A stretch of DNA of 64,000 nucleotides from Dyella subtropica (GTDB lineage Bacteria > Pseudomonadota > Gammaproteobacteria > Xanthomonadales > Rhodanobacteraceae): the NCBI RefSeq assembly GCF_026283965.1, contig NZ_JAPDPD010000024.1:1-64000 (forward strand), given 5' to 3'. The notes beneath the pieces were generated by a model that made no database searches, had not been told where the DNA came from, and worked only from the letters and a program-made list of their open reading frames with translations. Below are positions 1 to 64,000 of this stretch, in pieces (position 1 is the first letter of the stretch; each line of letters opens with the position of its first letter). Made by a program: the position numbers and the translations under genes.

Positions 1-155
1 TGTGTCAGCTCGCCTGCGGCCCGGGCGACGGCGAAGGCAGACTGGCTGTCTGTCGAGGCGGCGCCCGGGCCGCAGGCGAGCTGACACAGCGGCCCCCACA
101 GGTTGAGTCTAGAAGACGGGGTGATGCCTGCGTTGAATAGACCAGAGCATCCCAA
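1..155. repeat. Right part of a dispersed inverted-repeat element (family A)
   Basis: This is the right-hand part of an element related to the one at 36468-36786. Bases 1-26 and 63-88 form a perfect 26-base inverted repeat, enough for one long hairpin. Its loop holds a 22-base stretch (36-57) that reappears in reverse complement at 36647-36668. Bases 135-153 (GAATAGACCAGAGCATCCC) match the right terminal repeat of the other copy with one difference. The left end lies outside the window. I see no coding frame, so I read it as non-autonomous. It stops about ten bases short of the next gene's stop codon. Confidence 0.6.
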
Positions 156-164
156 GCTCTCGGC

Positions 165-959
165 TCAGCCCGCATCCGCCCTGGGCGGCAACGGCGCCGA
201 AAGCGCTATCCGAGCACCGGCACCCGCAATCGCATACCCGCGAGCCGTCAAGGCGGCACCATCCTCGACGCTGCCGTAGTGATAGAGCCTCAGCCGCGAG
301 CGCAAAGCGTCGGGATACTCGCGTTCGATATCGTCGATGCCGGTATGCGAAGGGTTGCCGACCAGACCGCAATCGTGCGCAATGATCTCGGTGCCGCCAG
401 CGTATCGCCCCAGCATCTCCGGCACCGGCCGGGTATCGCCGGTATAGGCAAAGCTGCCCGCCAACGCGATGCCGAAGGACGTTCCCGGCATGTGGTGCCG
501 GGTGGCGAACACGTCGAACCACAAGCCATCGAGCCAGAAACCCCGGCTGCATGGCAGCAAGCGGAAGGCCTCCCAGAAATTGATGCCGCCCTCGGCCAGC
601 ACATTCGGATAGTCGGCCACCCTTCCCTGCAGCCACGGCATCAATCCAGCTTGCAAAAACAGCTTGGTCTGCCCACGCAGACGCTCATCGAACCACAGGC
701 GGAAGAACAAGCGCTCCAGCCCGCCGACATGATCCATGTGCGTATGCGTGATGAAGAGCGCGCGCGGCGGTTCGCCGTACGCTGCGAGATAACGGTCCAG
801 TGTGTCGGGGCCGCAATCGATCAACAACACCGGCTTGCCATCGCGCTCCAGCACCGCCGACGACGAGCCGAGCTCCACCGCATGCGCCGCGCCGACACCA
901 AGGAAATGCAGGGTCCAGTTCATGGGCTTAGCGGCCTGTTCAATGTCGTGGGGTGGCAT
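165..959 (-). CDS. Metallo-beta-lactamase-fold hydrolase
   Basis: A 264-residue protein of the metallo-beta-lactamase superfamily, probably a cytoplasmic metal-dependent hydrolase; its substrate is unknown. The metal motif THTHMDHVGG lies at about residues 71-80 (H72, H74, D76, H77). Later candidate ligands include the His pair in ATRHHMPG, the Asp in AYTGDTRP and a C-terminal His. The overall look is that of RNase Z-like or phosphodiesterase-type enzymes. I chose the ATG at 959 because GAGCGAGG lies just upstream and it sits 12 bases after the kdkA stop; ATG 923 is the alternative. It is probably co-transcribed with kdkA, which suggests but does not prove an envelope-related role. Confidence 0.75.
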   Translation of the reverse strand: MPPHDIEQAAKPMNWTLHFLGVGAAHAVELGSSSAVLERDGKPVLLIDCGPDTLDRYLAAYGEPPRALFITHTHMDHVGGLERLFFRLWFDERLRGQTKLFLQAGLMPWLQGRVADYPNVLAEGGINFWEAFRLLPCSRGFWLDGLWFDVFATRHHMPGTSFGIALAGSFAYTGDTRPVPEMLGRYAGGTEIIAHDCGLVGNPSHTGIDDIEREYPDALRSRLRLYHYGSVEDGAALTARGYAIAGAGARIALSAPLPPRADAG

Positions 960-971
960 GGACAACCTCGC

Positions 972-1721
972 TCACAGCAGGCCGCTCGCGCTCGTGCCGA
1001 GACTTAGCTCGTAGCGATATAGCAAAGGCTTCCACAGTGTCTCTTCGAAAATCGCCTCGCCTTGCGCCGCGGCGCCAAGTTTCACCAGCGAGCGGCGCAG
1101 GCGCTGCAAGTTGGCCAGCCGCCACCCCTCAGCCGGTTGACGCCGTTCGCCGCGGTCGAAGTCGATCAGATACAGATCGCTGTTCGTCACCAGAATATTG
1201 TGTGCGTTGAGATCCGCATGCCAGATACCCACGCGATGGAAGCGTCCCACCAGGGCGCCGACCAGTTCGGCCAACTCCCCATCCAGCCTTCCCGCAGCCA
1301 GGCATTCGGCCAAGGTCGGCGCGTTGGGAATACGGCGAGTGATCAAGTCCGCGGTGTAGAACAAACCATGACGCTGGTAGCGCGCCGCAACCACGCCTGG
1401 CACAGGCAAGCCTTGTTCGGCCATGTCGGCGAGCAAGCGGAATTCCGCGAAACTGCGGCTACGCCCGGCGCCTATCCAGAGATAGCGGTCGCCCATCCAC
1501 TTCGCCACCAAACCGCCGCGTCGGTAGTGGCGCAGCACGCATTCGCCGGCCGGCGTCTCGATGATGGCCACGCCACCGCGCCCACCCGTTTGCATGCGCA
1601 AAGCACCGCGAGCGCGCCAATAGTCGGGCGCGAACCAGTCGTCATCGACTTGTGGCGAGAGCGCGGCGTCGAACAGAATCGCTCCGGCAGCGCCCTCACG
1701 GACTTGCTCTTGCCTCATCAT
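972..1721 (-). CDS. kdkA: 3-deoxy-D-manno-octulosonic acid (Kdo) kinase
   Basis: A 249-residue member of the KdkA/WaaP lipopolysaccharide kinase family. KdkA phosphorylates the Kdo sugar on lipid A with ATP at the inner face of the cytoplasmic membrane. The eukaryotic-like kinase catalytic loop is visible as HADLNAHNILV at about 168-178 (D170, N175), followed by the metal-binding DFDRG at 187-191. The reading frame stays open much further upstream, but that part overlaps the divergent heptosyltransferase and has no kinase features. The start is therefore the ATG pair at 1721/1718. Fifty-eight bases separate it from the divergent glycosyltransferase, so a shared promoter region is likely. Confidence 0.85.
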   Translation of the reverse strand: MMRQEQVREGAAGAILFDAALSPQVDDDWFAPDYWRARGALRMQTGGRGGVAIIETPAGECVLRHYRRGGLVAKWMGDRYLWIGAGRSRSFAEFRLLADMAEQGLPVPGVVAARYQRHGLFYTADLITRRIPNAPTLAECLAAGRLDGELAELVGALVGRFHRVGIWHADLNAHNILVTNSDLYLIDFDRGERRQPAEGWRLANLQRLRRSLVKLGAAAQGEAIFEETLWKPLLYRYELSLGTSASGLL

Positions 1722-1779
1722 GTCCGGCTTCACGACGCCTTGCTTCCGCCCAATGACCCGCGATTCTAGCCCAAGCCAC

Positions 1780-2820
1780 ATGTCCGCTCCCGCCTCGATC
1801 TGCCTGCTGCGCACCTCCGCCATCGGTGACGTCACCCACGTCGTGCCGCTGGTGCGCACGCTGCAGCAGGCGTGGCCGCAAACCCGGCTCACCTGGGTCG
1901 TCGGCAAGCTGGAGCGACGTCTGGTAGGCGACCTGCCTGGCGTGGAATTCATCACGTTCGACAAAGCTGCCGGCTGGGCCGGCATACGGGCCGTGCGCGA
2001 TGCACTGCGCGGACAACGCTTCGATGCGCTGCTGCAGATGCAGGTGGCCATGCGCTCCAACCTGCTCAGCCTCGGCATCAAGGCAAAGCGCCGGATCGGC
2101 TACGACCACGCCCGCGCGAAGGACCTGCACGGCCTGGTGGTCAACGAGCGTATTCCGGCGCGCACCGGCGAACACGTGCTCGAAGCCATTGGCAGCTTCT
2201 GCGAACCACTGGGCCTGAAGCAAACGGCAGTGCGCTGGGACATCCCGATCCCGGAGGAAGCCCACGCCTGGGCCGCCGAACAACTGCCGGGCGACACACC
2301 CACCCTGCTGGTCAGCCCCACCTCGAGCCATGCCCTGCGCAACTGGCGCCCCGAACGCTACGCCGCCGTGATGGACCATGCCGCCCAGCGCGGCTGGCGC
2401 GTGGCCCTGATCGGCGGCCCTTCGTCAGACGAACGCAACATGGCCGACGCTGTACTCGCCGCCTGCCGCCACGCACCGATGGATCTGACCGGTAAGGACA
2501 CCCTCAAGCGCCTGATGGCCATGCTCACACGTGCGCAGCTTGTACTCACGCCGGATTCGGGCCCGATGCATATGGCCAATGCCGTAGGTTGCAAGGTGCT
2601 GGGCCTGCACGCGGCCAGCAATCCGGACCGCTCCGGCCCTTATTCCGATCGTCGCTGGTGCGTGAACAAGTACGACCAAGCCTCGCGAAAGTATTTAGGC
2701 AAGCCCGCCAGTGACATTCCGTGGGGTAGCAAGATCGAGAAACCTGGCGTGATGGACCTCATCGAAATCGATGAGGTCATCGAACGATTCGAGGCGGCGA
2801 GCGCTTACTTGCTCTTGTAG
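1780..2820 (+). CDS. LPS heptosyltransferase, glycosyltransferase family 9
   Basis: A 346-residue glycosyltransferase of family 9 (ADP-heptose:LPS heptosyltransferase type), acting at the cytoplasmic membrane on the inner core of lipopolysaccharide. The N-terminal LLRTSAIGDV is the usual family start. The C-terminal TPDSGPMHMANAVG is the ADP-heptose binding region. The ATG at 1780 is chosen because an earlier in-frame ATG at 1720 would add 20 residues with no family counterpart. The last 16 bases overlap the end of the convergent gene at 2805. Resemblance to WaaC or WaaF is not decisive, so I assign no symbol. Its place opposite kdkA fits an LPS core role. Confidence 0.85.
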   Translation: MSAPASICLLRTSAIGDVTHVVPLVRTLQQAWPQTRLTWVVGKLERRLVGDLPGVEFITFDKAAGWAGIRAVRDALRGQRFDALLQMQVAMRSNLLSLGIKAKRRIGYDHARAKDLHGLVVNERIPARTGEHVLEAIGSFCEPLGLKQTAVRWDIPIPEEAHAWAAEQLPGDTPTLLVSPTSSHALRNWRPERYAAVMDHAAQRGWRVALIGGPSSDERNMADAVLAACRHAPMDLTGKDTLKRLMAMLTRAQLVLTPDSGPMHMANAVGCKVLGLHAASNPDRSGPYSDRRWCVNKYDQASRKYLGKPASDIPWGSKIEKPGVMDLIEIDEVIERFEAASAYLLL

Positions 2821-3203
2821 TCCTGGTACGACTTCTCTTCCACCAGCTGCGAGCCGAGCTTCAGATTGATCTCGCGCTTCACCGCGGCGCGGTCGTCATT
2901 CTGGAAATACACCGCACGAGCCAGATCGATGAATTCCTGATCGAAAGCCTGCGCCTTTTCCTTCAGGCGAATGCGGTCTTCGATGTCCCACAGCGCTTCG
3001 TTCACGGCCAGCAGGCGGGCGCGCTCGTCGGCAATATCGGTCTGTGAAGCGGCGTGCTTGGACCAGGTGCCGTTGAGCTGCTCCAGCTCGTTGCGCACAT
3101 TGGCCAGCTTGGCCGGGTCGGTCATCTGGCGCGACTTGATCTCCAGGATGGTGATCTTGTCGATCAACTCACCGTAGGACACCGGAACTTGGATCAGGCT
3201 CAT
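2805..3203 (-). CDS. DUF6165 family protein
   Basis: A 132-residue, charge-rich, mostly helical protein without signal peptide or membrane segment. The beginning (IQVPVSYGELIDKITILEIK) and the rest resemble the DUF6165 family often found next to LPS glycosyltransferases; I recall no assigned function. Start ATG 3203 is supported by CTGGAG six to eleven bases upstream. It converges with and overlaps the heptosyltransferase by 16 bases, so the two 3' ends share DNA. Likely cytoplasmic. Its role is unknown; a part in glycan or LPS assembly is only a guess from the neighbourhood. Confidence 0.7.
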   Translation of the reverse strand: MSLIQVPVSYGELIDKITILEIKSRQMTDPAKLANVRNELEQLNGTWSKHAASQTDIADERARLLAVNEALWDIEDRIRLKEKAQAFDQEFIDLARAVYFQNDDRAAVKREINLKLGSQLVEEKSYQDYKSK

Positions 3204-3332
3204 GGAAACTCCAGGTCGAAAACAGGCAGAGTATCCATAGACGCTCTGCGGGCTGTCCATGATAAAGAATTGCCTGCCTTTGGTTCAGCCTTGCCGATTA
3301 GACTCAACACGCCCATCCACCCTGGAGAACCC

Positions 3333-3842
3333 ATGAGTACCAAGCGCCTTCTCACCCTGCCCGTCGCCGTGGCGCTAGCCCTCGTTACTGTCACGGCAAC
3401 GGCCGCCACTGGCAGCAAATCCGTCGCTCCGAGCCGCGCCAGCGTCGACGCCGGCACGCTCAACGGCAACGTGCTGATCCGCAACGACGGCATCTTCCTG
3501 CGCTGCACCGAGTGCGGCACGGTGGAGTCGATCGAACACAACGTCACCCAGGGCCGCGACCACGGCACCGCGGGCGCGATCATCGGCGCCGTCGCCGGTG
3601 GCGTGCTGGGCAACCAGGTAGGCCGAGGCAACGGCCGTAAGTTGGCCACGGTGGCCGGTGCCGTCGGCGGCGGATTCGCCGGCAACAAGATCGGTACCGG
3701 CGGCGGCAGCGAGAGCTGGACGCTGCGTCTGCGCATGGGAAACGGTGACTACAGCAATGTCACCGTGCAGGACGCCAGCGCCATCCGCGAAGGCGACTTG
3801 GTGCAGGTCGACCGCGAAGGAAACGTGTCGCGCATCCAGTAA
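3333..3842 (+). CDS. Glycine-zipper 2TM domain outer-envelope protein
   Basis: A 169-residue exported protein. A signal peptide of about 24 residues (MSTKRLLTLPVAVALALV onward) is followed by a short region with CTEC. Next come two glycine-zipper helices (GAIIGAVAGGVLGNQVG and ATVAGAVGGGFAGNKIG, about residues 85-125) of the Rick-17kDa/SlyB type, then a beta-rich tail ending in GDLVQVDREG. It has no lipobox, unlike its two paralogues at 18760 and 19284. CTGGAGA precedes the ATG. Family members sit in or near the outer membrane, and their biochemical role is poorly defined. Monocistronic, with strong hairpins just downstream. Confidence 0.75.
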   Translation: MSTKRLLTLPVAVALALVTVTATAATGSKSVAPSRASVDAGTLNGNVLIRNDGIFLRCTECGTVESIEHNVTQGRDHGTAGAIIGAVAGGVLGNQVGRGNGRKLATVAGAVGGGFAGNKIGTGGGSESWTLRLRMGNGDYSNVTVQDASAIREGDLVQVDREGNVSRIQ

Positions 3843-3859
3843 GCCGGACTTCCGCGCAA

Positions 3860-3917
3860 CGGCCGGCGAAAACCGGCCGTTGCCGTTTCAGCGCGTTGGC
3901 CGGCGAAAGCCGGCCAT
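3860..3917. terminator. Tandem hairpins between convergent genes
   Basis: Two near-identical stem-loops follow one another: ACGGCCGG-loop-CCGGCCGT at 3860-3881 and a TGGCCGGC-type copy at 3898-3917. Each is followed by GTTTCAGCG, so the unit is a roughly 35-base direct repeat. They lie between the stop of the glycine-zipper gene and the stop of lpxK. Long T-runs are absent, so termination is inferred from position and stem strength. Confidence 0.55.
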
Positions 3918-3924
3918 TGTCGTT

Positions 3925-4914
3925 TCAGCGTTTCGCCCGGCGAATCTCCGCCAACCGCGCACAGAGCGCAACGACAAAGGCTTCGGGCAGCACGGCCCGA
4001 ACTGGCACGGCCCACCAGTGCGGCAAGGCCAGGCGCTGGCATTTCACCGCATCCTTCTCCGTCATCAGCAGCGGCGCGCCATCCCCAAACGCCAGGTCGC
4101 CAGACGTATAGGCGTGATGATCGGGAAACGCATGGGGGATCACGTCCAGCCCCTGCGCACGCAGGCTGTCGAAGAAACGCTCCGGATGACCGATGCCTGC
4201 CACGGCATGCACGCGCTGACCACGGAAGACCTCCAGGCTGCACAGCTGCTCATCGACCAGAGCCCTCGCCAAGCCGCCCTCCAACTGCATCGGCACTTCA
4301 CCTTGCTGTGCCTGAGTTCCGTTGCAGATGCGGAAATCGACCTGGCTCAGGCGAGCCAACGGTTCGCGCAACGGACCGAGCGGCAGCAATCGCCCGTTGC
4401 CGAAACGGCGCACGCCATCGATCACGCAGATCTCGATATCCCGTTGCAGGCGATAGTGCTGCAAGCCGTCATCGGCCATGACCACGTCGCACCCGGCATC
4501 GATCAATAGCTGCGCCGCCATCGGCCGATCCCGTCCCACCGCCACAGGAACGCCACTGGCACGAATCAGGCAGGGCTCGTCGCCCACTTGCGCCGGATCG
4601 GGTAGCTCGCCAAGCAGCAGCGGCCCGCGCTCCGTCCCACCATAGCCGCGGCTGACCACGCCAGGTCGATAGCCGCGTTGGCGCAAAGCTTCGGCGAGCG
4701 CGATCGTGAGCGGTGTCTTGCCGGTACCGCCGACGCTGATGTTGCCGATCACGATCACTGGCACGGGCAACCGCACGCTGGACAGCCATCCCCGCCGGTA
4801 CATCACCCTGCGCAGGCGACTCACACCGCCATACAACGCCGCCAGCGGATAGCTCCACCACGGCGCACGTCCCTTGCCGTACCAGGCCGCTTCTAACGTG
4901 TCGGCCAGCGCCAT
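3925..4914 (-). CDS. lpxK: Tetraacyldisaccharide 4'-kinase
   Basis: LpxK transfers the gamma-phosphate of ATP to the 4' position of the tetraacyldisaccharide precursor, giving lipid IVA at the inner membrane face. The 329-residue length fits the family. Residues 57-67 (GNISVGGTGKT) form the Walker A loop, and SRGYGG and MADDGLQH are the usual later family motifs. An N-terminal amphipathic or hydrophobic segment (SYPLAALYGGV) fits membrane association. It follows msbA by nine bases, so the same transcript makes lipid A and flips it. Start ATG 4914 fits the family start. Confidence 0.95.
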   Translation of the reverse strand: MALADTLEAAWYGKGRAPWWSYPLAALYGGVSRLRRVMYRRGWLSSVRLPVPVIVIGNISVGGTGKTPLTIALAEALRQRGYRPGVVSRGYGGTERGPLLLGELPDPAQVGDEPCLIRASGVPVAVGRDRPMAAQLLIDAGCDVVMADDGLQHYRLQRDIEICVIDGVRRFGNGRLLPLGPLREPLARLSQVDFRICNGTQAQQGEVPMQLEGGLARALVDEQLCSLEVFRGQRVHAVAGIGHPERFFDSLRAQGLDVIPHAFPDHHAYTSGDLAFGDGAPLLMTEKDAVKCQRLALPHWWAVPVRAVLPEAFVVALCARLAEIRRAKR

Positions 4915-4923
4915 GAGCCAGCC

Positions 4924-6699
4924 TCAGTCGGTGGTGGGCTTGTCGTGGAACTGCATGCGGTGCAGCGCCGCGTAATGACCGCTCAGCGCTATCAACTCCG
5001 CGTGGGTACCGCGTTCGACGATGCGCCCCTGATCCATCACCGCGATCTGGTCTGCGTGCTCAACGGTGGACAGGCGATGCGCAATCACCAGCGTCGTGCG
5101 ATCGCGCATCAGTCGCTGCAGGGCCTGCTGGATCAGGCGCTCGGATTCGGTGTCGAGCGCACTGGTCGCCTCGTCCAATACCAGGATCGGCGCATTCTTC
5201 AGAATGGCGCGGGCAATCGCCAGGCGCTGGCGCTGGCCGCCCGACAGAAGATTGCCGCCCTGCCCGATGGGGCTGTGGATGCCTTGCGGCAGGCGCTCGA
5301 TGAACTCCAGCGCATTGGCCGCCTCTGCCGCGGCCAAAATCTCCGTTTCACTGGCTCCGGCCAGTTCGCCATAGGCGATGTTCTCTGCCACCGTTCCGTC
5401 GAACAACACCACGTTCTGGCCCACCCAGGCGATCTGGCGGCGCAACGAAGGCAGCGTGAACGACTCGTAATCCAGACCATCCACCAGGATGCGCCCGGTC
5501 GTCGGCGCATTGAAGCGCGGCAGCAGGCTGACGAGGCTGCTCTTGCCGCTGCCTGAGCGGCCTACCAGAGCGGTCACCGTGCCCGGTGCGCAATGCAGGT
5601 CGACACCGCGCAAGGCCTCGAAGTCACCGCGTGGATAAACCAAACCCGCGCCTTCGAAGCGAATGTCGCCGCGCGTCCGCTCCAGCACACGCGTGCCGGC
5701 ATCCACTTCGGGTGGAAGATCGATGATCTCGAACAGATTCTCAGCCGCCGAAATGCCGCTCTGGATATTCGACTGGACGTTGGCCAGACGCTTGAGCGAA
5801 GGCAGCATGCCGCCCATCGCCGTCAGCACGGCAATGAATACACCCGCAGATATCCGCTCGATCTCGTCTGGGCGGGTCGCCAGGAACACCATCACCGCGA
5901 GCGCGAGTGCCGCGACCGTCTGAATAGCCGTACTCGACTGCGCATTCGTCGCGGCGATCTTCAGGTTGAGGCGACGCGTGCGACTGGTGACCTCGTCGAA
6001 ACGCTCAGCCGCTTGCGGCTGGCCGCCATAGATGCGTATTTCACGGTTAGCCCCGACCGACTCCTCGACTGTGCCGGTGACCGAACCCATCATGCCCTGG
6101 ATGCGGCGGCTGATGGCTCGGTAGCGACGGCTCACGATGGCGGCGATCAGCATGATCAGGGGCACCATGATGAACAACGCCAGTGTGAGATACGCGCTGG
6201 TGCTGAGCATCACGTACAGCATGCCGAGCACGGTCATGCCTTCGGTCACCACCACTTTCACCGCATCGGTGGAAGCCGAAGCCACCTGCTCGCTGGTGTA
6301 GGTGATGCGCGAAACCTGGTGCCCCGAGTGCTCCTGCCCGAAGAAAGCCGCGGGCAGACGCAGATAGGCAGCGAATACATCGCGCTGCATGGCATTCACC
6401 ACGTTGCGGCCGATATAGGCCACGCCATAACTGCTGGCGAAGGTACCAATGCCGCGCACGAGGAAGATCAGCACGATCCAGATCGGCATCCAGAAGATCA
6501 GCACCTGATCCTTCTCGGCGAACAGCTTGTCGATCATCGGCACCAGCAGTTTGGTGAAAACCGCCAGGCCGCCGCCGTCGATCGCCATGCCAATCACGGC
6601 AATGACGCCCACCGCCCAGAAACGCCGCGTATAGCCCAGCAGGCGCTTGTAGGTCTGCCGCGTGTGGGCGTCCCATAGCGCGACCTTCTTGCCGCTCAT
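4924..6699 (-). CDS. msbA: Lipid A flippase ABC transporter MsbA
   Basis: A 591-residue half-transporter with an N-terminal six-helix membrane domain (about residues 20-320) and a C-terminal ATPase. The ATPase shows Walker A GRSGSGKSS, signature LSGGQRQRLAIARA, Walker B ILVLDEATSALD and the H-loop in IAHRLST. MsbA flips core-lipid A across the inner membrane. Its ATG overlaps the exbD stop by four bases and lpxK follows at once, so exbB-exbD-msbA-lpxK reads as one operon. MsbA and related lipid exporters are hard to tell apart by motif, but the lpxK partner makes the assignment firm. Confidence 0.93.
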   Translation of the reverse strand: MSGKKVALWDAHTRQTYKRLLGYTRRFWAVGVIAVIGMAIDGGGLAVFTKLLVPMIDKLFAEKDQVLIFWMPIWIVLIFLVRGIGTFASSYGVAYIGRNVVNAMQRDVFAAYLRLPAAFFGQEHSGHQVSRITYTSEQVASASTDAVKVVVTEGMTVLGMLYVMLSTSAYLTLALFIMVPLIMLIAAIVSRRYRAISRRIQGMMGSVTGTVEESVGANREIRIYGGQPQAAERFDEVTSRTRRLNLKIAATNAQSSTAIQTVAALALAVMVFLATRPDEIERISAGVFIAVLTAMGGMLPSLKRLANVQSNIQSGISAAENLFEIIDLPPEVDAGTRVLERTRGDIRFEGAGLVYPRGDFEALRGVDLHCAPGTVTALVGRSGSGKSSLVSLLPRFNAPTTGRILVDGLDYESFTLPSLRRQIAWVGQNVVLFDGTVAENIAYGELAGASETEILAAAEAANALEFIERLPQGIHSPIGQGGNLLSGGQRQRLAIARAILKNAPILVLDEATSALDTESERLIQQALQRLMRDRTTLVIAHRLSTVEHADQIAVMDQGRIVERGTHAELIALSGHYAALHRMQFHDKPTTD

Positions 6700-7127
6700 T
6701 GCCCCTTGTCCGCCTGGCTCGGCGTGGTGGCAATCGATAGCTTGGTGAAGCCGAGCTGGCCCAGCGCATCCATCGCTATCACCACGTTCTGATGCGACGT
6801 CATCGCGTCGGCGCGGATGGTGACCTGACGCTCGCGGTCGTCACCGGCGACATTGGCGATGGCCTGCTTGAGCGGCTCGACGCCCTGCCCCAGCACCTCA
6901 TCGCTGCCCACGTAGTAGTGCCCGTCGCGATCCACTACCACGGTGAGCGCGGGCGCCTGCATATCGCGTTCTTCGGCGCTTGCCTTGGGCAAGGTCACCT
7001 GCATCCGCGAGTGCTGGATGAAGGTGGTGGTGAGCACGAAAAACATCAGCAGGGTAAGCAGTACGTCGATCAGGGAGATCACATTGATCTCGAAGTCGTC
7101 GTGCCGACGGTCGTTGCCGATACGCAT
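6696..7127 (-). CDS. exbD: Biopolymer transport protein ExbD/TolR
   Basis: A 143-residue ExbD/TolR family protein with a short cytoplasmic N-terminus and one membrane helix (about residues 17-37, INVISLIDVLLTLLMFFVLT). The helix carries the conserved Asp (D21 in SLIDVLL) that conducts protons, and a periplasmic domain follows. With ExbB it forms the proton-driven motor that energises TonB-dependent or related outer-membrane processes. No tonB is present here, so the partner could be TonB elsewhere or a dedicated system. Start ATG 7127 lies six bases after the exbB stop, and its end overlaps msbA by four bases. Confidence 0.88.
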   Translation of the reverse strand: MRIGNDRRHDDFEINVISLIDVLLTLLMFFVLTTTFIQHSRMQVTLPKASAEERDMQAPALTVVVDRDGHYYVGSDEVLGQGVEPLKQAIANVAGDDRERQVTIRADAMTSHQNVVIAMDALGQLGFTKLSIATTPSQADKGQ

Positions 7128-7133
7128 GCGGGG

Positions 7134-7799
7134 TCAGCCTGCGCTCGACTCGGTGGAAACAGTACTGGCCGTGTGGCGCGCACGTGCCGTTGCCAGCGCG
7201 GACATGGTCAGCTCGTCCAGCAGGACGGTGGCCTGCTTTTCCATCTCCACGCAATAGCCGGCGACCCGCGAGCGGAAGTAGCGATGCAGGACATAGGCGG
7301 GAATGGCCACGATCAGGCCGGTGGCCGTGCAGATCAGCGCTTCGCCGATGCCGCCGGCCATCTTCATGGGGTCGCCCACGCCACCCTTCATCACGTCCAG
7401 GAACATGCGAATCAGGCCGATCACCGTACCCAGCAGACCGAGCAGCGGGCCAATCAGCGCGATGGTGCCGAGCGTATTCAGATAGCGCTCCATGTTGTGC
7501 ACCACATGACGGCCGGTGTCTTCGATGCGCTCCTTGATGAGCTCACGCGGACGGTTGCGCACAGCCAGCGCCGAGGCCAGCAGCTCACCCAGCGGCGAGC
7601 CGTTCGCCAGTGTGGCGAGATGGGCGGGGTCGAGCTGGCCGGAGCGGGCCCAGGTGCGCACCTCGTCGCCCAAACCGGGCGGCAGCACCGACTTGCGGCG
7701 CAAGGTCCAGCAACGCTCGAGAACGATCGCCAACGCGACCGCGGAACAAATCAGGATGGGCAGCATTGCCCAACCGCCAGCCATCAGGATTTCAAGCAC
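7134..7799 (-). CDS. exbB: MotA/TolQ/ExbB proton channel family protein
   Basis: A 221-residue inner-membrane protein with three helices at about residues 8-28, 113-135 and 155-178. The second and third include the GPLLGLLGTVIGLI signature of TolQ/ExbB channels. It supplies the proton-channel subunit for the ExbD motor. The start is a GTG at 7799 after GGTGGGTAGTC; an ATG at 7781 is a possible alternative. It is the first gene of the exbB-exbD-msbA-lpxK operon. The reversed sequence about 40 bases upstream contains TATGAT, a plausible -10 element, but I see no clear -35. Confidence 0.88.
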   Translation of the reverse strand: MLEILMAGGWAMLPILICSAVALAIVLERCWTLRRKSVLPPGLGDEVRTWARSGQLDPAHLATLANGSPLGELLASALAVRNRPRELIKERIEDTGRHVVHNMERYLNTLGTIALIGPLLGLLGTVIGLIRMFLDVMKGGVGDPMKMAGGIGEALICTATGLIVAIPAYVLHRYFRSRVAGYCVEMEKQATVLLDELTMSALATARARHTASTVSTESSAG

Positions 7800-7937
7800 G
7801 ACTACCCACCCATGCGATCACATGCAGGGGCGCATCATAGCAGTCCCTTCCAGCGGTTCCGCGGCGTCCGTGGCAATTGCGCAAAGTGGCTTTACGTGCC
7901 ACGAAAACCCTGAGAGCCAGACCTCACTGGGCAGCGC

Positions 7938-10259
7938 TCATTCGCGCCAATAGCGTGCCCGATAAGTGCGCCAGGTCAGGGCGACTGCCGGCGGGCCATC
8001 GGCCGGGAAATCCATTCGAATCGCACCGCTGTCGGCCGTATTCAGCAAAGGCACCCCGAGTTGGGCGTAGCGCGCCACTACCGTCGGATGAGGATGGCCG
8101 AAGCGGTTGCGCCAGCCGGCCGAAACCAGGCCCCAGTCGGGATCTAGAGCACGAATGAACGGTTCGCCCGACGATGTACGGCTGCCATGATGCGGAACTT
8201 GCAGCACCAGCGGGGCCCCATCCGTTGCTTCGGCAGCTAACTGGGATTCAATCCGGCTGCCTATATCCCCCGTGAGCAGCACGCGCCCCGCAGCCCCCTC
8301 GACCAGCACGACGCATGAGCGATCGTTGCCTTTGTCGCCGGGCCGCACCTGGCTTGGGCTCAAGACGCGGAAGTGCACGCCATCCCAATCCCACGTTTGC
8401 CCGGCTTCGCAGCCCTCCATGGGCAGAGGCATGCGCTCTGACTCACCGGCCAGGCGCTTGGCATCGGGAAAAGCAGCAGCCACCACTTGAGTGCCACCCG
8501 CGTGGTCATTGTCGGCATGGCTCACCATCAGCATGTCCAACCGATCGATACCGAGCGCGCGCAGGGAAGGAAGCACCGCCGCCTCGCCCAGATCGAAGTC
8601 CGACGGATAACGTGCCCCAGTGTCGTAGACCAGCGCATGGTTTCGCGTACGAAGAACCATCGAAAGCCCCTGCCCCACATCCAGCATCCACAGCTGAAAC
8701 GCCCCTTGAGCAGGCAAGGCAAGTGGCGGCCAAACCAACGGCAGGAACAGCAATCCGCCAAGCCCCCGCAGCGGAACACCACGCGGAAGAAACAGCCACC
8801 ACGCACCCAGCGTCGCCAGCACCAACACCCATGGCTTCACTTCGGGCAGATACCAATGCGCGCCGGGCCAGCCCGCCATCCGCTCGAGCAGCCACCACTG
8901 CCCATGCGCCAACCAGGCGGCCAGTCGGAACACGGGCGTCGCCAGTGGCGGGCAAAGGCCGAGCATGAGGGTGCCAAGCAAGGCGAATGGCACCACGACA
9001 AAACTGACGAAGGGCACCGCAACCAAGTTGGACAAGGCCCCAACCAGCGACGCTTCGCCAAAGAACCACAAGGTCAACGGCAGCAACGACAAGGTCATCA
9101 CCAGCTGCCCTGCCGTGAGCTCGCGCAGGAAACCCCGAAGACCGCGCCCATGTGCCGTGAGGCAAAGCATCAGGAAGGCTACGCCGACAAAGGAGAGCCA
9201 GAACCCGGCGGAAAGCACGGCGAGTGGGTCCACCAGCAAGATGACCAACAGAGCAAGCGCAAGTGACTGCGCCCCGCTGCCATGACGTCGCGTGCATCGC
9301 GAAAACGCCACCACGGCGATCATCAGCAGGGTGCGCACCGTCGGCAGTCCGAAGCCAGCCAATGCGCTGTAGAGCGTGGCGACCAACAACGCCGCCGTCG
9401 CTTGTGCTTGCAAACGCGGCACCCGGAGACCGAACCCAGGCCAACAGCTGTAGATGAACTGAAGCAGCCAGAGGCCGGCGACGGCCGCCACGCCCACATG
9501 AAAACCAGAGATCGCAATGAGGTGCGATATGCCATTGGCGCGCGCGATCTCCCAGTCGCGCTGGCTGAGGTCGCGAATGTCGCCGACCGTGAAGGCTTTC
9601 AGCAAAGCGGCATCATGTGGATCACCAACGCGTTCGGCGATATCGCGGGCGATCGCATCGCGAACGCGGTTGATACAAGGCCGTGGCGATCCAAGCGAGG
9701 TATTGGCCGGGTCTTCGCGCACGTAGCCCGTTGCGACGATACCGTGCTCCAGCGATGTGCGCTCACTGTCGCCGCCACCAGGATTAACCAAACCGCGCGG
9801 CCGTTTCAGACGAAGGTTCAACCGCCATTGTGCACATGGCACCAGTGCCGGAACGGCATTTTTTTCGGTGGCGTACCACGCCACGCGAAGCCGTCCGCGA
9901 AGGTCTATCGGACGGCCATCCACCGATACCTGTTCCGCTGTCAGGACAAACCGCGTGGCGTCCTTCCGCACCTGCGGCAGATCGCTGACGGTGCCGGTGA
10001 CGACAAAATCGCGCCCCTCCAGCTCACGCGGCAGCCGCGCCTCCATGCCTCGACTACCGCACCAGCATGCCCAGGCCATGCCTAGACATACCCATGCAAG
10101 CCATCGCAGCCGTGGCCAGCGCCATGCTGAAACAAGCGACACCACACCAAACGCCGCGGAGAACCAAAGTGGTGGCAGGCTCGGCAGCCACTGCACCACA
10201 ACCACGCCGAACAACAGAGCCGCTGCCGTCGCCACCAGGCCTTGAACGCGCACCGCCAT
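7938..10259 (-). CDS. comEC: DNA internalisation competence protein ComEC/Rec2
   Basis: A 773-residue inner-membrane channel protein for uptake of single-stranded DNA. The N-terminal third holds the DUF4131/OB-like region. The middle (about 215-490) is the multi-helix competence domain with HLIAISGFHVG. The C-terminal third is a metallo-beta-lactamase domain with SHADNDHAGG and later LLTGDI and VPHHGSRTSS. The length is normal and every expected block is present, so the gene looks intact and the strain may be naturally transformable. It reads toward exbB, with 138 bases between the genes, and is probably transcribed alone. Confidence 0.93.
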   Translation of the reverse strand: MAVRVQGLVATAAALLFGVVVVQWLPSLPPLWFSAAFGVVSLVSAWRWPRLRWLAWVCLGMAWACWCGSRGMEARLPRELEGRDFVVTGTVSDLPQVRKDATRFVLTAEQVSVDGRPIDLRGRLRVAWYATEKNAVPALVPCAQWRLNLRLKRPRGLVNPGGGDSERTSLEHGIVATGYVREDPANTSLGSPRPCINRVRDAIARDIAERVGDPHDAALLKAFTVGDIRDLSQRDWEIARANGISHLIAISGFHVGVAAVAGLWLLQFIYSCWPGFGLRVPRLQAQATAALLVATLYSALAGFGLPTVRTLLMIAVVAFSRCTRRHGSGAQSLALALLVILLVDPLAVLSAGFWLSFVGVAFLMLCLTAHGRGLRGFLRELTAGQLVMTLSLLPLTLWFFGEASLVGALSNLVAVPFVSFVVVPFALLGTLMLGLCPPLATPVFRLAAWLAHGQWWLLERMAGWPGAHWYLPEVKPWVLVLATLGAWWLFLPRGVPLRGLGGLLFLPLVWPPLALPAQGAFQLWMLDVGQGLSMVLRTRNHALVYDTGARYPSDFDLGEAAVLPSLRALGIDRLDMLMVSHADNDHAGGTQVVAAAFPDAKRLAGESERMPLPMEGCEAGQTWDWDGVHFRVLSPSQVRPGDKGNDRSCVVLVEGAAGRVLLTGDIGSRIESQLAAEATDGAPLVLQVPHHGSRTSSGEPFIRALDPDWGLVSAGWRNRFGHPHPTVVARYAQLGVPLLNTADSGAIRMDFPADGPPAVALTWRTYRARYWRE

Positions 10260-10402
10260 ATCCCATCCCTACGGATGGCTCCAGCCTATCGTGTCGACAC
10301 CGACACGATGGATGAATCATGCGTAGGTGATGGCCGGTAATCTTGTCGGCCGCACTGCCATGGTTCTGCGTCAGCGCTGCCGGCTCTCCGATCAAAAAGC
10401 GA

Positions 10403-11113
10403 TCAGGTTCGTGGCTTCTCTTGCAAGCTGCCGCTGTGCAACTCCAGCGTGCGATCCATGCGTGCAGCCAGACGGCTGTCATGCGTGACCAGGATGAAGC
10501 TGGTGCCGATTTCACGATTGAGCTCCAGCATCAGCTCATAAACGTGCTCGGCATTGCCTTCATCGAGGTTCCCGGTGGGCTCATCGCCCAACACGCAGGC
10601 CGGCTTGGTCACCAGCGCGCGTGCCACCGCACAACGTTGGCGCTCGCCGCCGGAGAGTTCAGACGGCTTGTGTTCCAGGCGCTTACCCAGACCCACGCGC
10701 GCAAGCAGTTCATTAGCCTGCTTTTGCGCTTCCGCCATCGGCGTGCCGCGAATCAGCAACGGCATGCAGACGTTCTCCAGCGCGGTGAACTCGGGCAGGA
10801 GATGATGGAACTGATAGATGAAGCCGAGCGAACGATTGCGCACACGGCCACGCTCGGCGTCGGAAAGCTTGGAAAGAGTGCGCCCTTCCACTTCCACTTC
10901 GCCGCGGGTCAACGTGTCCAACCCGCCAATGATGTGCAGCAGCGTGCTCTTGCCGGAACCAGAGGCGCCCACGATGGCCAGCGTCTCGCCGCGCTTCAGG
11001 GTGAAGTTCACATCGCTCAGCACATCAGTGTGCAGGCCGCCCTCTTCGTAGGTCTTGGCGATATGGCTGGCGCGCAGCACGATGTTGTTGTCGGCAGTCA
11101 TCACATTACTCAT
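10403..11113 (-). CDS. lolD: Lipoprotein-releasing system ATPase LolD
   Basis: A 236-residue ABC ATPase that powers extraction of lipoproteins from the inner membrane for transfer to LolA. It has Walker [12 protein letters not shown], the signature [15 protein letters not shown], and a Walker B reading [12 protein letters not shown], where the first hydrophobic run is interrupted by Gly as is usual in LolD. ATG 11113 overlaps the end of lolC by eight bases; ATG 11101 is nearly as good. The frame extends back into lolC, but that part is not LolD-like. Translationally coupled to lolC. Confidence 0.92.
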
Positions 11114-12350
11114 AGCGCAGCGCCTGCGCCGGCTGCGTACGCGAAGCGCGCCACGCGGGATAAAGGGTAGCCAGCAGCGAGAACAGGAAGGTGACGAGAG
11201 CCACCCAACCCACGTCACTACCCTGCAATTTGCTGGGCAACTCACTGATGTAATAGACGTCCGGCGAGAGGAACGTCACGCCAAAAGTGTGCTCGATCCA
11301 CTTGACGATTTGCGGCAGTCGCCACGACAGCAGCGAACCCAGCCCCACACCAAATCCGATACCGAAAAAACCCACCAGCACACCCTGGACCATGAACATG
11401 CCCATGATGCTTCGCGGCGTGGAACCGAGCGTGCGCAGAATGGCGATGTCCGCCTGCTTGTCGGTCACCAGCATCATCAGCATCGAGATCAGGTTGATCA
11501 CCGCGACGAGGATGATCAGCGAGAGAATGATGAACATCACTTTCTTCTCCATCGAAATGGCGGAGAAGAAATTCGCGTGGCTGTCCATCCAGGTATCCAC
11601 CTTGTAGACCTGGCCTAGTTCATTCGCCAGCTCACGCGCTACCGGCCGCGCGTTGAAAAGATCGTCCAGGCGCAGTCGGATGCCGGTGGGGCCATCAAGG
11701 CCGTTGAGTTTCTCCGCATCGCTCATGTTGACCAGCGCCAAGCCGGAATCGAACTCCTGCATACCTAGCTCGAAAATGCCGGTGACCTTGAAACCGCGCA
11801 GGCGCGGCACGCTGCCCATCGGTGTAGCGCGAAATTCCGGCACCGCCATCGTCACCTTGTCGCCCACGTTGACGCCCAGCGTCATCGCCAGCTCACGGCC
11901 GAGCACGATGTTCCATTCACCCGGCACCAGGTCGGTGAGCTTGCCCTCGACCATGTGCTTGTCGATGTCGGAAACCTTGGGCTCCATCGCGGGCTCGATG
12001 CCCCGCACCAGAGCCCCGCTCGGACGGCGTGCCTGCAGGAAGGCTTGGCTTTCCACATACGGAGCGGCACCCTGCACATGCGGATTGGCTTCAGCGATCT
12101 GCACAGCCCTCGACCAGTCCTGCACGTTCTCACCTGGCAGGCCGGAAACCGTCGCATGAGAAATGGCACCGAGAATGCGCGTGCGCAGCTCGTTGTCGAA
12201 GCCGTTCATCACCGACATCACGGTAATCAGCGCGGTTACGCTGATCGCGATGCAGACGATCGAGACGGTGGAGATGAAGGAAATGAACTGATTGCGCCGC
12301 TTGGCTCGCGTGTAGCGCAAGCCGACGAAGAGCTCTAAAGGTCGAAACAT
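11106..12350 (-). CDS. lolC: Lipoprotein-releasing system permease (LolC/LolE/LolF type)
   Basis: A 414-residue permease with one N-terminal helix (about 25-50), a large periplasmic MacB-like domain (about 55-265) and three C-terminal helices (from about 270, 320 and 375) in the FtsX arrangement. It begins [15 protein letters not shown], standard for LolC and LolE. It works with LolD to release outer-membrane lipoproteins. Only one permease gene accompanies lolD here. This suggests either a homodimeric LolF-type transporter, as described in other gammaproteobacteria, or a lolE elsewhere. ATG 12350 is chosen over the upstream frame extension because it gives the family start. Confidence 0.9.
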
Positions 12351-12455
12351 GGACGGGTCGCTTGTAGGTTCGCTGGGCTCGCCGCCCGGACATCGCGTAG
12401 GACCGCGACGCCGCGGCAGAGTGCCCCAAGCCTTGCGGTTCGGCAAGCCGACAGC

Positions 12456-12893
12456 TCAGAAACGGGGTGTAGCCTCTTCAGGTGCGGCAATGGCCAGGCG
12501 CATGCGCAAACGTCGGCGAAGGTCGGCATCGCTATTGTCCGGCGCCAGCAGGAGCACGATTTCACCCCCGCCAACAGGCCGCAAGCGCAGCAACACAAAA
12601 GCGCCCAGCGCCCGGAACGATGCCAGCGTCGCCATGGCATCTTCGCCCTGATGGAGGCGCAGGCTCCAGCTACCATCGGCCGCCCAACCTGCCGCCCGAA
12701 CCGGGTGTTGCCCAAGCACCATGAGCGTGCGCAGCAGCGACAGACCGATACATGCCAGCAGTGCGACTTTCAGCCAGAACGTCAGGCCGGCCAACATCAC
12801 GGCCAGCCCTGCCAAGCCGGCCACCGCCATCAACAAGCGGCCGAACAGGCGGGATGGACGATACTCAAAGCCGATGGCGGGCGCGGATGTCAT
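12456..12893 (-). CDS. ygfX: YgfX/CptA-like inner-membrane protein
   Basis: A 145-residue protein with two closely spaced membrane helices (about residues 18-36 and 40-58) followed by a cytoplasmic beta-rich domain. This matches the shape of YgfX (CptA), which is normally encoded next to sdhE, as here. In E. coli YgfX has been reported both as a toxin affecting cell division proteins and as a membrane partner of SdhE; which applies here is unknown. It overlaps the sdhE end by 29 bases, so translation is coupled. Assignment rests on topology and gene pairing more than on motifs. Confidence 0.65.
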   Translation of the reverse strand: MTSAPAIGFEYRPSRLFGRLLMAVAGLAGLAVMLAGLTFWLKVALLACIGLSLLRTLMVLGQHPVRAAGWAADGSWSLRLHQGEDAMATLASFRALGAFVLLRLRPVGGGEIVLLLAPDNSDADLRRRLRMRLAIAAPEEATPRF

Positions 12894-13113
12894 CGATGAT
12901 CACCTGCCAATCCGCGCGCTGTGGCCGGGCGTGACCCATCACCCAATCCCACAGGTCAGGATCCTGCACGTCGAGCAGTTCGTCGAAGGCTTGGCGCTGC
13001 GCTTCGTCGGCAGCGGCGAAGCGTTCGTCCAGCCACCCGCCGAACAGCGCGTCCAGTTCACGGGTGCCGCGACGGGTGCGCCAGCGCAGGCGTTTGATAC
13101 GTGCCTCTTCCAT
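12865..13113 (-). CDS. sdhE: FAD assembly factor SdhE
   Basis: An 82-residue helical protein of the SdhE/SDHAF2 family, which helps attach FAD covalently to SdhA. The conserved RGxxELD motif appears as RGTRELD near residues 13-19, and DLWDWVMG is the second family block. It lies directly downstream of sdhB on the same strand, separated by a strong hairpin, and overlaps ygfX. ATG 13113 has GGTGG just upstream; a GTG three codons earlier with AGGAG is also possible. Without SdhE, succinate dehydrogenase flavinylation is usually impaired. Confidence 0.9.
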   Translation of the reverse strand: MEEARIKRLRWRTRRGTRELDALFGGWLDERFAAADEAQRQAFDELLDVQDPDLWDWVMGHARPQRADWQVIIDDIRARHRL

Positions 13114-13168
13114 GGGTTCCACCGAGCTTCGCGTCTCCTGAGACCCACACCCGCATCACGGGTAAAGT

Positions 13169-13197
13169 GAAGAGGCCGGCGTGGCGCCGGCCTCTTC
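13169..13197 (-). terminator. Hairpin between sdhB and sdhE
   Basis: A perfect 13-base stem (GAAGAGGCCGGCG and its complement) with a three-base loop lies between the sdhB stop and the sdhE start. No real T-run follows, so it may partly terminate or stabilise the sdhCDAB transcript. That would lower expression of sdhE and ygfX relative to the enzyme subunits. Confidence 0.6.
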
Positions 13198-13207
13198 TAT
13201 CCATCGA

Positions 13208-13993
13208 TCAAGGAGCGCGACGCTCGACGATCAGTTTCTTGATTTCCGCGATCGCCTTGGCCGGATTCAACCCCTTCGGGCAAGTGCGCGCGCAGTTCAT
13301 GATGGTGTGGCAGCGGTACAGCTTGAACGGATCTTCCAGATCGTCCAGGCGAGCACCGGTGTCTTCGTCGCGCGTGTCGACGATCCAGCGGTAGGCCTGC
13401 AACAGAATGGCCGGGCCGAGGTACTTGTCGCCATTCCACCAGTAGCTCGGGCAGCTGGTTGAGCAACAAGCGCACAGGATGCACTCGTACAGACCGTCGA
13501 GCTTCTTGCGGTCCTCCGGCGACTGCAGGCGCTCCTTGTCCGCCGGGGCCGGGCTCTGCGTGCGCAGCCACGGCTTGATCGAGGCGAACTGGGCGTAGAA
13601 GTGCGTCAGGTCCGGCACCAGATCCTTCACCACCGGCATGTGCGGCAGCGGATAGATCTTGACGTCGCCCGAGGCGCAGTCGCTGATCGCCTTGGTGCAG
13701 GCCAGCGTGTTGGTGCCGTCGATGTTCATCGCGCACGAACCACAGATGCCTTCGCGGCAGGAGCGGCGCAGGGTGAGCGTCGGATCGATCTCGTTCTTGA
13801 TCTTCAGCAGGGCGTCCAGAACCATCGGGCCGCACGCGGCCATGTCGACTTCATAGGTGTCGATGCGCGGGTTCTTGCCGTCGTCCGGCGTCCAGCGATA
13901 GATGCTGAATTTACGCGGCTTCTTGGCGTCCTTGGCCGGATAGTGCTTGCCCGGCTGGACCTTGGAATTCTTGGGTAGCGAAAACTCTGCCAC
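13208..13993 (-). CDS. sdhB: Succinate dehydrogenase iron-sulfur subunit
   Basis: A 261-residue subunit of respiratory complex II that passes electrons from the SdhA flavin to quinone. The N-terminal ferredoxin domain carries CREGICGSC for the 2Fe-2S centre. The C-terminal helical domain carries [12 protein letters not shown] for the 4Fe-4S and [14 protein letters not shown] for the 3Fe-4S centres. The start is GTG 13993. It follows sdhA by 23 bases in the order sdhC-sdhD-sdhA-sdhB. All cluster ligands are present, so the subunit looks functional. Confidence 0.97.
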
Positions 13994-14016
13994 AGTAATG
14001 TCTCCAGTCCGGGTAC

Positions 14017-15804
14017 TTAGTAAACGCGCTTCTTCGGCGGCACCACTTCGACCTCATCGGTCAAGGTGTACATGTGCACCGGACGGAAATCGAAGCTGGT
14101 CTTGCCGGCTTCGTCCACCTTCACCAGCGTGTGCTTCATCCACTCGGTATCGTTGCGGTCGGGGAAATCCTCGCGCGCATGACCGCCACGGCTCTCCGGA
14201 CGCTGCTCGGCCGAATGCATGGTGGCGACAGCCTGATCCAGCAGGTTGGCCAGCTCCAGCGTTTCGATCAGGTCGGAGTTCCACACCATCGAGCGGTCGC
14301 TGACGTGGACGTCCTTGAACGATTCGCGCACGGCCGAGATCTTCTCGGAGCCTTCCTTCAACGTGCTGCCGGTGCGGAACACCGCCGCGTCACTCTGCAT
14401 GATGCGCTGCATTTCCAGGCGAATCTGCGCGGTCGGCTTGCTGCCCTTGGCGTTGCGCAGTCCATCAAAACGGGCCAGTGCCTTGTCGAGAATGTTCGCC
14501 GGCAAATCCCTATGTGCCGTATCCGGCTTGATCAACTCGGCGCAGCGATGCGAGACCGCGCGGCCGAACACGACCAAGTCGAGCAGCGAGTTGGAGCCGA
14601 GGCGGTTCGCGCCGTGCACCGATACGCAAGCCGCTTCGCCGATGGCGAACAGACCGGGCACGATCGCGTCGACATCGTCACCCTTCTTCTGCACGACTTC
14701 GCCGTGGTAGTTGGTCGGGATGCCACCCATGTTGTAGTGCACGGTCGGAATGACCGGGATCGGTTCCTTGGTCACATCTACGCCAGCAAAGATGCGCGCC
14801 GACTCGGCGATGCCCGGCAGGCGTTCGTGGATCACGTCCGCACCCAGGTGCATCAGGTTGATGTGGATGTGGTCCTTGTGCTCGCCGACGCCGCGGCCTT
14901 CGCGAATTTCCATCGTCATCGCACGGCTGACCACGTCGCGCGAGGCCAGATCCTTCGCGTTCGGGGCATAGCGCTCCATGAAGCGCTCGCCATTCGAGTT
15001 GGTCAGGTAACCACCCTCGCCACGCACGCCTTCGGTAATCAGGCAGCCCGCGCCGTAGATACCCGTCGGGTGGAACTGCACGAACTCCATGTCCTGCAGC
15101 GCGAGACCCGCGCGCAGCACCATGCCGCCGCCATCGCCGGTGCAGGTATGCGCCGAGGTTGCGCTGAAGTAGGCGCGGCCGTACCCGCCCGTGGCCATCA
15201 CCACCGCGTGACCGCGGAAGAAATGCAGCGTGCCTTCGTTCATGTCGAGCGCGAGCACGCCACGGCAAACACCTTCGGCGTCGAAGATCAGGTCGATCGC
15301 GAAGTATTCGATGAAGAACGTGGCGTCATGCGCCAGCGCCTGCTGATACAGCGTATGCAGGATGGCGTGGCCGGTACGGTCGGCCGCAGCGCAGGTACGC
15401 TGCGCGGTGCCTTTGCCGTAGTGCGTGGTCATGCCGCCGAACGGGCGCTGGTAGATCTTGCCTTCCTCGGTACGCGAGAACGGCACGCCGTAGTGTTCCA
15501 GCTCGATGATCGAGGGAATGGCCTCGCGGCACATGTATTCGATCGCGTCCTGGTCGCCGAGCCAGTCGGAACCCTTGACGGTGTCGTAGAAGTGGAAGCG
15601 CCAGTCGTCCTCGCCCATGTTGCCGAGCGCGGCGGAGATACCGCCCTGCGCCGCCACGGTATGCGAACGGGTCGGGAACACCTTGGTGATGCAGGCGGCC
15701 TTGAGGCCCTTCTCGGCCAGACCAAAGGTGGCGCGCAGGCCCGCGCCGCCGGCGCCGACCACGATCACGTCGTATTTATGCTGTTGGATTTTGTAGCTTT
15801 CCAC
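14017..15804 (-). CDS. sdhA: Succinate dehydrogenase flavoprotein subunit
   Basis: A 595-residue FAD-containing catalytic subunit that oxidises succinate to fumarate. [13 protein letters not shown] is the dinucleotide-binding loop, [11 protein letters not shown] carries the His that bonds covalently to FAD, and [20 protein letters not shown] lies near the C-terminal part of the flavin domain. The start is the GTG at 15804 ([13 protein letters not shown]). The longer upstream frame runs into sdhD and has no family counterpart. Five bases separate it from sdhD. Confidence 0.97.
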
Positions 15805-15809
15805 GATCT

Positions 15810-16205
15810 TTACGCCCCCAGCGCAACGCGCAGCACGGCCAGCACGCTCGCCAGTGCGCCTAGCACCGCGAGAAACTTGATCAACGCCATCGACACCACT
15901 TCTTTCCAGCGGGTGTGGACGTAATCCTCGATCACCACCTGCAGGCCGAGCACGGCATGCCAAAACACCGTGATCGAGAAGGCGATCAACAGCAGGGCAT
16001 TCCACGGCTTGGCTACAGTGGCCTTGGCAACAGCGTAGTCGGCATGCAGCAGGCCCAGCACCGTGACCACGAACCACAGGCCGAGCACGACCAGAGCCGC
16101 CGCCGTGAGGCGCTGAGTCCACCAATGACCGACACCGGATTGCGCCGAACCCAGACCTCGGGCGCGCTTGAGGGGATTACGCAGATCCTTCGCGTTCGCG
16201 CTCAT
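15810..16205 (-). CDS. sdhD: Succinate dehydrogenase membrane anchor SdhD
   Basis: A 131-residue hydrophobic anchor with three predicted helices (about residues 28-50, 68-92 and 105-128). With SdhC it binds heme b and quinone and fixes SdhAB to the inner membrane. [17 protein letters not shown] contains the helix II His and the conserved DY pair typical of SdhD. ATG 16205 overlaps the sdhC stop by four bases, the usual coupling for these subunits. Confidence 0.92.
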
Positions 16206-16597
16206 GCCGCACCTCCCGCCGTCAGCACATAGGCCCAGACGATCACGGTCAACACGATGCTGCCGATCACCGACAGCCAGCTCGAACGCACGAACTGCGG
16301 GATGCTGTAGCCGGCGCCGGTATCCTGGATCAGATGTCGGATGCCGTTGCACAGGTGATAGAACAGTGCCCAACTCCAGCCGAACAGCAGCGCCAAGCCG
16401 ATGGGGCTACCGATGCATATCTTGAACTGATGGAAGCTCGCCTCGCCGCTCGCGAGGGAAAGCAGGCCCCACAGCACCAGCAAGGTGCCGACCGCGAGGG
16501 CGATGCCGGTGGCGCGATGCAGGATGGAGGTCACCATCTGCACTTGCCACTTATATATCTGTAGATGCGGAGAGAGCGGTCGTCGCGTGTCTGCCAT
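16202..16597 (-). CDS. sdhC: Succinate dehydrogenase cytochrome b556 subunit SdhC
   Basis: A 131-residue anchor subunit with three helices. The N-terminal RPLSPHLQIYKWQ and SILHRATGIAL motifs are diagnostic. SILHR lies at the quinone site, and the His in FYHLCNGIRHLIQD is the likely heme ligand. First structural gene of sdhCDAB. Eighty-one bases upstream lies the small SdhAF4-type gene on the same strand, so transcription could start before that gene. Confidence 0.95.
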   Translation of the reverse strand: MADTRRPLSPHLQIYKWQVQMVTSILHRATGIALAVGTLLVLWGLLSLASGEASFHQFKICIGSPIGLALLFGWSWALFYHLCNGIRHLIQDTGAGYSIPQFVRSSWLSVIGSIVLTVIVWAYVLTAGGAA

Positions 16598-16678
16598 GGC
16601 GGCTATCCTGTGTGGAATCGCTGATGCCCGAGACGTCCCCTGTAACCACCATGCCGACGCCTTCGTCGACGCGGCGGA

Positions 16679-16846
16679 TCAGAAGTCGATACAGCGCCCA
16701 TTCTTTTCCCAGTCGCCATAGCGCGTGGGATCGGGGGCCGGCCGCTCCTCCGGAACCTTGTCGACCGCCCCGTCCTTGGGCACGGCTGCACGCTCCGCCG
16801 GAACGGATACAGGCTTGGATTCGGTATGAGAGGACGTATTGGACAT
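16679..16846 (-). CDS. SdhAF4-type succinate dehydrogenase assembly factor (DUF1674)
   Basis: A 55-residue reading frame starting at ATG 16846 (MSNTSSHTES) and ending RYGDWEKNGRCIDF then TGA. The C-terminal P-TRYGDWEKNGRCIDF pattern is the hallmark of DUF1674, the family of eukaryotic SDHAF4. In mitochondria SDHAF4 binds flavinylated SdhA and helps it join SdhB. The N-terminal half is low-complexity and rich in Pro, Ala and charge. It precedes sdhC on the same strand, so the cluster carries factors for two assembly steps. The gene is easily missed because of its size. Confidence 0.85.
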   Translation of the reverse strand: MSNTSSHTESKPVSVPAERAAVPKDGAVDKVPEERPAPDPTRYGDWEKNGRCIDF

Positions 16847-16985
16847 GGTTTAGTAAGCCGCCGAAGGTTAATACTTGCGTTAAGACGGCACAACCTTGAC
16901 GACTGCCGCATCGTTTGACCAAGGGGTACTCTGAACCCCGCCCTGCGACTTGCAGACCGCCCTCATCGCCCCCATCCCGCGCCTC

Positions 16986-17780
16986 ATGCCCCAACACTAT
17001 CCCGCCGAAACGCTCCTGCTCGAAGGCCCCGACGCCATTTCGTTTGCGCAGTCCCAATTCAGCAGCCAGGTCGACACGCTCGCCGATGGACAATGGCAGT
17101 TCAGTGCCTGGCTCGATGCTCAGGGACGGGTACGCGCGCTGTTTCACCTTGCGCGACTGGCGCCAGATCGATTACTGCTTTTGCTACGTGGTGGAGATGC
17201 CGCTTCGATAGCGGATGCACTGCGACGCTTCGTGTTCCGTTCGAAAGTGACGGTGCAAGCATTGCCTCCGCGCACACTCGGCACCAGTCCCGCACGAGAT
17301 GCTTATGTCGTCGATGAAACCCAGACGCCGACCTTCGGTTGCGGCACACACAGTCTGATCGTCGGTGCGCACGAAGATGATGCATGGCGTGTGCAACAGA
17401 TCCGCATGGGCTGGCCTTGGCTGCCCGACAATGCGTTGAGTGCATTGCTTCCACCCGCGTTGTCACTGGAACGACTGCAAGGCGTTGCATTCGATAAAGG
17501 CTGTTACCCCGGCCAGGAAATTGTTGCGCGACTGCACTATCGCGGCGGACATAAGCGGCATATGCATTGCGTCGTATTGTCGCAACCCGTAAGCGCTGGC
17601 AGTGTGCTGCGCGAAGGCGATCAAGAGATCGCCATCGTGCTCGATGCAGTCACAACAGACGCGCATGGCGAAGCGCTTGCAGTGATCAACGATGCGATTG
17701 AAGCGCAGGCAACACAGCGTCTTCTTCACGCCAACGATGGCAACATAGAAATGCAACTGCGAGAACGTTGGCCTGCGTAA
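16986..17780 (+). CDS. ygfZ: Folate-binding iron-sulfur repair protein YgfZ
   Basis: A 264-residue protein of the GcvT-like YgfZ/IBA57 family, which uses tetrahydrofolate to support maintenance of some 4Fe-4S enzymes. The diagnostic KGCYPGQE motif is present (FDKGCYPGQEIVARLHYRGG, about residues 165-184), including the essential Cys. Start ATG 16986 is preferred to a TTG at 16950. It is divergent from the sdh cluster, an informative pairing because complex II is rich in iron-sulfur centres. The protein is shorter than E. coli YgfZ (326) but holds the core domains. Confidence 0.88.
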   Translation: MPQHYPAETLLLEGPDAISFAQSQFSSQVDTLADGQWQFSAWLDAQGRVRALFHLARLAPDRLLLLLRGGDAASIADALRRFVFRSKVTVQALPPRTLGTSPARDAYVVDETQTPTFGCGTHSLIVGAHEDDAWRVQQIRMGWPWLPDNALSALLPPALSLERLQGVAFDKGCYPGQEIVARLHYRGGHKRHMHCVVLSQPVSAGSVLREGDQEIAIVLDAVTTDAHGEALAVINDAIEAQATQRLLHANDGNIEMQLRERWPA

Positions 17781-17884
17781 TGACAAACTGCTCACGCTTA
17801 CTGATCATCAATGCTTGCGATTGTGAGCAACGCGTGAACTCGAACGACCCGGCACTTGCCAGAAGCGAAACTCGCCACTAGGCT

Positions 17885-18075
17885 CCGCCGATCAAATTCG
17901 CTGACACCCCCTGCCCATGGGTGTCGATGTACGCGACGAACCGGAAGGGTCCGGATCGGCGCGACCCGGCAGAGATGCCGGAGGAACAACCGCCAAGTGT
18001 GCGGAACAGAGTTGCAGGCCATTGGGTTCATTGCGCACCCAAGCAACGCCTAAGCAGCAGTATCGAACGGCACCG
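17885..18075 (+). ncRNA. Structured 5' leader of the SleB-like hydrolase gene (candidate regulatory RNA)
   Basis: The 461-base stretch from 17781 to 18241 has no credible gene but is full of complementary arms. GCCGAT (17887) pairs with ATCGGC (17955-17960) and encloses two hairpins: GACACCC/GGGTGTC (17903-17925) and CCGGA/TCCGG (17941-17954). Next is CCGGCA-GAGA-TGCCGG (17966-17981), a stem closed by a GNRA tetraloop and followed by AGGAAC. Then come CCGC/GCGG (17990-18004) and TTGGGT/ACCCAA (18022-18042). This looks like a folded leader domain. Parts (GCCGA, CTGACACC, GGAGGAAC, TTGGGTT) recall the c-di-AMP ydaO class, but the match is loose and unverified. Confidence 0.4.
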
Positions 18076-18241
18076 GATCAGCCGTTCAAACGCCACAATC
18101 CCGTGGCAAACCACCTCGGCCACAAGTTTCGGCCACGGTGTGTTCAATCCAGGTGGAACGGCCTGCCCGCCCGTCCACCGCAACGGCGCGCTCGGTTCAG
18201 CAGTAACGACCTTGTCGCGTACAGCACGTTGGAGGCAGACA

Positions 18242-18676
18242 ATGAAACTTTCCATGCTGTTGTGGCTTGCGTCCGTGCTGCCTCAACCCATCGCCGACCA
18301 GACCTGCCTGGCGACGACGGTGTATCTCGAAGCCCGCAGCGAGTCGACCATCGGCCAATTCGCCGTGGCCGAAGTCGCTCTTCGTCGCCGCGATCGCGGC
18401 AGCTGGGGCAAGAATGTGTGCGAAGTCGTCACCTCGCCACGCCAGTTCGCTACCACCACCACCGCACGCAGCTTTGAGGTGACTGACCTCAATGCCTGGA
18501 CCAAGGCGTGGAAGATCGCTGGCGACTCTATCGTCAACTGGAGCCTGCCGACGAACGAACGCATGGTCTATGTACCTCGCGCCGATCACTTCGCCACCAC
18601 CTCCGTCTCACCCGCATGGAGTTCGAGTCGAGTGGTGCGCACTATCGGCGAACACGCTTTCTACGCGGTCAACTAG
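18242..18676 (+). CDS. SleB-like cell wall hydrolase
   Basis: A 144-residue secreted or periplasmic protein of the Hydrolase_2 (SleB) family, whose members cleave the glycan strand of peptidoglycan. A short signal-like N-terminus (MKLSMLLWLASVLPQPIA) precedes the catalytic domain. CLATTVYLEARSES carries the likely catalytic Glu, followed by GQFAVAEVAL, CEVVTSPRQFA and a C-terminal FYAVN. TTGGAGG lies eight bases before ATG 18242. The frame remains open upstream, but that part coincides with the folded leader. A strong terminator follows, so the gene is probably transcribed alone and controlled through its long leader. Confidence 0.8.
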   Translation: MKLSMLLWLASVLPQPIADQTCLATTVYLEARSESTIGQFAVAEVALRRRDRGSWGKNVCEVVTSPRQFATTTTARSFEVTDLNAWTKAWKIAGDSIVNWSLPTNERMVYVPRADHFATTSVSPAWSSSRVVRTIGEHAFYAVN

Positions 18677-18696
18677 TCCGCAAAAAAAGGCAAAAG

Positions 18697-18726
18697 AAAA
18701 GGCCCTCTCACGAGGGCCTTTTTTTG
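18697..18726 (+). terminator. Rho-independent terminator after the SleB-like gene
   Basis: An 11-base stem (AAAAGGCCCTC / GAGGGCCTTTT) with a TCAC loop, followed by a run of T. A classic intrinsic terminator 20 bases after the stop codon. Confidence 0.9.
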
Positions 18727-18759
18727 TTTCATTGAAAAGACGTCTAGACGTCCAATCAA

Positions 18760-19248
18760 TCATTGGCGATACACTCGATTGTTACGGATCTCGACATAGT
18801 CGCCGCGACGCACCTGAGGGTCGTCGGCCTGGGTCACCGTCGCATAGCGGCCATCGTCGAGACGGACGCTGATCTGATACGCCGTATCCGGCCCACTATT
18901 GCGCTTGCCGACCTCGTTGCCGACAGCACCACCGGCTACAGCACCCACCACGGTCGCCGCCGTTCGGCCATTGCCCTTACCTACCGTGTTGCCGAGCAGA
19001 CCGCCCGCCACCGCGCCAATGACCATGCCCAGCGGCGAGGCGCTCTTGTCGACGTTGATCACCTGTACGTCATTCACCACGCCACACTGCATGCAGCGAT
19101 TGGAACCGTAACCGCCATTGCCATAGCCGCCGTTGTCGTAGCCACCGCCGCCATAGCTTCTCGGCGGCGGCGTGGCGCATGCCGCCAGCAGCGCAAAACA
19201 GGTAGCCAAAGCTGCACCGGCCAGACGCTTGTTAAACAATGTCCTCAT
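18760..19248 (-). CDS. Glycine-zipper lipoprotein with CxxC motif
   Basis: A 162-residue lipoprotein. The signal peptide ends in the lipobox LLAAC (Cys about 24), followed by a Gly/Tyr-rich linker with GGYGNGGYG repeats. After a CMQC pair come two glycine-zipper helices (GMVIGAVAGGLLGNTVG and AATVVGAVAGGAVGNEVG) and a C-terminal beta region. This is the Rick-17kDa/SlyB-like layout, and the second half closely parallels the protein at 3333. Probably anchored to the outer membrane; function not known. ATG 19248 gives a proper signal peptide. It lies 35 bases behind the next paralogue on the same strand, so the two may form one transcript. Confidence 0.75.
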   Translation of the reverse strand: MRTLFNKRLAGAALATCFALLAACATPPPRSYGGGGYDNGGYGNGGYGSNRCMQCGVVNDVQVINVDKSASPLGMVIGAVAGGLLGNTVGKGNGRTAATVVGAVAGGAVGNEVGKRNSGPDTAYQISVRLDDGRYATVTQADDPQVRRGDYVEIRNNRVYRQ

Positions 19249-19283
19249 GGCGAGATCCTCGATGAAGGTCAACGTGCGTCAGG

Positions 19284-19865
19284 TCAATGTGCATCAGAGA
19301 CGGCGACCACACCTTCCTGAATCTGCACGCGATCGCCTGGATCGTGATCCATGCGGATCGTGCGCGTCACACCGTTGTATTCATAGGCCACATCGTAGCC
19401 AACCACTCGGTCGCCGCCCTTGCCCGCCACCGTCGTACAACGACGCTGCGTGCTGGAGACCATGTTGTTCTCCTGACGGTTCTTCTGGATTTCATGACCG
19501 GCATAACCGCCGCCAACGGCACCTGCCACCGTGGCCAACGTACGGCCCTTGCCGCCGCCGATCTGATTGCCCAACAAGCCACCGGCCACCGCGCCGATGG
19601 CGGTACCCGCGATCTGATGCTCATCCTTCACCGGCGCACGGTGGGTCACCACCTCATCGTGACATTCCTGGCGAGGGGCGCTGGCCTCCTCACGCACCGG
19701 CGTCACACTGACCACGCGGGCGAATTTGGCACCAGCCGGCGCCGACTGCGAAGCCATCCCGCCCACGCCACCATCGGCGTTCGCCTCCCGGTTACAGGCC
19801 GTCAGGCCGACCGCAAGGACGGCGCCGAGACCCAAATTCAGCGCGGAAATGACTAACCTGCTCAT
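19284..19865 (-). CDS. Glycine-zipper 2TM lipoprotein
   Basis: A 193-residue lipoprotein with signal peptide and lipobox (GLTAC, Cys about 24), a region with one CHDE Cys, two glycine-zipper helices (GTAIGAVAGGLLGNQIG and ATVAGAVGGGYAGHEIQ) and a tail ending DRVQIQEGVVAVSDAH. Same family as the genes at 18760 and 3333. Such proteins are usually outer-membrane stress or stability factors, but no specific role can be read here. It starts at ATG 19865 after GGAGAGC and is probably the first gene of a two-gene unit. Confidence 0.78.
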   Translation of the reverse strand: MSRLVISALNLGLGAVLAVGLTACNREANADGGVGGMASQSAPAGAKFARVVSVTPVREEASAPRQECHDEVVTHRAPVKDEHQIAGTAIGAVAGGLLGNQIGGGKGRTLATVAGAVGGGYAGHEIQKNRQENNMVSSTQRRCTTVAGKGGDRVVGYDVAYEYNGVTRTIRMDHDPGDRVQIQEGVVAVSDAH

Positions 19866-20002
19866 AATGCTCTCCTGTATGGATCACTGGCGCACCCCGC
19901 ACCATTTAAGGCGATCCGTAGTGAATTCATTGAACTCTCGGCCGACTGAATGCTTGCTTAGACCGAGCCGAGCCATGCTAGCCCGTTCATCCGGCAATTC
20001 CT

Positions 20003-20770
20003 GTGATCGACCTAACCGATAGCCACGCTCATATCGACGACCCCAGTTTCGACGGCGACCGCGACGCCACCTTCCAGCGTGCGCGCGACGCTGGCGTGCG
20101 GACGGTCATCGTGCCAGCCATCCACCAGGCCTCCTGGCCAGGGATCGCCAGGCTCTGCGAAGCCCATCCGGAGGCGCACCCCGCCTACGGACTTCATCCC
20201 ATGTATCTCGACCAGCACCGTCCCGAGCATGTGGACGATCTTGTCCACTGGCTGAATGACCATCGCGCTGTGGCCGTCGGCGAGATCGGCCTGGATTTCT
20301 TTCTTGAGGATCTCGACCCCGGACGCCAGCGCGACTATTTCCAGCAGCAACTCCGCATTGCACGGGATGTCGATCTCCCAGTCATCGTGCACGCCCGCCG
20401 GGCGCTCGACGAGGTAACTTCCACCCTGCGCCGCATCGGCGGCCTGCGCGGCGTCGTGCACAGCTTCTCCGGCAGCGAGCAGCAGGCGGAACAGCTCTGG
20501 CAGCTTGGCTTTCACATAGGTATAGGCGGTCCCGTCACCTATGAGCGCGCCCAGCGGCTACGCCGCATTGTCGCGACCATGCCGATCGATCATCTCTTGC
20601 TGGAAACGGACGCCCCCGACCAACCGGGCGCATGCCATCGCGGACTGCGCAACGAACCGGCGCACGTGACCGAAGTGTTGCGGATCGTCGCGCAGTTGCG
20701 TGGCGTCACGGAGGATGAGATCGCGACGCGCACCACCGCCAACGCGCGCGACCTGTTCCGTCTGGCCTAG
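20003..20770 (+). CDS. tatD: TatD family metal-dependent hydrolase
   Basis: A 255-residue TIM-barrel hydrolase of the TatD family; characterised members are metal-dependent DNases. DSHAHID near the N-terminus supplies two metal-binding His residues, and GEIGLDFF, VIVHARRA, VVHSFSG and LETDAPD are the successive family blocks. The start is GTG 20003 because the family begins immediately before DSHxH; no clear Shine-Dalgarno site is visible. It stands alone, divergent from the glycine-zipper lipoproteins. Which TatD subfamily it belongs to (TatD, YcfH or YjjV) cannot be told from motifs. Confidence 0.88.
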   Translation: MIDLTDSHAHIDDPSFDGDRDATFQRARDAGVRTVIVPAIHQASWPGIARLCEAHPEAHPAYGLHPMYLDQHRPEHVDDLVHWLNDHRAVAVGEIGLDFFLEDLDPGRQRDYFQQQLRIARDVDLPVIVHARRALDEVTSTLRRIGGLRGVVHSFSGSEQQAEQLWQLGFHIGIGGPVTYERAQRLRRIVATMPIDHLLLETDAPDQPGACHRGLRNEPAHVTEVLRIVAQLRGVTEDEIATRTTANARDLFRLA

Positions 20771-20852
20771 CGTTCCTCGCCACTATTTCTTCTGCAAACT
20801 GATGACAAGGAACACTGGACACTTGCGGGGATGCTGAACCGACTGTTAGCTT

Positions 20853-20874
20853 AATAGTTCACTGGTGAACTATT
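20853..20874. promoter_or_regulatory. MarR operator palindrome
   Basis: A perfect 22-base palindrome with ten-base arms AATAGTTCAC and GTGAACTATT around a central TG. It ends ten bases before the marR start codon. Size, symmetry and AT-rich arms fit a site for the MarR dimer, so the operon is probably autorepressed and induced by a ligand. No other similar site is evident nearby. Confidence 0.75.
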
Positions 20875-20884
20875 TCTTGGTGAA

Positions 20885-21412
20885 ATGTCCAGTCTGCAAG
20901 AATGCATCACCCATATGGATGCCGGCATTACGCGGGTCAGCGAGACTATGCCCGGGCTTCCGGTGCGCGAGGTCGTCCTGCTCCGCCTGCTCCTGATGAC
21001 CAGCAGCTCGGTGGTCGCGCACATTGACCAGCTGCTCAAGCCCTACGGCATGAGCGACAGCGACTTCCGTACGCTGATGATGATTTACAGCGCCCCCGAT
21101 GGGCGTGCCTCGCCAAGCGAACTGTGCGACGCGGCGCAGCAAGGCGCCACCAACATGACGCGCATCGCCAACGTCCTGGTGAAGCTCGGCTTCATTACTC
21201 GCGCCGCCAGCGCCGAAGATCGCCGCCGGATCGAACTGAGCATCACGCCAGCGGGCAAGCGCTTCGCGCGCAAACTGCTGCCCACCCTGTATCCGCGCGT
21301 ACACGGCGCCTTCGCCAGCCTGAGCGCCGGCGAAAAGAAGACGCTCGACCACCTGCTGCGCCGGGTGGCCGCCAACATCGACAACCTCACCGCTTCGGAC
21401 CCCCGTCCATGA
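20885..21412 (+). CDS. MarR family transcriptional regulator of the efflux operon
   Basis: A 175-residue winged-helix regulator. Residues 55-145 contain the MarR core: DFRTLMMIYSAP, SELCDAAQQGATNMTRIANVLVK as recognition helix and EDRRRIELSITPAG as wing. Helical extensions at both ends form the dimer interface. It resembles EmrR/MprA regulators of EmrAB pumps. Its stop overlaps the start of the outer-membrane factor by four bases (ATGA), so it is the first gene of a four-gene operon. The palindrome directly upstream suggests autorepression relieved by a toxic ligand. Confidence 0.88.
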   Translation: MSSLQECITHMDAGITRVSETMPGLPVREVVLLRLLLMTSSSVVAHIDQLLKPYGMSDSDFRTLMMIYSAPDGRASPSELCDAAQQGATNMTRIANVLVKLGFITRAASAEDRRRIELSITPAGKRFARKLLPTLYPRVHGAFASLSAGEKKTLDHLLRRVAANIDNLTASDPRP

Positions 21413-22926
21413 CTGCCCTTCCCCCGCAACGCCGCACCATCGGTCGTCGCGCAGCCATCGTCGCGGCGATCGCCGTGGCGCTGGCCGGCTGCGCCATTCC
21501 CGCCAAGTTGCAACACCCCGCCTTGCGCGACGACGTGCCGCTGGCTGGCATCGAAGCCCCCGCTCGCGCCGGCTGGCCCGAGACCGAATGGTGGCGCCAG
21601 TACAACGATCCGCAGCTGGACGATCTGATCGCGCGCGCCATGAAAGGCTCGCCGGATTTGGCCCAGGCGATGTCGCGCGTGGATTCGGCGCAACAGTCGA
21701 TCCGCATCGCCGCCGCGCAGGCCGGCCTCAGCGTCAACGGCAGCGCGGAAGTCACTCGCCAGCGCCTGAGTGAACACGGCCTGATTCCTTCGCGCTTCCT
21801 CGGTTTCACCTGGTACAACCAGGCCGACCTTGGCGTGCAGCTGCAGTACGACTTCGACTGGTGGGGCAAAAAGCGCTCGGCCATCGAGTCCGCGGTTGAC
21901 CAGGCGCACGCCGCCGAAGCGCAACGTAGCGCGGCCGCGCTCGCCATCCAGAACGCGGTAGCCGACACCTATTTCGGTTGGCTCGCCGATCAGGCTCGCA
22001 TCGATGTCGCACGCCTACAGGTGGAAACGCAGGATCAGTTCGCCCGCGTCACCGATCTGCGTGTGCGCCAAGGCGTCGATCTACCCGACGACGCCCAGAA
22101 GGCCAAGGCCCAACAGGCCGCCGCCCGCGAAATGCTCGTGGCCCTGGAAAGTTCGGCCAAGATCCGTCAGGCGGCGCTGGCCAGCCTCATCGGTGTCGCA
22201 CCTGCCGATATGCCGGCGCTGCAGCCGCGCCCCCTTCCGGCGATCGATGGCGGCCTGCCGGCCCACGTCGGCATGGACCTGATCGCGCGCCGCCCGGATA
22301 TCGCCGCCAGCCGCTGGCAGGTCGAGGCCGCACTGAAACAGACCGATCTGGTCCGCGCGCAATTTTTCCCCGACATCAGCATCTCGGCCATGGCCGGGCT
22401 GTCCAGCATCGATCTGGACAAGCTGTTCAATGCGTCCAGCCGCGTCTTTGCGCTGAGCCCTGCCCTGCATTTGCCGATCTTCAACAGTGGGCTGCTGCAG
22501 GCGAACTTCCGCGCGAGCAAAGCACAGCTGGAATCCGCGGTGGCGCAGTACAACAGCACAGTGCTGTCCGCCGCACGCGACGTCTCGGTGCAAAGTCTCA
22601 CCGCCCAGCAGTTGGTGGCGCGACGCAAGGAACAATTTGTGCAGATCGACGCTAACGAGCGTCTAGTGGCAAATGCGCAGGCGCGGGCACGACAAGGTGT
22701 GCGCGATATCCGCGAGACCCTTGGCGCCAAGTCGCAACTGCTGCAACAACGCGATGACGCACTCACTCTGCAGGCACAGGCACTGTCGACCGATCTCTCG
22801 CTGATCAAGGCGCTCGGCGGCGGCTACCACGTCGCTGGCGACGGTGCTGCTCAGCGCGACAACGACACACCCGCCTCTTCTACTTCTTCATCTTCTTCCG
22901 GAGCCGCCGATCATGAGCGCCACTGA
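21409..22926 (+). CDS. NodT-type outer-membrane efflux lipoprotein
   Basis: A 505-residue TolC-superfamily outer-membrane factor of the NodT type. An N-terminal signal peptide with lipobox ALAGC (Cys about 24) precedes two OEP repeats. WWRQYNDPQLDDLIARA opens the first and RPDIAASRWQVEAA the second; both are typical family blocks. It forms the trimeric exit duct for the EmrA/EmrB pair encoded next. The tail is low-complexity, rich in Ser and Asp. The frame extends back into marR in another frame, but ATG 21409 with its ATGA overlap is the natural start. Confidence 0.88.
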   Translation: MTALPPQRRTIGRRAAIVAAIAVALAGCAIPAKLQHPALRDDVPLAGIEAPARAGWPETEWWRQYNDPQLDDLIARAMKGSPDLAQAMSRVDSAQQSIRIAAAQAGLSVNGSAEVTRQRLSEHGLIPSRFLGFTWYNQADLGVQLQYDFDWWGKKRSAIESAVDQAHAAEAQRSAAALAIQNAVADTYFGWLADQARIDVARLQVETQDQFARVTDLRVRQGVDLPDDAQKAKAQQAAAREMLVALESSAKIRQAALASLIGVAPADMPALQPRPLPAIDGGLPAHVGMDLIARRPDIAASRWQVEAALKQTDLVRAQFFPDISISAMAGLSSIDLDKLFNASSRVFALSPALHLPIFNSGLLQANFRASKAQLESAVAQYNSTVLSAARDVSVQSLTAQQLVARRKEQFVQIDANERLVANAQARARQGVRDIRETLGAKSQLLQQRDDALTLQAQALSTDLSLIKALGGGYHVAGDGAAQRDNDTPASSTSSSSSGAADHERH

Positions 22927-24115
22927 ATCCACCACGCGCAAAGACGCCAATGACAACGGCATGGCCGCGAAGAATCCGGGCAAGCGCCGTCGCGCCCTGC
23001 TGATCGTCACGTTTATTTTCGTCGCGCTCGGCCTGGGCTGGTTCCTGTTGTGGTTGTTTGTGTTTTCCACCCGCGAGACCACCGACAACGCGTATGTCGG
23101 CGGCAACCAGGTCGCCATTTCCGCACAGGTGCCGGGCACGGTGGTGGCGATCCTCGCCGACGACACGCAGCGCGTGGAAGCCGGCCAGGTGCTGGTGAAG
23201 TTGGACAGCACTGACGCCGATGTGCGTCTGCGCCAGGCCAGCAGTGCATTGGCCCAGGCTGTGCGCCAGGTGCGCCAGCAGACGGATACGGCAACGGGTG
23301 CCGATGCCGCCGTTGCGGCTCGACGCATCGACCTGAAGAAGGCCCAGGCGGACCTCAAGCGTCGCCTGCCGCTGATCGCCGAGCAAGCCGAAGCCCCGGA
23401 AACTGTGCAGCACCTGCGCGATGGCGTGGAACAGGCACAGGCTGCGCTCGACTCGGCCGTGGCGCAGGCCAATGCAGCACATGCCGCTATCGAAGGCACG
23501 GAGGTCGCACAGAACCCGGCCGTGGAACAGGCCCGCGCCAACTTCCGCGCCGCCTGGGTCGCCGCCCAGCGCAACGCGATCTTCGCGCCGGTGACCGGCT
23601 ACGTCGCGCAGCGCAGCGTGCAATTGGGCAATAGCGTGCAACCCGGCCAGCAGTTGATGACGGTGGTGCCGCTGCACGATCTATGGATAGATGCCAACTT
23701 CAAGGAAAACCAGCTGCGCCACATCCGCATCGGCCAGCCGGCCGAGATCGTCGCTGACGTCTACGGTAGTGGCGTGAAGTACCGCGGCAAGGTGATTGGC
23801 CTCGGTGCCGGTACCGGTAGCGTGTTTTCGCTGCTGCCTGCGCAAAACGCCACCGGCAACTGGATCAAGGTGGTGCAGCGCGTGCCCGTGCGCATCGCCA
23901 TCGACAACAAGGATATTGAGCAGCATCCGCTGCGCATCGGCCTGTCCACCGACACCACCGTGAACATCACCGACGACAAGGGGCCCGTATTGGCTCAGGC
24001 ACCAGCACAGCAACCGGCCGCAGAAACCAAGGTGTATGAGCAGATGGCGAGCAAGGCCGACGCAGAGGCCGATCGCATCATCGGCGAAAACCTGAGCAGC
24101 CGCAGCACTCACTGA
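22913..24115 (+). CDS. emrA: EmrA-like membrane fusion protein
   Basis: A 400-residue HlyD/EmrA family periplasmic adaptor. A cytoplasmic N-terminus (about 1-30) and one membrane helix (about 31-54, LLIVTFIFVALGLGWFLLWLF) lead into TTDNAYVGGNQVAISAQV, the EmrA signature. The lipoyl and alpha-hairpin region (about 75-215) and beta-barrel segments (WIDANFKENQL) follow. It links EmrB to the outer-membrane duct. ATG 22913 overlaps the end of the outer-membrane gene by 14 bases. The C-terminal extension rich in Gln, Ala and Glu is not conserved in the family. Confidence 0.9.
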   Translation: MSATESTTRKDANDNGMAAKNPGKRRRALLIVTFIFVALGLGWFLLWLFVFSTRETTDNAYVGGNQVAISAQVPGTVVAILADDTQRVEAGQVLVKLDSTDADVRLRQASSALAQAVRQVRQQTDTATGADAAVAARRIDLKKAQADLKRRLPLIAEQAEAPETVQHLRDGVEQAQAALDSAVAQANAAHAAIEGTEVAQNPAVEQARANFRAAWVAAQRNAIFAPVTGYVAQRSVQLGNSVQPGQQLMTVVPLHDLWIDANFKENQLRHIRIGQPAEIVADVYGSGVKYRGKVIGLGAGTGSVFSLLPAQNATGNWIKVVQRVPVRIAIDNKDIEQHPLRIGLSTDTTVNITDDKGPVLAQAPAQQPAAETKVYEQMASKADAEADRIIGENLSSRSTH

Positions 24116-24128
24116 GCCCGAGCAGACC

Positions 24129-25682
24129 ATGGCCGCCACGCCCAACGACGCTGCACCCCTGAAGCCACTGCAAGGCGGTGCACTGGTCCTTCTGACCATC
24201 GCCGTCGCGTTCAGCACCTTCATGGAGGTGCTGGACATGACCATCGTCAACGTGGCCGTGCCGCACATCGCCGGCAGCCTCGGCGTGAGTCCCAACGAGG
24301 GCACGTGGACGATTAGCTCCTACGCACTCGCCAGCGCGATCATGCAACCGCTCACCGGTTGGCTGGCACGGCGATTCGGCGAGGTGAAAACCTTCATCGG
24401 ATCGGTGTTGCTGTTCGTGGTGTTCTCGATGCTGTGCGGCCTTGCCAACAGCATGCCGCTGCTGGTGATTGGCCGCCTGCTGCAGGGCGCCGGCTCCGGC
24501 CCGATGGTGGCGTTGTCGCTAACCCTGCTGCTATCCAGCTACCCCAAGGCAAAGCAGGGCATCGCGTTGGCGTTGTGGGCGATGACCGTGGTGGTGGCGC
24601 CGATCTTCGGCCCTATCCTCGGCGGCTGGATCACCGACAACTTCTCCTGGCCGTGGATCTTCTATATCAACGTGCCGGTGGGCATGCTGGCCGCGGTCAT
24701 CACGTGGACTCTGTTGCACAAACGCGAGACCAAGACTTACCAGACACCGATCGACGTGATTGGCCTGGTGCTGCTCGTCGTCGGCGTGGGCGCCCTGCAG
24801 TTCATGCTCGACAACGGCAACGACCACGACTGGTTCGCCTCGCCGATGATCACGGTGCTGGGCATTACCGCACTGGTGTGCATCGTTTTCCTGATTGTGT
24901 GGGAGCTGCATGCCAAGCATCCCGTCGTGGATCTGTCGCTGTTCAAGCGGCGCAACTTTACCGTGGGTGTGATCGCGCTATCGCTTGGTATGATGGCGTT
25001 CTTCGGCATCAACGTGGTGTTCCCACTGTGGCTACAGACCACGCTGGGCTACACCGCCACCTGGGCCGGCCTGGCGACCGCGCCGGTGGGCATTCTCGCC
25101 TTCCTGATGGCGCCGGTGATCGGCGCGAATATCAACCGGCTGGATCTACGTGCCGTGGTGACGGTGGCGTTCCTGATCTTCGCCGGCACCTCGCTCTGGT
25201 TTTCGACCTTCGACAGTTCGGCCTCGTTCGCCACGCTGGTACTGCCCCGCTTCATCATGGGCGCCGGTATCGCCTGCTTCTTCATCCCGTTGAACCAGGT
25301 GTACCTGTCGGGCCTGCCAGGCGACCAGATTGCCAGCGCCTCGGGTCTGGCCAACTTCTGCCGCACCATGGGTTCCAGCGTGTCCACTGCGGTCAGCGTG
25401 ACGCTGTGGCAGCATCGCGGCGAGTTCCACCACGCGGTGCTGACCGAAAGCGTGACACCAGACCATCCCGCGACCACGCAGTTTCTGCAGGGACTGAGCC
25501 ACGCCGGCCTGACCGGCACCAAGGGCCTGAGCCTGGTCGATCAGCTATTGACGCGCGAAGCGCTGACGTTGGCCGTGAACGACGTGTTCTGGCTATGCGC
25601 GATGCTGTTCCTTGCGATGATTCCCGTGCTGTGGTTCGCCAAACCGCCCTTCGGCAACGCGGGTGGGGCCGTAGGCCATTGA
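24129..25682 (+). CDS. emrB: EmrB/QacA family drug:H+ antiporter (DHA2)
   Basis: A 517-residue major facilitator protein with 14 predicted helices, the DHA2 hallmark. TTHE-like FSTFMEVLDMTIVNVAVPHIAGSLG contains motif D1 with its conserved Asp. GRLLQGAGSGPMVALSLTLL corresponds to the family motif around helix 4, and GPILGGWITDNFSWPWIFYINVP is motif C plus its flank. With EmrA and the NodT-type duct it would expel hydrophobic compounds across both membranes using the proton gradient. The gene starts 13 bases after emrA and closes the marR operon. Confidence 0.9.
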   Translation: MAATPNDAAPLKPLQGGALVLLTIAVAFSTFMEVLDMTIVNVAVPHIAGSLGVSPNEGTWTISSYALASAIMQPLTGWLARRFGEVKTFIGSVLLFVVFSMLCGLANSMPLLVIGRLLQGAGSGPMVALSLTLLLSSYPKAKQGIALALWAMTVVVAPIFGPILGGWITDNFSWPWIFYINVPVGMLAAVITWTLLHKRETKTYQTPIDVIGLVLLVVGVGALQFMLDNGNDHDWFASPMITVLGITALVCIVFLIVWELHAKHPVVDLSLFKRRNFTVGVIALSLGMMAFFGINVVFPLWLQTTLGYTATWAGLATAPVGILAFLMAPVIGANINRLDLRAVVTVAFLIFAGTSLWFSTFDSSASFATLVLPRFIMGAGIACFFIPLNQVYLSGLPGDQIASASGLANFCRTMGSSVSTAVSVTLWQHRGEFHHAVLTESVTPDHPATTQFLQGLSHAGLTGTKGLSLVDQLLTREALTLAVNDVFWLCAMLFLAMIPVLWFAKPPFGNAGGAVGH

Positions 25683-25700
25683 TCACAAAGATTGAATGAC

Positions 25701-25733
25701 TTTTTTGCTGCATCTTTCGGGTGCAGCAAAAAA
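25701..25733. terminator. Perfect inverted repeat after emrB
   Basis: Arms TTTTTTGCTGCA and TGCAGCAAAAAA are perfectly complementary across a nine-base loop. The stem carries A-runs on one side and T-runs on the other, so it can act as a terminator in either direction. It begins 18 bases after emrB and ends 50 bases before phaR. Because known PhaR sites contain CTGC/GCAG half-sites, a role as phaR autoregulatory site is a secondary possibility. Confidence 0.65.
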
Positions 25734-25783
25734 GTGCCCCAGGCGACTGGTGCGGCGCAATACGATCTGGTAGCTTCCGCCGC

Positions 25784-26281
25784 ATGGCACAAACGATCCG
25801 CACCATCAAGAAGTATCCGAACCGTCGGCTTTACGACACGGAAATCTCCAGCTACATCACGCTGGAAGAGGTCCGTCAGCTCGTGCTGGACGGCGAAACC
25901 TTCGAGGTCCGCGACGCCAAGAGCGGTGAGGACCTGACCCGCTCCGTGCTGCTGCAGATCATCTCCGAGCACGAGGAGAAGGGTCAGCCGATGCTGTCCC
26001 CGCAGCTGTTGAGCCAGATCATCCGCTTCTACGGCGACTCGCTGCAGGGCTTCATGGGTCCGTACCTGGAGCGCAGCCTGCAGGTCTTCCTCGACCAGCA
26101 GCAACAGTTCCGCACCCAGTTGAACAGCATGCTGGGCCAGACCCCGTGGACGATGCTCAACGAGCTGACCGAGCGCAACATGGAAGCGTGGAAATCCATG
26201 CAGCGCGGCTTGGTCGATGCTGCCACCCAGGCTAACCCGGCGAATCCAGCCAATCCGGCCAACCGCGGCACCAAGAAGTAA
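25784..26281 (+). CDS. phaR: Polyhydroxyalkanoate synthesis repressor PhaR
   Basis: A 165-residue regulator. The N-terminal PHB/PHA accumulation regulator DNA-binding domain is clear: IRTIKKYPNRRLYDTEISSY, then ITLEEVRQLVLDGETFEVRDAKSGEDLTR. The middle is the PHB_acc helical region (LLQIISEHEEKGQPMLSPQLL), and the Ala/Asn/Pro-rich tail reads ANPANPANPANR. PhaR represses phasin and PHA genes and is released by binding the polymer. Start ATG 25784 is the family start. No phasin or PHA synthase gene lies nearby, only a deleted phaB-like remnant downstream. Confidence 0.9.
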   Translation: MAQTIRTIKKYPNRRLYDTEISSYITLEEVRQLVLDGETFEVRDAKSGEDLTRSVLLQIISEHEEKGQPMLSPQLLSQIIRFYGDSLQGFMGPYLERSLQVFLDQQQQFRTQLNSMLGQTPWTMLNELTERNMEAWKSMQRGLVDAATQANPANPANPANRGTKK

Positions 26282-26398
26282 GGCAGCACACCGCTGCTGC
26301 CTGTCCAGCCGGTGGCGACTGTCCACCGGCGCCTTCCTGTGAACCCAACCGTTGCGGTACAGCATGTGCTGCCGTGCGGCATGGCCGAGCCTGCATCC

Positions 26399-26603
26399 AT
26401 GAAAAAGCGCGTCGCCACCGTCACCGGCGGCATTGGCGATCTCGGCGCGGAGATTTGCCAGCGACTTGCTCAGGGTTGCGGACATTCCCGTCGGCTCGCC
26501 GGCCGACATCGCACGTGCGGTGCGTTTCCTCAGCTCTGACAACGCCGACTACATCACCGGCGCCAACTTGCCAGTGAACGGTAGGTACTTCATGAGCTTC
26601 TAG
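26399..26603 (+). pseudogene. Deleted acetoacetyl-CoA reductase (phaB-like) remnant
   Basis: The first part from ATG 26399 encodes MKKRVATVTGGIGDLGAEIC and then QRLAQ, the N-terminal nucleotide-binding strand of a PhaB-type short-chain dehydrogenase. In the next frame, from about 26472, ADIPVGSPADIARAVRFLSS and then DNADYITGANLPVNGRYFMSF to the TAG at 26603 form the C-terminus of the same family. The middle of about 180-200 residues, including the Ser-Tyr-Lys active site, is missing, and the two ends are out of frame. This is a remnant of a reductase supplying 3-hydroxybutyryl-CoA for PHA, beside its regulator phaR. The rest of 26282-26688 shows nothing else. Confidence 0.75.
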
Positions 26604-26688
26604 GAGCCCGTCCCCTATCTCAGCGTGGCCCGCGCCGGGAGACGCAGCCGCCTGATAAAGTGCGGCGATTCGATCGACGGAATGCGCC

Positions 26689-28101
26689 ATGCCGCAGTTG
26701 ATGCAGTCCCCCATTACCCTCATCGGCGGCGGCCTGGTAGGCGCCCTGCTCGCCCAGCAGCTGGCCCGGAGAGGATTTACCGTCGATGTTTACGAGAAGC
26801 GCCCCGACCCGCGCCAAGCGGGCTTTCTCGGTGGACGCTCGATCAACCTGGCGCTGGCCGAACGCGGCTTGCAGGCTCTGCGCACCGCAGGGCTCGCCGA
26901 AGATGTGCTGCAACGCGCCGTGATGATGCGCGGGCGCATGGTGCACACGCGCGATGGCCGCTCCGGGCTGCAGCGGTATGGCGTGGACGATAGCGAAGTG
27001 ATCTGGTCCGTTTCGCGCGGCGCCTTGAACATGCTGCTGCTGGATGCTGCCGAGGCGGCCGGCGTGCGCTTCCATTTCGGCCAATCGCTGGTCGACGCGG
27101 ATTTCGACGCGCGGCGTATCCGCCTGGCCGATGAGCAAGGTACCGAGCGTAGTGTCGACGCCCACGTGCTGATCGGCGCCGATGGTGCCGGCTCGGCGCT
27201 GCGTTCGGCCATGCATGCCTATGCGCCGCTTGGCGAACGGGTGGAGCCGCTTGGGCACGCCTACAAGGAACTCGAGATTCCGCCTGCCGGCGAGCTTCCA
27301 ATCGCGCTGCTGGGCGAAAGCGGCGGACACGACCAGTTCGCTCTGGAGCCGCACGCCCTGCATATCTGGCCGCGCGGCGGCTATATGTGCATCGCGCTGC
27401 CCAACACCGAGGGCAGCTTTACCGTCACGCTGTTCCTGCCTGGCCAGGGGGCGCATCCGAGTTTCGCTACCTTGCCGAACACCGCGGCGGCCGAAGCGTT
27501 TTTCCGCGACGACTTTCCCGACCTGCTGCCGTTGATCCCCAACTTCGCAGAGGATTACGGCAGCCATCCCGTCGGCACACTGTCCACGCTTTATCTGGAT
27601 CGCTGGCACCTGGATGGCCGCGCCCTGCTGATCGGTGATGCCGCGCACGCCATCGTGCCCTTCCACGGCCAGGGCATGAACTGCGGATTCGAGGACACCG
27701 TGGTGCTCGCATCACTACTGGCCGAAGCGCCGGAGGACACGGCTGGCGTCTTTGCCGAGTTCCAGCGCATCCGTCAGCCGAATGCCGACGCGATCGCCGC
27801 CATGGCGCTGGAAAACTACGTCGAGATGCGCGACTCCGTAGCCGACCCTCATTACCTGGCCAAGCGTGAACTAGGCGCCCTGCTGGCCGAGCGAGCGCCG
27901 GACCATTTCATGGCGCGCTATCGCATGGTCACCTTCACCCACTTGCCGTACGCCTACGCGTTCGAGCGCGGTCGCGCGCAGGACCAGTTGCTGCAGCAAT
28001 TGCTGCGAGGTTCGAGCGACGCGCACAGCGTGAACCTCGATGCCGCCGTCAGCGCGCTGAAAGCCACCCTCCCGCCCTTACCCCATCTGCGGCATGGATG
28101 A
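26689..28101 (+). CDS. kmo: Kynurenine 3-monooxygenase
   Basis: A 470-residue FAD-dependent hydroxylase that converts L-kynurenine to 3-hydroxykynurenine with NADPH and O2, leading to quinolinate and NAD. ITLIGGGLVGALLAQQLA is the dinucleotide fold, INLALAERG a KMO family block, and LIGDAAHAIVPFHGQGMNCG the second FAD motif. The C-terminus holds hydrophobic segments typical of KMO. ATG 26689 or 26701 are both possible. The end overlaps the next gene by eight bases. Another gene of the same pathway lies at 62667. Confidence 0.92.
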   Translation: MPQLMQSPITLIGGGLVGALLAQQLARRGFTVDVYEKRPDPRQAGFLGGRSINLALAERGLQALRTAGLAEDVLQRAVMMRGRMVHTRDGRSGLQRYGVDDSEVIWSVSRGALNMLLLDAAEAAGVRFHFGQSLVDADFDARRIRLADEQGTERSVDAHVLIGADGAGSALRSAMHAYAPLGERVEPLGHAYKELEIPPAGELPIALLGESGGHDQFALEPHALHIWPRGGYMCIALPNTEGSFTVTLFLPGQGAHPSFATLPNTAAAEAFFRDDFPDLLPLIPNFAEDYGSHPVGTLSTLYLDRWHLDGRALLIGDAAHAIVPFHGQGMNCGFEDTVVLASLLAEAPEDTAGVFAEFQRIRQPNADAIAAMALENYVEMRDSVADPHYLAKRELGALLAERAPDHFMARYRMVTFTHLPYAYAFERGRAQDQLLQQLLRGSSDAHSVNLDAAVSALKATLPPLPHLRHG

Positions 28102-28537
28102 CACCCTGCTCGCCGCCTACCGTGCCGCCGAATATCGGGTGCGCCTGCGGGAGGGTGGCTGGGCCGTCATCCGAATCGACCAGCCTTTGCCGGCTGCTTT
28201 GGCTTCTCTCATTGGACCTCGCCCCTGGGGGTTCATCACGGCGTGGAATCCCTTTTCCCAGCCCCGTGCGCGCGAGTTGAACCGCAAAACCCAGCGCCGG
28301 CTTCTGACTGTGCTGCAGGGACTTCCCGAAACCCGTGCCATCCATGCCGGTCTCGGGGTAGGCGCTGATTGGCGAGAAGAAAGCCTGCTGGTCGTCGGGC
28401 CCGATGCCGCCACGCTGGACGCCGTGGCCAGGACGTTCGAACAAAACGCTTACGTGTACGGCCACGCCAACGACATCGCGGCGGCACTGCGCCACATGGA
28501 CAAGCCCGGCAGCCATTGCGGACAATCGCAGGAATGA
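28094..28537 (+). CDS. DUF3293 family protein
   Basis: A 147-residue soluble protein without membrane segments. ITAWNPFSQPRARELNRKTQ is the typical block of DUF3293, a small family of unknown function. The rest shows alternating strands and helices, with ESLLVVGPD and AYVYG toward the end. It is wedged between kmo and ccmA, overlapping kmo by eight bases and ccmA by four (ATGA). It must therefore be translated as part of this operon. No catalytic residues can be named. An accessory role to either neighbour is only an inference. Confidence 0.75.
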   Translation: MDDTLLAAYRAAEYRVRLREGGWAVIRIDQPLPAALASLIGPRPWGFITAWNPFSQPRARELNRKTQRRLLTVLQGLPETRAIHAGLGVGADWREESLLVVGPDAATLDAVARTFEQNAYVYGHANDIAAALRHMDKPGSHCGQSQE

Positions 28538-29172
28538 CTGCCTCGTCTACCCAGGCTCCGCTTCTACTCGAAGCGAGGGCGCTGTCCTTCTATCGCCAGG
28601 ACGAACCCGTGTTCGGCCCGCTGGACTTTCGCCTGCGTGAGGGTGAAGTGGCGCTGGTGGAGGGTGACAACGGCAGCGGCAAAACCACCCTGCTGCGCAT
28701 TCTCGCCGGCCTGCTGCACGTCGACGAAGGCGAGCTGCTGTGGCGCGGCGAACGCTGGCAGCGCGACGCCCATCTGGGCGACATCGTGTTCCTGGCACAC
28801 CACCTCGGGCTGAAAGCCGATCTCAGTGCGCGAGAGAACCTGGCCATAGCGGCGGGTCTCTACGGCGCGCGTGACAACATGGCTGCAGACGGGGTATGGG
28901 TCGACATCGGCCTATCCGGCTACGAAGACGAACCCGTGCGCCGCCTCTCCGCCGGCCAGAAGAAGCGCGCCGCATTGGCCCGCTTGCTGCTGCTGCCGGC
29001 CACGCTCTGGCTGCTGGACGAACCCTACGCCAACCTCGATCGCGTTGGCATCGAGCTGGTCAACCGCCTGCTCGAACAGCACGCGGCGCGCGGTGGCGGC
29101 GCGCTGGTCACCAGCCATGGCGCGGTGAGTTTTCTGGGTGGCGAGCCCCGGCGCATCCGGATGCACGCATGA
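28534..29172 (+). CDS. ccmA: Cytochrome c biogenesis ABC ATPase CcmA
   Basis: A 212-residue ATPase of the heme-handling CcmABCD complex, which releases heme-loaded CcmE from CcmC. It has Walker A EGDNGSGKTTLL, signature LSAGQKKRAALARLLL and Walker B LWLLDEPYANLD. The start overlaps the DUF3293 stop (ATGA), and the end overlaps ccmB in the same way. An upstream extension of this frame is shadow of the previous gene. First of nine contiguous ccm genes. Confidence 0.94.
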   Translation: MTASSTQAPLLLEARALSFYRQDEPVFGPLDFRLREGEVALVEGDNGSGKTTLLRILAGLLHVDEGELLWRGERWQRDAHLGDIVFLAHHLGLKADLSARENLAIAAGLYGARDNMAADGVWVDIGLSGYEDEPVRRLSAGQKKRAALARLLLLPATLWLLDEPYANLDRVGIELVNRLLEQHAARGGGALVTSHGAVSFLGGEPRRIRMHA

Positions 29173-29855
29173 GCCACGCGCCACTTGGCCCCGCCTGCGC
29201 CGCTCTGCTGCGACGCGACCTCACCCTGGCCTGGCGCCGGCGCGGCGACATCGCCATGCCGGTGCTATACGCGCTGATCGTCGTCACCCTGTTCCCTTTT
29301 TCCCTCGGCCCGGAAGATGCGTTACTGCAGCGGATCGCGGGTGGCGTGGTGCTGGTGACCGTGCTGCTGGCCATGCTGCTGGCGCTGGATGCGATGTTCC
29401 GCAGCGACATCGAAGATGGCTCGCTGGAGCAACTGGTACTGGCTCCGCAGCCGCTGGCGCTGATGCTAGGCATGAAGATCCTTGCGCACTGGCTGACCAC
29501 CGCCCTGCCCTTGATCGTGATCGCGCCGCTGCTCGCCGGCATGCTGCACCTGCCGACCGCCGTGATGCCGGTACTGCTTCTAGCCTTGCTGCTGGCGACG
29601 CCGCTGCTCAGTCTGCTCGGCGCCATCCTGGTCGCGCTAACGGCCGGCACACGCCGCTCTGGTATGCTGCTGGCCCTGATGCTGCTGCCGCTTTGCGTGC
29701 CCGTAGTCATCTTTGCCGCCGGCGCGATTGCCGCGGCTCAACAAGGGTTGCCCTGGCTTGCACCCATCGCCTGGTTGGGTGCTGCATTGGCCCTGGCCCT
29801 GGTGTTGGCACCGCTGGCTTGCGCCGCTGCTCTCCGCATTGCCCTGGATGCCTGA
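29169..29855 (+). CDS. ccmB: Heme exporter protein CcmB
   Basis: A 228-residue inner-membrane protein with six predicted helices, partner of CcmA. FPFSLGPE and LDAMFRSDIEDGSLEQL are the conserved early blocks of the family, followed by long Leu/Ala-rich helices to the C-terminus. It forms the membrane part of the ABC unit that remodels the CcmC-heme-CcmE complex. ATG 29169 overlaps the ccmA stop by four bases; ccmC follows six bases after its stop. Confidence 0.93.
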   Translation: MSHAPLGPACAALLRRDLTLAWRRRGDIAMPVLYALIVVTLFPFSLGPEDALLQRIAGGVVLVTVLLAMLLALDAMFRSDIEDGSLEQLVLAPQPLALMLGMKILAHWLTTALPLIVIAPLLAGMLHLPTAVMPVLLLALLLATPLLSLLGAILVALTAGTRRSGMLLALMLLPLCVPVVIFAAGAIAAAQQGLPWLAPIAWLGAALALALVLAPLACAAALRIALDA

Positions 29856-29861
29856 ATAGTT

Positions 29862-30620
29862 ATGGCGAACTGGATCCCGCTCTGGTTGCACAAGCTCGGC
29901 TCGCCGCCGATGTTCTACCGCTTCGCCGGCACGCTGCGGCCGTGGGCCATGGCGTTTGCCGTGCTACTCGGCGCAACCGCGCTTTACGGCGGCTTGGTGC
30001 TGGCGCCGGCCGATTACCAGCAGGGCGACGCCTATCGCATCATCTTCATCCACGTGCCCAGCGCGTGGATGAGCTTGTTTATCTACGCCGTGATGGCGGT
30101 GGCCTCGATCATCGCACTGGTGTGGCGACTCAAGCTGGCCGAAGTGGTGGCGATGGAATCGGCGCCCATCGGCGCGGCCTTCACCTTCATTACCCTGGTC
30201 ACCGGCTCGCTGTGGGGCAAGCCGATGTGGGGCACGTGGTGGACCTGGGATGCGCGCCTTACTTCCGAGCTGGTATTGCTGTTCCTGTACCTGGGTGTGA
30301 TCGGCCTGTACCACTCGTTCGAGGATCGCCGGCAGGGCGCGCGTGCGGCGGCATTCCTCGCCATCATCGGCATCATCAACGTGCCGATCGTGCATTTCTC
30401 GGTGAACTGGTGGAACACCCTGCACCAGGGTTCCACGGTGCGCATCCTCGGCCCCTCGAAAATGAGCGGCGACATGCTGTGGCCGTTGCTGACGATGATG
30501 GGGGCGACCAAGCTCTACTACATCGCCAGCCTGTTCGGCCGCGTGCGCACCGATCTGCTGGCAATGGAAAGCGGCAAGGACTGGGTGCGCCAGATCGCGG
30601 AGCAGGAGGCACGCAAGTGA
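29862..30620 (+). CDS. ccmC: Heme lyase/handling protein CcmC
   Basis: A 252-residue six-helix membrane protein of the heme-handling family. The periplasmic tryptophan-rich loop is present as WGTWWTWDARLTSELVL, and two His residues flank it (FIHVPSAWM before, IVHFSVNWWNTLHQ after). CcmC binds heme and attaches it to CcmE. The gene ends four bases into ccmD (GTGA overlap). All family landmarks are in place. Confidence 0.95.
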   Translation: MANWIPLWLHKLGSPPMFYRFAGTLRPWAMAFAVLLGATALYGGLVLAPADYQQGDAYRIIFIHVPSAWMSLFIYAVMAVASIIALVWRLKLAEVVAMESAPIGAAFTFITLVTGSLWGKPMWGTWWTWDARLTSELVLLFLYLGVIGLYHSFEDRRQGARAAAFLAIIGIINVPIVHFSVNWWNTLHQGSTVRILGPSKMSGDMLWPLLTMMGATKLYYIASLFGRVRTDLLAMESGKDWVRQIAEQEARK

Positions 30621-30805
30621 GCAGTTTTTTCGCCATGGGTGGCTACGCCGCCTACGTGTGGCCGGCCTACGCCGTGTTCTTCACGGTGCTGATCGCCGAC
30701 TACCTCTCGCCTGGTCTGCGCCGCCGCCGTAACTTGCGCGAACTTCGCGCGCGCCTTGCGCGTCAGAGCGCAAGGCAGCAACGCAACCCGACGACATCGC
30801 CGTAA
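30617..30805 (+). CDS. ccmD: Heme exporter small subunit CcmD
   Basis: A 62-residue single-helix protein: FFAMGGYAAYVWPAYAVFF lies at the N-terminal side of the helix, followed by a very Arg-rich cytoplasmic tail, as in all CcmD proteins. It completes the CcmABCD complex and helps release holo-CcmE. The start is GTG 30617, overlapping the ccmC stop. The longer open frame extending upstream through ccmB and ccmC is not coding. Confidence 0.9.
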   Translation: MSSFFAMGGYAAYVWPAYAVFFTVLIADYLSPGLRRRRNLRELRARLARQSARQQRNPTTSP

Positions 30806-30826
30806 ACGATCGCCGCAGAGTGACTC

Positions 30827-31294
30827 ATGAATCCCACCCGTAAACGTCGGCTCACCATTGTGCTTCTGGTCATCGCGGCCGCGGCCGTTGCCATCGGCCT
30901 GACCGTGTTCGCCTTGCAGCAGAACATGAACTATCTGCTCACTCCGAGCCAGGTGCAGTCGGGCGAGGCGACCCGTTATAAAACCTTCCGCCTCGGCGGC
31001 ATGGTCAAGGCCGGCTCGATCCAGCGCAGTAGCGATTCGCTCAAGGTTACGTTCACCGTGATCGACGCCGGCGGTGCGATGCCAGTCGAATACATCGGCA
31101 TTCTTCCCGACCTGTTTCGCGACAACCAGTCGGTGATCGCGACCGGTCACATGGACAACGCGCGCTTCATCGCGACCGAGGTACTGGCCAAGCATGACGA
31201 AACCTACATGCCGAAAGAACTGAAAGACGCCATGGCCAAGGCGCACGAAGGCAAGCAAGTGAATGAAGCCGCGCTGCAGGACAAACCACAATGA
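30827..31294 (+). CDS. ccmE: Heme chaperone CcmE
   Basis: A 155-residue periplasmic heme chaperone held by one N-terminal helix ([19 protein letters not shown]). The OB-fold domain shows [12 protein letters not shown] and [11 protein letters not shown]. The covalent heme site is [10 protein letters not shown], with the reactive His (about 131) and the downstream Tyr. It carries heme from CcmC to CcmF/H. It ends four bases into ccmF (ATGA). Confidence 0.95.
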
Positions 31295-33267
31295 CCCCAG
31301 AACTGGGCCAACTCGCGCTGATCCTCGCCCTGCTGCTGGCGCTGGCGCAAGGCATGCTTCCGCTCATCGGGGCATGGCGCGGCAACCGTGCGCTGATGGC
31401 CGTGGCGCGCCCGGCGGCAGCGGGGCAAGCGGTGTTCGTCGCGCTCGCCTTCGGTGTGTTGAGCTGGGCCTTCCTGCACTTCGATTTCTCGGTGCGCTAC
31501 GTCGCCGACAATTCCAACCTCGCCTTGCCCTGGTACTACCGTCTAGCTGCGGTGTGGGGCGCACACGAAGGTTCGCTGCTGTTGTGGATCTTCATCCTCA
31601 ACCTGTGGACGGTGGCGCTGGCCGCACTGAGCCGTAACCTCCCCGAAGTCTTCGTCTCGCGCGTGCTGGGGGTGCTCGGCCTGATCGCGGTGGGCTTCCT
31701 CGCCTTCATCATCTTCACCTCCAATCCGTTCGAACGGCTGCTGCCGATGCCGCCTGACGGCGGTGATCTGAACCCGGTGCTGCAAGACCCGGGCATGACT
31801 TTCCATCCGCCTGTGTTGTACATGGGTTACGTCGGTTTCTCGGTGGCGTTCGCGTTCTCCATCGCCGCGCTGCTCGGTGGCGAACTGGAACAAGCCTGGG
31901 TGCGCTGGGCGCGGCCGTGGACCAATGTGGCTTGGGGTTTCCTTTCCGCCGGCATCGTTGCGGGCAGTTGGTGGGCCTATGCCGAGCTGGGCTGGGGCGG
32001 CTGGTGGTTCTGGGATCCGGTTGAGAATGCGAGCTTCATGCCGTGGCTGGTCGGCGCGGCGCTGATCCACGCACAAGCCGTGACGGAGAAGCGCGGCTCG
32101 CTGCGCGCCTGGACCATCCTGCTGTCGATCTTCGCGTTCTCGCTCTCGCTGCTGGGCACCTTCCTGGTGCGCTCGGGTGTGTTGACCTCGGTGCATGCGT
32201 TCGCGTCCGATCCGCGGCGCGGCTTGTTCATTCTGTGCTTCCTCGCGGTGGTCGTCGGCGGTTCGCTGCTGTTGTATGCGCTGCGCGCACCCAAGGTTGC
32301 CGGCGGCAAGCCGTTCGCAGTGGTATCGCGCGAAACCGCCATCCTCATCGGCAACCTGATGCTCACCGTCGCTGCAGCGATGGTGCTGCTGGGCACGCTG
32401 TTTCCGCTGGTCGGCGATGCACTGAATCTGGGCAAGATTTCAGTGGGCCCGCCTTACTTCGGTTTCCTGTTCACCCTGCTGATGCTGCCGATCGTGCTGT
32501 TGCTGCCGTTTGGCCCGTACCTTCGCTGGGGCAATAAGGGCGAGACCTCGCTGCTGAAGAACGTGCTGTATCGCGCGGGCTTCGCCGCCGTGGCCTGCGC
32601 CATCGTGGCGGCCTTCGTGACGGGCGGCCAGCTGAAAGCGATCGCCGGCACGGCAGCGGCAGTGTGGTGCGGCGTCGGCACTCTGCTTTATGTACTCAAG
32701 CGCTGGCGCGAGATGCCTGCCGGACGCCGCTATCCGGCGGAAATGGCCGGCATGCTCTTGGCGCATATCGGAGTGGGCGTGTTCCTCGCTGGCGTGCTGC
32801 TCACCGAAGCGTTGAGCGTAGAGCGCGATGTGCGCATGGCACCCGGTCAAACGCAGAGTATTGGCGGCTACGAATTCCGCTTCGACGGCGTGCACGTCAC
32901 GGAAGGTCCGAACTGGCACGGCGACCAGGGTACGGTCACGGTGTCGCGCAACGGCCGTGAAGTGGCGGTGATGCATCCGCAGAAGCGCACCTATACCCGC
33001 GGCCAGGTACAAACCGAATCGGCCATCGATCCGGGCGTCACTCGCGACCTGTACGTCGCCTTGGGCGAGCCGATGGACAAGAAAGATCCGGAAGGCGCCT
33101 GGGCGCTTCGCCTGTATCACAAGCCGTTCGTGCGCTGGATCTGGGCCGGTGGTCTGCTGATGATGCTGGGCGGTTTCTTCAGCGCCGCCGATCGTCGCTT
33201 CCGCACGCAGCGTGCTGCGGCTACCGAGCCTGCCGTGGCTACTACCGCTCAGGAGTCGCGTGCATGA
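31291..33267 (+). CDS. ccmF: Cytochrome c heme lyase subunit CcmF
   Basis: A 658-residue inner-membrane protein with about 14-15 helices that transfers heme from CcmE to apocytochrome c. The WWD region [18 protein letters not shown] is intact, as are the CcmF blocks [20 protein letters not shown]-like ([18 protein letters not shown]) and a large C-terminal periplasmic domain. Length is normal for the family. It starts inside the ccmE stop and ends inside ccmG, both with ATGA overlaps. Confidence 0.96.
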
Positions 33268-33806
33268 GCCGGCTCGTTCCGTTCTTCGGCTTTATGCTGC
33301 TGGTAGTGCTGTTCGGCTTCGGTATCTGGTGGAACACCCAGCATGATCAGCGCGAAGTACCTTCGCCGCTGATCAACAAGCCTGCACCGGCATATGTCCT
33401 GCCGAAGTTGGATGACCCGGCGCAGACAGTCAGCCGCGAATCGATGCTGGGCAAGCCCTATCTCATCAACGTGTTCGCCAGCTGGTGCATCGCCTGCGGC
33501 GAGGAACACCCGGTACTGATGATCGAAGGCCAGAACATCGGCGTGCCGCTGGTTGGCTACAACTACAAAGACGAGCCCGACGACGCCAAGGCGTGGCTGG
33601 CCCGCCATGGCAATCCGTACGGCTTGATCATCGCCGACCGCGACGGGCGCACGGCCATCGACTTCGGCGTCTACGGCGCACCGGAGAGTTTCCTGGTCGA
33701 TGCCAAGGGCGTGATTCGCTACAAGCGCATCGGCCCGCTGACACCCGCTGTGATCGAGAAGGAACTGAAACCGGCGATCGCCGCCCTGGCGAAGGAAACG
33801 CCCTGA
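33264..33806 (+). CDS. ccmG: Thiol:disulfide interchange protein CcmG/DsbE
   Basis: A 180-residue periplasmic thioredoxin-like protein tethered by an N-terminal helix (VPFFGFMLLVVLFGFGIWW). It reduces the haem-binding cysteines of apocytochrome c. The active site is FASWCIACGEEHP (WCIAC), with the acidic pair nearby as in other CcmG proteins, and GAPESFLVD carries the cis-Pro region. It ends TGATG, overlapping the possible ATG of ccmH by one base. Confidence 0.93.
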   Translation: MSRLVPFFGFMLLVVLFGFGIWWNTQHDQREVPSPLINKPAPAYVLPKLDDPAQTVSRESMLGKPYLINVFASWCIACGEEHPVLMIEGQNIGVPLVGYNYKDEPDDAKAWLARHGNPYGLIIADRDGRTAIDFGVYGAPESFLVDAKGVIRYKRIGPLTPAVIEKELKPAIAALAKETP

Positions 33807-34315
33807 TGAGCCCTCTCTCTGTAGGAGCCCACCCTGTGGGCGACCGACCTGCAAAACGCCGCTTCCGGCATCGCGCACAGGGTGCGCTCCTACTGCTGTT
33901 CTTCGCGGGCGCGCTGTTCGCCCAGGCCATCGACCCGCTTCCGTTCAAGAACCACGCCGAGGAAGTGCGTTTCCAGCAGCTCACTCGCCAGCTGCGCTGC
34001 TTGGTTTGTCAGAACGAGAACCTGGCCGACTCCAATGCCGACCTCGCGCGCGACCTGCGCCGCGAAGTGTTCCAGTTGATGCAATCGGGCAAGAGCGACG
34101 ATGAGATCAAGCAATACCTGGTCGATCGTTACTCCGATTTCGTTTTGTACGACCCGCCGGTGCAGCCCAGCACCTGGCTGCTCTGGTTCGGCCCGCTGCT
34201 GATTCTGTTGGCCGGTGCCGGCGTGGTGGTGGTGACTATCCGTAAGCGCAGCCGCAGCAGCGCGCCGCCAGCATCGAATGGCGCAAGCGCGAATGATGAA
34301 GGGGACGATTGGTGA
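33806..34315 (+). CDS. ccmH: Cytochrome c maturation protein CcmH with a REPIN-derived N-terminus
   Basis: A 169-residue (ATG 33806) thiol-handling subunit of the heme lyase. The mature domain is normal: AEEVRFQQLTRQLRCLVCQN with the redox LRCLVCQN motif, then a C-terminal helix (TWLLWFGPLLILLAGAGV). The N-terminus is unusual. Bases 33821-33893 are a REPIN, read in frame as residues 6-30, giving VGAHPVGD and most of the basic region plus GALLL of the signal helix. The REP also holds AGGAG eight bases before a GTG at 33836, which could be the real start. It is coupled to ccmG upstream and overlaps ccmI by four bases. Confidence 0.9.
   Translation: MSPLSVGAHPVGDRPAKRRFRHRAQGALLLLFFAGALFAQAIDPLPFKNHAEEVRFQQLTRQLRCLVCQNENLADSNADLARDLRREVFQLMQSGKSDDEIKQYLVDRYSDFVLYDPPVQPSTWLLWFGPLLILLAGAGVVVVTIRKRSRSSAPPASNGASANDEGDDW
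33821..33893. repeat. REPIN (paired GTAG-type REPs) inside ccmH
   Basis: Two 23-base REP arms face each other: one starts GTAGGAGCCCACC at 33821, the other ends GGTGCGCTCCTAC at 33893. They differ at two positions in 23. Each arm contains its own small hairpin (GCCCAC/GTGGGC type). The pair has the structure of a REPIN, the mobile unit of REP elements, and matches the arms at 43135-43209. It lies wholly within the coding frame of ccmH. Confidence 0.85.
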
Positions 34316-35358
34316 AGCTCGCTTTTTACCTTGCCGCCGCGGCGATGATTGCCGTGGCGCTGGCCCTGCTGTTGCTGCCGCTGATAAGGCAGGGACGCAA
34401 CATGGGCCGTCCACGCGGCATCTTCGCGCTGGCACTGACAGTGGCCTTCGTGCTGCCGCTCGCCGCGGTGGGCATCTATCTTTGGGTGGGCACGCCGATG
34501 GCGCTGAATGGCGTGAAGGCACAGGCCGAATCCCCGCTCACCATCGACCAGGCCGTTACCGAACTACGCGCACACCTTGAACAGAAACCGGACGATGCAC
34601 AGGGCTGGCTGCTGCTGGCGCAAACCTACGGTGCCATGCATAAGCCCAGCGAAGCGCGCGACGCTTACGACCAAGTGCTACGTCTCGACGCCAACAACAC
34701 TGCGGCGATGGTCGGCTGGGCCGAGACCGACTCCATGGTCCGCCCCGACCACCGCATCGACGGCCGCGCGCTTGAGCTGCTCGAACGCGCAGTGAAGCAG
34801 GAGCCGGACAGCCAACGCGGCCTGTGGCTGCTCGGCATCAGCGACTTTCAACATGATCGCTACGCCGAAGCCGCCGCTACCTGGCGCAAACTGCAGCCCC
34901 TGCTCGACCCTGGTTCCAGCGTCGCCCAGGCGGTATCCGAGCAGATCGCCGTGGCCGATGCGCGCGCGGGTGGCAAGACATCGTCCACGCCCACCGCACA
35001 AGTCGCCACCGAAGGCCCGGCCTTGCAGGTGCAAGTGGCGCTATCGCCCTCATTGAAAAGCAAGCTTGCCGCTGGCGATACGCTGTTCGTCTACGCTCGC
35101 GCCGAACAAGGACCGCCGATGCCGCTGGCTGTGGCGAAACTCGATGCGAACGCCTTGCCAGCCGCGGTCACCCTGACCGACGCGATGGGCATGACGCCGC
35201 AGCTCAAATTGTCCTCCGTGTCGCGGGTTTTCATCGGCGCCCGTATCAGCAAAAGTGGCCAGGCCGCTGCCCAGCCGGGCGACTTGGAAGGCGATGCCGG
35301 CGTGGTCGACGTGAGCACGCGCACACCGATAAAAATCAGCATCGACAAGGTCCATTGA
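34312..35358 (+). CDS. ccmI: Cytochrome c biogenesis protein CcmI (TPR)
   Basis: A 348-residue apocytochrome chaperone. Two N-terminal helices (about 4-22 and 36-58) anchor it. TPR repeats follow (PDDAQGWLLLAQTYGAMHKP, then LLERAVKQEPDSQRGLWLLG, about 90-200), and a C-terminal periplasmic domain of beta type completes it. CcmI binds the C-terminal helix of apocytochrome c and brings it to CcmF/H. GTG 34312 overlaps the ccmH stop and has GGGGA upstream; a TTG one codon earlier is unlikely. Last ccm gene. Confidence 0.88.
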   Translation: MKLAFYLAAAAMIAVALALLLLPLIRQGRNMGRPRGIFALALTVAFVLPLAAVGIYLWVGTPMALNGVKAQAESPLTIDQAVTELRAHLEQKPDDAQGWLLLAQTYGAMHKPSEARDAYDQVLRLDANNTAAMVGWAETDSMVRPDHRIDGRALELLERAVKQEPDSQRGLWLLGISDFQHDRYAEAAATWRKLQPLLDPGSSVAQAVSEQIAVADARAGGKTSSTPTAQVATEGPALQVQVALSPSLKSKLAAGDTLFVYARAEQGPPMPLAVAKLDANALPAAVTLTDAMGMTPQLKLSSVSRVFIGARISKSGQAAAQPGDLEGDAGVVDVSTRTPIKISIDKVH

Positions 35359-36462
35359 ATGAGCCACGACGCGCGCCGTTACTTCGACCTACCCTCCCCC
35401 TTCCCGATGAAGCGAGGCGGCGAACTGCACGGCGCCCGCGTCTCCTACGAGACCTGGGGCAAGCTGAGCGAAGCGCGCGATAACGCGGTACTGATTCTCA
35501 CCGGCCTATCGCCCAGCGCGCATGCGGCCTCCAATGAAGTCGATCCGTCACCCGGCTGGTGGGAGGCGATGATCGGCCCTGGCAAAGCGATTGATACGGA
35601 TCACTGGTTTGTGATCTGCGTGAACTCGCTGGGCAGTGATAAGGGTTCTACTTGCCCTGCTTCACTCGACCCCGCCACCGGCGAACCTTATCGCCTAAGT
35701 TTTCCCGAACTCGCCCTGGAAGACGTGGCCAACGCCGCCCATGCGGCCGTCGGCGGACTAGGCATTAAGCAACTGGCCTGCCTGATCGGTTGCTCCATGG
35801 GAGGCATGAGTGCGCTCGCCTACATGCTGCTGCACCCCGGTAGCGTGCACGCCCACATCAGCGTGGATACCGCTCCTCAGGCGCAGCCCTTCGCCATTGC
35901 CATTCGCTCGCTGCAACGCGAAGCGATCCGCCTCGACCCGCACTGGAACAACGGTCAGTACGACAACGAGCATTACCCCGATACCGGCATGAGCATCGCG
36001 CGCAAGCTTGGCGTCATCACCTATCGCTCGGCGATGGAGTGGAACGGCCGCTTCGCCCGCATCCGGCTCGAAGCCGAGCAGCGCGACGACAATCCATTCG
36101 GCTTTGAATTCGAGGTGGAATCGTACCTGGAGGGGCACGCACAACGCTTCGTGCGCACCTTCGACCCCAACAGCTATCTTTACCTGTCGCGCGCCAGCGA
36201 CTGGTTCGACATCGCCGAATACGGCGACGGCAGCATCATGGAAGGCCTCAAGCGCATCCGCATCAAGCAGGCGATGGTCATCGGCGTCAGCACCGACATT
36301 CTGTTTCCGCTGGAGCAGCAGGAGCAGATCGCCGAAGGACTGCAAGCCGCAGGCGCCGCCGTGGAGTTCGTCGCGCTGGATTCACCCCAGGGCCACGACG
36401 CCTTCTTGGTCGATATTGAGAACTACAGCCGGGCCATCGGCGGCTTCCTCGCCCGACTCTGA
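35359..36462 (+). CDS. metX: MetX-like serine/homoserine O-acyltransferase
   Basis: A 367-residue alpha/beta-hydrolase enzyme that activates the hydroxyl of homoserine or serine as an acyl ester for methionine or cysteine synthesis. The nucleophile elbow GCSMGGM (Ser about 148) and the C-terminal Asp (GVSTDILFP) and His (SPQGHDAFL) complete the triad. The specificity loop reads NSLGSDKGSTCPASLDP instead of the more usual GGCxGSTGP. Several Xanthomonadales MetX-like enzymes are reported to be serine O-succinyltransferases, so this could serve cysteine synthesis. ATG follows the ccmI stop with no gap. Confidence 0.85.
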   Translation: MSHDARRYFDLPSPFPMKRGGELHGARVSYETWGKLSEARDNAVLILTGLSPSAHAASNEVDPSPGWWEAMIGPGKAIDTDHWFVICVNSLGSDKGSTCPASLDPATGEPYRLSFPELALEDVANAAHAAVGGLGIKQLACLIGCSMGGMSALAYMLLHPGSVHAHISVDTAPQAQPFAIAIRSLQREAIRLDPHWNNGQYDNEHYPDTGMSIARKLGVITYRSAMEWNGRFARIRLEAEQRDDNPFGFEFEVESYLEGHAQRFVRTFDPNSYLYLSRASDWFDIAEYGDGSIMEGLKRIRIKQAMVIGVSTDILFPLEQQEQIAEGLQAAGAAVEFVALDSPQGHDAFLVDIENYSRAIGGFLARL

Positions 36463-36467
36463 ACGCA

Positions 36468-36786
36468 TAGGGATGCTCTGATCTATTCCACGTACCCGGC
36501 ATGACGTCCAGAAGGTCCGCAGGCTGTGGTGCGTGGCGCAGGGCAGACTGGCCGCGGCGCAGCCTGCGGGCCTTCTGGACGTCACCCCAATTCCTATTCA
36601 ACACGTGGGGGCCGCCCTGTATGCGCGCAGCGCTTCGCCCCAGCGTCTCGACAGACAGCCAGTCTGCCTTCCTCGCTCCTCAAAGCCGAGTCCATCCATG
36701 GACTCTCCCCGCGTGCGCCGCTGCAACAAACCGCTGCGCGCATACAGGGCGGTGACGGGTACATGGAATAGATCAGAGCATCCCTA
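36468..36786. repeat. 319-bp non-autonomous element with 31-base terminal inverted repeats (family A)
   Basis: The ends are 31-base inverted repeats (36468-36498 and 36756-36786) with one mismatch; the outer part reads GGGATGCTCTGATCTATTCC. Inside lie two more inverted repeats. One is 36502-36526 with 36560-36584, 25 bases with one mismatch. The other is 36611-36632 with 36732-36753, 22 bases with one mismatch. Open frames inside are short and without family features. It fills most of the gap between metX and the dioxygenase gene. A related partial copy is at 1-155, and a possible relic end is at 39636-39654. The layout is MITE-like. Confidence 0.75.
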
Positions 36787-36846
36787 GCCCCCCCCTTCCC
36801 GCCGCGCTGCTAAGATGGCGCAGCAATACCGTCATCCGAGAACGTC

Positions 36847-37428
36847 ATGCTCACTATGGAATTCCCAGGCTGTCGCAAGCTCATCGATGCCATCGACAGC
36901 GCCGTCAGCAAACCTTCCACGCCCGAGATCACCGACAGCCTGCGCAACAGCCTGTGCAAGCTGATCCGCGGCAACGAAGTAAAGCTGCCCGACTGCGTGT
37001 TCGAAACCGCCGAAGGCCGCTACGCGCGCCGCGAGCTGTACCACAGCGATGAGCACGGTTATTGCGTCGTAGCGATGACCTGGGGCCCGGGCCAAGGCAC
37101 GCCGATCCACGACCACTGCGGCATGTGGTGCGTCGAAGGCGTGTGGAGCGGCGCGCTGGAAGTAGTGCAGTACGAGCGCCTCGGCGAGGCGGATGGCCAG
37201 TGGCGCTTCCAACCCGTCGGCTCCATCCAGGCAGGCCCCGGCTCTGCCGGCAGTCTGATCCCGCCGCACGAATACCACACCATCCGCAACCCCAGCGAAG
37301 ACGCTGTAGCGGTCAGCCTGCACATCTATTCCGGACAGATGACCCACTGCGCCGTCTTCAAGCCGGTGGGCGAGAATCACTGCTACGAGCGCAGCGATCG
37401 TCAATTGGGTCTCGACCCGGTGAACTGA
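36847..37428 (+). CDS. Cysteine dioxygenase family (thiol dioxygenase) protein
   Basis: A 193-residue cupin of the bacterial cysteine dioxygenase family, which oxidises a thiol (cysteine or 3-mercaptopropionate) to the sulfinate using Fe(II). The metal motif is PIHDHCGMWCVEGVWSG (two His), and the third His lies in PPHEYHTIRN. A Tyr in the C-terminal part (HIYSGQM) matches the catalytic region. Substrate choice between cysteine and 3-mercaptopropionate cannot be fixed by eye. ATG 36847 or 36856. It stands alone between the repeat element and tRNA-Leu. Confidence 0.82.
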   Translation: MLTMEFPGCRKLIDAIDSAVSKPSTPEITDSLRNSLCKLIRGNEVKLPDCVFETAEGRYARRELYHSDEHGYCVVAMTWGPGQGTPIHDHCGMWCVEGVWSGALEVVQYERLGEADGQWRFQPVGSIQAGPGSAGSLIPPHEYHTIRNPSEDAVAVSLHIYSGQMTHCAVFKPVGENHCYERSDRQLGLDPVN

Positions 37429-37453
37429 ACCCGGCATAATGTGCCGCTGCAAT

Positions 37454-37539
37454 GCCGGTGTGGCGGAATGGTAGACGCGGCGGACTCAAAATCCGCTGGC
37501 AGAGATGTCGTGTAGGTTCGAGTCCTATCACCGGTACCA
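37454..37539 (+). tRNA. tRNA-Leu(CAA)
   Basis: Acceptor GCCGGTG pairs with CACCGGT (last pair G-T), anticodon loop CTCAAAA gives CAA, a long variable arm (class II) follows, then TTCGAGTCC in the T loop and an encoded CCA. Reads UUG leucine codons. Confidence 0.95.
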
Positions 37540-37546
37540 ATGACTT

Positions 37547-37572
37547 AGGCCCCTTTTGGGGCCTTTGTTTTT
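37547..37572 (+). terminator. Rho-independent terminator after tRNA-Leu
   Basis: AGGCCCC and GGGGCCT form a seven-base stem around TTTT, followed by TTGTTTTTT. It lies eight bases after the tRNA. Confidence 0.9.
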
Positions 37573-37714
37573 TCCGCCATTCGGAAATTGTTCCGCCATT
37601 CCACAGAATGGACCGAGCCGGGCCTCCCCAGTAGCAGGCATGAGCGCTCAACAGTCCGCTAGATCCCTGCTTCCTCGGGGATAACGAGCTTGATGCAGGC
37701 TTTTCGAGGCGGCC

Positions 37715-38113
37715 TTAAGGTGGCCCTTGCCGCAGATGCTGCAGCTCCTCCGTCAACCAGTCCGCCGACAGGCGTTCCCTACCGTCGCAGCTCACCTTGT
37801 AAGGTTTGCCGCTGAAATTGCTTTGGCTGGCGGCTCGCTCGATGAATTCCTCAGCGGAGTTCACTAGGTCCTTGCGCACCAGGTAATCCAGCTTGGATTG
37901 CAAGTGTGCCTGCGCCTCTACGGCACTATACGAGCTGCCATTGCGGATGAATGTGCAATGGCTGCTGCCGACGAAAACCAGCAGCGCCTGTACTTCTCGC
38001 TGCCCAGTCGCATCCAATGCCGCATAGGCGTTCATAGCCTGCAGGCAAACCGCACTGACTAACATCAGGATCACCCCAAGGCGTCTGACAGAAGGGCGTC
38101 CGACAGAATGCAT
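37715..38113 (-). CDS. DUF5329 (YfeK-like) exported protein
   Basis: A 132-residue exported protein. The signal peptide (RRLGVILMLVSAVCLQAMNAYA) is followed by a domain with SSHCTFIRNGSSYSAVEAQA and FSGKPYKVSCDG, whose two Cys residues probably form a disulfide. This pattern fits DUF5329, the family of E. coli YfeK; function unknown. ATG 38113 is chosen because GGAGGG lies six bases upstream and a proper signal peptide results. An earlier in-frame start would add an unsupported N-terminus. Monocistronic. Confidence 0.7.
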   Translation of the reverse strand: MHSVGRPSVRRLGVILMLVSAVCLQAMNAYAALDATGQREVQALLVFVGSSHCTFIRNGSSYSAVEAQAHLQSKLDYLVRKDLVNSAEEFIERAASQSNFSGKPYKVSCDGRERLSADWLTEELQHLRQGPP

Positions 38114-38254
38114 AAGTCCCTCCACGGACTTTCGTTCAATCGCATGCATGCGAGAAGAAGTGCTCCTATCAGGCTGGAATGGTGCTCTGTAGCAACTCGC
38201 AAAACCAGCTACCACGCAAGGCAGGCGATGCGAGAACAACCTCGCAAAGATTCC

Positions 38255-38686
38255 TCAGTTGCGCTCAAGAATGGCCTTCAGATCGTCAAAATCTATGGGC
38301 GCTGACGTGTGCTCGTGAACGATCCCCCAGCTGTCGCCCATGCGCGACATGGCCCAAGTTAGGCGATTCTGCATCGCCCGAACTCTTTCGCCCGTCGAAG
38401 ATATGCCGGCATAAGTCACCATGGCGCTGATCACCGCCATGTCCTTCGCACCAGTGACATGGACGTCCTCCATGCTCACCGCCACCGACTCCTCGCCTAA
38501 CGAGGCGAACCACTGCTGGACGATCTGCCGCCAAGCCGCTGCGCCCTGATACGACCAAGTTCCCCAGGCGTCGAACACCCGGACATCCTGGTCATAAAGC
38601 TTGATGAAGGCGTCGACGTCCTTGGCGAGAACGGCGGCTTTGTAGCCTTCGAGAACCTGCATGATCTGGCTATCGAAATCACTCAT
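38255..38686 (-). CDS. SnoaL/NTF2-like protein (DUF4440 type)
   Basis: A 143-residue single-domain protein of the NTF2-like fold. An N-terminal helix pair (QIMQVLEGYKAAVLAKDVDA) and FIKLYDQDVRVFDAWG are followed by strands ending SWGIVHEHTSAPIDF. This is the pattern of DUF4440/SnoaL-like proteins that act as small hydrolases, isomerases or ketosteroid binders; no substrate can be assigned. AGGAG lies nine bases before ATG 38686. No operon partners. Confidence 0.78.
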   Translation of the reverse strand: MSDFDSQIMQVLEGYKAAVLAKDVDAFIKLYDQDVRVFDAWGTWSYQGAAAWRQIVQQWFASLGEESVAVSMEDVHVTGAKDMAVISAMVTYAGISSTGERVRAMQNRLTWAMSRMGDSWGIVHEHTSAPIDFDDLKAILERN

Positions 38687-38827
38687 GGCGCGCTCCTGGA
38701 ATCCGTTCGCAGTTTCAGGCAGTAACCTCGAAGTCGACAAGATCCAGTTGGCCTATTGCGCAAAACGCGCTGACTTTTCATGGCACAAAGAAAAGGCGCC
38801 TAGGTTTCCCTAAGCGCCTGTTCGTTT

Positions 38828-38903
<76 letters not shown>

Positions 38904-38918
38904 TTCTAACATTTTAAC

Positions 38919-38996
38919 TGGGGTGGACGATGGGACTCGAACCCACGACAACCGGAATCACAATCCGGTACTCTAACCAGCTGAGCTACGCCCACC
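38919..38996 (-). tRNA. tRNA-His(GTG)
   Basis: Anticodon loop TTGTGAT (GTG), acceptor GTGGGCG/CGTCCAC with the extra 5' G opposite C73 that marks histidine tRNA, and encoded CCA. Confidence 0.95.
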
Positions 38997-39012
38997 GTAA
39001 ACCTTGATGAAC

Positions 39013-39089
39013 TGGCGCGCCCGACAGGAATCGAACCTGCAACCGTCGGCTTAGAAGGCCGATGCTCTATCCGGTTGAGCTACAGGCGC
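39013..39089 (-). tRNA. tRNA-Arg(TCT)
   Basis: Anticodon loop CTTCTAA (TCT), acceptor GCGCCTG with CGGGCGC, TTCGATTCC in the T loop, encoded CCA. Reads AGA. Confidence 0.95.
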
Positions 39090-39115
39090 AATGCACTTGG
39101 TGCAGAGCAACTGCT

Positions 39116-39192
39116 TGGTCGGGGCAGAGGGATTCGAACCCACGACATCCAGCTCCCAAAGCTGGCGCTCTACCAGGCTGAGCTATACCCCG
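39116..39192 (-). tRNA. tRNA-Pro(TGG)
   Basis: Anticodon loop TTTGGGA (TGG), acceptor CGGGGTA/TGCCCCG, TTCGAATCC in the T loop, encoded CCA. Confidence 0.95.
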
Positions 39193-39364
39193 ATTTCGAA
39201 CCTTCGATCGCTCGCGCAAGCCGAAGCTTTGAAATGCTACGGGTGACGCTTCGCCTAGTCAATCCGTATCGAAGCACACCGAACACATCTTTCGTCCGGT
39301 CCGCATGACGATGACCTGTCATCCGGTGCAAATCATGATGCAAGCACCACACTTTGCGTTGTAA

Positions 39365-39441
39365 TGGCGCGCCCGGAGAGATTCGAACTCCCGACCACCA
39401 AGTTCGTAGCCTGGTACTCTATCCAACTGAGCTACGGGCGC
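39365..39441 (-). tRNA. tRNA-Arg(ACG)
   Basis: Anticodon loop CTACGAA (ACG, expected inosine), acceptor GCGCCCG/CGGGCGC, encoded CCA. First tRNA of the cluster; 172 bases separate it from tRNA-Pro. Confidence 0.95.
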
Positions 39442-39711
39442 GCTGTAAACCTTTGCTTTGCCGCTAAACCACCGAGGTGGAAAGCGCCGAAGCCAGAAGC
39501 GGAATTATTCAGATTCGAAGCGTTGCCGTCAATACTTTTTTCAGATTTTTTTCATCGAGAGCCAAGAATATTCATTCTCGATGACGACCGGCTGCGTCGA
39601 GGTTGCGGATTCTAGCCGTCCAAATCTGGATCGCCTAGGGACGCTCTGAACAAGTCGACGTAGCCGTCGTTTGCACTCGAACAACCGAACGATGCGCAAG
39701 GCGCCACAAAC
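39442..39711. other. Spacer between tRNA cluster and ftsH, with a possible repeat relic
   Basis: No gene is visible. The stretch is comparatively AT-rich (39530-39580) and probably holds the tRNA cluster promoter on the minus strand. Bases 39636-39654 (TAGGGACGCTCTGAACAAG) resemble the left end of the 36468 element over the first 14 bases with one difference. This could be a decayed terminus, but the partner end is not present. Confidence 0.4.
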
Positions 39712-39739
39712 AGAGAGGGCGGCCTTAGCCGCCCTCTCT
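39712..39739 (-). terminator. Terminator of the rlmE-ftsH operon
   Basis: A perfect 12-base stem AGAGAGGGCGGC/GCCGCCCTCTCT with a four-base loop, 24 bases after the ftsH stop on the minus strand, followed by TGTTTG. Confidence 0.8.
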
Positions 39740-39763
39740 ATCGATACTGCCAAACAACCCCGC

Positions 39764-41713
39764 TCAAGAATGCGGATGACGGCTCTGCGTCGCAGGGTCA
39801 CCCACCTTGGCTCCTGCATCGCCACGCGGCGGCGGAGGCGGTGGCGTGGAGCCTGACGAGGCGGTCTTGGACCAATCCGCCGGCGGACCCGGCACACGGC
39901 CATTCATGATGTCGTCGATCTGATGCGCGTCGATGGTCTCGTACTGCAGCAGCGCATCGGCCATCACATGCAACTTGTCGATGTTGTCGGTCAACAGCTG
40001 CTTGGTGCGGGCGTAGGCGCGATCGAGAATGTCCCGCACTTCTTCGTCGATCTTGCGCGCGGTCTCGTTGGAGACGTTCTTGTGCTGCGTCACGGCGCGG
40101 CCGAGGAATACTTCGTCCTCTTCTTCACCGTAGGTCATCGGGCCGAGCTTGTCGGACAGACCCCACTTGGTCGCCATATTGCGAGCCATCTTGGTGGCGC
40201 GCTCGATGTCGTTGGACGCGCCGGTGGTGACCTTGTCCTCACCGAAGATCAGCGCCTCGGCCACGCGACCGCCGTACAGCGAGCACAGCTGCGACTCGAT
40301 GGCAACGCGGTTCATGCTGTACTTGTCGCCTTCCGGCAGGTACATGGTGACGCCCAGCGCACGACCGCGAGGAATGATGGTGACCTTGTAAACCGGATCA
40401 TGCTCGGGCACGAGGCGGCCCACGATGGCGTGACCGGCCTCGTGATAAGCGGTGAGCTTCTTCTCGTCCTCGCTCATGGCCATTGAGCGACGCTCGGTAC
40501 CCATCAAGATCTTGTCGCGCGCCTTATCCAGGTGGTTCATACGCACGTCGCGCGCGTTCTCGCGGGCAGCGAACAACGCGGCCTCGTTGACGAGGTTGGC
40601 GAGATCGGCACCCGAGAAACCCGGGGTGCCGCGCGCAATCGTCATCGGATCGACGTCGGCCGCCGTCGGCACCTTGCGCAGATGCACTTTGAGGATCTGT
40701 TCGCGCCCCTTCACGTCCGGCAAGCCGACCACCACCTGACGATCGAAGCGGCCCGGACGCAGCAGCGCAGGGTCCAGCACATCCGGACGGTTGGTAGCGG
40801 CGATGACGATGACACCCTCGGTGCCTTCGAAACCGTCCATCTCGACCAGCAACTGGTTCAGGGTCTGCTCGCGCTCATCATGACCGCCACCAAGGCCGGC
40901 GCCGCGATGGCGGCCGACGGCGTCGATTTCGTCAATGAAAATGATGCATGGCGCGTGCTTCTTGGCCTGCTCGAACATGTCGCGCACGCGGCTGGCGCCA
41001 ACGCCGACGAACATCTCGACGAAGTCGGAGCCCGAGATGGAGAAGAACGGCACCTTGGCCTCGCCAGCAATGGCCCTGGCGAGCAAGGTCTTGCCGGTAC
41101 CGGGCGGGCCGACCATCAGCACGCCACGCGGAATCTTGCCGCCCAGCTTCTGGAACTTGCCCGGATCGCGGAGGAACTCTACGAGCTCACCCACCTCCTC
41201 CTTCGCTTCATCGCAGCCCGCGACGTCGCTGAAGTTGACCTTGATCTGGTCCTCGCCTTGCAGCTTGGCGCGCGAGCGGCCGAAGCTCATGGCGCCGCGA
41301 CCGCCGGCACCGGCCTGCATCTGACGCATGAACCAGATGAACACGCCCACGATCAGGATGATGGGCAGCCAATTGATCAGCAGCCCAAGCAGCGAGAAGC
41401 CATTGTTGGACGGCTCCTGGCGAACCTCCACGCCCTTGTCCTGCATCTGCTTGACCACCGAGTTGGTGGAAAAGCCGAGTACGGGGGCGACGGTGTGAAA
41501 CGTGCTGCCGTCCTTCAGCTTGCCGCTGATGGAGGCCGGCTGGTCGGCGCTGATCATGGCGGTGGCAACGTTGCCGTTGTCCACGCTCTGCACGAAGCTG
41601 CTGTAAGGCAGATCGGACGACGATGCGCCACGCGGATTGAAGCTCTGAAACACCGTCAGCAGGACTACTGCGATGATCAGCCAGAGCAACAGGTTTTTAG
41701 CCATTTCATTCAT
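39764..41713 (-). CDS. ftsH: ATP-dependent zinc metalloprotease FtsH
   Basis: A 649-residue membrane AAA+ protease that degrades LpxC, sigma-32 and damaged membrane proteins. Two N-terminal helices (about 4-24 and 103-123) flank a periplasmic domain. The AAA module has Walker [14 protein letters not shown], Walker [10 protein letters not shown] and the SRH arginines, and the zinc site is HEAGH with a downstream Asp. The Pro-rich C-terminus ([13 protein letters not shown]) is typical. ATG 41713 overlaps the rlmE stop by four bases; ATG 41704 (MAKNL) is the alternative. The rlmE-ftsH order is conserved in gammaproteobacteria. Confidence 0.97.
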
Positions 41714-42360
41714 GCGCGGTTCTCGCCCGGTTGACCGTCACTGACCTTTCTTCCTGTGGCCAGTGCATACACCTCACGCGAACGGGCGCGAGAGGCCTTT
41801 GGTTTACGCATAGTTACGCGCGAAAACTCCACGCGCAAGCTACGCAGGTAATCATCGAAGCCAGCTCCCTGGAACAGCTTGATCAGGAACGAACCGCCCG
41901 GTTTCAGCCATTGGCGGCTGAAATCCAGCGCCAGCTCGGCCAGATCCATCGCGCGGATCTGGTCGGCCAGTGCGACACCACTCATATTGGGGGCCATGTC
42001 GGACAGCACAAGATCGACCTTCTGACCATCCAGGTGGGCTTCCAACTCGCGCAGCACGGACTCCTCGCGGAAATCGCCCTGCAGGAAATCGACCCCCGCA
42101 ATGCCCTGCATCGGGAGGATATCCAACGCCACCACGGTGCCGTTATCCCCCAGCCGCTGGCGCACCAGCTGCGACCAGCCACCCGGGGCAGCACCCAGAT
42201 CGACCACGCGCATACCCGGCTTGAGCAGGCGGTCGCGCTCGATCAGCTCTTCCAGCTTGAACACTGCACGCGAGCGCAGACCTTCAGCCTGCGCCCTCTT
42301 CACATAGACGTCATCGAAATGCTCCCGCAGCCAGCGGGAACTGCTTTTGCTGCGAGTCAT
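41710..42360 (-). CDS. rlmE: 23S rRNA (uridine-2'-O)-methyltransferase RlmE
   Basis: A 216-residue SAM-dependent enzyme (FtsJ/RrmJ) that methylates U2552 of 23S rRNA in the 50S subunit. [14 protein letters not shown] is the SAM loop, and [10 protein letters not shown] carries the first catalytic Lys. [11 protein letters not shown] and [10 protein letters not shown] supply the Asp and second Lys of the K-D-K-E tetrad. ATG 42360 gives the family start; the frame upstream is not conserved. Divergent from yhbY, another ribosome assembly gene, across 82 bases. Confidence 0.96.
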
Positions 42361-42442
42361 GATCGGCAACGGCCACAGATACGGGGAATGGCCCGCATGA
42401 TACCCTTTACGGTCCATTCGCCGCGAATCCGAGACTGAACGC

Positions 42443-42739
42443 ATGGCCCTTTCCCCCTCGCAGCACCGTTACCTGCGCAGCCTCGCCCACGACCTGAAGC
42501 CGGTGATCCTGCTGGGCGCCAAGGGCGCGACCGACGCCGTGCTCAAGGAGCTGGACCTGGCACTCTCCCACCACGAGCTGGTCAAAGTGAAGCTGTCCGG
42601 CGGCGACAAGGATGAGCGCCAAGCACAGATCGACTTCCTCGCCGGCGGCACCCATTCGGAAAACGTGCAGCAGATCGGCCACATCGTGGTGCTGTTCCGC
42701 CGCAACGAAGACGAACCCAAGCTGGCCCTGCCCCGCTGA
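42443..42739 (+). CDS. yhbY: Ribosome assembly RNA-binding protein YhbY
   Basis: A 98-residue CRM-domain protein that binds pre-50S particles. The family opening [20 protein letters not shown] and the [20 protein letters not shown] end are clear. The GxxG-type loop (GAKG) is where RNA contacts are expected. It is divergent from rlmE, a common pairing, and followed 10 bases later by the Mth938-like gene, so the two may be co-transcribed. Confidence 0.93.
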
Positions 42740-42749
42740 CATCCGCCCC

Positions 42750-43127
42750 ATGGATCTCTCGCTCGACCGCCCTGACGACTACCTGTTTGTACGCCGCGTA
42801 GGCGCACGCAGCATCACCGTCGTCGATCGCGAATTCACTCACAGCCTGCTGCTGGCGCCAGACCGCGCCATCGAAAACTGGCCGGTGACACATGCCGGCG
42901 CGCTCGATGCCGAACACGTCGACACCATCCTCGAGCTGAAGCCCGAAGTGGTGATCCTGGGCACCGGCGAGCGTCAAGTATTTCCCGCCGCCGCCTTCAT
43001 GGCCGGCTTCCTGCGCCAAGGCGTGGGCATTGAGGTGATGGACAACGCCGCTGCGGCGCGCACCTACGATCTGCTAGCCGGCGAACGCCGCCGCGTGGTC
43101 GCCGCCTTCATCCTGCCCGAGGGCTGA
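42750..43127 (+). CDS. Mth938-like domain protein (DUF498)
   Basis: A 125-residue protein of the Mth938/DUF498 fold, related to mitochondrial NDUFAF3. Landmarks are SITVVDREFTHSLLLAP, VVILGTGERQVFP and GIEVMDNAAAARTYDLLAGE. The family has no agreed enzymatic role; the eukaryotic member assists complex I assembly. It lies 10 bases behind yhbY. Its stop is the TGA at 43127, eight bases before a REPIN. Confidence 0.82.
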   Translation: MDLSLDRPDDYLFVRRVGARSITVVDREFTHSLLLAPDRAIENWPVTHAGALDAEHVDTILELKPEVVILGTGERQVFPAAAFMAGFLRQGVGIEVMDNAAAARTYDLLAGERRRVVAAFILPEG

Positions 43128-43134
43128 GCTTTTA

Positions 43135-43209
43135 GTAGGAGCCCACCCTGTGGGCGACAAACCTACGAAGCCATTATGGTGCGAGGTCGCCCACAGGGTG
43201 GGCTCCTAC
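43135..43209. repeat. REPIN between Mth938-like gene and nlpD
   Basis: Two 23-base REP arms, 43135-43157 and 43187-43209, are perfect reverse complements. The arm begins with the GTAG signature (GTAGGAGCCCACC) and contains its own GCCCAC/GTGGGC hairpin. The whole unit can fold into one long hairpin and sits between two convergent genes. Confidence 0.9.
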
Positions 43210-43227
43210 AAAAAACGGCACCGCTTG

Positions 43228-44253
43228 TCAGCGCGACGGCAAATAAGCCATGGGATCGACCGGGTTGCCATCACGGCGAATCTGGAACTGCAGCTCGTCG
43301 CGCGTGGAGCCCGTGGAACCCATCTCAGCGATCTGCTGGCCGGCGCCGACGCGCTGACCTTCCTTCACCAGGCGCTTGCTGTTGTGGCCATAAGCCGACA
43401 GGAAGCTGTCGTTATGCTTGATGATGACTAGCTCACCGTAACCCACCAAGCCATTGCCGCTGTACACCACGACGCCATCGGCAGCCGCACGCACGGGGTC
43501 GCCCGACTTGCCCAGGATCTCGATGCCGGGGATGGCATCGCCACTTTGAAAACGCTTGCCTAGGCCACCCTCGGCCGGCCAACGCCACAGAACGCCGCCA
43601 TTCGAGCGTGTGGCGCCCGCGGCCACCGGCGCGGCGGGCGCAGGCTGCGGCACTGTCGGCGCAGTGTGTGCTGTTGCAGGCACGCCGGCGACCGGTACAA
43701 CGGCAGTGGCGCTTGATGGCGTCGAGGCAGCTGCCGCTGTCGCCTGTCCCGTCGTAGCCGCCGCAGCCGTCACGGAAGGAGTGCTGACCGCAGCCGCCGT
43801 GCTGTGTGAACTCGCAGGCGGCACAGCCTGAAAGCCAGGCGCCGAGCTGGCCGCCGCGACTGGCGGATGCGAAGCAGCCTGAGTTTGCGCGGCCGATGCT
43901 GCAGCATGTGTTGCCGTTGCCGCTACCGTCGTGCGACTCGCACCGGACGCCGGAGCCGCCCCGGAAGGCGACAGCTTCAGCATCTGCCCTGGCCAAATCG
44001 TGTAAGGCGCGGCGATACCGTTCCAACTGGCCAGGTCGCGGAAATCCACGTTCTTGCGGAAGGCGATGGAGTAGAGCGTGTCGCCCTTCACCACCTGATA
44101 CGAACCGCCTGGCGCGCCGGCGCGCGCCGGGGCCACGGTCTGTCCTTTCGCGCCGCCGGCAGGTTCGACCACCACCGAACTGCGTGGCGATACGCAAGCG
44201 GCAAGCATGAGGGTGAGTGCAGCGGGAGCGAGGTAGCGGCAATGTCCGTTCAT
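43228..44253 (-). CDS. nlpD: Amidase activator NlpD (LysM plus degenerate LytM)
   Basis: A 341-residue lipoprotein. The signal peptide ends in LAAC, a LysM domain follows (YQVVKGDTLYSIAFRKN, about 50-95), then a long Ala/Thr/Pro-rich linker and a C-terminal M23/LytM domain. The zinc ligands of active M23 enzymes are lost: the HxH block reads DELQFQIR and the HL block reads AYGHNSK. As in E. coli NlpD it should therefore activate a septal amidase (AmiC) rather than cut peptidoglycan. ATG 44253 gives a standard lipoprotein signal; ATG 44289 would add 12 residues. Last gene of surE-pcm-yqaA-nlpD. Confidence 0.88.
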   Translation of the reverse strand: MNGHCRYLAPAALTLMLAACVSPRSSVVVEPAGGAKGQTVAPARAGAPGGSYQVVKGDTLYSIAFRKNVDFRDLASWNGIAAPYTIWPGQMLKLSPSGAAPASGASRTTVAATATHAAASAAQTQAASHPPVAAASSAPGFQAVPPASSHSTAAAVSTPSVTAAAATTGQATAAAASTPSSATAVVPVAGVPATAHTAPTVPQPAPAAPVAAGATRSNGGVLWRWPAEGGLGKRFQSGDAIPGIEILGKSGDPVRAAADGVVVYSGNGLVGYGELVIIKHNDSFLSAYGHNSKRLVKEGQRVGAGQQIAEMGSTGSTRDELQFQIRRDGNPVDPMAYLPSR

Positions 44254-44330
44254 AGGAATGAGCATACCGAGGCGTAACGGCATTTTCATGCTGGCATTCT
44301 TTCCCGTTGGCATCTCGCGCCGGCAGCCAT

Positions 44331-44939
44331 TCAGCGCAGCCAGATCCACCACGTCAGCAACCCGGCCAGGATCACGATGGCCGCCCAGCCGATCCACTCG
44401 ATATGCTTGTGCAGGATGCGCTCCGCCCTCTCACCAAACAGGCGGATCAGCAGGGCCAGCAGCCATACGCGCTTGCCGCGCCCGACCGCCATGCAGACCA
44501 GGAACGGGACGATCGGCACGCCGACAATACCCGACGCCCAGGTGACGAACTTCATCGGCACCACCGGCTGCAACGCGGCCAGTGCCAACACCACCAGCAA
44601 GCCCAGCCAATGCTGGTTCATCTGGGTGCGCAGGCTCTCCACCCCCTGCTCGATCGGCGCGAGCAGGTGCAATGTTTCGAGCACCGGATGCAGTGCCTGG
44701 AATGCCCAGTGGCCCAGCGCATAACCCACCAGCGAACCGAGCAGCGAAAACAACAGGCTGATGTTGGCGTAGAAGAAGGCTTTATGACGCTTGCCGAGCA
44801 TCATCGGTGCCAGCATCACTTCCGGCATGATCGGGAAGATAAAGGCTTCGACGAAACTCAGGCCACACAGGTAGTACACGGCCTTGGGGTGACGCGCCCA
44901 GATGAGTGCGCGGGCATACAGCGTTCCAAACAGGCGCAT
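44331..44939 (-). CDS. yqaA: YqaA family membrane protein (DedA/SNARE-associated)
   Basis: A 202-residue inner-membrane protein with about five hydrophobic segments. SFVEAFIFPIMPEVMLAPMML contains the conserved Glu-Pro block of the VTT (DedA) superfamily, and ALQPVVPMKFVTWASGI matches its second re-entrant half. DedA-type proteins affect membrane lipid transport and proton-motive force. It lies between pcm and nlpD, the usual place for yqaA. A specific substrate is not known. Confidence 0.8.
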   Translation of the reverse strand: MRLFGTLYARALIWARHPKAVYYLCGLSFVEAFIFPIMPEVMLAPMMLGKRHKAFFYANISLLFSLLGSLVGYALGHWAFQALHPVLETLHLLAPIEQGVESLRTQMNQHWLGLLVVLALAALQPVVPMKFVTWASGIVGVPIVPFLVCMAVGRGKRVWLLALLIRLFGERAERILHKHIEWIGWAAIVILAGLLTWWIWLR

Positions 44940-44967
44940 CAGGCGCTTCCTTGATGAATGCGGCGTA

Positions 44968-45663
44968 TCAACCGATACCGCCGAGCAGCGGCACGAAACT
45001 CACCGCAGCGAGTTCTTCCTGGATAAAGTCGCCCTCCCCGTCGCCGCGCATGCGAATGAGTATCTGGTGGCTCGGCGAGCCCACCGGCGCCACCAGCACG
45101 CCCGTGGGACTGAGCTGGTCGAGCAATGCAGATGGAATGGCATCGCCAGCCGCCGTAAGCATGATGGCGTCGAACGGCGCTTCATCCGCCCAACCCAGCT
45201 TGCCGTCGTCATGGCGCGAGCGAATGTTGGTCAGGCCCAGCTGACGGAAGCGCCGGCGTGCCTGGCGCAGCAATTCCTCGATGCGCTCCACCGTAAACAC
45301 CTGCGGCACCAGCGAAGCCAGTACCACCGCCTGGTAGCCGGAGCCGGTACCGATCTCCAGCACCTTCTGCGGCATGCCCTGCTTGGCGTCGAAATGTTCC
45401 AGCAGCGCCTCGGTCATGCGCGCCACCACCCATGGCTGGGAAATGGTCTGGCCATGGCCGATCGGCAGCGCCGTATTCTCATAGGCACGCGAGTGCAATG
45501 CCTGATCGATGAAGTGGTGGCGCGGCAGACTGCGAATCACGTCGATCACGCGCTCGTCGCGGATCCCTTCGTCTTTCAACTTGGCGGCAAGACGATCGCG
45601 CGCACGCTGCGAGGTCATGCCCTCGCCCTTCAATGCAGATGGCGGCAACGGATGCACGTTCAC
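44968..45663 (-). CDS. pcm: Protein-L-isoaspartate O-methyltransferase
   Basis: A 231-residue SAM-dependent repair enzyme that methylates isoaspartyl residues in aged proteins. [19 protein letters not shown] is the substrate-binding block, [16 protein letters not shown] the SAM loop, and [14 protein letters not shown] motif II. The start is GTG 45663, two bases after the surE stop; ATG 45618 (MTSQRARD) would give 216 residues. Xanthomonas homologues have a similar extension before MTSQR. The surE-pcm pairing is widespread. Confidence 0.93.
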
Positions 45664-45664
45664 C

Positions 45665-46459
45665 TCACGCTACCTTGTCGCCGGCGGACGCGGTCATGCC
45701 GTCGGTGAGGGCATTCACCCAGCTGCTGACCTTCTCCAGCGCCTGGAAACGGGTCAGGTCGACGTGGATGGGTGTGACCGACACATAGCCACGCTGCACA
45801 GCGTGGAAATCGGTGCCTGGACCTGCATCGTCAACATCGCCAGCCGGGCCGATCCACCAGATGGTCTTGCCGCGCGGGTCGGTCTGTTTGATGCAGGGTG
45901 CGGAACGGTGCCGCTTGCCCAGCCGAGTCACTTCAAAGCCGTGGATTTGGTCCCACGGCCGATCCGGCACGTTGACGTTGAGGATGGTGTCGGCCGGCAA
46001 CGGATCGACCAGCAAACGTTCCATCAACAGCAGCACAGCCGTGGCCGCCGAGTCGTAGTGCTCGCCCTTGTGATCCTTGCTGACCAGCGACACGGCAATC
46101 GCCGGCAAGCCGAGAAAGCGCCCTTCCATCGCCGCCGAGACCGTGCCCGAATAGATCACGTCGTCGCCGAGATTGGCGGAGTTGTTGATACCGGAAACTA
46201 CGATGTCCGGCTCATAGTCCAGCATGCCGGCCAGCGCCAGATGCACGCAGTCGGTCGGCGTGCCAGCGACTCGGTAGTAACCGTTCTCCATCTGCAAAGC
46301 GCGGATCGGCGCGTCGAGCGTGAGCGAGTTGCTCGCGCCGGAGCGATCACGGTCGGGGGCCACCACAGTGACCTGGCCGACCGCGGCAAGGCGCTCGGCG
46401 AGCACGCGGATGCCCGGTGCATCCACGCCATCGTCATTGCTAACCAGAACTCGCATCAT
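45665..46459 (-). CDS. surE: 5'-nucleotidase SurE
   Basis: A 264-residue metal-dependent phosphatase acting on nucleoside 5'- and 3'-monophosphates and short polyphosphates. [14 protein letters not shown] holds the Asp pair that binds metal, [11 protein letters not shown] the Asn ligand and [10 protein letters not shown] the SurE active-site loop. It heads surE-pcm-yqaA-nlpD. ATG 46459 or 46456. All metal ligands are present. Confidence 0.96.
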
Positions 46460-46564
46460 GATCCGTTCAAAGCCGTATTCGGCGCGCCGCCCTTAGGCTC
46501 CCCGGCACGCTCCGTAGACCCCTGAGTCTACCTGAGCGGGCCTATGGTTTCACACGATGATCGC

Positions 46565-47206
46565 TCAAGCGTGCAGCACTTTGAACGCGTGCGACCACTC
46601 GTTGCGCAGAAGGCCCGGAATACACCACAGCATGCATAGCGGCTCGATGGCACGGGCGGCTTCGATCTTGCCCATGTCCTCCGTATCCCAGCCAAACTGG
46701 TCGAGAATGCCGCGCACTTGCTGCTTCGCCGCGTCGTCGTTGCCGCAGATGAACATGCTGGGCCGCCCACCCGGCAAGGCCGGGTTGACCATCTGCCCGT
46801 TCCCGACCGAATTGAACGCTTTGACGAAGCGTACCGCCGGGAATGCCTTCTGCAGCTGCTCCATCAACGACTCATCCATCGAGGTAAAGAAGCGCAACAC
46901 GCCGTTGACGGGCGGCAGGTCGGCAATCGGATTGGTGGCGTCGATGACCACCTTGCCCGCCAGATTCCCGGCACCGGCCAGAGTCAGTGCATCCTTCGTC
47001 GCGCCGCCCTTCACCGCCAGCACCACGACTTCACCGAAAGCGGCAGCCTCCGCCATGCTGCCCACCTGGCTGTCTGGATTCGCCTTGACCCAAGCAGCCA
47101 GCTTATCCGCCGACCGGGTCCCCAACACTACCTGGTGACCATGTTTGAGAAACCCGCTGGCTAGCGCCTCCGCCACCACACCAGAGCCGATGATGCCGAC
47201 TTTCAT
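46565..47206 (-). CDS. NADPH-dependent F420 reductase-like NAD(P)-binding protein
   Basis: A 213-residue Rossmann-fold protein. MKVGIIGSGVVAEALASGFL is the dinucleotide site and VVLGTRS follows where NADPH phosphate is usually held. It resembles the NPD-dependent F420 oxidoreductase family and related enzymes that act as dinucleotide-dependent reductases. No F420 genes are nearby, so the real substrate is unknown. ATG 47206 has GGAG six bases upstream, better placed than ATG 47212. Divergent from smrA, with an inverted repeat in between. Confidence 0.75.
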   Translation of the reverse strand: MKVGIIGSGVVAEALASGFLKHGHQVVLGTRSADKLAAWVKANPDSQVGSMAEAAAFGEVVVLAVKGGATKDALTLAGAGNLAGKVVIDATNPIADLPPVNGVLRFFTSMDESLMEQLQKAFPAVRFVKAFNSVGNGQMVNPALPGGRPSMFICGNDDAAKQQVRGILDQFGWDTEDMGKIEAARAIEPLCMLWCIPGLLRNEWSHAFKVLHA

Positions 47207-47318
47207 CCCCATCTCCCGTTGGTCTGTGCAAGCGCGCAGCTTGCACCTACGCCCGGCCGCCCGCCATAACCGTCATCACGGAACCGAACCGAGCTAGCAA
47301 CAGTCGATTTGGAGTCTT

Positions 47319-47359
47319 CTCAATATCTCTATCTCTGCGTGCCCTCCAGAGATATTGAG
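47319..47359. promoter_or_regulatory. Perfect 12-base inverted repeat in a divergent promoter region
   Basis: CTCAATATCTCT at 47319-47330 and AGAGATATTGAG at 47348-47359 are exact reverse complements separated by 17 bases. They are AT-rich within GC-rich DNA and lie between two divergent start codons. A regulator-binding site with half-sites about three turns apart, or an RNA hairpin in the smrA leader, are both possible. Confidence 0.45.
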
Positions 47360-47383
47360 CAGGCTCTTAGTTAGGATGCCGCC

Positions 47384-47929
47384 ATGAAACACCAGCCACC
47401 GTCACCCGTCAGCGACGACGACACCCGCCTGTTTCGCGAGGCGATCGGCGAAGTGCGCCGCCTCGACCCGGTGGAACCGGCACCATCCACGCCCAAGCCA
47501 GAGCCACACCCGCATATGCTGGAAGCCGACGAAGCGGCGGTGCCGGGCGAATTGCTGGACATGGCCTTCGACCCTGGCCTGTTGGAAGTGGGCGAGGAGC
47601 TGAGCTATCTGCGCGACGGCTATCCGCCAAAGCTGCTCAAGCAACTCAAGCGCGGTCAGTTCAGCGTGCAGGACGATATCGATCTGCATCAGATGAACGC
47701 TGCCGCGGCGCAGGCAACCATCGCCGACTTTCTCGCCGAGGCCCACCACCACGGCCTGCGCTGCGTGCGCATCGTGCACGGCAAGGGCTTGCGCTCCAAA
47801 GCCAGTGGGCCGGTATTGAAAGTGCTGACCGACCGATTGCTAAGACGGCGTGATGACGTGATCGCGTTTGCTTCAGCACGGCCGATGCAGGGCGGCACCG
47901 GCGCGGTGGTCGTACTGTTGAAAGCGTAG
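47384..47929 (+). CDS. smrA: Smr-domain DNA endonuclease SmrA
   Basis: A 181-residue protein with a helical N-terminus and a C-terminal Smr domain. IDLHQMNAAAA (DLH), RIVHGKGLRS (HGKG) and MQGGTGAVVV (GGTGA) are the three Smr motifs. Stand-alone Smr proteins show nicking or RNase activity. Its TAG stop (47927-47929) is the last three bases of GTAG at the start of a REP element, so the present C-terminus was set, or at least is marked, by that repeat. Convergent with truD. Confidence 0.87.
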   Translation: MKHQPPSPVSDDDTRLFREAIGEVRRLDPVEPAPSTPKPEPHPHMLEADEAAVPGELLDMAFDPGLLEVGEELSYLRDGYPPKLLKQLKRGQFSVQDDIDLHQMNAAAAQATIADFLAEAHHHGLRCVRIVHGKGLRSKASGPVLKVLTDRLLRRRDDVIAFASARPMQGGTGAVVVLLKA

Positions 47930-48069
47930 CTCCCTGTGCGCGACAAACCGGCAGGATTGCCGGTTTTGCACGGCGCAAGCCGTCCGCAAGGGGAGCGCCA
48001 GGGATGGCCCGAATGAAAAACCTACGGCGTGCGTACGTCGTGATGGTCGCCCACAGGATGGGCTCCTAC
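47926..48069. repeat. Composite REP element joining smrA and truD stops
   Basis: The left end GTAG at 47926 begins a shortened REP arm (CTCCCTGTGCGCGAC). The right arm ends GATGGGCTCCTAC at 48069. Between them ACCGGCAGGATTGCCGGTTTT forms an inner hairpin. A middle block of similar sequence and order (bases 47945-48020) also occurs in the 63191 copy. The TAG stop of smrA and, on the other strand, the TAG stop of truD both lie in the terminal GTAG sequences. Confidence 0.8.
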
Positions 48070-49073
48070 ACCTGTGCTAGTTCACGCACGATCACCGTGG
48101 CATAGGCACCGGCGGGCAGCTCGAACGTAAGCTCCAGCGCATCCTCTTCCAGCCAGCGCCACTTCAGATCCTTGGGAATCAGGCGCAGCGGGCGGCGCTC
48201 CTGATCCATGCGTGCGGCAGCGAGACCCTCTGCGAGATCGGTGTTGGCGATGGCAACCTCATTCTCCAGGGCACCCGCCACGTCCTTGGCGGGCGTCTCG
48301 CCTTGCCCCCACATGGGTCCGGACGGATGGATGTCTGCACGCGCAAGGCGATCCGCGAGAGTGGCATCGAACGGCTCCGGCCCAAACCAGGAGCGCGTTC
48401 CGCTCAGCGACCAGATCTCGCCATCCAGCGGCGCGTCCCAAGCCCCGCGCTCCACACGCGCCGCCAGCACCGCATTGAAAATATGCGAGCGCGCCGCCGA
48501 CAACAGGAACGACCGCTTGTCGCGATCGACCCGGCGGCCGGCGAACATCGCCCGCGCCTGCGCCACGTTGCCGCCTTCACGGCCAAAACGCTGCTCGCCG
48601 AAATAGTTCGGCACGCCGCGCACCGCGATCTGCCGCAACACCTGCTCAGCCGCTTCGCGCTCACCCTGCACCTGCCGCAACACCAGCACGAAGCGGTTAC
48701 CGCGCAACGCGCCGCGCTTGAGCTTGCGTTTGTGGCGGGTGGCGGCCAGCACCTTCACGTCAGCATGCGGAAACGCCGACCAGTCCGGATCCGGCTTGCC
48801 GGCCAGCTGCACGGAAAACGTCTGCCGGGTGACGGCATGGCGATCCTTCAATCCGGCGTAACCCACGTTGAGGGGAGGCACCTCAGCGAAGCGTGCCAAT
48901 TCACGCGCCACCCAATCGGTATTGGCACCGCGCTTCTCAACCCATAACAGGGCGTGTTCGCCTTCGCCATCGGCGTCGTAACCCAGAATTTCTTCCACCT
49001 GGAAGTCTTCCGGCGTGCTACGCAGTTGCGCCATGAGCGGCGGATGGCCGTAAGCGTAAGGAAGTTCGGACAT
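48066..49073 (-). CDS. truD: tRNA pseudouridine(13) synthase TruD
   Basis: A 335-residue enzyme making pseudouridine 13 in tRNA-Glu. GYAGLKDRHAVTRQTFSVQL carries the catalytic Asp of the KDR motif; NRFVLVLRQV and VPNYFGEQRFGREGGNVAQA are further family blocks. The protein ends VRELAQV, and the TAG stop at 48066-48068 is part of the GTAG end of a REP element. The length is slightly below E. coli TruD (349). Last gene of the run that begins at pyrG. Confidence 0.95.
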   Translation of the reverse strand: MSELPYAYGHPPLMAQLRSTPEDFQVEEILGYDADGEGEHALLWVEKRGANTDWVARELARFAEVPPLNVGYAGLKDRHAVTRQTFSVQLAGKPDPDWSAFPHADVKVLAATRHKRKLKRGALRGNRFVLVLRQVQGEREAAEQVLRQIAVRGVPNYFGEQRFGREGGNVAQARAMFAGRRVDRDKRSFLLSAARSHIFNAVLAARVERGAWDAPLDGEIWSLSGTRSWFGPEPFDATLADRLARADIHPSGPMWGQGETPAKDVAGALENEVAIANTDLAEGLAAARMDQERRPLRLIPKDLKWRWLEEDALELTFELPAGAYATVIVRELAQV

Positions 49074-49185
49074 GGATGAAGAAAGCCTTGGCGAAGATGA
49101 AGAGAGCGTGGCGAGCCCGATAGAAATGAAATCGCCTCCAGTGGTTCGTGCTGGCGTCTTAGGGAGACGAGAACCGACGCCTAGC

Positions 49186-49662
49186 TTAGGCCAATGCCAG
49201 CAACACGCAGGCCTGCGCAGCGATGCCCTCGCCGCGGCCAGTGAAGCCCAGCTTCTCGGTAGTGGTGGCCTTGATACTGATGCGCCCGACCTCGCAACCC
49301 AGCTCCCTAGCCATGCACTCGCGCATCGCCAGTGCGTGTGGGCCGACCTTCGGCAGTTCGCAGATCACCGTGACATCGGCATTGCCGATGGCATAACCCT
49401 GCTCGCGCATCAGCGTAGCGGCGTGGCGCAGAAAGACCCGGCTTTCGGCGTTGCGCCAGCGCTCCTGAGAGGGCGGAAAGTGCTGGCCGATATCGCCCAA
49501 CGCCAGCGCGCCGAAGATCGCATCACACAATGCATGGATAACCACGTCGCCATCCGAGTGCGCTTCCACGCCGTGACTATGCGGTACGCGCACGCCACCC
49601 AGCATGATGTGGTCGCCCTCGCCGAAGGCATGCACGTCGAAACCCTGGCCGATTCGCATCAT
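49186..49662 (-). CDS. ispF: 2-C-methyl-D-erythritol 2,4-cyclodiphosphate synthase
   Basis: A 158-residue trimeric zinc enzyme of the MEP isoprenoid pathway. [12 protein letters not shown] supplies the Asp and His metal ligands, [18 protein letters not shown] and DIGQHFPP the active-site loops, and [21 protein letters not shown] the C-terminal signature. The first of two ATGs (49662) has GGAAGGG seven bases upstream. It overlaps nothing but starts five bases after the ispD stop. 112 bases separate it from truD. Confidence 0.95.
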
Positions 49663-49666
49663 GCGG

Positions 49667-50371
49667 CTACCCTTCCCCATCCGTTTTGCCCAACAGGAAC
49701 TCGGCCAACGCGAAATCGGCGGCCGTGGTGACCTTGATATTGTCCTCGGCGCCCTCGACGAGCAATGGAGCGAAGTCCGAGGACTCCATCGCCATCGCCT
49801 CGTCGCTGACCTTCAAGCCTCGCGCCGCCGCGGCGCGCAGCGCGGCAGCCAATTCGGCGCGCCGAAACATTTGTGGCGTGAAAGCGCGCCAACGCTCGTC
49901 GCGCGGCTCGGTCAGCCGGCTCCGCCCCGCTGCATCGGCACGCTTGAGCGTGTCGCGCAACGGCGCACCCAGCAGGCCACCGCCAGCCGCCGAACCGAGT
50001 TCGATAAGGCGGGTGATATCCACCGCACGCACGCAGGGGCGTGCCGCATCGTGCACCAGCACGAAATCGTCGTCGCGCACACTCGAGGGCAGTGCTTCGA
50101 CACCGGCGAGCACCGAGTCGCAACGCTCAGCGCCACCGATCGCGAGGCGCACCGGCTTGTCGCCAAGCTGATCGATGCCGGGCCACCAGGCATCCTGCGC
50201 ACCCAGCACCACCATCAACCCGGCAATGCGCGGATGCGCAGCGAGCCTTTCCAGCGTGTGCTGAATCAGCGGTTTGCCGGCCAGCGGCAAATACTGCTTG
50301 GGAATATCGCCACCAACCCGCGCACCGCGCCCGGCGGCCGGAACCACGCACCACAGGGACGTCATGCTCAC
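49667..50371 (-). CDS. ispD: 2-C-methyl-D-erythritol 4-phosphate cytidylyltransferase
   Basis: A 234-residue nucleotidyltransferase joining CTP and [23 protein letters not shown] is the Gly-rich nucleotide loop with its Arg and Lys, [11 protein letters not shown] the Asp that binds Mg, and [11 protein letters not shown] a later block. The GTG at 50371 overlaps the ftsB stop (GTGA); ATG 50365 two codons later is equally credible. ispD and ispF are neighbouring steps in the same pathway and are co-transcribed with ftsB. Confidence 0.95.
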
Positions 50372-50697
50372 TGCCCGCTATCGCTGGCGGTGGCCGGCAG
50401 CGGCGCGCTGCTGGCAGCGCCGGGTTTCTCGACCACCTGGTAGAACGTTTCACCTGGCTTGATCAAGCCCAGTTCGGCGCGCGCGCGCGCTTCCACCGCT
50501 TGTTCGCCGTGCTTCAGATCGTCCACATCGGCAGCCAGCGCCTGATTGCGCTGGAGCAATCGCTGATTGTCCTCGCCCTGCTTTTTCACGGCGGTGCGCA
50601 GCGTTTCTACTTCGTGCACGCCACCGTTGCCGGTCCACAGTTTCACCTGCAGACCGATGAGGGCCAGGAGCAAGATCAGGGCGATCCAGCGCAGCAT
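50368..50697 (-). CDS. ftsB: Cell division protein FtsB
   Basis: A 109-residue bitopic divisome protein with a short N-terminus, one membrane helix (LRWIALILLLALIGLQVKLW) and a periplasmic coiled coil (RTAVKKQGEDNQRLLQRNQA onward). VEARARAELGLIKPGETFYQ is the family end block. FtsB joins FtsL and FtsQ to activate septal synthesis. The gene lies 18 bases after eno and overlaps ispD, the conserved eno-ftsB-ispD-ispF order. Confidence 0.93.
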   Translation of the reverse strand: MLRWIALILLLALIGLQVKLWTGNGGVHEVETLRTAVKKQGEDNQRLLQRNQALAADVDDLKHGEQAVEARARAELGLIKPGETFYQVVEKPGAASSAPLPATASDSGQ

Positions 50698-50715
50698 GGT
50701 CGTCCGCTACCTCAA

Positions 50716-52080
<1,365 letters not shown>

Positions 52081-52088
52081 TTACGCGA

Positions 52089-54634
<2,546 letters not shown>

Positions 54635-54721
54635 CTACCCGCGAGTCATCTCGGAAAATTTCCCGCTTCGATTCATGCATCGCCGCCGGAACCGCGCCTC
54701 GGCGACTGCTAGCATGAATAG

Positions 54722-56533
54722 ATGAGCGACCGCACCCACCTCAGCCTCATCCGTCTTGCCACCCTGCGCCAGGCCATGCACCAGCAAGGTGTCACAGCCT
54801 GCCTCGTTCCCAGCGCCGACCCTCATCTTTCCGAATATCTGCCCGCGCATTGGCAGGCCCGCGCCTGGCTGTCCGGCTTTACCGGCTCGGCCGGCACGTT
54901 GGTGGTGACCCAGGACCATGCCGGCCTGTGGACCGACTCCCGCTACTTTGCCCAGGCCGAACAACAACTGGCCGGCAGCGGCATTGCCCTGATGAAGCAG
55001 CGCATGTCGCACGCGTCCGAGCATCTGGACTGGTTGCAGCAGCATATGGACGAAGGCGAGGTACTGGCGGTGGCCGGCGACAGCCTTGCCCTCTCCACCC
55101 AGCGTCACATCGAGCGCCGCTTTGAAGCATCCGGCGCCCGCCTGCGCACCGATCTGGACCTGCCCGGCGCGATCTGGACCGATCGTCCGCCCTTGCCCAC
55201 CGCCCCGGTGAGCGAACACACCCTGCACTATGCCAGCGTGCCGCGCGCCGACAAGTTCACGCGATTGCGCACCACCATGCGCAAGCTCGGCGCCAGCCAC
55301 CATCTGGTATCCAGCCTGGACGACATCGCCTGGCTGACCAACTTGCGCGGCAGTGATGTCGAGTGCAATCCAGTGTTCTTGTCGCATCTGTTGGTCGAAG
55401 CCGACGGACATGCCACGCTGTTCATCGAGCGTGGCAAGTTGAGCGACGCCTTGGTGGTCTCGCTGGCCGCCGACGGTATCCAGCTCGCCGATTACGCCAC
55501 CGTCACCGATGCACTGGGCGAGCTGAGCAAGAGCGATAGCCTTCTACTGGATAGCAGCCGCGTCGTCAGCGCCATCGCCGCCGCCATTCCGCAGGCGACC
55601 CAACGCATCGAGGCCGCCAACCCGTCCACGTTATTCAAAGCGCGCAAGGGCGCGGCCGAGCTGGATCACATTCGCGATGTGATGCGCCGCGATGGCGCCG
55701 CACTGGTGCGCGCCTTCCGCCGTCTGGAAGAACGCCTTGTGGCCGGCATGAGCCAGACTGAGCTGGATGTGGAGACCTTGCTGCGCGAGGAGCGCTCCGC
55801 CCAACCCGATTTTGTCGGCGAAAGCTTCTCCACCATCGCCGGCTATCAAGCCAACGGCGCCCTGCCGCACTACCGCGCCACACCGGAAAGCCACAGCACC
55901 CTCAAGCCGCAGGGCCTGCTGCTGGTCGATTCCGGTGGCCAGTACCTCGGCGGCACCACCGATATCACCCGTGTGCTGGCCCTGGGCGAGACCACCGCTG
56001 AGCAGCGCCGCGACGCCACCCTGGTGATGAAGGGCCTGATCGCGTTGTCCCGCGCACGCTTTCCCAGGGGCGCCAGCGGTCCGCAACTCGATGCGCTGGC
56101 GCGCGCGCCGCTATGGGCCAGCGGCATGGACTACGGCCATGGCACGGGCCACGGCGTCGGCTTTTTCCTCAACGTGCATGAAGGGCCGCAGGGCATTCGT
56201 CCGCCGATCCAGGGCGGCGCCCTGGTGCCGCTGGAGCCCGGCATGATCAGCTCGATCGAACCTGGCCTGTACAAGCCAGGCCGGCACGGTATCCGCCACG
56301 AAAACCTCGCCGTGGTGGTGGAAGCCGACCTGACCGAGTTCGGCGAGTACTACGCCTTCGAAACGCTCACGCTGTGCCCGTTCGACCGACGCGCGCTGGA
56401 ACCCAGCCTGCTCAATCCCGAAGAGCGAGCCTGGCTGGACGACTATCACGCCACCGTGCGCGCCGCGCTCAGCCCGCTACTGGAAGATGCTGACCTGATC
56501 TGGCTGGAGCGGCATTGCGCGCCGCTCTTATGA
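54722..56533 (+). CDS. Xaa-Pro aminopeptidase (M24B, long form)
   Basis: A 603-residue aminopeptidase P of the long type: two creatinase-like N-terminal domains (about 1-305) and a C-terminal pita-bread M24 domain. The metal ligands are in LLVDSGGQYLGGTTDITR (two Asp), GHGTGHGVGFFLNVHEGP (His) and ISSIEPGLYKPG plus GIRHENL (two Glu). It releases N-terminal residues preceding Pro from peptides in the cytoplasm. It is longer than E. coli PepP (441) and closer to the eukaryote-like forms. Divergent from pyrG across 132 bases. Confidence 0.93.
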   Translation: MSDRTHLSLIRLATLRQAMHQQGVTACLVPSADPHLSEYLPAHWQARAWLSGFTGSAGTLVVTQDHAGLWTDSRYFAQAEQQLAGSGIALMKQRMSHASEHLDWLQQHMDEGEVLAVAGDSLALSTQRHIERRFEASGARLRTDLDLPGAIWTDRPPLPTAPVSEHTLHYASVPRADKFTRLRTTMRKLGASHHLVSSLDDIAWLTNLRGSDVECNPVFLSHLLVEADGHATLFIERGKLSDALVVSLAADGIQLADYATVTDALGELSKSDSLLLDSSRVVSAIAAAIPQATQRIEAANPSTLFKARKGAAELDHIRDVMRRDGAALVRAFRRLEERLVAGMSQTELDVETLLREERSAQPDFVGESFSTIAGYQANGALPHYRATPESHSTLKPQGLLLVDSGGQYLGGTTDITRVLALGETTAEQRRDATLVMKGLIALSRARFPRGASGPQLDALARAPLWASGMDYGHGTGHGVGFFLNVHEGPQGIRPPIQGGALVPLEPGMISSIEPGLYKPGRHGIRHENLAVVVEADLTEFGEYYAFETLTLCPFDRRALEPSLLNPEERAWLDDYHATVRAALSPLLEDADLIWLERHCAPLL

Positions 56534-56539
56534 GCGGCG

Positions 56540-56650
56540 TGCAAGGGGTGAGAAGTGAGAAGTAAGTGCGCAAGTCCGAGACGCCATCGCCTACCTGCGT
56601 GCTTACCCCTTACTGCTTACTCCTTGCGCCCCTTGGCCCCTTGACCTCTT
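56540..56650. other. Purine/pyrimidine-biased, partly self-complementary spacer
   Basis: After the aminopeptidase stop, AAGGGGTGAGAAGTGAGAAG and following bases are faced about 50 bases later by a pyrimidine-rich run (CTTACCCCTTACTGCTTACT) that can pair imperfectly with it. It may form a long imperfect stem acting as terminator before parE. No gene is present. Confidence 0.35.
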
Positions 56651-56698
56651 AGACCCCTCACCTCATCCTCCCGCGACTCGCCTGATCGAAAACCACTA

Positions 56699-58588
56699 AT
56701 GAGCAGTCGCTACAACGCCGCCGACATCGAAGTCCTCTCTGGCCTTGACCCGGTCAAGCGCCGGCCGGGCATGTACACCGACACCAGCCGCCCGAACCAT
56801 CTGGCGCAGGAAGTCATCGACAACTCGGTGGACGAGGCGCTGGCCGGCCATGCCAAGTCGATCGATGTGATCTTGCATAGCGACGGCTCGGTCGAGGTCA
56901 GCGACGACGGTCGCGGCATGCCGGTGGACATCCATCCGGAGGAAGGTATTCCCGGCGTGGAGCTGATCCTCACCCGCCTGCACGCGGGCGGTAAATTCTC
57001 CGGCAAGAACTACAACTTCTCCGGCGGCCTGCATGGCGTGGGCGTGTCGGTGGTGAATGCGCTGTCCAACCGGGTGGAAGTCACCATCCGTCGCGATGGC
57101 AACGAATACCGCATGGCGTTCGAGCACGGCGACCGCGTCAGCGAGCTGGAGATCATCGGCAGCGTGCCGAAGAGAAAGACCGGTACCACCGTGCACTTCT
57201 GGCCGGAAGCGAAGTACTTCGACTCGCCGAAGATCTCGCTGTCCAAGCTCAAGCACCTGCTGCGCGCCAAGGCCGTGCTGTGCGCCGGCCTCAATGTGAA
57301 GCTCACCGATGAGGCCAGCGGCGAAGTCGTCGAATGGCATTACGAGGACGGCCTGCGCGACTACCTGCGCGGCGAACTGGAAGGCGCCGAGTCACTGCCC
57401 TCCGATCTTTATGTGCACCACGTGGCCCGCGAGACCGAAGGCCTGGACGTCGCCCTCGCCTGGCTGCCGGAAGGCGAACTGGTGCAGGAGAGCTACGTCA
57501 ACCTGATCCCGACTGCGCAAGGTGGCACCCATGTCAACGGCCTGCGCAGCGGCCTGACCAATGCCATCCGCGAGTTCTGCGACATCCGCAACCTGCTGCC
57601 GCGCGGCGTGAAGCTGGCGCCGGAAGACGTGTGGGAGCGCCTGGCCTTCGTACTGTCGGCCAAGCTGCAGGATCCGCAGTTCGCCGGCCAGACCAAGGAG
57701 CGTTTGTCCTCGCGTAATGCCGCAGCACTGGTCGAAAACGTCGTGCACGACGCCTTCAGCCTGTGGCTGAACCAGAACGTGGAACTGGGTGAACGCATCG
57801 CCCAGCTCGCCATCGAGCGCGCCAGCGCGCGCCTGAAGGCGTCCAAGCAGGTCATCCGCAAAAAGATCACGCAAGGCCCCGCCCTGCCCGGCAAGCTGGC
57901 TGATTGCACCGCGACGGATCTCAACCGTACCGAGCTGTTCCTGGTGGAGGGCGACTCCGCCGGCGGCAGCGCCAAGCAGGCACGCGACAAGGAGTTCCAG
58001 GCGATCCTTCCGCTACGCGGCAAGATCCTCAACACCTGGGAAGTGGAATCCGGTTCGGTGCTCGGCTCCGAGGAAGTGCACAACCTCGCCATCGCCATCG
58101 GCTGCGATCCCGGCAAGGACGACCTCAGCAGCCTGCGCTACGGCAAGGTCATCATTCTGGCCGACGCCGATTCCGACGGCCTGCATATCGCCACCCTGCT
58201 CACCGCGCTGTTCCTGCGCCATTTCCCGTCGCTGGTGCGCGAAGGGCACGTATTCGTGGCGATGCCGCCGCTGTTCCGCGTCGACGTGGGCAAGCAGGTG
58301 TTCTACTGCCTCGACGAGAACGAAAAAGCCGCGATGCTGCAGCGGATCGAGCGCGAGAAAATGAAAGGCCAGGTCAGCACCACCCGCTTCAAGGGTCTGG
58401 GCGAGATGAACCCGTCTCAGCTACGCGAATCCACCATCCACCCCGATACCCGCCGCCTGGTGCAGCTCACCGTCGACGACGGTGAAGGCACCGCCAAGCT
58501 GATGGACATGCTGCTGGCGAAAAAGCGCGCCAGTGACCGCAAGGCCTGGCTGGAAGAAAAGGGCGACCTGGCAACGCTGGAGGTTTGA
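56699..58588 (+). CDS. parE: DNA topoisomerase IV subunit B
   Basis: A 629-residue ATPase subunit of topoisomerase IV, which unlinks daughter chromosomes. The GHKL ATPase (about 1-230) shows VIDNSVDEALAGHA and DDGRGMPVDIHPEEG. The transducer domain follows, then TOPRIM with LVEGDSAGGSAKQARDKEFQ, PLRGKILN and DADSDGLHI. The length and the absence of the long GyrB insertion mark it as ParE. It stands alone, with 108 bases to the next gene. Confidence 0.97.
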   Translation: MSSRYNAADIEVLSGLDPVKRRPGMYTDTSRPNHLAQEVIDNSVDEALAGHAKSIDVILHSDGSVEVSDDGRGMPVDIHPEEGIPGVELILTRLHAGGKFSGKNYNFSGGLHGVGVSVVNALSNRVEVTIRRDGNEYRMAFEHGDRVSELEIIGSVPKRKTGTTVHFWPEAKYFDSPKISLSKLKHLLRAKAVLCAGLNVKLTDEASGEVVEWHYEDGLRDYLRGELEGAESLPSDLYVHHVARETEGLDVALAWLPEGELVQESYVNLIPTAQGGTHVNGLRSGLTNAIREFCDIRNLLPRGVKLAPEDVWERLAFVLSAKLQDPQFAGQTKERLSSRNAAALVENVVHDAFSLWLNQNVELGERIAQLAIERASARLKASKQVIRKKITQGPALPGKLADCTATDLNRTELFLVEGDSAGGSAKQARDKEFQAILPLRGKILNTWEVESGSVLGSEEVHNLAIAIGCDPGKDDLSSLRYGKVIILADADSDGLHIATLLTALFLRHFPSLVREGHVFVAMPPLFRVDVGKQVFYCLDENEKAAMLQRIEREKMKGQVSTTRFKGLGEMNPSQLRESTIHPDTRRLVQLTVDDGEGTAKLMDMLLAKKRASDRKAWLEEKGDLATLEV

Positions 58589-58696
58589 CCCGAAGGGCAC
58601 ACCGCATCGCCCCTGTTTTTGCCCGAACTTTCCATCGTGCTATCACGTTCGGCAGACATGCTGCACGGATAAGGACTTCCAACCAAGAGCGTCAAC

Positions 58697-61207
58697 ATGC
58701 TCCTCGCTGACCATCCACAGGAAGTGGATCACCACTCGGATGTGGCGGATGTAATCACTGACTCACCAAGCCCTATCGCCGTCCGCTTGACCGGGCTCGA
58801 CGGGCTTCGCGCCATCGCCGTCACCGCGGTGCTGCTGTTTCATGCCGATTTCTACTGGGCCAGGGGTGGCTATCTCGGCGTCGACCTGTTCTTCGTGATC
58901 TCGGGCTTCCTGATCACGGGATTGCTGGCGAGCGAAATTCAGACGTCCAAACGCCTGGATCTCGGCCAGTTCTACTGGCGCCGCGCCAAGCGCCTATTGC
59001 CCGCGGCCTGGCTGATGATGGCGGGCGTCATCGCCGCAGCGGCATGGTTTGCTACCGATGCCCTGCCGCACCTGCGGGGCGATGCGACGGCATCTCTCGT
59101 CTACCTGACGAATTGGGAATTGCTGCGCACCCATACGTCGTACTTCGAAGCCACCGGTCGACCGCCCTTGCTACAGCACCTTTGGTCGCTGGCTATCGAG
59201 GAACAGTTCTACATCGTGTGGGCGCCACTGGTTCTGCTGGGCCTGCCACGCATCGGCCGGCGTGGCTTGGCCGTGGTGGCGGCGATACTGGCGATAGCGT
59301 CCGCGGCATGGATGGCGGTACTGGCCATGAAAATGGGCTACCCGGACCAAGGGGACCCCTCGCGACTTTATTTCGGCACCGACACGCATGGCTTTCCGCT
59401 ATTGCTAGGCGCCGTGCTTGGGCTTTCCTGGCAACCCAGCCGCGCAACACGGCCACTCCGTCCCGTGACCCGCGGCGCCGGATTCCTGCTGGGCCTGGCC
59501 GCGCTGGCGATGATGTTCGCGCTGTTCGCCTGCCTGGGAGAGGAGACCCCGTCGCTCTATCCCTGGGGCTTTCTCCTGGCCGCGGCGTCGAGCATCACGC
59601 TTGTCGCGACAGCCACCCATCCGGGCCTATCGTTCGGCCGCTGGCTCGATAGCGGGCTGCTGCGCTGGATCGGCGAGCGCTCCTACGGGATCTATCTATG
59701 GCACTGGCCCGTCTTCATGCTGACGCGGCCAGGCATCGATGTGTACGCGCTGGATGCGAACACGATTCTGATACTGCGCATGGCGCTGACGGTCTGCATC
59801 GCCGCGCTCTCTTATCGGTATCTGGAAGCACCGATCCGCCACGGCGCGCTCGAACGCCTCTGGCGCCAAATGACCACACGCCGCAGCACCTGGCTACGCC
59901 GCACGGCCGTCATGCTGACCGTGCTCATGGCCTTTGGCGCGATGGGCGCCGTCCTGCTGCAGGCGCCCACCCAGGCAAAGCCGGCGCAGGATGTACGCGA
60001 CGCACTGGGTCTCGATGCCACGGCCAGCGCCATGGATGCCAAAGACAAGGCCAGCCCGGCTGTGGCCGAGTCGACAGCCGAAACACTCCAGCCGGTGGAG
60101 GCTCCCGCTGCGCCCGATCAGCCCGATCAGCCACCGGTGCAGACCTTCACTGGCCAGGAGCTGACGGCGGTGGGCGATTCGGTACTGCTAGGTTCCGGCA
60201 GACGGCTCAAGGCCACACTGCGTGGGGCGGATGTTCACGCCACGATGGGCTGGCAGGCCGCCGATGTGATCAAGCAACTCAAGGCTTTGCACAATGCCGA
60301 CCAGCTGCGCCCGGTGACACTGATCCACCTGGGCACCAATGGCTACATCACCGAGGCTCAGCTCCGGCAGATACTCTCCATGCTTGCCGACCGTGAACGC
60401 GTGATTCTGGTGAACACGCATGTGCCGCGGCGCTGGATGGAGACCAACAATGCACTGATCGAGCGCGTAGCACCCGACTTCCCCAACGTGGTGAGCGTCC
60501 GATGGAACGATGTCTCGGAGGGCCAGCCGGATTACTTTGTCTCCGACGGCGTCCATCTGACCGACATCGGCCAGCACGCCTTCATCGCCGCCATCATGCG
60601 CGAGGGGCATCTGGTGCCCGGCACGCAGAATGCACCCAGTCCAACCGCTATCGACACCAGCAAGGACTACACCGCCAGCGCGGGCGATCTGTCACTCACC
60701 TTGGTCCGCGCATCGCAATCGGCACCTTCCGACAAATACTGGCAAAAGATGGCGCTCTGCGAGACCGATGCGAACTGGCAAAACGCCGGACGCCATTCGG
60801 GCGGCCTCGGCATCTCCGTCGCGGACTGGACGACATGGGGAGGTGTGGAATTCGCGCCCACCCCGGCGGAGGCGACGCCCGCGCAACAAATCGAGGTAGC
60901 CAATCGCATGTCCACCCAGGGCTGGACACAAGCGGACGGCACCACGGTGAAACCGATCGGCTTCACCACTTGGCGTTGCGTGGCTGCACTCGGCCGTCCG
61001 CCCACCACATCCGCTTATACGTACACACCGCAGAGCGTGATCGCGCAATCCTTCCATCTGGGCGAACGCGGCGAGGTGGTGCGCGACCTGCAACTGATCC
61101 TCGGTGCATCGCGCGATGGCATCTACACCAAGGCTCTGCGCAAGAAACATCTGGCGTATCTGAAGCACAACGACCTGCCCGAAACTCTGGCAGGCTCGGA
61201 GCCTTGA
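58697..61207 (+). CDS. OatA-like O-acetyltransferase fused to an Rpf/transglycosylase-like domain
   Basis: An 836-residue multidomain envelope protein. Residues 30-385 are an acyltransferase-3 membrane domain (FHAD with His49, GVDLFFVISGFLI, WSLAIEEQFYIVW); a further helix is at 401-421. After a Pro/Ala linker, residues 487-640 form an SGNH domain like that of OatA: GDSV (Ser495), LGTNGYITEAQL (Asn548), SDGVHLTDIG (Asp617, His620). Residues 680-765 match the Rpf/transglycosylase-like fold: KMALCETDANW (Cys688, Glu689), GGLGISVADWTTWGG, QQIEVANRM and Cys761. Residues 786-826 (GERGEVVRDLQLILG) look like a peptidoglycan-binding domain. I infer acetylation and cutting of peptidoglycan by one chain. 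Confidence 0.8.
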   Translation: MLLADHPQEVDHHSDVADVITDSPSPIAVRLTGLDGLRAIAVTAVLLFHADFYWARGGYLGVDLFFVISGFLITGLLASEIQTSKRLDLGQFYWRRAKRLLPAAWLMMAGVIAAAAWFATDALPHLRGDATASLVYLTNWELLRTHTSYFEATGRPPLLQHLWSLAIEEQFYIVWAPLVLLGLPRIGRRGLAVVAAILAIASAAWMAVLAMKMGYPDQGDPSRLYFGTDTHGFPLLLGAVLGLSWQPSRATRPLRPVTRGAGFLLGLAALAMMFALFACLGEETPSLYPWGFLLAAASSITLVATATHPGLSFGRWLDSGLLRWIGERSYGIYLWHWPVFMLTRPGIDVYALDANTILILRMALTVCIAALSYRYLEAPIRHGALERLWRQMTTRRSTWLRRTAVMLTVLMAFGAMGAVLLQAPTQAKPAQDVRDALGLDATASAMDAKDKASPAVAESTAETLQPVEAPAAPDQPDQPPVQTFTGQELTAVGDSVLLGSGRRLKATLRGADVHATMGWQAADVIKQLKALHNADQLRPVTLIHLGTNGYITEAQLRQILSMLADRERVILVNTHVPRRWMETNNALIERVAPDFPNVVSVRWNDVSEGQPDYFVSDGVHLTDIGQHAFIAAIMREGHLVPGTQNAPSPTAIDTSKDYTASAGDLSLTLVRASQSAPSDKYWQKMALCETDANWQNAGRHSGGLGISVADWTTWGGVEFAPTPAEATPAQQIEVANRMSTQGWTQADGTTVKPIGFTTWRCVAALGRPPTTSAYTYTPQSVIAQSFHLGERGEVVRDLQLILGASRDGIYTKALRKKHLAYLKHNDLPETLAGSEP

Positions 61208-61228
61208 ATTCCTGGAGACCCAAACCTC

Positions 61229-62581
61229 ATGGCACACGTTTCACGCTTCATCACGATGGGTGCCTGGTGCATGGGATTCATCGCGTTGTCGATAGCGCGC
61301 CCCACCGCGGCCCAGGACAGCCTGCCCGTGGCAAATATCAGCGACCTGGCGTGCCCCAACGCGCCGCCAGCACCAAAACCGCCGTCAGGCCGTCCGTCCG
61401 CGGGCGTTTCCATGGTCGGCACCCAGATGCCGAGCGATGCCGAACTCGGCCCCCTGGCCAGAACGGTGATCCGCGACCAGCCAGTACTCGATCCCAGCGC
61501 GATTTCTGGTTTCGCACTCGGCGACACGACGCAGCCTCGCCGCATCGCCTTCTGGGGTGACAGCCATATCGCCGGTGGGCCGCTCATGCCTACCATCATC
61601 GAGACGCTGCGCAGCCGCGGCCTGAGCGTGGCTCCCCGCTTTCTTCCGCCGACCATGGGGCGCGCCAACATCAACCTGCCCGGGCTGCGGGCCTACTGCA
61701 TCGGCTCTGGATGGTCGACGGAAATCGCCTATACCTCAGCCACGCCGATCGCCAGCGGACCGGCCTTGATGAACCGCATGGCCGACGCCGGGCCGGACAG
61801 CTACCTCTGGCTCGATCTGCGCAATGCTGTGCGACAACCCAACGTACGCCAGCTGCAGCTTGTCTATCGCGCGCCCGCCGGCGCCACGATTGGCTACACC
61901 ATCAACGACGGCGAGCCATTCAGTGCCCCTCTGGCGGCCGCGAGCGACAGTCAGACACTGACTATCCGCAGCGATCGACCGATCTCGACGATCAAGCTGC
62001 GCGTAACACAGGGCAAGCTGGTGCTGTACGGCCTCATTCTCGACTACATACAACCGCCGACGATCACCTTCGACGTGTTCGGCCTGCCCTCCGCTACCGT
62101 GCGCGGCTGGGCCAATGCCGATCCCGACTACCTCGCACAAACCCTGCACGGCGTGAACTATGACGGCGTCGTGCTGGAATACGGCACCAACGAAGGGGCC
62201 GCCTCCGATTTCGACGCCGATAAATATGCGGCGACGCTGACTCAGGCACTGACTCACTTACGCAAGGTCTTCCCATCGATCTCCTGCGTCCTTGTCGGGC
62301 CACCCGATCGTGGCTCACTGCGCTCAGGCAAGGTGCGTCCGCTCCCCTTGCTCGCGTACGGACACATCCATCAACGGATCGAAGGCATTCAACGGCAAGT
62401 CGGCAACCAGTTCGGCTGCACCGTCTGGAGCTGGCAGGACCTGATGGGCGGACCCGGCGGCAGCTACGGCTGGGCGCACGCCCAGCCCAGCATGATGGGT
62501 CGCGACCTCATCCATCTGAGCCCGGATGGATACCGGCGCACCGGCCGCGCGCTGGCTCATAGTCTGGGCTGGGGGCCTTAA
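61229..62581 (+). CDS. Secreted SGNH hydrolase, Ape1-like peptidoglycan O-acetylesterase candidate
   Basis: A 450-residue exported protein with a signal peptide ([13 protein letters not shown], about 1-29). SGNH blocks are [10 protein letters not shown] (Ser112), EYGTNEG (Asn321) and [12 protein letters not shown] (Asp426, His429). About 200 residues separate blocks I and III and contain a beta-rich insert ([19 protein letters not shown]). Neisserial Ape1 also carries an inserted beta domain and a GTNE block. The gene follows the OatA-like fusion by 21 bases on the same strand. A role in removing acetyl groups from MurNAc is therefore likely but unproven; another acetylated glycan is possible. 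Confidence 0.75.
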
Positions 62582-62666
62582 TCCAACGCTAGGCCATCGA
62601 CTGCGCGGGCATTCCCCGGGCCGGTCAGCGACGCTATCTTGTCTCCATACCCCGCCGGAACGCCCC

Positions 62667-63194
62667 ATGTCCCTGCTGCCACCGATCAATCTGACACGCT
62701 GGATCGACGAACACCGCCACCTGCTCAAGCCGCCGGTCGGCAACAAGTGCATCGTCGACGGCGACTTCATCGTGATGATCGTCGGCGGGCCCAATGCGCG
62801 CACCGACTATCACTACGACGAAGGCCCGGAATTCTTCTATCAGCTCGAAGGCGAAATGGTGCTCAAGGTGCAGGACGGCGGCACCGCGCGCGACATCCCG
62901 ATTCGGGCCGGCGAAATGTTCTACCTGCCACCGCGTGTGCCGCACTCGCCGCAGCGCATGCCGGACTCCATCGGCCTGGTGATCGAGCGCCGCCGTTTAG
63001 CCGACGAAAAAGACGGGCTGCTGTGGTTCTGTCAGCACTGCAACCACAAACTCTATGAGGAGTACTTCACCCTCGAGAGCATCGAACGCGATTTTCCACC
63101 GGTGTTCGAGCGTTTCTACCGCTCGCGCGAGGCGCGCACCTGCCAGCAATGCGGCCAGCTGCACCCTGCGCCTTCTAAGTACGAATCCATGTAG
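62667..63194 (+). CDS. nbaC: 3-hydroxyanthranilate 3,4-dioxygenase
   Basis: A 175-residue cupin dioxygenase opening the ring of 3-hydroxyanthranilate toward quinolinate and NAD. The iron ligands are in [19 protein letters not shown] (His, Glu) and the later [11 protein letters not shown] (His). The C-terminal rubredoxin-like iron site is visible as CQHC and CQQC, typical of the bacterial enzyme. Together with kmo at 26689 it indicates de novo NAD synthesis from tryptophan. The TAG stop (63192-63194) is part of the GTAG of a REP element. Also called haaO. Confidence 0.93.
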
Positions 63195-63361
63195 GAGCGC
63201 ACCCTGTGCGCGACAAACCGGCAGGACTGCCGGTTTGCACGGCGATAGCCGCCCCAAGGGCGAGGGCCATGGGTGGCCCGAGTGAAACGGCCCGACAGGA
63301 TCGTGCTCCGTACGGGCCCGGCCCTGCTGTGCAGGGCTTTCGCCGACAGGGTGGCTCCTAC
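63191..63361. repeat. Composite REP element joining nbaC and Nudix stops
   Basis: The left arm begins GTAGGAGCGCACC at 63191 and the right arm ends GGTGGCTCCTAC at 63361. Inside are the ACCGGCAGGACTGCCGGTTT hairpin and the middle block shared with the 47926 copy, then a further GC-rich hairpin region (63310-63340). Each GTAG end supplies the TAG stop of the flanking convergent gene. Confidence 0.82.
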
Positions 63362-63936
63362 AAAGTACTGCGCTCCAGCCACTTGGCCGCCATGCGCCGT
63401 AGCGACACATCCGCGCTCGCGTCATCTGCGATCTCGCGGATCGACCTCCACGCCAGCGCCAGCGATTCCTCGCTGACCGCAAACGCCTCGCTACCTGTCG
63501 CGCGCACCACGTAGCGTACGTCGTAGTGCCAGTGCCCCGGCACGTCGCCACGCTCGGGTATCCAGTGGCGGTCGACGTCGAAGATCTCGTCCTCAACCTG
63601 CAGATCGGCGAGCCCCGACTCCTCTCCCGCCTCGCGCAGGGCCACCCGCGCGAGGTCGGTATCACCATCCGCATGGCCACCCAGCTGCAGCCAGCGAGCC
63701 AGCTTGCGGTGATGGGTCAGCAGCACGCGCTCGCCGTCGTTGCTCACCAGCCAGGCCGAACCGGTGAAATGACCGGCGAGATGATGACGCTGGAAGGCAT
63801 CCGGCGTTTCGCTGAGAAAGTGGAGGAAGTGCGCCACCTGATCTTCATCGGGCCAACGCTGCTGATAACGGTCGAAAGAATGACGCACGCACACCTCGTG
63901 ATTGACGGCTGTGAACGACGAGTCATTCATCGCCAT
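63358..63936 (-). CDS. Nudix hydrolase
   Basis: A 192-residue Nudix protein, a Mg-dependent pyrophosphohydrolase of nucleotide-type substrates. The Nudix box is close to canonical: GGHADGDTDLARVALREAGE and then ESGL. VLLTHHRKLARWLQLGGH precedes it, as in the mutT-like group that acts on small nucleotides. ATG 63936 or 63930; the upstream frame adds nothing recognisable. Its TAG stop (63358-63360) lies in the GTAG end of the REP element, after WLERSTL. Convergent with nbaC. The bases up to the window end contain only its upstream region. Confidence 0.85.
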   Translation of the reverse strand: MAMNDSSFTAVNHEVCVRHSFDRYQQRWPDEDQVAHFLHFLSETPDAFQRHHLAGHFTGSAWLVSNDGERVLLTHHRKLARWLQLGGHADGDTDLARVALREAGEESGLADLQVEDEIFDVDRHWIPERGDVPGHWHYDVRYVVRATGSEAFAVSEESLALAWRSIREIADDASADVSLRRMAAKWLERSTL

Positions 63937-64000
63937 ATTTTTCAGAACGCTCTTACATCTTACCGCGCATCCAACTCCTAGCCTGACGACGTGATCCACG

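Follow-up and report, generated by a model that had tools for sequence, protein, structure and literature searches.

A predicted two-gene, OatA-like peptidoglycan O-acetylation module of Proteobacteria in which the acetyltransferase carries an Rpf domain

The O-acetylation of peptidoglycan is regarded as a substrate-level control of wall-cutting enzymes, and the proteins that write, erase and cut have been described as separate ones, the coordination of which is unclear. The first-pass annotation of a Dyella subtropica contig (the window, meaning here the whole analysed stretch of 64,000 nucleotides) raised the question whether a writer and a cutter may be joined in one polypeptide chain, with an eraser encoded next door, in a Gram-negative bacterium. 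Four lines of evidence (sequence profiles, the comparison of structures, residue conservation and the linkage of the two genes) speak for this arrangement, in which the activities are predicted ones.

The fusion gene and its acetyltransferase part

The frame was annotated as a single uninterrupted one of 836 residues, and it is open throughout (Table 1). A joining of separate genes by an assembly or frameshift artefact, which the annotation had named as a possible refutation, is of practically negligible probability, since another ten distinct proteins, encoded in other genomes, have the fusion in a single frame with the same domain order; nothing in favour of such a joining was found. Among the 15 fusion loci, four pairs (L002/L011, L004/L010, L005/L012, L008/L013) were identical over the compared part, which leaves 11 distinct proteins, the window protein included; the fusions of L003, L006 and L007 were covered from within the AT3 domain onward. 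Ser495, Asp617, His620, Cys688, Glu689 and Cys761 stand where they had been placed, and are invariant in all 11 proteins. Conservation across the fusions was 0.79 in the Rpf region, 0.78 in the SGNH domain and 0.50 in the linker. Neither an Rfam family (positions 56000-64000) nor a sigma-70-like promoter pattern (58400-62750) was found.

Table 1. Features of the fusion gene and of its partner, in window positions
Feature	Position	Strand	Basis
Fusion gene, 836 aa, AT3 - SGNH - Rpf - tail	58697..61207	+	single open frame; domain order common to 11 distinct fusion proteins
AT3 acyltransferase membrane domain, residues 33-373	58793..59815	+	PF01757 E 1.3e-34
Last hydrophobic segment, residues 403-421	59903..59959	+	Kyte-Doolittle scan, crude prediction only
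OatA-like SGNH domain, residues 488-640	60158..60616	+	phmmer, profile and Foldseek matches to OatA
Rpf (transglycosylase-like) domain, residues 678-761	60728..60979	+	PF06737 over cut-off; PDB RpfC/RpfB matches
Lengthened loop, residues 744-758	60926..60970	+	15 residues in 11/11 fusions vs 2 in RpfB
Conserved tail, residues 775-830, weakly like PG_binding_1	61019..61186	+	own profile matches all fusion loci
Ape1-like secreted SGNH esterase, 450 aa	61229..62581	+	profile and Foldseek matches to Ape1
Probable signal peptide of esterase, residues 1-29	61229..61315	+	single hydrophobic segment 4-22; cleavage site a guess
Inserted beta domain of esterase, about residues 184-285	61778..62083	+	AlphaFold2 strands

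The predicted AT3 membrane domain was recovered by its Pfam profile; it carries FFVISG at residues 65-70 and His49, and in the OatA AT3 domain an acetyl-accepting Tyr is described in the text available from PMC12148441. According to the predicted topology, the last hydrophobic segment would put the C-terminal domains of the fusion in the periplasm.

The assignment of an OatA-type SGNH domain with a complete triad was likewise upheld. Its key residues are Ser495, Asn548, Asp617 and His620, and the SGNH part matched OatA by phmmer against the PDB (6wn9, E 3.7e-15), by profile search (S. aureus OatA 6vjp, E 2e-35) and, with the fusion model, by Foldseek (6wn9, E 1.9e-11, TM by target 0.86); PF13472 remained below the Pfam cut-off (E 0.052 with the whole protein, 0.0015 with the domain alone). 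The OatA motifs GDSV, G(T/V)N and Dx(I/V)H, reading GDSV, GTN and DGVH in the fusion, are present in all 11 distinct proteins. Block II, defined in the motif description of PMC5697884 as (V/I)(G/S)(R/V) with an invariant Val/Ile, departs from the OatA motif, being MGW in eight and VGW in three of them, and for this reason the fusion is called OatA-like and not OatA proper.

The Rpf domain and the tail

The claim of an Rpf-like domain which retains the Cys688-Glu689 pair and Cys761 was substantiated by PF06737, which matched residues 678-743 over its curated cut-off of 27 bits (44.7 bits and E 2.2e-11 in the whole protein, 48.9 bits with the domain alone), and by the PDB matches of the domain to RpfC (E 5.5e-6) and RpfB (E 2.1e-4); in the Foldseek comparison of the fusion model, the 50 listed matches include no Rpf structure. 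Residues of RpfB were mapped to the fusion by sequence alignment and residue numbers. The hallmarks of the family, namely the catalytic Glu, the Cys pair and the hydrophobic pocket, were found in the fusions: E689, C688, C761, M685, W694, L704, I732 and W759 are invariant in 11/11, and residue 706 is Ile or Met, the pocket of RpfB consisting of Ile288, Trp297, Val309, Phe311, Ile337 and Trp352 in the sections consulted of PMC11978375.

The sugar contacts gave another picture. Those of a single RpfB complex, as reported in the same part of PMC11978375, were compared (Gln310, Asp312, Thr315, Gln347 and Tyr305, Ala351 and Pro353 being further contacts there), and as a set they were not found in the 11 distinct proteins. 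Gln347 is retained as Q741 in every one, the Gln310 site is always changed (Gly in ten, Asp in one), so is the Asp312 site (Ser/Thr in eight, Tyr in three), the Thr315 site is Asp in eight and Thr in three, and the Tyr305 site is His/Arg in eight and Tyr in three. The contacts of one RpfB complex need not define the whole Rpf family. The lengthened loop, for which the RpfB residue numbers and the role of the loop were taken from that text of PMC11978375, would be near the expected Rpf cleft.

Regarding the C-terminal end, annotated as a peptidoglycan-binding-like tail, the tail is conserved; PF01471 had no match to it in the window protein, and the tail of L054 reached E 0.11, below the cut-off. 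Compared by hhalign with PG_binding_1 domains, six in number and all from the genome of the window, the tail profile gave a probability of 55% (E 1.2e-4), and a PDB search with the tail returned nothing convincing, thus its peptidoglycan-binding-like character is only suggestive.

The partner esterase and the distribution of the pair

An esterase gene had been placed 21 bases beyond the fusion gene, and the next open reading frame does begin there. The partner has the motifs GDS (110-112), GTN (319-321) and DLIH (426-429), with Ser112, Asn321, Asp426 and His429, and these motif residues are invariant in a seven-row partner alignment. By sequence and in the predicted structure the partner is specifically Ape1-like, its closest relatives being the Ape1 peptidoglycan O-acetylesterases: the profile search against the PDB gave 4k3u (E 5.8e-19) and 8gkd (E 2.3e-9), and with an AlphaFold2 model of modest confidence (mean pLDDT 59.4) Foldseek gave 8gkd (E 9.1e-16) and 4k3u (E 9.6e-16), the five best matches all being Ape1 chains with TM by target 0.60-0.63. 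The beta domain first recognised as an insertion in the esterase is borne out by the strands of the same model, which lie between Ser112 and Asp426 and include a block with pLDDT 71-88 at residues 191-280; this agrees with Ape1, in which a beta-sandwich domain separates the two parts of the SGNH fold.

The 11 distinct fusion proteins come from records labelled or placed as Proteobacteria. The link with the esterase was borne out: the two genes were found together in 11/11 distinct cases, adjacent in ten and with the partner on another contig in one (L014, where the contig breaks off within the fusion frame and the partner stands at the beginning of another). Of 14 genomes searched, the eight with the fusion had one partner each and the five congeners, which lack the fusion as well, had none, so that the pair is present or absent as a unit in the genomes examined. 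The module is rare, being present in 8 of 233 genomes of the family and absent from these congeners, and it is therefore dispensable in the lineage. In L075, a relative without Rpf domain, the start of a gene that weakly matches the partner profile follows (22.4 bits, E 2.7e-5). The frame of L009 was considered as a ninth fusion in the family and rejected: its PF06737 score of 21.4 bits was below the cut-off, the fusion query pieces gave no match, and to us it looks like an Slt-type transglycosylase whose end is LysM-like. Among the matches listed for 396 actinobacterial genomes (at most four candidates scored per genome), none extends over both SGNH and Rpf, and none of 72,556 plasmid records covers 80% of the SGNH-Rpf part, eight of them matching within the SGNH part.

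The genome of the window has no recognisable PatA, since the MBOAT profile PF03062 gave 0 matches there at E 0.001 or better; as a control, the same profile matched in three of the 14 genomes.

The proposed module, its alternatives and known systems

Acetylation of peptidoglycan inhibits lysozymes and lytic transglycosylases, and OatA places the acetyl group on the C-6 hydroxyl of MurNAc. We consider it fairly probable that the two genes form an OatA-like O-acetylation module of the Gram-negative periplasm, consisting of a writer with a fused cutting domain and an adjacent Ape1-like eraser. The AT3 domain would carry acetyl groups across the inner membrane and the SGNH domain would place them, as OatA does, on the C-6 hydroxyl of MurNAc; the fused Rpf domain would cut the MurNAc-GlcNAc bond of non-acetylated strands, and the separate esterase would strip acetyl groups so that cutting can continue, setting the balance between protection and cutting. 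Because of the inhibition by acetylation, the fusion would protect or cut at one place. We infer the activities of both proteins from homology, and the acetylated position, the topology and the regulatory logic are predictions as well. More tentative, and in our estimate somewhat more apt to fail than to hold, is the extension that one polypeptide decides, for every single MurNAc-GlcNAc site, whether to protect it by acetylation or to cut it, while the neighbouring esterase resets the mark. This would amount to a self-contained machine for cutting the wall that is gated by acetylation, and to a Gram-negative parallel of the growth or resuscitation driven by Rpf. As counterpoints to the proposed module, it is rare, and acetylation should inhibit cutting by the fused Rpf domain.

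The deviations in block II and in several Rpf sugar contacts make a non-cutting Rpf domain a serious rival, which we nevertheless regard as unlikely. Peptidoglycan would here be acetylated and de-acetylated, and the Rpf domain together with the tail would grip the strands and present them to the SGNH domain; the replaced sugar contacts and the fixed 15-residue loop, which would sit near the cleft, fit with this, and a gripping role removes the contradiction of having a cutter joined to the very enzyme that makes the mark inhibiting it. However, Glu689, both Cys, Trp694, Ile732, Gln741 and Trp759 are kept in 11/11 fusions, down to the most divergent ones (43-44% identity over residues 425-836), and for gripping alone the catalytic Glu would be superfluous. 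Distinctly less probable still is a different polymer of the envelope (O-antigen or exopolysaccharide) as the substrate that the AT3-SGNH part acylates, as Salmonella OafB does, and on which the esterase acts. Among the Gram-negative AT3-SGNH fusions described in the parts consulted of PMC7448272 and PMC9558356 are indeed OafA and OafB, which act on O-antigen, and PglI, which acts on pilin glycan, and a relative substrate promiscuity is described for Ape. Against it, the entries listed in the PDB searches for the SGNH part include OatA and none is OafB, the Rpf family consists of peptidoglycan-cleaving proteins, the partner is nearest to Ape1, and, L010, L014, L015 and L054 aside, the module of the window has a gene for a topoisomerase subunit and one for a 3-hydroxyanthranilate dioxygenase as its neighbours, and no polysaccharide genes.

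If the proposed writer-cutter-eraser module is true, the three steps of cell-wall control (writing, cutting and erasing) are encoded by just two neighbouring genes, so that their coupling is open to direct tests. It would also extend to Gram-negative bacteria both OatA-like acetylation with an Ape1-like eraser as its counterpart and the Rpf domain. The fusion is, moreover, a hint that in Actinobacteria, where OatA-like proteins and Rpf proteins are separate, the two may work together.

No description of the AT3-SGNH-Rpf combination was found in the best-ranked part of the open-licence literature searched, as far as the text of these sources was available. With OatA of Gram-positive bacteria the fusion shares AT3 and SGNH in one chain, the GDSV/GTN/DGVH motifs and the nearest solved structures (6wn9/6vjp), whereas it has a Gram-negative host, the extra Rpf domain and tail, and MGW/VGW in block II. 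The patA-patB-ape1 clusters similarly unite writer genes and an Ape esterase gene within one short cluster (the pat operon includes ape1 in the source text available), but here the writer is OatA-like instead of MBOAT plus PatB, and the cutting domain is inside the writer; for O-acetylpeptidoglycan clusters a position next to other wall genes is noted in PMC1199599 (text in part), that of Zymomonas mobilis, for example, having a cell wall hydrolase nearby. The likeness to Rpf (PF06737) lies in the score over the cut-off, the catalytic Glu, the Cys pair, the hydrophobic pocket and the Gln347 equivalent, while in these Proteobacteria the domain is on a membrane acetyltransferase, its sugar contacts are changed and its cleft loop is about 13 residues longer. 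A lytic enzyme working with Ape1 is known from Neisseria meningitidis, where, in the portion consulted of PMC7083599, LtgA binds to Ape1 and stimulates it, and is in turn stimulated by Ape1 on acetylated wall; the cutter of that system, however, is a separate outer-membrane lipoprotein which is not tied to the writer.

Domain composition of the gene pair

The first-pass annotation had proposed a one-chain protein of 836 residues, and this frame was indeed found. Two of its domains score above the Pfam cut-off: AT3 (PF01757, residues 33-373) and Rpf (PF06737, 'Transglycosylas', residues 678-743). The SGNH domain, claimed to be of OatA type, was under the Pfam cut-off; it matched solved structures named S. 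aureus OatA in the Foldseek listing, namely 6wn9 by phmmer (3.7e-15) and 6vjp by profile (2e-35), and the Rpf segment matched RpfC (5.5e-6) and RpfB (2.1e-4) in the PDB. An AlphaFold2 model of residues 425-836 (32 rows, mean pLDDT 68.5) was similar to OatA 6wn9 in its SGNH part (Foldseek E 1.9e-11, TM 0.86 by target length), and in its Rpf part a helix (model residues 255-265) terminated at the Cys-Glu pair; no Rpf structure was among the 50 Foldseek matches listed for this model.

The downstream SGNH esterase gene with an inserted beta domain was likewise recovered. A profile of seven partner sequences matched 4k3u (5.8e-19), 8gkd (2.3e-9) and 8gld (2.8e-9), where 4k3u, which we take to be the Neisseria meningitidis enzyme, bears the Foldseek title 'Peptidoglycan O-acetylesterase in action' and the other two are titled peptidoglycan O-acetylesterase Ape1 of Campylobacter jejuni. 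The AlphaFold2 model of the partner, of modest confidence (mean pLDDT 59.4), placed the beta domain between Ser112 and Asp426, and its five best Foldseek matches were all Ape1 chains.

Coordinates of the gene pair and related features (in the window unless a compared locus is named)
Feature	Position	Strand	Remarks
Fusion gene	58697-61207	+	single frame, 836 residues
Partner gene	61229-62581	+	450 residues, 21 bases past the fusion gene
parE to haaO	58589-62666		variable slot
AT3-SGNH protein without Rpf, L075	5875-8709		gammaproteobacterial
Open frame, L012	9942-11018		359 residues, esterase to haaO interval, overlaps haaO frame
Second SGNH frame, L028	7841-8692		actinobacterial, beside and convergent to AT3-SGNH gene
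Second SGNH frame, L058	7949-8629		actinobacterial, beside and convergent to AT3-SGNH gene

Among the 85 loci compared, 15 carried the Rpf segment, giving 11 distinct proteins with that of the window included. The anticipated SGNH triad (Ser495 within Gly-Asp-Ser-Val 493-496, Asp617, His620) was kept in all 11 together with Asn548, and so were the predicted Cys688-Glu689 pair and Cys761 of the Rpf domain, as well as Trp694, Ile732, Gln741-Gly-Trp and Trp759. Among these fusions the SGNH and Rpf domains had mean conservation values of 0.78 and 0.79, the linker 0.50 and the tail 0.74.

Distribution, linkage and origin

Among 233 genomes of one GTDB family, taken to be Rhodanobacteraceae since members of it coincide with named Dyella and Rhodanobacter loci, PF06737 matched nine, eight of them fusions. 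It also matched 6/398 of the order sample (all of that family) and, in the class (1/321) and phylum (1/349) samples, the window's own genome alone; these samples overlap one another. The order of the genome holding L015 gave two matches in 147 genomes, both fusions already counted; in the control, 1 of 14 genomes matched, Corynebacterium glutamicum, as expected. An SGNH-Rpf profile searched against 396 actinobacterial genomes gave none spanning both domains among the matches listed. From these counts and this search the fusion is, in the survey made here, proteobacterial and rare, and its parts exist as separate proteins in Actinobacteria. The L015 contig (2.1-Mb genome) is titled Klebsiella pneumoniae and shares its order sample with L014, an uncultured proteobacterium; the label is probably wrong.

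The partner lies directly 3' of the fusion gene in 10 of the 11 distinct fusions; in the remaining one (L014) the fusion frame runs off the end of its contig and the partner starts another contig of the same genome. In a search of 14 genomes, each of the eight fusion genomes had one partner, none of five congeners lacking the fusion had it, and the L075 genome gave a partial match. The pair is thus present or absent as a unit in the genomes examined, given this co-occurrence and joint absence. It is placed between parE (a gyrase-B-like gene by Pfam) and haaO (named after annotated matches) in the window, L011, L012, L013 and L114, with about 1 kb extra ahead of haaO in L012 and L013, and elsewhere on the same contig in genome G232 (locus L010). 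The parE-haaO spacing is about 100-220 bases in four of the five congeners and about 900 bases in the fifth (L109), holding a lipoprotein-like frame. This slot is variable, with the pair, a short gap or another frame depending on the genome; another small gene occupies it in L111.

In a quick maximum-likelihood AT3-SGNH tree of the window and 59 of the 85 loci (midpoint-rooted for drawing only; partial copies L001-L008 and loci without either domain or with too little AT3 omitted), the eight fusions included formed one group (SH-aLRT 99) adjoining L075 (SH-aLRT 99), a flagged long branch; the remaining rows were actinobacterial and chloroflexotal, plus one Sphaerobacter row. The block II motif of L075 is IGR, the published OatA pattern, and its 3' neighbour is a 122-residue, weakly esterase-like piece (2.7e-5) at the contig end. 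L075 may represent an earlier stage of the module, and an OatA-like gene that acquired an Ape1-like neighbour and later the Rpf fusion fits these data, tempered by the weak match of that contig-end neighbour.

Proposed function and known systems

According to sections of PMC12148441, the acetyl donor of OatA is acetyl-CoA, from which the AT3 domain loads a Tyr; the SGNH domain hands the acetyl group via its Ser to peptidoglycan. MurNAc C-6 O-acetylation inhibits lysozymes and lytic transglycosylases, and Gram-negatives making O-acetyl peptidoglycan encode Ape for its removal (parts of PMC6174289), while Neisseria LtgA and Ape1 form a complex with mutual stimulation (part of PMC7083599). No MBOAT match was found in the window's genome, so the usual Gram-negative O-acetylation route is not recognisable there. 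The pair is best read as a compact module that would write, cut and erase the acetyl mark, where the Rpf part may either cut or merely grip the strand.

The main fusion partners of AT3 are SGNH and alanine racemase, with others in eukaryotes, in the portions of PMC9558356 and PMC9833829 covering them; 'transglycosylase' is absent as a term from both, and 'Rpf' from the latter. A 2005 survey (PMC1084345, in part) confined Rpf domains to Actinobacteria. No description of AT3-SGNH-Rpf was found in limited searches, and as far as this open-licence literature goes the combination is undescribed.

The Gln741-Gly-Trp to Trp759 loop has 15 residues in 11/11 fusions, whereas the equivalent RpfB loop has two (numbering from part of PMC11978375, with the PDB-search alignment); the same part of that paper reports that RpfB loop 348-353 modulates access of substrate. 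Of the RpfB contacts named there, Gln310 and Asp312 are changed in all 11 fusions and Thr315 and Tyr305 in eight, which counts against full equivalence with RpfB. Similarly, block II of OatA, (V/I)(G/S)(R/V) in part of PMC5697884, is MGW in eight and VGW in three fusions, which argues against strict OatA membership. The partner model, with its inserted beta domain, has the same layout as the Neisseria meningitidis Ape structure described in PMC6174289 (section 16).
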